Below are positions 1 through 20,208 of a stretch of 20,208 nt of DNA, in pieces (the stretch's first letter is position 1; each line of letters starts with the position of its first letter). The position numbers and the translations under genes were made by a program. The notes beneath the pieces were generated by a model, which saw only the letters and a list, made by a program, of their open reading frames with translations, was not told the origin of the DNA and did no database searches. The DNA is from a virus, in IMG/VR virus record IMGVR_UViG_3300011261_000007, positions 1 through 20,208 of that record, one strand, 5' to 3'.

Positions 1-802
1 TGATGTTAGGGACATAGCGGGCATAGCCGTAACAGAGCCAACGTCCCAGTTGGACAAGTCGGGGTTGGCAAAGACTGCCCATAAGAACAAGCCGCTCATT
101 TGCGTGGCAGAGCCAACTTCCCAGTGTGAAACATCGGGGTTTGCGACTGATGCACCTAAGAACATGCCACTTATAGAGGTAACAGAGCCAACGTCCCAGT
201 TTGAAACATCGGGGTTTGCCAACTGCCGATCTAAACATGCCGTTCATAGCAGTTACCGCCCCGAATTCAACCGCGACTGTAGCTGATGTGGTCATATTGG
301 CGCAGCCGAAGAAGCCGCCGTTAAGGACAGTTAAGCCGATAGGAACCCAGTTGCTTACGTCCTTAATCTTCAACATATCACCGGCATCATTAAATGACCA
401 CTTCGGGCACGTGCCATCAATAGTTATCTCGTATGTATCGGCAGTAGCATATACGTGGGACGGGCTTGGGGTGGTTACGACCTCAATGGCAGAGCCGTCC
501 CCCCAATCTACCGTGAAGTTATTGCTGGCTGATGTGGCCGGTAGGGTGATAGTCTCGCTAGCGGCAGTGGTGTCCCACGTGGTGATGAATGATAACGATG
601 GCGCGGGGAGAGGTGTCGCGCCTATATATGGAATATATTCAGCCTCCATAGTTGAGATGTATTCCTGCGCCGTTTTGATTTCTCCAGCTATGCCGCTTAT
701 CAATGCTCGAAGATTAGACCCAGCTATGTTTTTAGCGTCGAATGTCTTCCCGTTTGGGAGGTATTTCGCTATAGAGTTTGCGTGGTCTTCGCGGCTCGCC
801 AT
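1..802 (-). CDS. Tail-tip/receptor-binding protein: gp48-like anchor plus PKD-like and BspA (DUF285) repeats; partial, frameshifted
   Basis: The ATG at 802 overlaps the stop of the upstream baseplate J-like gene (TAATG), so the start is firm. The gene runs off the left edge. Residues 1-57 look like the short N-terminal region of Mu gp48/YmfQ-type baseplate proteins (YLPNGKTFDA, then GSNLRALISGIAGE). Residues about 68-130 read FITTWDTT, ITLP, FTVDWGDGS and HVYATADTYEITI, the PKD-like lead-in that usually precedes BspA-type surface repeats. From about residue 148 come 25-26 residue repeats of the DVSNW...GMF type. Near 214-232 the repeat is two bases short, so the frame that begins at 802 leaves the repeat frame (it reads GKPRCF instead of NPDVSNW). 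The repeat resumes in the +1 frame down to the window edge. The starting frame also stays open to the edge. This is probably the receptor-binding or adhesion protein at the baseplate tip. The frame break could be a sequencing indel, a real inactivation, or recoding. Confidence 0.72.
   Translation of the reverse strand, partial: MASREDHANSIAKYLPNGKTFDAKNIAGSNLRALISGIAGEIKTAQEYISTMEAEYIPYIGATPLPAPSLSFITTWDTTAASETITLPATSASNNFTVDWGDGSAIEVVTTPSPSHVYATADTYEITIDGTCPKWSFNDAGDMLKIKDVSNWVPIGLTVLNGGFFGCANMTTSATVAVEFGAVTAMNGMFRSAVGKPRCFKLGRWLCYLYKWHVLRCISRKPRCFTLGSWLCHANERLVLMGSLCQPRLVQLGRWLCYGYARYVPNI
29..251 (-). repeat. 75-nt tandem repeat encoding 25-residue BspA/DUF285-type units (75, 75, 73 nt)
   Basis: Three consecutive units start at 29, 104 and 179 on the plus strand, each with the block GAGCCAAC(G/T)TCCCAGT and then TCGGGGTT about 20 bases later. 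On the minus strand a unit reads ANPDVSNWDVGSVT...GMF. The first two units are exactly 75 nt and the third is 73 nt, which breaks the reading frame. A more divergent 78-nt unit (26 residues) precedes them in transcription order, at 252-329. These are protein-coding repeats, not a CRISPR: there are no unique spacers between identical repeats. Confidence 0.85.
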
Positions 803-2349
803 TAGAAGGTCACAGTCCCTTTTGTCGCAATCTCACCGGAGTTTATCGCTATATCGCCAGACGGGGCGGATAGTTCAAAGCTCAGCACGATGGCCCCGGT
901 ATCAGGATCAACGGCGTTCTTGATGGCGGCCCGGTACGCGTCCTCATCTACATCAGCGCCAACGGTTGTTTCCTCATCATGAAATTGCGCGATATTTTCC
1001 TCGACTGCTGCCCGCATTGTCGGGGTGTCGGGGCTTAACGCCGTGAATGTGTAATTAACAACGACGGCTGTAGGAGCTTTGACAATATTATCACTAGATG
1101 CCGTATTGGCTGGCCTGATTGAGTCGATAGCATCTTTCACATCCTGCACTTCTGATGCCGATGGGATTGTGGTTGCGTCATTATCACGCATGAAAAATGT
1201 CCGCACCTGCCCGAGCGGGATCGATGTTGCAGCCGATATAGTGCCAGTTGCTGGCGTTGCTGGCGCTCCAAACACGACGTAGTGAAAAGTTGTTGAGCTT
1301 TCCACGATTATCCTGACGTTGCTTGCATTGTATTCAGTCTCAGCGGCCCCGGTGATTGACGTTTCCTGCCCGTCATCGAAGCCATGGGCTGAGGAGGCCA
1401 CCACTGTTGCAACATTCCCTGACCGCGTGATTGATGATACTGAAATAGTACCGATCTCAGTACCAGCAGGCTCAACAAAGACTCTTGTTACTCCTGGCAC
1501 TTCTTTTGCTTTTGATGAAATGTCCGACTCATTGAAGTGGGCCACGGGGTTTCTGATCTTTTCGAGATACCGCAGCCTGTATTCTTCTAGCGCCTCCTCA
1601 TCTGTCCCACCGCCAACCGCGCCGAAATCAACGTACAAGGTGTCATCAACCCCAGCAATCGGGCTTTGCAAGCTTAGCGGGGTATCGGCGTCAAGATTTG
1701 TAGCAGCACCAAACCCTGTTGACTCTATGTCTACGGTTCCAAGGGTATAAGACGCAATGATAGTGCCGGTAGCAGGGGTTGCTGGCGATCCAGCCACTTG
1801 ATAGGTGAATGACGCAGCACCTGTGACGACTATTTCCGCGTTCGTGAGATTATATTCGGCCTGTCCTGCGCCTGAAATAGTAACAGGGATGGCAGAAGCT
1901 AGGCCGTGATCGCTCGCGGTTGTCGCGGTGGCCGTGGTTCCGCTGCGAGTAATTGACAAGATGTTGATTGCTTGAGCCGCGATCATCACGCTTGAGGTTG
2001 TGACAAACTCCTCGCCGCCAGCTGGGAGAGTTACGCCGATCCCAATTGATGCGCCCGGCGTGCCTGTGGCTGCTGCGCTTCCCGATGACTGAGATGCTGG
2101 AGTCTTTGGGCCAACGTAAATATCGCCCCATTTAACAGCTGCTTCGTCGTCCGCTGTATCAGGGAATAGACGTGTCTCAGTCCGGCGCAGGTCTTGGTAA
2201 AAGTCAAATATGCGGCGCGCTATCCCGGCGATCAGAGATCGGAGCCAGTGAACCCGGAGATAAGGGTTTGAATCCGGCGCTTCTCGCGCAACATCCGCCT
2301 TGATCCTGTCCTCAACCTGCCCCGTGCTGTCTGGTGTTCCAACTGACAT
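802..2349 (-). CDS. Baseplate J-like wedge protein (Mu gp47 type) with two inserted beta modules
   Basis: This 515-residue protein is expected to form part of the baseplate wedge linking the hub to the tail fibres. The J-family signatures are present in order: LFPDTADDEAAVKWGDIY near residue 61, the LSLQSPIAGVDD segment near 225, the GGTDEEALEEYRLRYLEKIR segment near 247-266, VPGVTRVFV near 284, TFFMRDND near 384, and LSPDTPTMRAAVEENI near 438. Two copies of one small module of about 70 residues interrupt this backbone, at about 128-200 and 302-374. Each begins SITRSG, carries a His-Gly pair about 14 residues later, and ends PATPATGTI. The family is normally nearer 350-390 residues, and the insertions explain the excess. 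The ATG overlaps the stop of the gp46-like gene (TAATG), and its own stop overlaps the next ATG, so translation is probably coupled. The family call is secure; the role of the inserts is unknown. Confidence 0.9.
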   Translation of the reverse strand: MSVGTPDSTGQVEDRIKADVAREAPDSNPYLRVHWLRSLIAGIARRIFDFYQDLRRTETRLFPDTADDEAAVKWGDIYVGPKTPASQSSGSAAATGTPGASIGIGVTLPAGGEEFVTTSSVMIAAQAINILSITRSGTTATATTASDHGLASAIPVTISGAGQAEYNLTNAEIVVTGAASFTYQVAGSPATPATGTIIASYTLGTVDIESTGFGAATNLDADTPLSLQSPIAGVDDTLYVDFGAVGGGTDEEALEEYRLRYLEKIRNPVAHFNESDISSKAKEVPGVTRVFVEPAGTEIGTISVSSITRSGNVATVVASSAHGFDDGQETSITGAAETEYNASNVRIIVESSTTFHYVVFGAPATPATGTISAATSIPLGQVRTFFMRDNDATTIPSASEVQDVKDAIDSIRPANTASSDNIVKAPTAVVVNYTFTALSPDTPTMRAAVEENIAQFHDEETTVGADVDEDAYRAAIKNAVDPDTGAIVLSFELSAPSGDIAINSGEIATKGTVTF

Positions 2350-2795
2350 TAGAAATTACCCGTATTGTCCCATATTGCGTAGAATCTCCGATCTACAGGA
2401 GACCCGCCACGGAATAGATTGATATTCGCGCAGACTTTCCCGGCATTTAGGAATGGCTGCTCTACCGCTGTATTCACCGCTATTTCGTCGCCGATGAGCC
2501 ATTGTAGCCCGTTGTTGACGACCACGCCAAGCTCCGCCAAAACAGACCCTGTAACGCGCTCCTGCTCGAACATCCACGCCTTATTGCCTTGCTCGAAATC
2601 TGGAGTTGTTTCATTCCCGATCCAACCTCTGCGCCTGTCTGATTCTGGTATTTCAGTGCTGCTCGCCCTCACCTCCTCAAACAAAGACATGAGAATAGCA
2701 GTGTCCAAGCTCTCGATCATTGAGATGTCGCCGCTATCAGTCCATTCTATATCATAATAGCCTTTGCTATTAACAATCTTTACATCAGTTGTCAT
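2349..2795 (-). CDS. Baseplate wedge protein, Mu gp46-like (gp25/W-type)
   Basis: This is a 148-residue protein of the phage GP46 family, which helps initiate sheath assembly at the baseplate in Mu-like phages. The family hallmark is visible as DRRRGWIGNE near residues 53-62, followed by GNKAWMFEQERVTGSVLAEL near 70-89. The N-terminal strand DIEWTDSGDI is also typical. It overlaps the spike gene by four bases (ATGA at 2795-2792) and the J-like gene by one base. Its place between the gp45-like spike and the gp47-like wedge protein is the Mu order. Length and motifs are complete, with no sign of damage. Confidence 0.88.
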   Translation of the reverse strand: MTTDVKIVNSKGYYDIEWTDSGDISMIESLDTAILMSLFEEVRASSTEIPESDRRRGWIGNETTPDFEQGNKAWMFEQERVTGSVLAELGVVVNNGLQWLIGDEIAVNTAVEQPFLNAGKVCANINLFRGGSPVDRRFYAIWDNTGNF

Positions 2796-3337
2796 GCGTG
2801 TGGACCGCCTGTATCGACTTCAGTATCGCCGCGCGAGTCGTTGGCTTGCGAGTGTATGTGATTAGCCATCTCGACCCCTCCCACTGTTAATGATGACACT
2901 GCGGCTACTGTCGCAGCAGTTGACGTGCCGGTGGTGGTTGTATTGCCACCGACAGCCAGGTTGCCGTCAATAGTAGCATTACCGCTTATATTAGTCTCAG
3001 CTGCCGTGATATTTGCAACTGAGCATGTGATATTTACACCGCTTTCGCCAGCGTCAATATCAAGTGTTCCGTCATTTCTTGCGATGATCCGGGTATTTGT
3101 CTCTGGGTGAAAGAATACCGGCTCACCTCGGCCTAGGTCGCCTGGTCTTTTCACTGTCACCGGTATTGAGTATCCGTTCCCAAAAGTTCGCACCCTGGCA
3201 CCATCTGGCAAATCACAATACAATCCATAAGGGTAAATTATAGTGTCATCACCAACGCGCCCTAGAGCAGATGTCTGCTGGTTTGGGAATGTCTTTCCTT
3301 TGTCTTTGCCGGTAATCCTAGCCCAAAGAGAACGCAT
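2792..3337 (-). CDS. Baseplate spike / assembly protein V (Mu gp45-like)
   Basis: This 181-residue protein should form the trimeric membrane-piercing spike under the tail tube. The N-terminal half (about residues 25-80, from SALGRVGDD to GLGRGEPVFFHPE-like sequence) corresponds to the OB-fold region. Residues about 83-150 are a run of short Gly/Asn/Thr-rich strands expected of a triple-stranded beta-helix (GNATIDGNLAVGGNTTTTG). Near the C-terminus NHIHS supplies an H-x-H pair; in P2 gpV and related spikes such a pair binds an iron ion at the tip. The start at 3337 lies 20 bases inside the end of the hub gene, and the stop overlaps the gp46-like gene. The family assignment is good; metal binding is inferred from the motif. 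Confidence 0.85.
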   Translation of the reverse strand: MRSLWARITGKDKGKTFPNQQTSALGRVGDDTIIYPYGLYCDLPDGARVRTFGNGYSIPVTVKRPGDLGRGEPVFFHPETNTRIIARNDGTLDIDAGESGVNITCSVANITAAETNISGNATIDGNLAVGGNTTTTGTSTAATVAAVSSLTVGGVEMANHIHSQANDSRGDTEVDTGGPHA

Positions 3338-4418
3338 CGTTCTGGTCTCCTATCGGCTTCTGTGAAAGGATTAAATCATCAATCGTATAACCATCCTTCT
3401 CCACGAACTCAAGCGATGTGGCTGTTGGCTGCCCTTCTCCCTGGGTGAATGTAGCGGTATTCAGGAGCATCTTTCTACTGATGTCCGCGACATCTGAATT
3501 AACCTGTACTAGCGTATTCACATCCCACAGCCCGCCATTTGGCTTCTGATGCCCTTTGACGCTGCAATTGAACCGCGTAGCCCTCGATTTTGCCAGCTGG
3601 TTAGACCACTTTGCCCTGTCTTTCAGCTGCTCGTTGCTGTAGCTCTTTTCTTCAACGACAACACGCTGCCGCCCTTCTCGGATAGACGAATTGGTGACCC
3701 TACCGCCCTGATCAACAGCAGCCACAATGTCGGTGGAGCCTCCGAAGTTCAAAGCGGCAGGGTCTAACTGGCCCCTGTGGATGTATTTATTAAACTCTTT
3801 TGAGCCGTCAATGATCCACGATTGGGATATGATATTGTTTGAGCTTGAATTCACAAGCCTCTGCACGGTAGCGCCTGAGTCGGATGGTGAGGATTGAGTG
3901 ATGACTATATCCCCGGCACCGTTAGATGTTAGCAGCGCCTGTCTTTTCCTTGAATAGATGGCGGCAAATTCCGCCGCCTTCTGCCCAATTTCAGGCCTTA
4001 TCGCATCCTCTGCAACGTTGAACGGCTTTGGATTTACGTTATCAACGACCACTATGTCGCCACCGATATTCTCGATTGCTATTTCTATAATCCGCTTTAG
4101 CGTCAAAGTACCGTTAGCGTTTAGGTCAGGTATTTGGTCAATGGTTGAATCAATGAAATCACCCGTCTTGTCTCTCCCTGAGTATGTGACGATATGACTG
4201 CCCTCTTGATCTGCCCCATTAACCTCGTCAATGTACCCAGTGAGCACCCTGGTTGAGTCAACGGTAACCACGATGGGGTCTCCCCTCTTGAATGGCGGGA
4301 ACCCTGTTACAGCGCTGGCTGAGAACTCAAAGTCATTAGCCATCGTCTCAAGTGATACCGTGACCTTTGCAGCCACGAAATCAGTATAAGGTACGCCATT
4401 GACGACAAGCTCGATCAT
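3318..4418 (-). CDS. Baseplate hub protein, Mu gp44 / P2 gpD-like
   Basis: This 366-residue protein fits the baseplate hub, a ring at the base of the tail tube that carries the spike. It opens with a short beta-rich region (MIELVVNGVPYTDF), then FPPFKRGDPIVVTVD and VLTGYIDEVN, the pattern of the gpD/gp44 barrel. The phrase IVTYSGRDKTGDFIDSTI near residues 79-96 is characteristic. The C-terminal half has a conserved GGLWDVNTLVQV segment near 296-307. It overlaps the gp43-like gene by four bases (ATGA) and the spike gene by 20 bases. Its position after a DNA-circularisation-type protein and before a gp45-like spike repeats the Mu order. The call is confident at family level. Confidence 0.87.
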   Translation of the reverse strand: MIELVVNGVPYTDFVAAKVTVSLETMANDFEFSASAVTGFPPFKRGDPIVVTVDSTRVLTGYIDEVNGADQEGSHIVTYSGRDKTGDFIDSTIDQIPDLNANGTLTLKRIIEIAIENIGGDIVVVDNVNPKPFNVAEDAIRPEIGQKAAEFAAIYSRKRQALLTSNGAGDIVITQSSPSDSGATVQRLVNSSSNNIISQSWIIDGSKEFNKYIHRGQLDPAALNFGGSTDIVAAVDQGGRVTNSSIREGRQRVVVEEKSYSNEQLKDRAKWSNQLAKSRATRFNCSVKGHQKPNGGLWDVNTLVQVNSDVADISRKMLLNTATFTQGEGQPTATSLEFVEKDGYTIDDLILSQKPIGDQNDAFSLG

Positions 4419-5605
4419 GCTGAAAGAATCCTTATCTCTCCCTCAACAAAGGCGTTCTGCTTGATCCCGTTCAGGTCAGCGATAATGTCGAACAATTCAG
4501 TGTTGCCATAATACTTGTAGACAAGAACCGACAGCGGGATAAGGTCTGTCTCTATCGTGACAATAGATCTTGTTGTGACTCGCGCTCCAGACAGCGCCTC
4601 CTGGGCAGCTACGCGAACCCGATCAAGCAACTCCATTGCCTCATCTGTAACCAGCTGATTATCTCTGATGTCAGAATATTGATCTTCTAGCGCCTGCTGA
4701 GCCAGGTCGAGTTCATCGGTTGTATCATACTCAATCAGTGATGCATTAACGTAGGCATAGCTAAGAGCCTGCGTCCTTATGTTGGAGCGCATCCGGTCTC
4801 TGTTTTCCTTGCGCTCAGCCCTGCTAACCGTGCTGGTATTCACAATCGGGTCTGTGGCACCAAAATTAAACATGCTTTTAAGAGCGCCAAGCGTCTCGCC
4901 AGGTGTCTCATATAGATTATTCAATGACTCATACAGGCCCGCCGTGCTCTCCGCTAAGTCTGCTGGGGCCTCAATCAATGCCCCTATTTTCCCTGATACG
5001 GCATTGATTCGCGCCTTCATTTCAGCGGCTTTCTCGGCTGTTGCCGTGATGATCGTTGACGCGCCCCCAAAGGCTTCCACCATGCCGGATACGTTGTCGA
5101 GCGCATCGGTGAAGTTTGACGGGGCATTCGCTGAGACCTCATAGTTATCTTCGAGATCCGTCTCTAGCTGAGCATTAAGCAGGCTGCTTTCCTGCTGCAC
5201 CCGAGAAGCCAAAGCGCCTGATTGCTGCGGGATGCCAGGCGAATCATTGACCTCGAAAGGGATCGTTATCTTGGCCCGCCCAAGCTCGCTAATTACTTCT
5301 GTTAGCGTATAAACTCCGTTAATGACCTTCTCAACATCTCCGAATGTCGGATGAGTTAATACGCCCTCTTCCCCATCCTCAAGCACCCGTAGCAGGTTGT
5401 CGCGCTCTTGATAATAGTTCTCATGCGGAATCCATACGGCAAGAGTAAATGCCCGTGGGGCTTTTCCCTGAACCTCTATGGCCTGCTTGTCAGCGCCTGG
5501 GTAGTTGAACTTTATTAAGCGATTGCCGCCGGTAGTCGATGCATCCTCGAAAAGGAGATCAACGCCCTTGTACTTCGCCGCCTTGAGTTGGATTAAATCA
5601 GCCAC
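4415..5605 (-). CDS. Mu gp43-like DNA circularisation/tail protein with C-terminal LysM-like segment
   Basis: This 396-residue baseplate-proximal tail protein belongs to the family named for the DNA-circularisation protein N. The N-terminal domain (about residues 1-120) shows YKGVDLLFEDAS, RLIKFNYPG, the stretch ending YYQERDNLLRVLE, and GVLTHPTFGDV, all typical of that family. The centre is helical and Ala-rich. The C-terminus has YKYYGNTELFDIIADLNGI, resembling a LysM or tail-protein-X-like fold that may contact peptidoglycan or the hub. The start is GTG at 5605, eight bases inside the tape-measure gene, and it fits the N-terminal family alignment. Despite its name, its role in virions is structural at the tube-hub junction. 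The stop overlaps the hub gene start. Confidence 0.85.
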   Translation of the reverse strand: MADLIQLKAAKYKGVDLLFEDASTTGGNRLIKFNYPGADKQAIEVQGKAPRAFTLAVWIPHENYYQERDNLLRVLEDGEEGVLTHPTFGDVEKVINGVYTLTEVISELGRAKITIPFEVNDSPGIPQQSGALASRVQQESSLLNAQLETDLEDNYEVSANAPSNFTDALDNVSGMVEAFGGASTIITATAEKAAEMKARINAVSGKIGALIEAPADLAESTAGLYESLNNLYETPGETLGALKSMFNFGATDPIVNTSTVSRAERKENRDRMRSNIRTQALSYAYVNASLIEYDTTDELDLAQQALEDQYSDIRDNQLVTDEAMELLDRVRVAAQEALSGARVTTRSIVTIETDLIPLSVLVYKYYGNTELFDIIADLNGIKQNAFVEGEIRILSA

Positions 5606-7127
5606 CTGTAGCCATCCCTACGTCTGCCCTACGGTTTCCAGCACCAGCTATGGTGGCCGGTGCCATCTGCTCTAGCCCTGGCGCAAGCCCTACATTCACG
5701 CCAACAGCAACCCTTGACCGCAACATGTCAGCGGCTGCGCTTTGGTCGGATGCAATTTTGCTCTCGCCAAACCCAAGGAACTTACCGCCAACATCAAATG
5801 CGCCGGTTAAGTCGAATTGCGAGAAATCCATTGTGGCTATTGCTGCCGCTATTTGTCCAAGCGTTGTGGCAATTCCTTTGAGCATGGCAAAGAATGGCTT
5901 CAAGACACCGATGGCTACATTTATCACGGCGGATAGAGTCTCACCAAGACCGGCCAAGATAACGGCGAGGCCTGATAGGGCCATGCCGAACACCTCAATA
6001 TCTCCAGCATCAAGGCTATCTATAAACCTCTTTATTGTGCCCGCTAGAATTCCCGCACCACCCTCTGACTGCTTAAATGTCTTTATTATCTTCTCATTCA
6101 TCAACACGCCAATAGCCTTCATCCGCGTACTGAATGTTGCCATTCTTACGTCGGCTTGATCTTTCGCCGTATTTGTTCCCCTCAACTTTTTCTCATACAT
6201 GCCAAGGAATTTGACGTTATCAATAAGCGCAAGTCCAACTTTTGCATGCTCCTCACCGAATATTTTGGCCTCCAACTTGGCCCGCGCTGTGCTGTCCTTT
6301 GCCCCGTCTATAGCCTTTTTTACTATCTCAAATGAGCCTTGCAATCCAACCTTCTTGAAATCGATGCCAAGGCGGCGCATTCTTCCAAGGATTGAGTTGA
6401 GCGCGGTTCCGGCCTTCTCAGCCTTGATGCCGCCTTTCGCGGTCGTTTGGATGGCCGCATTTAGCTGAAGGAAGCTAAGGCCAGCAGCCTTTGCCGCTGG
6501 GCCTGCTATCGTTGCAGCAGCCCCAGTCTGGGCGATTTCGGATGATCCGAATTTAGCGCCAGCCGCTAGAATATTGACGAACTCATTCGCCCTGCTTGCA
6601 TCGGCTCCGAACTGATTAAGGCTTTCTGCCGTTATCTGCGCAGCGGAAGCAAGCTCTATGCCTGATGCGTTCTTCAGGAGGAGGACAGATTCAGTCGTCT
6701 TTGTCAGTAGATCGATATTGTCTAGCAGTGCTGGCTTAGCAGAGGCCACTAATTTTATCGCTGTTGCAACCTCTGACTGAGATGCAACGTAAGTCTTTGA
6801 CATGGAGAATATTCGACCCTCAAGGAAACTCAGATCTTTTCCTGTCGCGCCGGTTATTGCAGATAGATCGGCCATTGAGTCTTGAAACTTAGTCCCAATG
6901 TCAACTATCTTCTTAATGCCCAAAGCAAACCCAGCCGCTGATATTGTTTGAGTTACCCAGCTTTTAGCGAGTTTCTTTCCTTTCCGCTTTAGTTGGTCGA
7001 ATATTTTTGTAGTTCTAACGCCTTCCGTGCCGAGATTCCTCATAGCCCTAGCTGCGTTGTTTGCTTGGCGAGACAGGGCGTCCCTTGCCTTGATCAGGTA
7101 CTGAACTGTAAAGCTCTTATTCGCCAC
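5598..7127 (-). CDS. Tail tape measure protein (TP901-type core)
   Basis: This 509-residue protein sets tail length and is expelled with the DNA. Residues about 80-300 match the phage minor-tail/TP901 tape measure core (FQDSMADLSAITGATGKD, LVASAKPALLDN, GAAATIAGPAAKAAGLS). Residues about 378-432 are strongly hydrophobic (GLAVILAGLG, VINVAIGVL), as in other tape measures. The family rule of about 0.15 nm per residue suggests a tail near 75 nm, which is an inference. The start is GTG at 7127, preceded by GAGAGGG at a good Shine-Dalgarno distance. It lies 11 bases inside the chaperone frameshift extension, so translation may be coupled to that product. It overlaps the gp43-like gene by eight bases. 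Confidence 0.9.
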   Translation of the reverse strand: MANKSFTVQYLIKARDALSRQANNAARAMRNLGTEGVRTTKIFDQLKRKGKKLAKSWVTQTISAAGFALGIKKIVDIGTKFQDSMADLSAITGATGKDLSFLEGRIFSMSKTYVASQSEVATAIKLVASAKPALLDNIDLLTKTTESVLLLKNASGIELASAAQITAESLNQFGADASRANEFVNILAAGAKFGSSEIAQTGAAATIAGPAAKAAGLSFLQLNAAIQTTAKGGIKAEKAGTALNSILGRMRRLGIDFKKVGLQGSFEIVKKAIDGAKDSTARAKLEAKIFGEEHAKVGLALIDNVKFLGMYEKKLRGTNTAKDQADVRMATFSTRMKAIGVLMNEKIIKTFKQSEGGAGILAGTIKRFIDSLDAGDIEVFGMALSGLAVILAGLGETLSAVINVAIGVLKPFFAMLKGIATTLGQIAAAIATMDFSQFDLTGAFDVGGKFLGFGESKIASDQSAAADMLRSRVAVGVNVGLAPGLEQMAPATIAGAGNRRADVGMATGG

Positions 7128-7295
7128 TGCTTACCCTCTCTGAAACGGCCTTCATGGCATCGCTTATCTCTTTGACAACTTCATATGTGGCCGACTCTAT
7201 GTAGTCAACAGTTATAGATCCCTGTGACGCTATGGCAAGCTCGAATATTGATTTCCTATACCCTGGCTCCCCTAGCTCCCTGATGTCGTCATAAA
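7117..7295 (-). CDS. -1 frameshift extension of the tail assembly chaperone (GT-type), 58 residues
   Basis: After the chaperone frame closes at TAG (7274-7272), the -1 frame stays open from just after a TGA near 7325 down to TAA at 7119-7117. It reads YDDIRELGEPGYRKS and continues with a helical, charged sequence ending SERVSSGE. No ATG, GTG or TTG precedes most of this frame, so it should be reached only by frameshifting. A slip at TTT (7295-7293), which can re-pair with TTT one base back, gives a 204-residue fusion (146 + 58). The place, between tube/chaperone and tape measure, is where lambda G/GT, P2 E/E' and Mu gp41/41' frameshifts occur. Without this reading, 7128-7271 would be an unexplained gap. 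The exact slip position is inferred. Confidence 0.8.
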
Positions 7296-7730
7296 AGTTC
7301 CGATGTACATCTTCAGGCTGCGCTCAATGTCGGTATATGACATACGGTCATATAATGGCGCGGTGATCTTCTTCTCGCCTGCCATCTGCGCTGAACTGAC
7401 TAGGATTTCTTTAAACGTAACCATGACCTTCTGCATGTCAGCGCCGCCACTTGTCAGCATTGCAAACATGCTGTCGCCGATGTCTTCAGGTGAGCTTTCG
7501 TCATCAGCTTTCTCGGCGGAATCATCCCGCGCATTCTCAATCGCAGACTCTAAATCAAGCCCCTTGATAGCATTCGTGGTTGCCGCGCCGATCTCTGCCT
7601 TGATAATTGACACAAGATGCGCAATCTTTCCTGTTGGCTGCGAAATGGTGATGTGGCTGCCTTCTATCTCGCCGCCAGTGCCTGGTGAATACATGACTGG
7701 ATCAGTCAACTCTACCGTGATTTCTTTCAT
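7272..7730 (-). CDS. Tail assembly chaperone, Mu gp41-like (short form)
   Basis: This 152-residue protein directly follows the tube gene and precedes the tape measure, the standard site of the chaperone that coats the tape measure before tube polymerisation. It begins ITVELTDPVMYSPG, a short N-terminal strand pattern often seen in Mu-like gp41 proteins. It is acidic in the centre (residues about 63-85) and ends with helix-rich sequence (YDRMSYTDIERSLKMYIGTF). GGAG lies about seven bases before the ATG at 7730. The short form ends at TAG in 7272-7274; a -1 shift just upstream gives the long form. The call rests mainly on position and the frameshift arrangement, since the sequence itself is weakly diagnostic. 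Confidence 0.78.
   Translation of the reverse strand: MKEITVELTDPVMYSPGTGGEIEGSHITISQPTGKIAHLVSIIKAEIGAATTNAIKGLDLESAIENARDDSAEKADDESSPEDIGDSMFAMLTSGGADMQKVMVTFKEILVSSAQMAGEKKITAPLYDRMSYTDIERSLKMYIGTFMTTSGS
7293..7299 (-). promoter_or_regulatory. Candidate -1 ribosomal frameshift site (A ACT TTT)
   Basis: In the chaperone frame the codons are GGA ACT TTT ATG. A -1 slip lets TTT re-pair perfectly with TTT, using the last T of ACT. The preceding codon re-pairs imperfectly (ACT to AAC). This is not the canonical X-XXY-YYZ heptamer, but it is the only homopolymer-based slip in the overlap between the TGA near 7325 and the TAG at 7274. No clear downstream pseudoknot was identified by eye. Confidence 0.5.
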
Positions 7731-7782
7731 AACAACTCCGACATTGCTGAATTAGTGCCGCCTATGGTAGCGCGGCTTGATA

Positions 7783-8190
7783 TTAACTTACTGCGAGTGG
7801 TGCGCCTGAGAACTCAATAGGAACCTTGCCTTCGTTCTGAATGGCTTTCTCAGGGTCGTTTGTCATAACACCTTGGGTCAGAGTCCGCCCAAGACGGTTA
7901 CCGGCTGCATCGGTGCCAGAGACGCGCACGACACGACCAGCACCTCGCGCCTTGAAGTCTCGCGACAGGTTCAATGACGCAACGGATGCGGGCATCTCGA
8001 ACTTCACCATTCCGATCTTGGTGGTGACGTCCTCAGATGTAACCACGACAACGCGCCCGCCGCGTGATGCGGCCTTGGTGGTTGATTCTCCGTTGCCCTC
8101 AACGATGACGATTGTATTACCCTCAACCGTTACCGCCTCATCATCAACCTCGATAGAGGCATCGACTAGAATTAACTCTTGATCAGCCAT
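7783..8190 (-). CDS. Tail tube protein (Mu gp40-like)
   Basis: This 135-residue, strand-rich protein lies directly after the sheath and is expected to form the inner tube of the contractile tail. Short beta segments (DASIEVDDEAVTVEGNTIVI, GGRVVVVTSEDVTTKIGMV, PIEFSGAPLAV) and the size fit the small tube proteins of Mu-like tails. A perfect AAGGAGG Shine-Dalgarno lies at 8204-8198, overlapping the sheath stop codon, six to eight bases before the ATG. That fits a protein needed in many copies. The function is inferred from order, size and predicted beta content rather than a diagnostic motif. Confidence 0.82.
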   Translation of the reverse strand: MADQELILVDASIEVDDEAVTVEGNTIVIVEGNGESTTKAASRGGRVVVVTSEDVTTKIGMVKFEMPASVASLNLSRDFKARGAGRVVRVSGTDAAGNRLGRTLTQGVMTNDPEKAIQNEGKVPIEFSGAPLAVS

Positions 8191-8197
8191 CTTGTAG

Positions 8198-8204
8198 CCT
8201 CCTT
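8198..8204 (-). promoter_or_regulatory. Perfect Shine-Dalgarno site for the tube gene
   Basis: AAGGAGG on the minus strand is a full match to the anti-Shine-Dalgarno core. It overlaps the TAA stop of the sheath gene (8205-8203) and lies before the tube ATG at 8190. It is the strongest ribosome binding site noticed in the window and fits high-level tube synthesis. Confidence 0.75.
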
Positions 8205-9759
8205 ATACTTCAAACGCGACAGCAATGTCATATGTCACACCGCGAAGCTGAACAACAATATATTGCTTCATGGCGACAAAGAACTTGCCGGTTGTTGGAT
8301 TGAGCGAAACAGTGAGGTTTTCGCGGAATAGCTTATCATAATCGACCTGCTCGCCGTCGATAGAGCCGACGCCACTGTTAACCAGGCCCAGATCTGCAAG
8401 GTCTGCGTTAAGCTCTGTCACGAACGCTGCAACACTGGCCTCGTTCGCTGAGTCAACGCCATTGATCAGCGCCCCGCCTGTTGCCCGGTATTGCGGGTAT
8501 TTGGCGCGAGTATTGTTGACGATGTACTCACGGGCAGCAGTTGCGGTATCAACATAGTTAAGGAATCCGAAGGTTGGATCTGGATTACCTGCTGTATCCG
8601 TCTTGTAGGTGGTGACGACCTGGCCAGCAATAACAGATGTAAATGGCGCGTTCGCATCAATCACCCATCCGCCAGCATCAAGTAGCTGCCCGGTTTCCAC
8701 GTCACTGAACGAGTCACCAACATCGGGAACCTTTAGATCGGGAAATGGGGTGTTGAAGTATGGCTTCGAGTTCTGCCACGGGCCACCGAAAGAGTCGCGG
8801 GCAGAGCGAGAGATTACCAAATCACTCAGCACGGCATTATCGGTACGGCGTAGGGCGCGAATAGCGGCGAATTCTGCAACCTTAGTGAATGGCACATCGA
8901 GAACAGCCGGGCCAACATGGTCGGCGTCGTTGATCAGCTTGTCGGTGTTGTAGCACAAATCACGGCTATTAAGCAGGCCGAGAGCGGTTAGGTGATTGGC
9001 AAATGTATCAGTCTTGCCAACAAACGCCCGGCCATCAAGCACGTTGTTGGTGGCATTGAATCGGGGGGCCAGGAAGTCGATCACTTCATCAGTCTCTTCT
9101 TGGAACTGCCACACGATGCCTTGGTATCGCTGGTTGCCGACGACATCGAATACACCGGTCACGACTGGGTCAGTGGCACCGCTCGCCATGCCGGTGATAA
9201 CAACACCAACACCGCCAACAGAGCCATCAACCTTGAGGCCGATAGTATTGCCGAATGTACCGGCGTTCTTTGCGGTCAAGGTGACTACACCAAGAGCATT
9301 GACGGCGGTCACCAATGCCGCTGTGTCGGCGGTGATAGCGGCGACCAAGGCATCACCAATGGCGGTGGCGGTGTCAAGGTCGGTTACGGCGATCTCGTAT
9401 TCGTTGAACCTCTTAGACCCAACATAGAACTTGAGAATGCCATCCTCTGAAGCTGGGCCGGTGATGGTGAAGATGCCGGTGGCATCGACGCCAGCGCCGT
9501 TATCATCAAGACTGATGGCGTCAAAGATGGTGGCACCGTTACGGCGGCGAGCACGGCGGATTGCGGCAGAGATAGCCGAATCCTCACCGAACAGAGTATC
9601 CCATGAGTTATCGTCAAGGATATTCTCTACGAGTGCTCCGCTGGTGGCGGTTCCGGCTGCTGTTTTCTGGCCTACGAACAGAAGGCGCTCTTCAGCGAGT
9701 CCAACTGTTACGCCAGCAGCCCGCAGTGCGGCTGTGACTTCAGGGTTGCGTAGTGGCAT
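8203..9759 (-). CDS. Tail sheath protein (Mu gp39/gpL-like)
   Basis: This 518-residue protein is the contractile sheath subunit. Typical Mu-gpL signatures are present: RRARRRNGATIFDA near residue 69, GIFTITGPASEDGILKFYVGSKR near 94-116, the following VTLTAKNAGTFGNTIGLKV near 158-176, and a C-terminal domain ending VVQLRGVTYDIAVAFEV, as expected of the conserved sheath core. The ATG at 9759 overlaps the stop of the gp38-like gene (TGATG). AAAGGAG lies eight or so bases upstream. Length is normal for the family and no break is seen. The sheath is what makes this a contractile (myovirus-type) tail. Confidence 0.9.
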   Translation of the reverse strand: MPLRNPEVTAALRAAGVTVGLAEERLLFVGQKTAAGTATSGALVENILDDNSWDTLFGEDSAISAAIRRARRRNGATIFDAISLDDNGAGVDATGIFTITGPASEDGILKFYVGSKRFNEYEIAVTDLDTATAIGDALVAAITADTAALVTAVNALGVVTLTAKNAGTFGNTIGLKVDGSVGGVGVVITGMASGATDPVVTGVFDVVGNQRYQGIVWQFQEETDEVIDFLAPRFNATNNVLDGRAFVGKTDTFANHLTALGLLNSRDLCYNTDKLINDADHVGPAVLDVPFTKVAEFAAIRALRRTDNAVLSDLVISRSARDSFGGPWQNSKPYFNTPFPDLKVPDVGDSFSDVETGQLLDAGGWVIDANAPFTSVIAGQVVTTYKTDTAGNPDPTFGFLNYVDTATAAREYIVNNTRAKYPQYRATGGALINGVDSANEASVAAFVTELNADLADLGLVNSGVGSIDGEQVDYDKLFRENLTVSLNPTTGKFFVAMKQYIVVQLRGVTYDIAVAFEV

Positions 9760-9962
9760 CAGTTAGACTCCTTTTTCGTCTTCGGCTTATTCTCTACTAC
9801 AGAGACACAACCGTCAATCCCTGCATCTTTCAGGCGGTTGCGCCATTCTTTGGCAACTGGCACACCGCGTTTGCACTCAACATCAACAATACCGCCTGGC
9901 TTCACACCAAGAAGTCCCGCCAATGCAACACTGTTTACCTTAACTTTCACTTTCTCTTTCAT
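9759..9962 (-). CDS. Small Mu gp38-like protein (DUF2635-type)
   Basis: This 67-residue protein has a basic N-terminus and C-terminus (MKEKVKVKV, KPKTKKE). Its core, GVKPGGIVDVECKRGVPVAKEW, recalls the short gp38/DUF2635 proteins found just upstream of the sheath gene in Mu-like phages. Its start overlaps the preceding gene by four bases (ATGA), and its stop overlaps the sheath start. The molecular role is unknown in the family. The call rests on position plus a weak sequence resemblance. Confidence 0.65.
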   Translation of the reverse strand: MKEKVKVKVNSVALAGLLGVKPGGIVDVECKRGVPVAKEWRNRLKDAGIDGCVSVVENKPKTKKESN

Positions 9963-11086
9963 GGTATAGGCTCTTCATCTAGATCAACATTAGCGGTCAA
10001 CTCACCGGTTCCAAGGTCAGTCGTCAAACTGTACTCAACATCGCGCATGGCTACATTATCGTCTGGGCCGACCATATCAACCTGAGTCAGCATGACAAGT
10101 TGCTCAAACGTCACCTCGTGGGCATACAGGGCCTTATTCTTGCCGTTTTGCCCGGCATAAGCAAATACCCCATGCCCGGCGGGTGTTGAACGGTACTGAC
10201 TGTATGTGAATCCAGTATTAAACTCGGCCCTTGCCAATGAATTGAATATAGCAGGAATGTACTCTGATTCGACCTTATCGCGAAGCTGTGACGCCGTAAG
10301 ATCGGCGGTTGCGTTCATAATGATGTAAATAGCGAATGATTGAATCAGGACTGGGGTATATGAGTCTTGCCCAGTTGCGGAGCTTGAAGCATCCGTTTCC
10401 TCATTACGCTTTTTGCTGACAGTCACATCGCCAAGCTGAACGATCAGATGATCTACTGACAATGATTGTTTGGTGTGAACATCAACAAGGTATTGCTCTA
10501 TGTCAATAACTGAGGCGATTCGCAATGATACCTGGACTTGGGCATTATCGACAACGGCGTTCAGTGTGTAGCCCACGGGTAACTCATAATCAAACGTTGT
10601 CGTGGTTACATTAACTGCCGTTGCGAACCCGTTGAAGATCCCGCCATTGGCGTTTTCCACTATCGGCGAGACTGATATTGTGGTTGATCCCGAGTCTGCC
10701 ACGGCGATGACCAGCTTGCGGCGATTGGTTACGCTGATCAACTCGAACGTTCCGTTGAATTCTGCCTCAGTAGCGCCGGAAATGGTGATAGTCTTGCCGC
10801 CTGCCGTGATATCTCTTTGCGAGAGAGTGAGATCGTGATCTTGCAGTGTCTCGAAGACAGCTTGTGAGCCAGTACGCAAGAAAGAGGCGACATCAATTTG
10901 CACCGGGGCTTCTGCGCCAATGATAGATATGTCTTGATTCTCAACGATACCATGAGCCGCCGAGGTTGTGGCGGTGGCTGTAGTGCCTGAAACAGATATA
11001 GATATAATACTAATGGACTCGCTAAACCCGCCAGTATGTAGCGGGATGCTTGCTGCCAGCCTATCAACTATGTCCTGAGCGATCAT
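9959..11086 (-). CDS. Tail-terminator-position protein (Mu gp37-like slot) with nested beta-module insertions
   Basis: This 375-residue protein sits between the gp10-like completion protein and the gp38-like/sheath genes, the slot of the tail terminator in Mu. It starts IAQDIVDRLAASIP, a plausible terminator first helix. Residues about 26-171 look inserted. The opening of the module seen in the J-like protein (SVSGTTATATTSAAHG, 31-46) is separated from its probable closing half (FNGFATAVN, TTTTFDYELPVG, 151-172). A second, more divergent copy lies between them (about 66-140, with ITISGATEAEFNGTF). The remaining sequence (172-375) is helical and strand-mixed with no motif I recognise. The ATGA overlap at 11086 couples it to the upstream gene. 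Function by position is moderately likely; the family itself is not recognised. Confidence 0.6.
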   Translation of the reverse strand: MIAQDIVDRLAASIPLHTGGFSESISIISISVSGTTATATTSAAHGIVENQDISIIGAEAPVQIDVASFLRTGSQAVFETLQDHDLTLSQRDITAGGKTITISGATEAEFNGTFELISVTNRRKLVIAVADSGSTTISVSPIVENANGGIFNGFATAVNVTTTTFDYELPVGYTLNAVVDNAQVQVSLRIASVIDIEQYLVDVHTKQSLSVDHLIVQLGDVTVSKKRNEETDASSSATGQDSYTPVLIQSFAIYIIMNATADLTASQLRDKVESEYIPAIFNSLARAEFNTGFTYSQYRSTPAGHGVFAYAGQNGKNKALYAHEVTFEQLVMLTQVDMVGPDDNVAMRDVEYSLTTDLGTGELTANVDLDEEPIP

Positions 11087-11529
11087 GCCTCTTCCACTAT
11101 CCCATCGGTTAGATTCCGCATTATATCACGTTCCGAAGCCTCTATGGCATTGCCCAGGCCCGGTCTCTTTCTCATTCTACTGGTTCCAAGCTCAAGGAAT
11201 CCGGCGTACTCCGCAGAGTTACCAAAAATCAAATTAATCCCGCTAACTTTAAACCCGACTGCTCTGCGGTAAACGCCAGTCCTATTCGCTGGAGTTTCCC
11301 CTGGCGCTGACGCTATATGACGACGACGCCGCCCAAGCTTGTCTTTCCTGATATAAATAGTTCCAGACTTGGCGGACTTATCCAGCACTTGCCTGTTGAA
11401 CTCTCCAACCAAGTCTTTACCAGTGCGATACAGGGACTTCTCAATACCGAAACGAGTTCGTGCGGTAATATTCTCGGCGGCTTCAAAAGACCTCCGGTTA
11501 CCTTCGGCGCTAATTATGTCAAGCTTCAT
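11083..11529 (-). CDS. HK97 gp10-like tail completion protein
   Basis: This protein of 148 residues is read from the ATG at 11529; a TTG at 11535 would add two residues. The HK97-gp10-like signature is clear: a basic central region (RKDKLGRRRRHIASAPGE), NRTGVYRRAV, and AEYAGFLELGTSRMRKRPGL near the C-terminal third. The family contributes to completing the tail or neck so that head and tail can join. Its start lies inside the end of the head-closure gene and its stop overlaps the next gene by four bases. The family call is confident. Confidence 0.85.
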   Translation of the reverse strand: MKLDIISAEGNRRSFEAAENITARTRFGIEKSLYRTGKDLVGEFNRQVLDKSAKSGTIYIRKDKLGRRRRHIASAPGETPANRTGVYRRAVGFKVSGINLIFGNSAEYAGFLELGTSRMRKRPGLGNAIEASERDIMRNLTDGIVEEA

Positions 11530-11875
11530 TGACAACTTTTGAGTCCTCCCCGCGCTCGGTACACATCAGGATCAATTGCTCGCCTTTCTCACAGTAATTC
11601 TCAGCGGTGAGTATCTTGATTCGCTTGGTGCCAAGCTTGATCCACTGCTCAGCGGTGATGTCTGCTGAGTATATGAGGCACATCTTATGGGTTGCGACCC
11701 GCTCTGTGTTGGTGCTATCAAATACGGCCACGCCATGAATGGTCTTAATCAAGGCTTTAACCGTGACTGGATTAGTGAATACCTCCGATACTTGGCCGTT
11801 GATCGTCTTGGTGTCACGATCCTCGACGGTGATATCAATCCCGCGCCGCGCCAAATTGCGTAGGAAGAGACTCAC
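11519..11875 (-). CDS. Head closure / head-tail joining protein (stopper-like)
   Basis: This 118-residue protein is the right size for a head-closure (stopper) protein such as the gp16/gpFII-type joining proteins. The C-terminal half WIKLGTKRIKILTAENY, followed by QLILMCTERGE, resembles the strand pattern of phage head-tail joining proteins. It starts at a GTG (11875) that overlaps the stop of the adaptor gene (GTGA). It lies between the adaptor and the gp10-like protein, which is the expected order. The function is inferred from size, fold pattern and neighbours. Confidence 0.68.
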   Translation of the reverse strand: MSLFLRNLARRGIDITVEDRDTKTINGQVSEVFTNPVTVKALIKTIHGVAVFDSTNTERVATHKMCLIYSADITAEQWIKLGTKRIKILTAENYCEKGEQLILMCTERGEDSKVVNEA

Positions 11876-12270
11876 ACGCTACCGCCATCAGTGCCAATGC
11901 TTAGGAAGCGCACAGGCTGCTTGTCCTGCTCAGCAAGGCACCCTCCCGATAGGGTGTTAGCCATTTGGCCGAATGGGCTGCCCTTCACGCCATCACCCAT
12001 CGTGAAGCCGTATGTGGCAGAGCCCCCACAGCCTCCGCCCTTCTCAGATGTCATGGAGAGGGTTAATTCTGTGGCAGCTGCGTAGTGGGCCGCAAGGTAT
12101 GTCTCGACCTGGATCAGGCAATCGTCGCTCAAGTGAGAAGCGCAGCCCGCCGCAATCTGATCAACCACGCACGTCGCCGCATCAATGGCCGCTTGGATTT
12201 GTGGATCGGTGAGAGATGTCCCGACTGGCAGGATCGCTTTTACTTTGTCGATGGTTGTTCTTTGCGCCAT
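11872..12270 (-). CDS. Head-tail adaptor (gp6/DUF4054-like connector)
   Basis: This 132-residue protein has the helical N-terminal pattern of head-tail connectors: KVKAILPVGTSLTDPQIQA, then DAATCVVDQIA, then CLIQVETYLAAHYAA. It then has a Gly-rich loop (SEKGGGCGG, TYGFTMGDG) and a C-terminal strand (RFLSIGTDGG). This is the layout of the adaptor ring beneath the portal. AGGAG lies seven bases before the ATG at 12270. Five cysteines, unusual for these proteins, are spread through the sequence. The role is well supported by position and pattern. Confidence 0.78.
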   Translation of the reverse strand: MAQRTTIDKVKAILPVGTSLTDPQIQAAIDAATCVVDQIAAGCASHLSDDCLIQVETYLAAHYAAATELTLSMTSEKGGGCGGSATYGFTMGDGVKGSPFGQMANTLSGGCLAEQDKQPVRFLSIGTDGGSV

Positions 12271-12273
12271 TTA

Positions 12274-13392
12274 TTACTCCTGGTGCCCTTGGGCCTTCAT
12301 CGTGAATGTGTTTATCCCAAGATTTGCAACTGGGTCTGTTACATATAGCTCAATCCTGTCGCCGGTAGCTCCATCGAGCCGAACAATAGCCCCGGCCGCA
12401 GTGAATGTCCCTCGACCACTAGTGCCGAATAAACCCTGACCACCAGATCTATCGTCAAATTCGACGTTGTACATGTCTGCTTTAAAATCACCCATCCGCT
12501 TCCAGTTTGTGAATGTGCCGTATTGGCCGTCTATCCTTGCCCGAAAAAGGATTCCGTTTGCGAGCGCAGGGATTCCACCAAACGTCCCGAGATCGCCTTT
12601 TGAATCATGCGTCATCTCGAACAGTATCCGCGTCTCGTGCCACACCTCGCCAACTTCCGGGCCAACCCAGTACTCTTGTGGAGCCGCCATTGTGCCGTCT
12701 TGTGACACCATATTTATAATTGACTTTTCTACCTCGTCGCCAATGTCGTGCGGGATGTCCAAATATCTATCTAGCGTGAACGTAGCGGGGCCGGTTGGCG
12801 CAGATATGGCCGTTATCATGGGGTGCGTGGTTTCTGGCGATCCACTATTCATGTGGAGGTAATCATTGACGGCAAAGCCAGTCGCGTCTAGCACGTCTAT
12901 TTCGTATGCGGAGCCGCCAGCAGGCACGGAAGCCGCGAGCGTCGTAATCAGCCCGGTATGCTGATGAAAATACTTGTTCACTATCTTAGTATGGACGTCT
13001 GCATTATGGACGCTTAGGACGTGAGCGCCCGTCTCTGCGCTGTAATAGGCGTCCAGCGGATTCCCGAACCCGTCGTGCATGCTTGCCCGATTTACCGGTG
13101 AGAAGCCTTCTCTCGATTCCGTGGTGATACTCAGAAGCCCGTCGCTACCTTGGCAATAAGCCCACGCGCCAGGGTCTCCATCACTGTTCTGGAGGCTCAC
13201 ACTAGGGGGTCTTTTTACGATGTTGTACGCGTCATGGTCTGGTGCTGGCTCTGCTGCCTGCACCGCAAGATACACGTCCGCATCCCCAGAATTCTCGATG
13301 GTCAGTCGTGTACCTACCGTTAACCCGGTCAAGGCATACAGATCTACCCACTGATTCTGAGGAACAATAATATTCTGTAGGTTGTCAGCCAC
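12274..13392 (-). CDS. Probable virion structural protein of unknown role (372 aa)
   Basis: The start is GTG at 13392, supported by AGGTGA five bases upstream in the tail of the terminator region. The first 85 residues look like a beta-sandwich (NQWVDLYALTGLTVGTRL, ENSGDADVYLAVQA, GDPGAWAY). A middle region reads YEIDVLDATGFAVNDYLHM and FTLDRYLDIPHDIGDEV. The C-terminal part has FGGIPALANGILFRAR, TNWKRMGDFKADMYNVEF and ends FTMKAQGHQE. I recognise the overall pattern from uncharacterised phage structural proteins but know no function. It lies between the capsid genes and the adaptor, just after the terminator, so a head decoration, head fibre or neck role is possible. The call of structural protein is inference from context. 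Confidence 0.6.
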   Translation of the reverse strand: MADNLQNIIVPQNQWVDLYALTGLTVGTRLTIENSGDADVYLAVQAAEPAPDHDAYNIVKRPPSVSLQNSDGDPGAWAYCQGSDGLLSITTESREGFSPVNRASMHDGFGNPLDAYYSAETGAHVLSVHNADVHTKIVNKYFHQHTGLITTLAASVPAGGSAYEIDVLDATGFAVNDYLHMNSGSPETTHPMITAISAPTGPATFTLDRYLDIPHDIGDEVEKSIINMVSQDGTMAAPQEYWVGPEVGEVWHETRILFEMTHDSKGDLGTFGGIPALANGILFRARIDGQYGTFTNWKRMGDFKADMYNVEFDDRSGGQGLFGTSGRGTFTAAGAIVRLDGATGDRIELYVTDPVANLGINTFTMKAQGHQE

Positions 13393-13403
13393 TATTCACC
13401 TAT

Positions 13404-13434
13404 AAATAAAAAAGGGGCCGTCTCCAGCCCCTTA
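13404..13434 (-). terminator. Intrinsic terminator between head genes and connector/tail genes
   Basis: On the minus strand AAGGGGC (13433-13427) pairs perfectly with GCCCCTT (13418-13412) around an eight-base loop, followed by a T-rich run TTTTTTATTTATA. It begins five bases after the stop of the 72-residue gene. The downstream gene starts just after it (GTG at 13392). It has the form of a Rho-independent terminator. As the only one seen in a co-directional operon, it probably acts as a partial terminator that lowers downstream expression relative to capsid. Confidence 0.85.
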
Positions 13435-13438
13435 TGGC

Positions 13439-13657
13439 TTACTTCTCAGCGTCGCCGCTGCCTTCGTCCGCCTTGGTCAAATCAATCGCATTTTTCTCGC
13501 CGATCTTTCTGACCTTCTTTCCAAGCCTTTCAGCAGCAGCCTCTGCCAGCACAATCTCTGTGCCTTGGGGGATATGCTGAAGCTTACCTGCAACTGCCAG
13601 GTATAGCTTTTTGTGATCAACCACGTGGGTTGGCTTCTTTGGTGCTGCCATAGTCAT
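13439..13657 (-). CDS. Small protein downstream of the major capsid gene, function unknown (72 aa)
   Basis: This is a 72-residue, Lys- and Ala-rich protein without a signal peptide or membrane segment. The core QHIPQGTEIVLAEAAAERLG followed by KKVRKI looks like a small beta-alpha unit, and the C-terminus is acidic (ADEGSGDAEK). AGAGG precedes two possible starts, ATG at 13657 and ATG at 13651; the second has the more usual spacing. It begins six bases after the capsid stop and ends just before the terminator, so it should be co-expressed with capsid. Small proteins in this position are often head accessory proteins, but I do not recognise the family. Confidence 0.65.
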   Translation of the reverse strand: MTMAAPKKPTHVVDHKKLYLAVAGKLQHIPQGTEIVLAEAAAERLGKKVRKIGEKNAIDLTKADEGSGDAEK

Positions 13658-13663
13658 CTACCT

Positions 13664-14716
13664 CTATGCTGATGCGTACATTGCGCAGGTATTACCGGCG
13701 AAATCAGTGCGGACCTCGTAACCAGCCGCACCCCAAACAACAAAGTTGTAGTTAGAGTTGTAGACCGGGCGAGGCATGGCGACGGTGTTAATGCCCATGC
13801 CGACAACAGGGCGGATCTTGTTGCTGTCCAGCGGGAAGGCCATCATCTGGTTACCGGTCAGCTTGGAAGATACCTTGATTGCAGCAACGCCCATCATGCC
13901 AGCGAACTCTTCCATGATCTTTTTAGCATCGTAGCTGGTTGAGAATTTACGCTCCCAGTTCGATGCAATCTCGCGACTGACGTAGTAGGTGGCATCCATT
14001 TCACACTTGTTATCGATGTACAGCACATCACGAACCTGGGTAAACGCTGCTTGGTTCTCATCGCCGGTCTTGGTGGTCAAGGTGAAGTCGAAGTTGATTC
14101 CACCAGCGCCGAGGTCAACCGATGCGACACGGCTGTCATTTCGCATACCAAGCCAGGAGACGCCGTCAACAACGATAGCGTTGCCTTGGGTGTCGGTGTG
14201 GCCGTCCATGAAGTTGTCAGCGTAATGGGCGCGGAGAGTGGCGACAGACTCGCGTTGGTCATCGATCAAAGCATCGAAGCCCTCGGAGGACTGAGCATTC
14301 CACTCGCGCCAGTTGCGGAAGAAACCGGTGTCATGAACGGGGATGATTGAGCCGTCGTAAGTGAACTCGACCTGATCCATCTTCACGCCGATTTGGCCGG
14401 TCATGGAGGTTTGGGCGTTGCCTGCATCGGAGGCCTGGCGGAACTTATGCACCAGCTTACCGATGTTTACGGAACGGGACAGGGGAAGCAAGTCGTTCAG
14501 GAAGGTATCGCCGTCGTCTGAGCGCATACGCTCAACGGTGACGTTGTCAAACTCCTGATAGACGTCCTGGGGAATGATGCCTTCATTAACGCGGAGTTGA
14601 CCGGCGTTAACGAACATCTGCTCTTGCAGGTTCGATGCCTCACGTGCGCGGCGAACCTCTTCCCACTGTTCCGGGGCAGATCGGCTATTGCCGATAATCT
14701 TCTTTTGGAAAATCAT
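13664..14716 (-). CDS. Major capsid protein
   Basis: This 350-residue protein is read from ATG at 14716, with GGAGAAG seven bases upstream; longer in-frame starts would lack a ribosome site and overlap the preceding gene. Position after protease/scaffold and decoration genes, size, and terminator-limited co-transcription fit the capsid subunit. Features include a charged helical N-terminus (EQWEEVRRAREASNLQEQMF), a middle region with FMDGHTDTQGNAIVVDGVSW, and a strand-rich C-terminus (VVWGAAGYEVRTDFAGNTCA). The pattern resembles HK97-fold capsid families of the DUF6260 type, though I cannot confirm which one. The N-terminal helix is not preceded by a cleavable delta domain of usual length, so the scaffold is probably the separate downstream-coded C-terminus of the protease gene product. 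Confidence 0.85.
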   Translation of the reverse strand: MIFQKKIIGNSRSAPEQWEEVRRAREASNLQEQMFVNAGQLRVNEGIIPQDVYQEFDNVTVERMRSDDGDTFLNDLLPLSRSVNIGKLVHKFRQASDAGNAQTSMTGQIGVKMDQVEFTYDGSIIPVHDTGFFRNWREWNAQSSEGFDALIDDQRESVATLRAHYADNFMDGHTDTQGNAIVVDGVSWLGMRNDSRVASVDLGAGGINFDFTLTTKTGDENQAAFTQVRDVLYIDNKCEMDATYYVSREIASNWERKFSTSYDAKKIMEEFAGMMGVAAIKVSSKLTGNQMMAFPLDSNKIRPVVGMGINTVAMPRPVYNSNYNFVVWGAAGYEVRTDFAGNTCAMYASA

Positions 14717-14730
14717 TGTAATCTTCTCCC

Positions 14731-15201
14731 TTATGCTACGCAAACACGAACAAGCGTGGTTGCGGTAGTGGTGATGGTCTCGTCTGAGTAGCAAAGAACC
14801 TGTTCACTGGTTGCGCCTACAGTGGCCGGGGTAACAGCCAGTTTCAGCAGGCCAGCACCATTAAGAGACAGTGCGCTACCCTTAACCAGAGTCTGGGCGG
14901 TGGCAACCAGGATATTCATGAACTCACCGGAGCGTGGCTGAATTGCGACCATGTTCTCGTTGATAGTCCATGCAGTATCGACGCTTTTTGATCGCTGTTG
15001 ATCCTTATCCGCAACAAGAAGCATCTCACTCCATACGGTTGCAGCGGTTGCGTTAACCTCGAAACCAGCATCAGCGGCAGCGAAATCAACCACAGTGCCG
15101 GGGGCAATTGCGGCAGTTGCTACAGCCTCGACATTTAGCGGCTTTGAATCAGACCCATCAGCGGGGCCGACATAAATAGTGCGTTTTCCTTTGGTAGACA
15201 T
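14731..15201 (-). CDS. Putative capsid decoration/cement protein
   Basis: This 156-residue protein precedes the major capsid gene by 14 bases. It is rich in Ala, Thr and Val and strand-forming. Repeated short patterns such as VATAAIAPGTVVDFAAAD and VKGSALSLNGAGLLKLAV are typical of small capsid decoration or DUF2190-like proteins. AAGGGGGAT lies upstream of the ATG at 15201, and the preceding protease stop lies 12 bases before it. In many phages the gene between scaffold and capsid encodes the cement that stabilises expanded heads (the lambda gpD slot). The call is by position and composition, with no diagnostic motif. Confidence 0.65.
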   Translation of the reverse strand: MSTKGKRTIYVGPADGSDSKPLNVEAVATAAIAPGTVVDFAAADAGFEVNATAATVWSEMLLVADKDQQRSKSVDTAWTINENMVAIQPRSGEFMNILVATAQTLVKGSALSLNGAGLLKLAVTPATVGATSEQVLCYSDETITTTATTLVRVCVA

Positions 15202-15213
15202 TATCTATCCCCC

Positions 15214-15639
15214 TTATTCAGGCATGTCGGCAGGGGCAGCAGATGCGCTGTCCTTGTCAACATTAACAACAGGAGACACGCCGAAAGAACTACCGCAATT
15301 GGCAGCCATCTCTTTCACCTTGTCCAGACCAAGCAGCTTTGCAGCCTCGGCATCAATGCCTGGGTACTTTTCGCTGTTGCCCACAATCTCAGCGAACTTT
15401 TCGAGTTCAGCGGTTGATTGCGCGTTAATGGTTGCTTCAAGCCCTTCCAGTTTATCAGCGATTGGCTTGAGAGCATTCGCAACGACGCCGGCCAGAGCCT
15501 CGTCATTACCTGCGCCTTCGCCGTCACCTTCAACTGGGATAGCCTGAAGCTCGTTGTATTTCGCCAGAAGTTGCGCGTCATCAAGGTCATTGACCTCAAT
15601 ACCGGCTTCCTTCAGGGCGTTAACAATAGCTTCCTTCAT
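15214..15639 (-). CDS. Nested capsid scaffold protein (internal in-frame start)
   Basis: Within the protease gene an ATG at 15639 is preceded by AAAGGTGA (15651-15644) four bases upstream, a good ribosome site inside coding sequence. It would give a 141-residue protein made of the C-terminal part alone: a helical, acidic region (KEAIVNALKEAGIEVNDLDD, DKLEGLEATINAQSTAELEK) and a short tail rich in Ala and Pro. This arrangement parallels lambda C/Nu3, where the scaffold is translated from an internal start of the protease gene. The start is seen directly; the scaffold role is inferred. Confidence 0.6.
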   Translation of the reverse strand: MKEAIVNALKEAGIEVNDLDDAQLLAKYNELQAIPVEGDGEGAGNDEALAGVVANALKPIADKLEGLEATINAQSTAELEKFAEIVGNSEKYPGIDAEAAKLLGLDKVKEMAANCGSSFGVSPVVNVDKDSASAAPADMPE

Positions 15640-16560
15640 GGGATCACCTTTACAGTTGGTTTTGGGGGTAAATGTCACATTACGTTCCACTGGGATCGGA
15701 ATGCCGACAATCGTTACTCGGTCATCATCTAACCGATACGGCACTGAGAACAGTCCGCTCTCTGTGCTAAAAATCACCTCTTCGTCGTATAGCTCTTCAA
15801 TCCAGTGGACTGAACCGATAGCAGACCGCTCAAAGGCCTCCATCACCTCTTGGTGTCGCTGGGTGATCGATATGCCTTCTGCGTTGGTGCGATGATCGAC
15901 CACCTCATCAGGCTTCTTTTCGCTATTCAGGACGAATGTTTCAGTCTCGACCTTGTCGCCAGCCTCATTAACTGCCATGCCAACACCTTGCGACGGGGTG
16001 GCAGCTGCGACAGAGTCAAGCAGGATGGCGTCATGGTCAAAAACCATGTTATGGGCGATCCAGTCGTACTCATCACCAGCGGCGTTGGTCATTGCAGCAC
16101 CAAGCGGCTCAACCTCAAGGAAGATCCGTGTAGAGGTATGGATGGGGCGGGGATTGTCGTTTGTTTCAATCTCGTTGATCCGGTCAAGCAGACGAAGGCC
16201 TTTCTCGCTCTTCATGGCCTCCTGGACATTGATATATTTGTCAACGCGGATCCGATTCCCTTCCTTGACGACATTCTGGTTGAATGCGCCAGCATGGAAG
16301 TTGTGGATGGCTTCGGGGTCGCTTGCAGACAGGAAATTACCACCTGAGTCTGTCGGGTGCTCTACCGGGGCAAGGGTGCGCTCCAAGGTCATGAATGACT
16401 TGTCTATCTCATCAGCGGGATAGAGTCCGCCATTCATGACGATGTCATCTGGGAGGGTGTAGGAAGTAACGACGATATGCTCCACGCCGTCTATCGACTC
16501 CCTGCGGACGGCGTCGCGGTTAACTCTCGCGGCACATTGGATCATCTTACGTTTCATCAT
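15214..16560 (-). CDS. Prohead protease with C-terminal scaffold domain (DUF2213-like)
   Basis: This 448-residue protein has an N-terminal protease domain (about residues 1-290) and a C-terminal helical scaffold (about 308-448). The protease region shows the DUF2213-like pattern: DIVMNGGLYPADEID near 39-53, APVEHPTD near 64-71 with candidate catalytic His68, IHTSTRIF near 140-147 with candidate Ser143, and FDHDAILLD near 174-182. These belong to the herpes-protease-like prohead maturation family. ATG codons at 16560, 16557 and 16545 are possible starts; the first has only a weak GAG upstream. The gene lies between head morphogenesis and decoration/capsid genes. It would cleave the scaffold and possibly other head proteins inside the prohead. 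Catalytic residues are assigned by motif only. Confidence 0.8.
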   Translation of the reverse strand: MMKRKMIQCAARVNRDAVRRESIDGVEHIVVTSYTLPDDIVMNGGLYPADEIDKSFMTLERTLAPVEHPTDSGGNFLSASDPEAIHNFHAGAFNQNVVKEGNRIRVDKYINVQEAMKSEKGLRLLDRINEIETNDNPRPIHTSTRIFLEVEPLGAAMTNAAGDEYDWIAHNMVFDHDAILLDSVAAATPSQGVGMAVNEAGDKVETETFVLNSEKKPDEVVDHRTNAEGISITQRHQEVMEAFERSAIGSVHWIEELYDEEVIFSTESGLFSVPYRLDDDRVTIVGIPIPVERNVTFTPKTNCKGDPMKEAIVNALKEAGIEVNDLDDAQLLAKYNELQAIPVEGDGEGAGNDEALAGVVANALKPIADKLEGLEATINAQSTAELEKFAEIVGNSEKYPGIDAEAAKLLGLDKVKEMAANCGSSFGVSPVVNVDKDSASAAPADMPE

Positions 16561-16613
16561 AAGCTCGTATTATAGCCTCACTATTCCAGACAATACCACC
16601 AATCAACCCTAAA

Positions 16614-17558
16614 TCAAGCGGTTTTCTTGAAGAATGACCGCTCGGCCTTGATATCCTTCTGTGTTTCTGACTGTATCACATTTCCTGATGCGTCGATTAA
16701 TACTGATATTACGGAGCAAAGACAGTTGATTCGATTGGCTCCAGTATTCCACCATTGCTGCTGGTCTGCCGTCGTGTATGCGTTGCCGTGCCTTGCTGCG
16801 TGGGTTTCACGCGTTGTTGGCGTCAATGCCGACACATGGACCACCCCAGCTCTAAGCCCCGTCCTTTCTGCCATAAAATCAACGGAGTCAATTTTGGCGT
16901 CATTGTATGCCTTGTTGATCTCAGTCTCGGCAATGCGTTTTGCGCTCGACTTAGCCACGCCGAAACGCTCTGTAATGGCCTGCGATATTGCCGTAGGCGT
17001 ATCACCAGCCTGAATGCCCGCGTTTATCTGCTGGATAACCTGCGCCGATGTTCTGTCGCTGAGCGTCTTGATCTGCTGGTAATTTGACACATAGACGGCG
17101 TTGATCGTCTGGATATATTGCCTGGATGTCAAGACTTGCTCAATCGGCACCGTTGAAACGAATGGGTCAGTGATTGCCCCGGCAATAAGTGCGGCGGTGA
17201 TCAACTGGTTGGTGCGATTCACTTCTTCGGCGGTGCCTTGGCGATATGGCTGCTCGATATTATCTTTCCAATACCAATCAGGCGGCATACGGTCTTGCGA
17301 ATCTAGCAACTCCTCATTGAGTAGCGCACGGATAGCATCATCAAAGGCCTGCTGCTCTGCTGGAGTCAGTTGGTAATCATAGACAACCGTCTCGGCGTTT
17401 ACGATCTTCGTCTGAGTGCGGCGCTGTCGCGGGATGTCGCGGAGCATTGTCTTGACGCTGGCCTGCGCCCTGTTCAATCGCAGAGTTAATGCGCGAGTTC
17501 CTTTGTTACGGGCCTTATTCTGCCCTGTGGGGTCACTCTTCGTCTTCGCCATCGCCAA
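16614..17558 (-). CDS. Head morphogenesis protein (Mu F / SPP1 gp7-like)
   Basis: This 314-residue protein is a minor head protein, present in few copies and linked to the portal. The C-terminal Mu-F-like domain is clear: the AETEINKAYNDAK helix near 210-222, HVSALTPTTRETHAARHGN near 241-259, then QQQWWNTGANRINCLCSV near 266-283, with the conserved His, Trp and Cys pair. The N-terminus is basic. It starts at 17558 (ATG, or 17552), 26 bases inside the portal gene end, and is followed by a 53-base gap before the protease gene. SPP1 gp7 binds the portal and affects DNA ejection. The family call is confident. Confidence 0.87.
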   Translation of the reverse strand: MAMAKTKSDPTGQNKARNKGTRALTLRLNRAQASVKTMLRDIPRQRRTQTKIVNAETVVYDYQLTPAEQQAFDDAIRALLNEELLDSQDRMPPDWYWKDNIEQPYRQGTAEEVNRTNQLITAALIAGAITDPFVSTVPIEQVLTSRQYIQTINAVYVSNYQQIKTLSDRTSAQVIQQINAGIQAGDTPTAISQAITERFGVAKSSAKRIAETEINKAYNDAKIDSVDFMAERTGLRAGVVHVSALTPTTRETHAARHGNAYTTADQQQWWNTGANRINCLCSVISVLIDASGNVIQSETQKDIKAERSFFKKTA

Positions 17559-18921
17559 GCTCTTCGGTCATTAGGTCAGGCTCAATGTCAGGCTCAAATC
17601 CTGCCGCTTCCCTGATTTCCTCACCAGAGAATGGCGCATCACCGCCTGACTTGAACTGTCTTTCATTAACCGACGCCATCTTATCGGCGTTATCAAGGCG
17701 CTCTTCATCAGAGCGCGCAAGCAGGTCATCCCACACTACCGAGTAATCAGCTGATGGGAGAATTCCGTGCTTAATCGACCAATCTATGACAGATGATGTC
17801 ATGTCGGTAAGGAAATTCTCACGCCTTGACTGATTCCCAGCAAGGAAGCTGCTGCTATCCTCTCCACTTGCTAGCCTGCCGGTTTGCTGCCCGATCAGGA
17901 TAGTAGCCGGGGTCATTGGCTTTGTCCCTGCTGCAACGTCGTTCAGGGCGTTGGTGAAGAACTCTTTCGGATTGGCTAGAGACGATTCGAGCGTCTTGGC
18001 GTCCATACCTGGTGTCCATATGGCCCGCCTTGCCCGGTTGCGTGAGAACTCATCGAAGTGCTCGTTGAAGTCATCCAGCAAGCCTTTGTTCTGCGCGGCG
18101 CTCGACCCGTCCTTCAGGTCAAACACAATCGACTGTGCCGCGTTTTTGTAGAAGCCCTCACCACCGGCCCCTATAATCTTGCGCAAGTCCATCAGCGAGT
18201 TATAGACAGGCTCTAGCGCTGGTATTCCGTAGATAGACCCATCATCTGCACCCTCTGCGGCGATAACCACCCTGGATGCGTGGATCTTGATGGTTGTCTG
18301 CGTGTTCTCGTTTCTATTCCCTTCTACACTGCCCTGATACTGGAACATGATAGGCGCACCGAACGTCTCCGACATTGGGTCGCTATCGGATTCTGTAACC
18401 TCTAGCTGTGATTCATATAGGGGAATGATGTCGAATAACGCCGCCTCGCCTGGCAGTGTACCGTCAATAGGCTCCTCTGGATTCTTCCCGTCCTTAACCC
18501 TCATGTAAAGCCCGCCATACCGCCCAACGCGCTGGCGTAGGTCTAGGCCTTTCAGCCGCACCCATAACGGAATTCTGGCCTCCAGTTTGGCAAGCTCATT
18601 GGTGAACTTGTCGCCAGATTCGATAGTCGGCGGGGTAGACCACCCCGTATCAACCGGAAGCTCAACAACATTCTTGGCGATACCGAAACGGCGGTACATG
18701 TTCCAGAAATTGCCGAACTCTAGGCTTTCAGGGTATCCGTAATCGAGATAAACATTGTGGAGGGTGTCAGCGCCATCATATCCGCCAGACATGGCAGCGG
18801 CCATGCGGCCCCTCAGTCCGGTATCGGTGGCGTTAGTTACTGAGCTTTCCTTGATCTTGCCGATAATCTCATTAACTATGGCCTCTCTGTCTTCTTTCTG
18901 TTTGTCTTGGAAAGGCCACAT
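17533..18921 (-). CDS. Portal protein (DUF1073-like)
   Basis: This protein of about 462 residues forms the portal ring at the head vertex, through which DNA enters and leaves. It follows the terminase and precedes the Mu-F-like protein. It resembles DUF1073/HI1409-type portals: YRRFGIAKNVVELPVDTGW near the N-terminus, VGRYGGLYMRVKDG, IHASRVVIAAEG, YGIPALEPVYNSLMDL and ILIGQQTGRLASGEDSS in order. The C-terminus is acidic (DIEPDLMTEELGDGEDEE). I place the start at ATG 18921, one base after the terminase stop; an in-frame GTG at 18930 would add three residues and overlap the terminase. The DUF1073 family has also been given an anti-CBASS Acb1-like name in databases, but in this context a portal is far more likely. 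Confidence 0.85.
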   Translation of the reverse strand: MWPFQDKQKEDREAIVNEIIGKIKESSVTNATDTGLRGRMAAAMSGGYDGADTLHNVYLDYGYPESLEFGNFWNMYRRFGIAKNVVELPVDTGWSTPPTIESGDKFTNELAKLEARIPLWVRLKGLDLRQRVGRYGGLYMRVKDGKNPEEPIDGTLPGEAALFDIIPLYESQLEVTESDSDPMSETFGAPIMFQYQGSVEGNRNENTQTTIKIHASRVVIAAEGADDGSIYGIPALEPVYNSLMDLRKIIGAGGEGFYKNAAQSIVFDLKDGSSAAQNKGLLDDFNEHFDEFSRNRARRAIWTPGMDAKTLESSLANPKEFFTNALNDVAAGTKPMTPATILIGQQTGRLASGEDSSSFLAGNQSRRENFLTDMTSSVIDWSIKHGILPSADYSVVWDDLLARSDEERLDNADKMASVNERQFKSGGDAPFSGEEIREAAGFEPDIEPDLMTEELGDGEDEE

Positions 18922-18922
18922 A

Positions 18923-20170
18923 TTATCCACCCATTGCCATTTCTAGTAGTTCGCTTAACTGGGAGTCTACACCAGATAGCTCGGTTAGCACATACACGGC
19001 GGCATCCACCCTGTTTGGGGATTTGCCGTTAGACTTCTGTGTTACGGGGTCAAAGTCCATCATTTCATCGTCTACCTTTGTCAGCCCCGGCTTGTGGTGA
19101 ACCATGCCAAGCTCGTAAAGGCCGACGACAGGCTCAGCCCTTAGTGTCTTGCCCTTCTTCGCGGTAACCCTGAGAACCCGGCCAGTGAACCCGGCGTTTC
19201 TAAGGTTGCTCTCGCACATATCACCACCCTGGTTGGTTTCTATCAGCATGGCGTCTGCATTTGCCGTCTCATAGGCATGGATCGCAGCCTCGGCCCACTG
19301 GAGAGGCGATCCTTTGCGCGTGTAGTCAGCATCAAGGCTGTATTTCTTGCCCTCGTACTCACTGCCTACGATTATGCCGTGCTCATCCGATATCTCTGTG
19401 TTTGTCGTTGCAGGGTCAATGGAGACTATGGTGCGGATAGGGAGGCCACAATTAGCAGGCTCTCTCGCTTTCGCTATCAGCTTCTCAGTCCATAGGGCTG
19501 TTTCTTCGTCGCGCTTGATTGGCTTCTGCATGTACTGAGCTGCGAACTTGCGCCGATGACTCTTTAGCGCCACCTCATGCTTTTCATTGTGCTTGAACGG
19601 CCACAGCCAACCATCCGGCAGGCCGTGGGCTATCTCTATGCCGTGCGTGTACTCAGCTGGGTATTGCTCCTCGCTTTCAACAATCACAGGAAGGTTCAGG
19701 TGGTGCCACTTCTCACCAGACCCGCCTCTAAGGAGGTAGCCAGACAAGTCGTTCCAGTGGATCCGCTGCATTATCACTATGATCGGGATTGTCTCGATAG
19801 CCACCCGAGAGGCGATGGTTTCATTGTATGAGTTGTTTACCGACTCCCGTATCACCTCGGAATAGGCATCATCAGGCTTTACCGGGTCATCAATTACCAG
19901 CGCACCGGTGAACTTGCTGTAATCCATATGCCCGGCACGGAATCCGGTTACCTGCCCACCCGCTGACGTACCTGTTATCCCTCCGTTTTCCTCTGGCTCC
20001 CACAACTTCTTGCTGTCGGTGTCTCTATTGGCCGATACGGGCCACGTATCCTGAAAGACCTTCGTCTTCACTCTCCCACGGGTGGTGCGGGGGTTCTGCA
20101 TCACCCTCCGGACCGAGTATGCCAGCGGAACGGAGCGGGCCACCGCGGGCGCCCCCAGGCGCCGGCACAC
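18923..20170 (-). CDS. terL: Terminase large subunit, 5'-truncated (ATPase C-terminal half and nuclease)
   Basis: This is the packaging motor and headful/cos nuclease. Visible parts, numbered from the GTG at 20170: Walker B GALVIDDP (about 89-96, acidic Asp94-Asp95), coupling motif QRIHWNDLSGYL (135-146), and an RNase H-like nuclease with SIDPATTN (Asp252), LIETNQGGD (Glu311) and NRVDAAVY (Asp389). The Walker A (P-loop) and adenine-binding region are missing: the family is usually 450-550 residues, and the reading frame upstream is closed by TAG at 20173-20171. Sequence beyond about 20090 becomes very GC-rich and no longer resembles the family clearly. So the frame's apparent GTG start is probably an artefact of a disrupted or chimeric end, not the true start. 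Confidence 0.8.
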   Translation of the reverse strand: MCRRLGAPAVARSVPLAYSVRRVMQNPRTTRGRVKTKVFQDTWPVSANRDTDSKKLWEPEENGGITGTSAGGQVTGFRAGHMDYSKFTGALVIDDPVKPDDAYSEVIRESVNNSYNETIASRVAIETIPIIVIMQRIHWNDLSGYLLRGGSGEKWHHLNLPVIVESEEQYPAEYTHGIEIAHGLPDGWLWPFKHNEKHEVALKSHRRKFAAQYMQKPIKRDEETALWTEKLIAKAREPANCGLPIRTIVSIDPATTNTEISDEHGIIVGSEYEGKKYSLDADYTRKGSPLQWAEAAIHAYETANADAMLIETNQGGDMCESNLRNAGFTGRVLRVTAKKGKTLRAEPVVGLYELGMVHHKPGLTKVDDEMMDFDPVTQKSNGKSPNRVDAAVYVLTELSGVDSQLSELLEMAMGG

Positions 20171-20208
20171 CTACCCACACCAGGCCACCCCTGTCCTCTG
20201 CTCGCCCG

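Follow-up and report, generated by a model that had tools for sequence, protein, structure and literature searches.

A baseplate gene at the end of a viral metagenome contig loses its reading frame inside an array of DUF285 repeats. The break lies in a repeat unit of 73 rather than 75 nt; it is unique in the contig and among the relatives, and homologous arrays elsewhere are intact. The most likely cause, with a probability of about 0.5, is an error of sequencing or assembly local to the contig edge. Two bases would then have been lost accidentally, and not by a programmed event, from a single unit of a DUF285 array whose 75-nt period is regular elsewhere, and the array gene would encode a gp48-anchored, probably receptor-binding baseplate protein.

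The window analyzed is the whole of IMG/VR virus record IMGVR_UViG_3300011261_000007, a fragment of 20,208 bases. Head and contractile-tail genes are found on its minus strand. Baseplate J and GP46 were named by Pfam match; the genes that we take to be terminase, portal, sheath and tape measure were named from gene order, length and our own reading. The frame-broken gene is the last one before the contig stops at position 1 (Table 1).

Table 1. Features of the frame-broken gene, in window coordinates.
Feature	Position	Strand
Frame-0 ORF beginning at ATG 802, with no stop before the contig end; encodes a gp48-like N-terminus, a PKD-like domain and the first part of the DUF285 array, followed by 74 codons without homology	2..802	-
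First ~58 residues; homology to the Mu gp48-type baseplate wedge proteins whose genes come immediately after baseplate J in relatives	629..802	-
PKD-like domain and repeat-array cap; frame -3; ~66% identical to G001/L002	224..622	-
Frame break; the homologous relative goes from frame -3 to frame -1	219..224	-
Rest of the DUF285 array (NPDVSNWDV repeats), read in the +1 frame and cut off by the contig end	1..222	-
73-nt unit holding the frame break and one CCC-CGA site	179..251	-

Repeat units on the minus strand occupy 252-326, 179-251, 104-178 and 29-103, the second of these having 73 bases and its neighbours 75. These boundaries reproduce the unit starts (plus-strand 29, 104, 179 and 252) and lengths (75, 75 and 73 nt) of the original prediction, and TRF detected a 75-nt array at 22-219. 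The 25-residue periodicity of the DUF285 repeats is interrupted at the 73-nt unit relative to the start codon. The repeats carry on in the +1 frame from about 222, where a TTG begins the shifted ORF. Pfam DUF285 (PF03382) matches in the +1 frame only (E = 4.8e-16, 59 bits against a gathering cut-off of 25), and no Pfam match to DUF285 was obtained in frame 0. The earlier description of the repeats as DUF285-type is borne out by this profile match, and so is the proposed shift from the frame of ATG 802 to the +1 frame, in which both the motif and the match lie. Frame 0 is family-like up to MFRSAV (the intact relative L002 has MFRGASAANP and MFRSASAANP) and, as had been stated, stays open to the contig end. 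In tblastn searches the single 270-aa open frame of this relative (G001/L002) matches the window in frame -3 at 622-224 and in frame -1 at 219-13, which places the change of frame at 219-224 and narrows the interval of 209-251 that was correctly given before. The 20.2-kb fragment stops within the array, and the break, 220 nt from the contig end, falls in the terminal 1.1% of its length.

Three contigs share the PKD-like module, L002 and L003 at 69-70% identity and L004 more distantly. Module and array form one open frame of 270 codons in L002, and this frame runs through the homologous unit. Among the relatives fetched, the WDV motifs are exactly 25 residues apart in 369 of 391 cases and 24 residues apart in 8 (2%), and none of 139 neighbouring motif pairs has a spacing at the DNA level that is not a multiple of three; some loci overlap, and hence these counts are not fully independent. 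One relative locus, L039, has an array that changes frame, and a run of N stands at the change. In this Aquimarina contig (about 5530-5637) near-identical sequence is found on both sides of the run, which is a scaffold gap or masking. An exact-pattern search of viral contigs with the junction, a DNA-level search of phage records with window positions 1-8000, and a DNA-level search of plasmids with the tail module each returned no match. Judged from these sequences, the frame break is not a family trait. The original prediction held that an intact frame through this repeat in relatives would mark the break as a local event, and an intact frame is what the comparison found.

After the break the window differs from L002, read in the +1 frame, at 29, 14 and 43 sites in codon positions 1, 2 and 3, and the changed codons are synonymous in 24 cases and not synonymous in 33. 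In the frame-0 register, synonymous changes account for just 3 of 53 changed codons. Neither decay nor stops were seen in the +1 frame after the break. This pattern indicates that selection maintained coding in the shifted (DUF285) frame until very recently. Since the downstream DNA keeps a coding signature in the shifted frame only, the break would be either recent or an error. The signature is also compatible with a bypass by recoding, without calling for it.

The 74 codons that remain open in frame 0, and the TTG start of the shifted ORF at 222, could be taken to mean that the gene is overprinted or split, the out-of-frame C-terminus or the TTG ORF being a real product. This is very improbable, as the frame-0 tail matches no family, the substitution pattern backs the shifted frame alone, and the equivalent register of L002 is full of stops, with stops in every unit. 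When 73 codons were resampled synonymously, the frame-0 register stayed open about 5% of the time, a chance of openness (or a greater one) that codon usage alone provides. The units are copies of one another, which raises the effective chance and brings it closer to that of a one-unit event. The open frame-0 register is weak evidence and lends no support to a second protein.

Programmed +1 recoding at AAA-CCC-CGA had been offered as another option. Some ribosomes would slip on CCC-C and make the full DUF285 array, and others would make the alternative C-terminus. Both frames do remain open, and CCC-CG is documented as a +1/+2-prone sequence for E. coli tRNA-Pro (PMC4519876). CGA, which follows the run here, is the rarest arginine codon of the contig (4.1 per 1000), and CCC-CGA is met three times in frame 0, at codons 196, 221 and 246 (numbering from 0). 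Frame 0 thus reads the pair in every unit, which sharpens the earlier remark that CCCC in the other repeats weakens recoding. Yet the intact tail-sheath gene has an in-frame CCC-CGA that is read straight, and seven further in-frame CCC-C sites are also read straight. The +1 slippage reported for CCC-C in E. coli reaches 1% directly after the start codon, the most shift-prone position (PMC4519876). The arrays of relatives stay in a single frame and have units of 25 residues (L002 reads AAT-CCT), whereas a slip at CCC-C would yield a unit of 24. Downstream structure was rejected as a recoding stimulator, the stability of the RNA being no greater than that of shuffles (z -0.35 and +0.86). No 0-frame stop occurs within 220 nt (74 codons), compared with an average distance of 26 nt in the SEA-PHAGES set (PMC10885494). 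Conservation of the +1 site and of the shift was not found in the relatives. The array break resembles the programmed -1 frameshifting of phage tail chaperones in that two frames are open where a possible slippery run occurs, but it lacks the conservation, the nearby stop and the structure. Together with the straight reading in the sheath gene, these features make recoding improbable. Less probable still is a binding switch at the level of translation, in which a +1 slip at one of the three CCC-CGA sites would give virions with both array-bearing and array-free baseplate proteins.

Elsewhere the contig keeps its frames. Genes of four relatives (G003-G006) match the remainder of the window in single frames and at full length, the check being partial at 12274-13392 and 13439-13657, where relatives are poor. 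This whole-window check gave no sign of a generally error-rich contig. The only other frame change, at about 7314-7280, falls in the tail-assembly-chaperone overlap, and its -1 arrangement is also present in G003 and G004. The tail chaperone is the standard case of a programmed frameshift (PMC10885494), and the overlap of this contig (about 7314-7132) is a conserved -1 arrangement, unlike the array break. The conserved overlapping extension occupies 7132-7314 on the minus strand, and its slip site reads AACTTTT in the window and AAATTTT in G003 and G004, so that it looks less canonical here. The minus-strand gene at 12274-13392, located between head genes and neck genes, encodes a protein of 372 residues; relatives were found for its first part only, and the remainder has no match in G003-G006.

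The two accidental causes named in the original prediction, error and mutation, are both supported by the intact frame of the relatives at this site, so that a sequence error or a one-off mutation, rather than a new mode of making protein, is most likely. A local error is favoured because the break lies 220 bases from the contig end in a tandem array, and because the contigs of two relatives with the module also end at the array: L002 (6391-6733) inside it and L003 (5638) just before its expected start. Exact repeats in the L002 array reach 61 nt, a length sufficient to interrupt short-read assembly. Against an error, the longest identical stretch shared by the window units is 23 bases, so that the visible part is not badly tangled. 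Mis-joining of in-register units was rejected as the cause of the 73-nt unit, as it preserves the 75-nt register and alters only the number of units. The loss of two bases is, moreover, neither the commonest Illumina or homopolymer error nor typical for short reads.

A genuine recent indel is also quite possible, and we rank it not far behind the local error. Beyond the first array unit such an indel would put the rest of the protein out of frame, with the binding module lost or truncated, and could represent either a prophage copy in decay or a variant with altered host range. The unit is indeed 73 nt in the contig, a length that simple in-register assembly errors do not produce. Tandem repeats readily undergo real slippage and recombination, and a very recent event would be consistent with the undecayed sequence that follows the break. 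However, a broken allele must dominate to reach the assembled consensus, and the site adjoins the contig end. There is also no sign of a decaying element, since every other structural gene that has relatives is intact.

The architecture of the gene is more curious than the indel. The gene occupies the slot of the Mu gp48-type baseplate wedge protein (PF10076, phrog_203) after baseplate J, and the "tail-tip protein" of the original prediction can be specified accordingly, with the qualification that only the N-terminal ~58 residues of gp48 are kept. These residues are 41-59% identical to the gp48-like genes of relatives, and an in-frame switch to the PKD-like/DUF285 module follows, which replaces the rest of gp48. 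When tested against full-length gp48, only residues 2-58 align (phrog_203, E = 0.052), whereas relative L005 matches over the full length; PF10076 gave no match to the N-terminal fragment. Wherever the gene is readable in relatives (12 of 12), it encodes a full-length gp48 of about 200 residues. The module of L002 and L003 instead carries a short N-terminus of its own. The in-frame fusion of gp48 N-terminus and module (620-802, minus strand) could be real domain shuffling or an assembly join, the latter being less likely because both sides share one frame.

The repeats of the shifted frame are the same 25-residue NPDVSNWDV units as in DUF285/BspA-type proteins (PF03382) of phages and bacteria. 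Similar arrays occur in 98 phage records and in bacterial genomes, and in L002 and phage KZY1 the array is likewise preceded by a PKD-like domain. The window array differs from these in being out of frame with its own start and in having one unit of 73 nt. The fold predicted without an alignment for an intact relative (L028:10570-11355) is a moderate model with a mean pLDDT of 61, rising to about 80-90 over the repeats, and the modelled regular array of short strands is consistent with a solenoid. From the gene architecture, a binding module may be attached directly to the baseplate wedge, and the protein probably binds a host receptor. A literature search for gp48 together with BspA found nothing.

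The main consequence of the frame break is for annotation. Automatic gene calling would predict a protein of 267 residues whose last quarter is meaningless, and the DUF285 binding array in the baseplate gene would be missed. Recoding, if true, would be a new way of varying a phage adhesin, but the evidence is against it. If the break is real, it would constitute a natural loss-of-binding allele.
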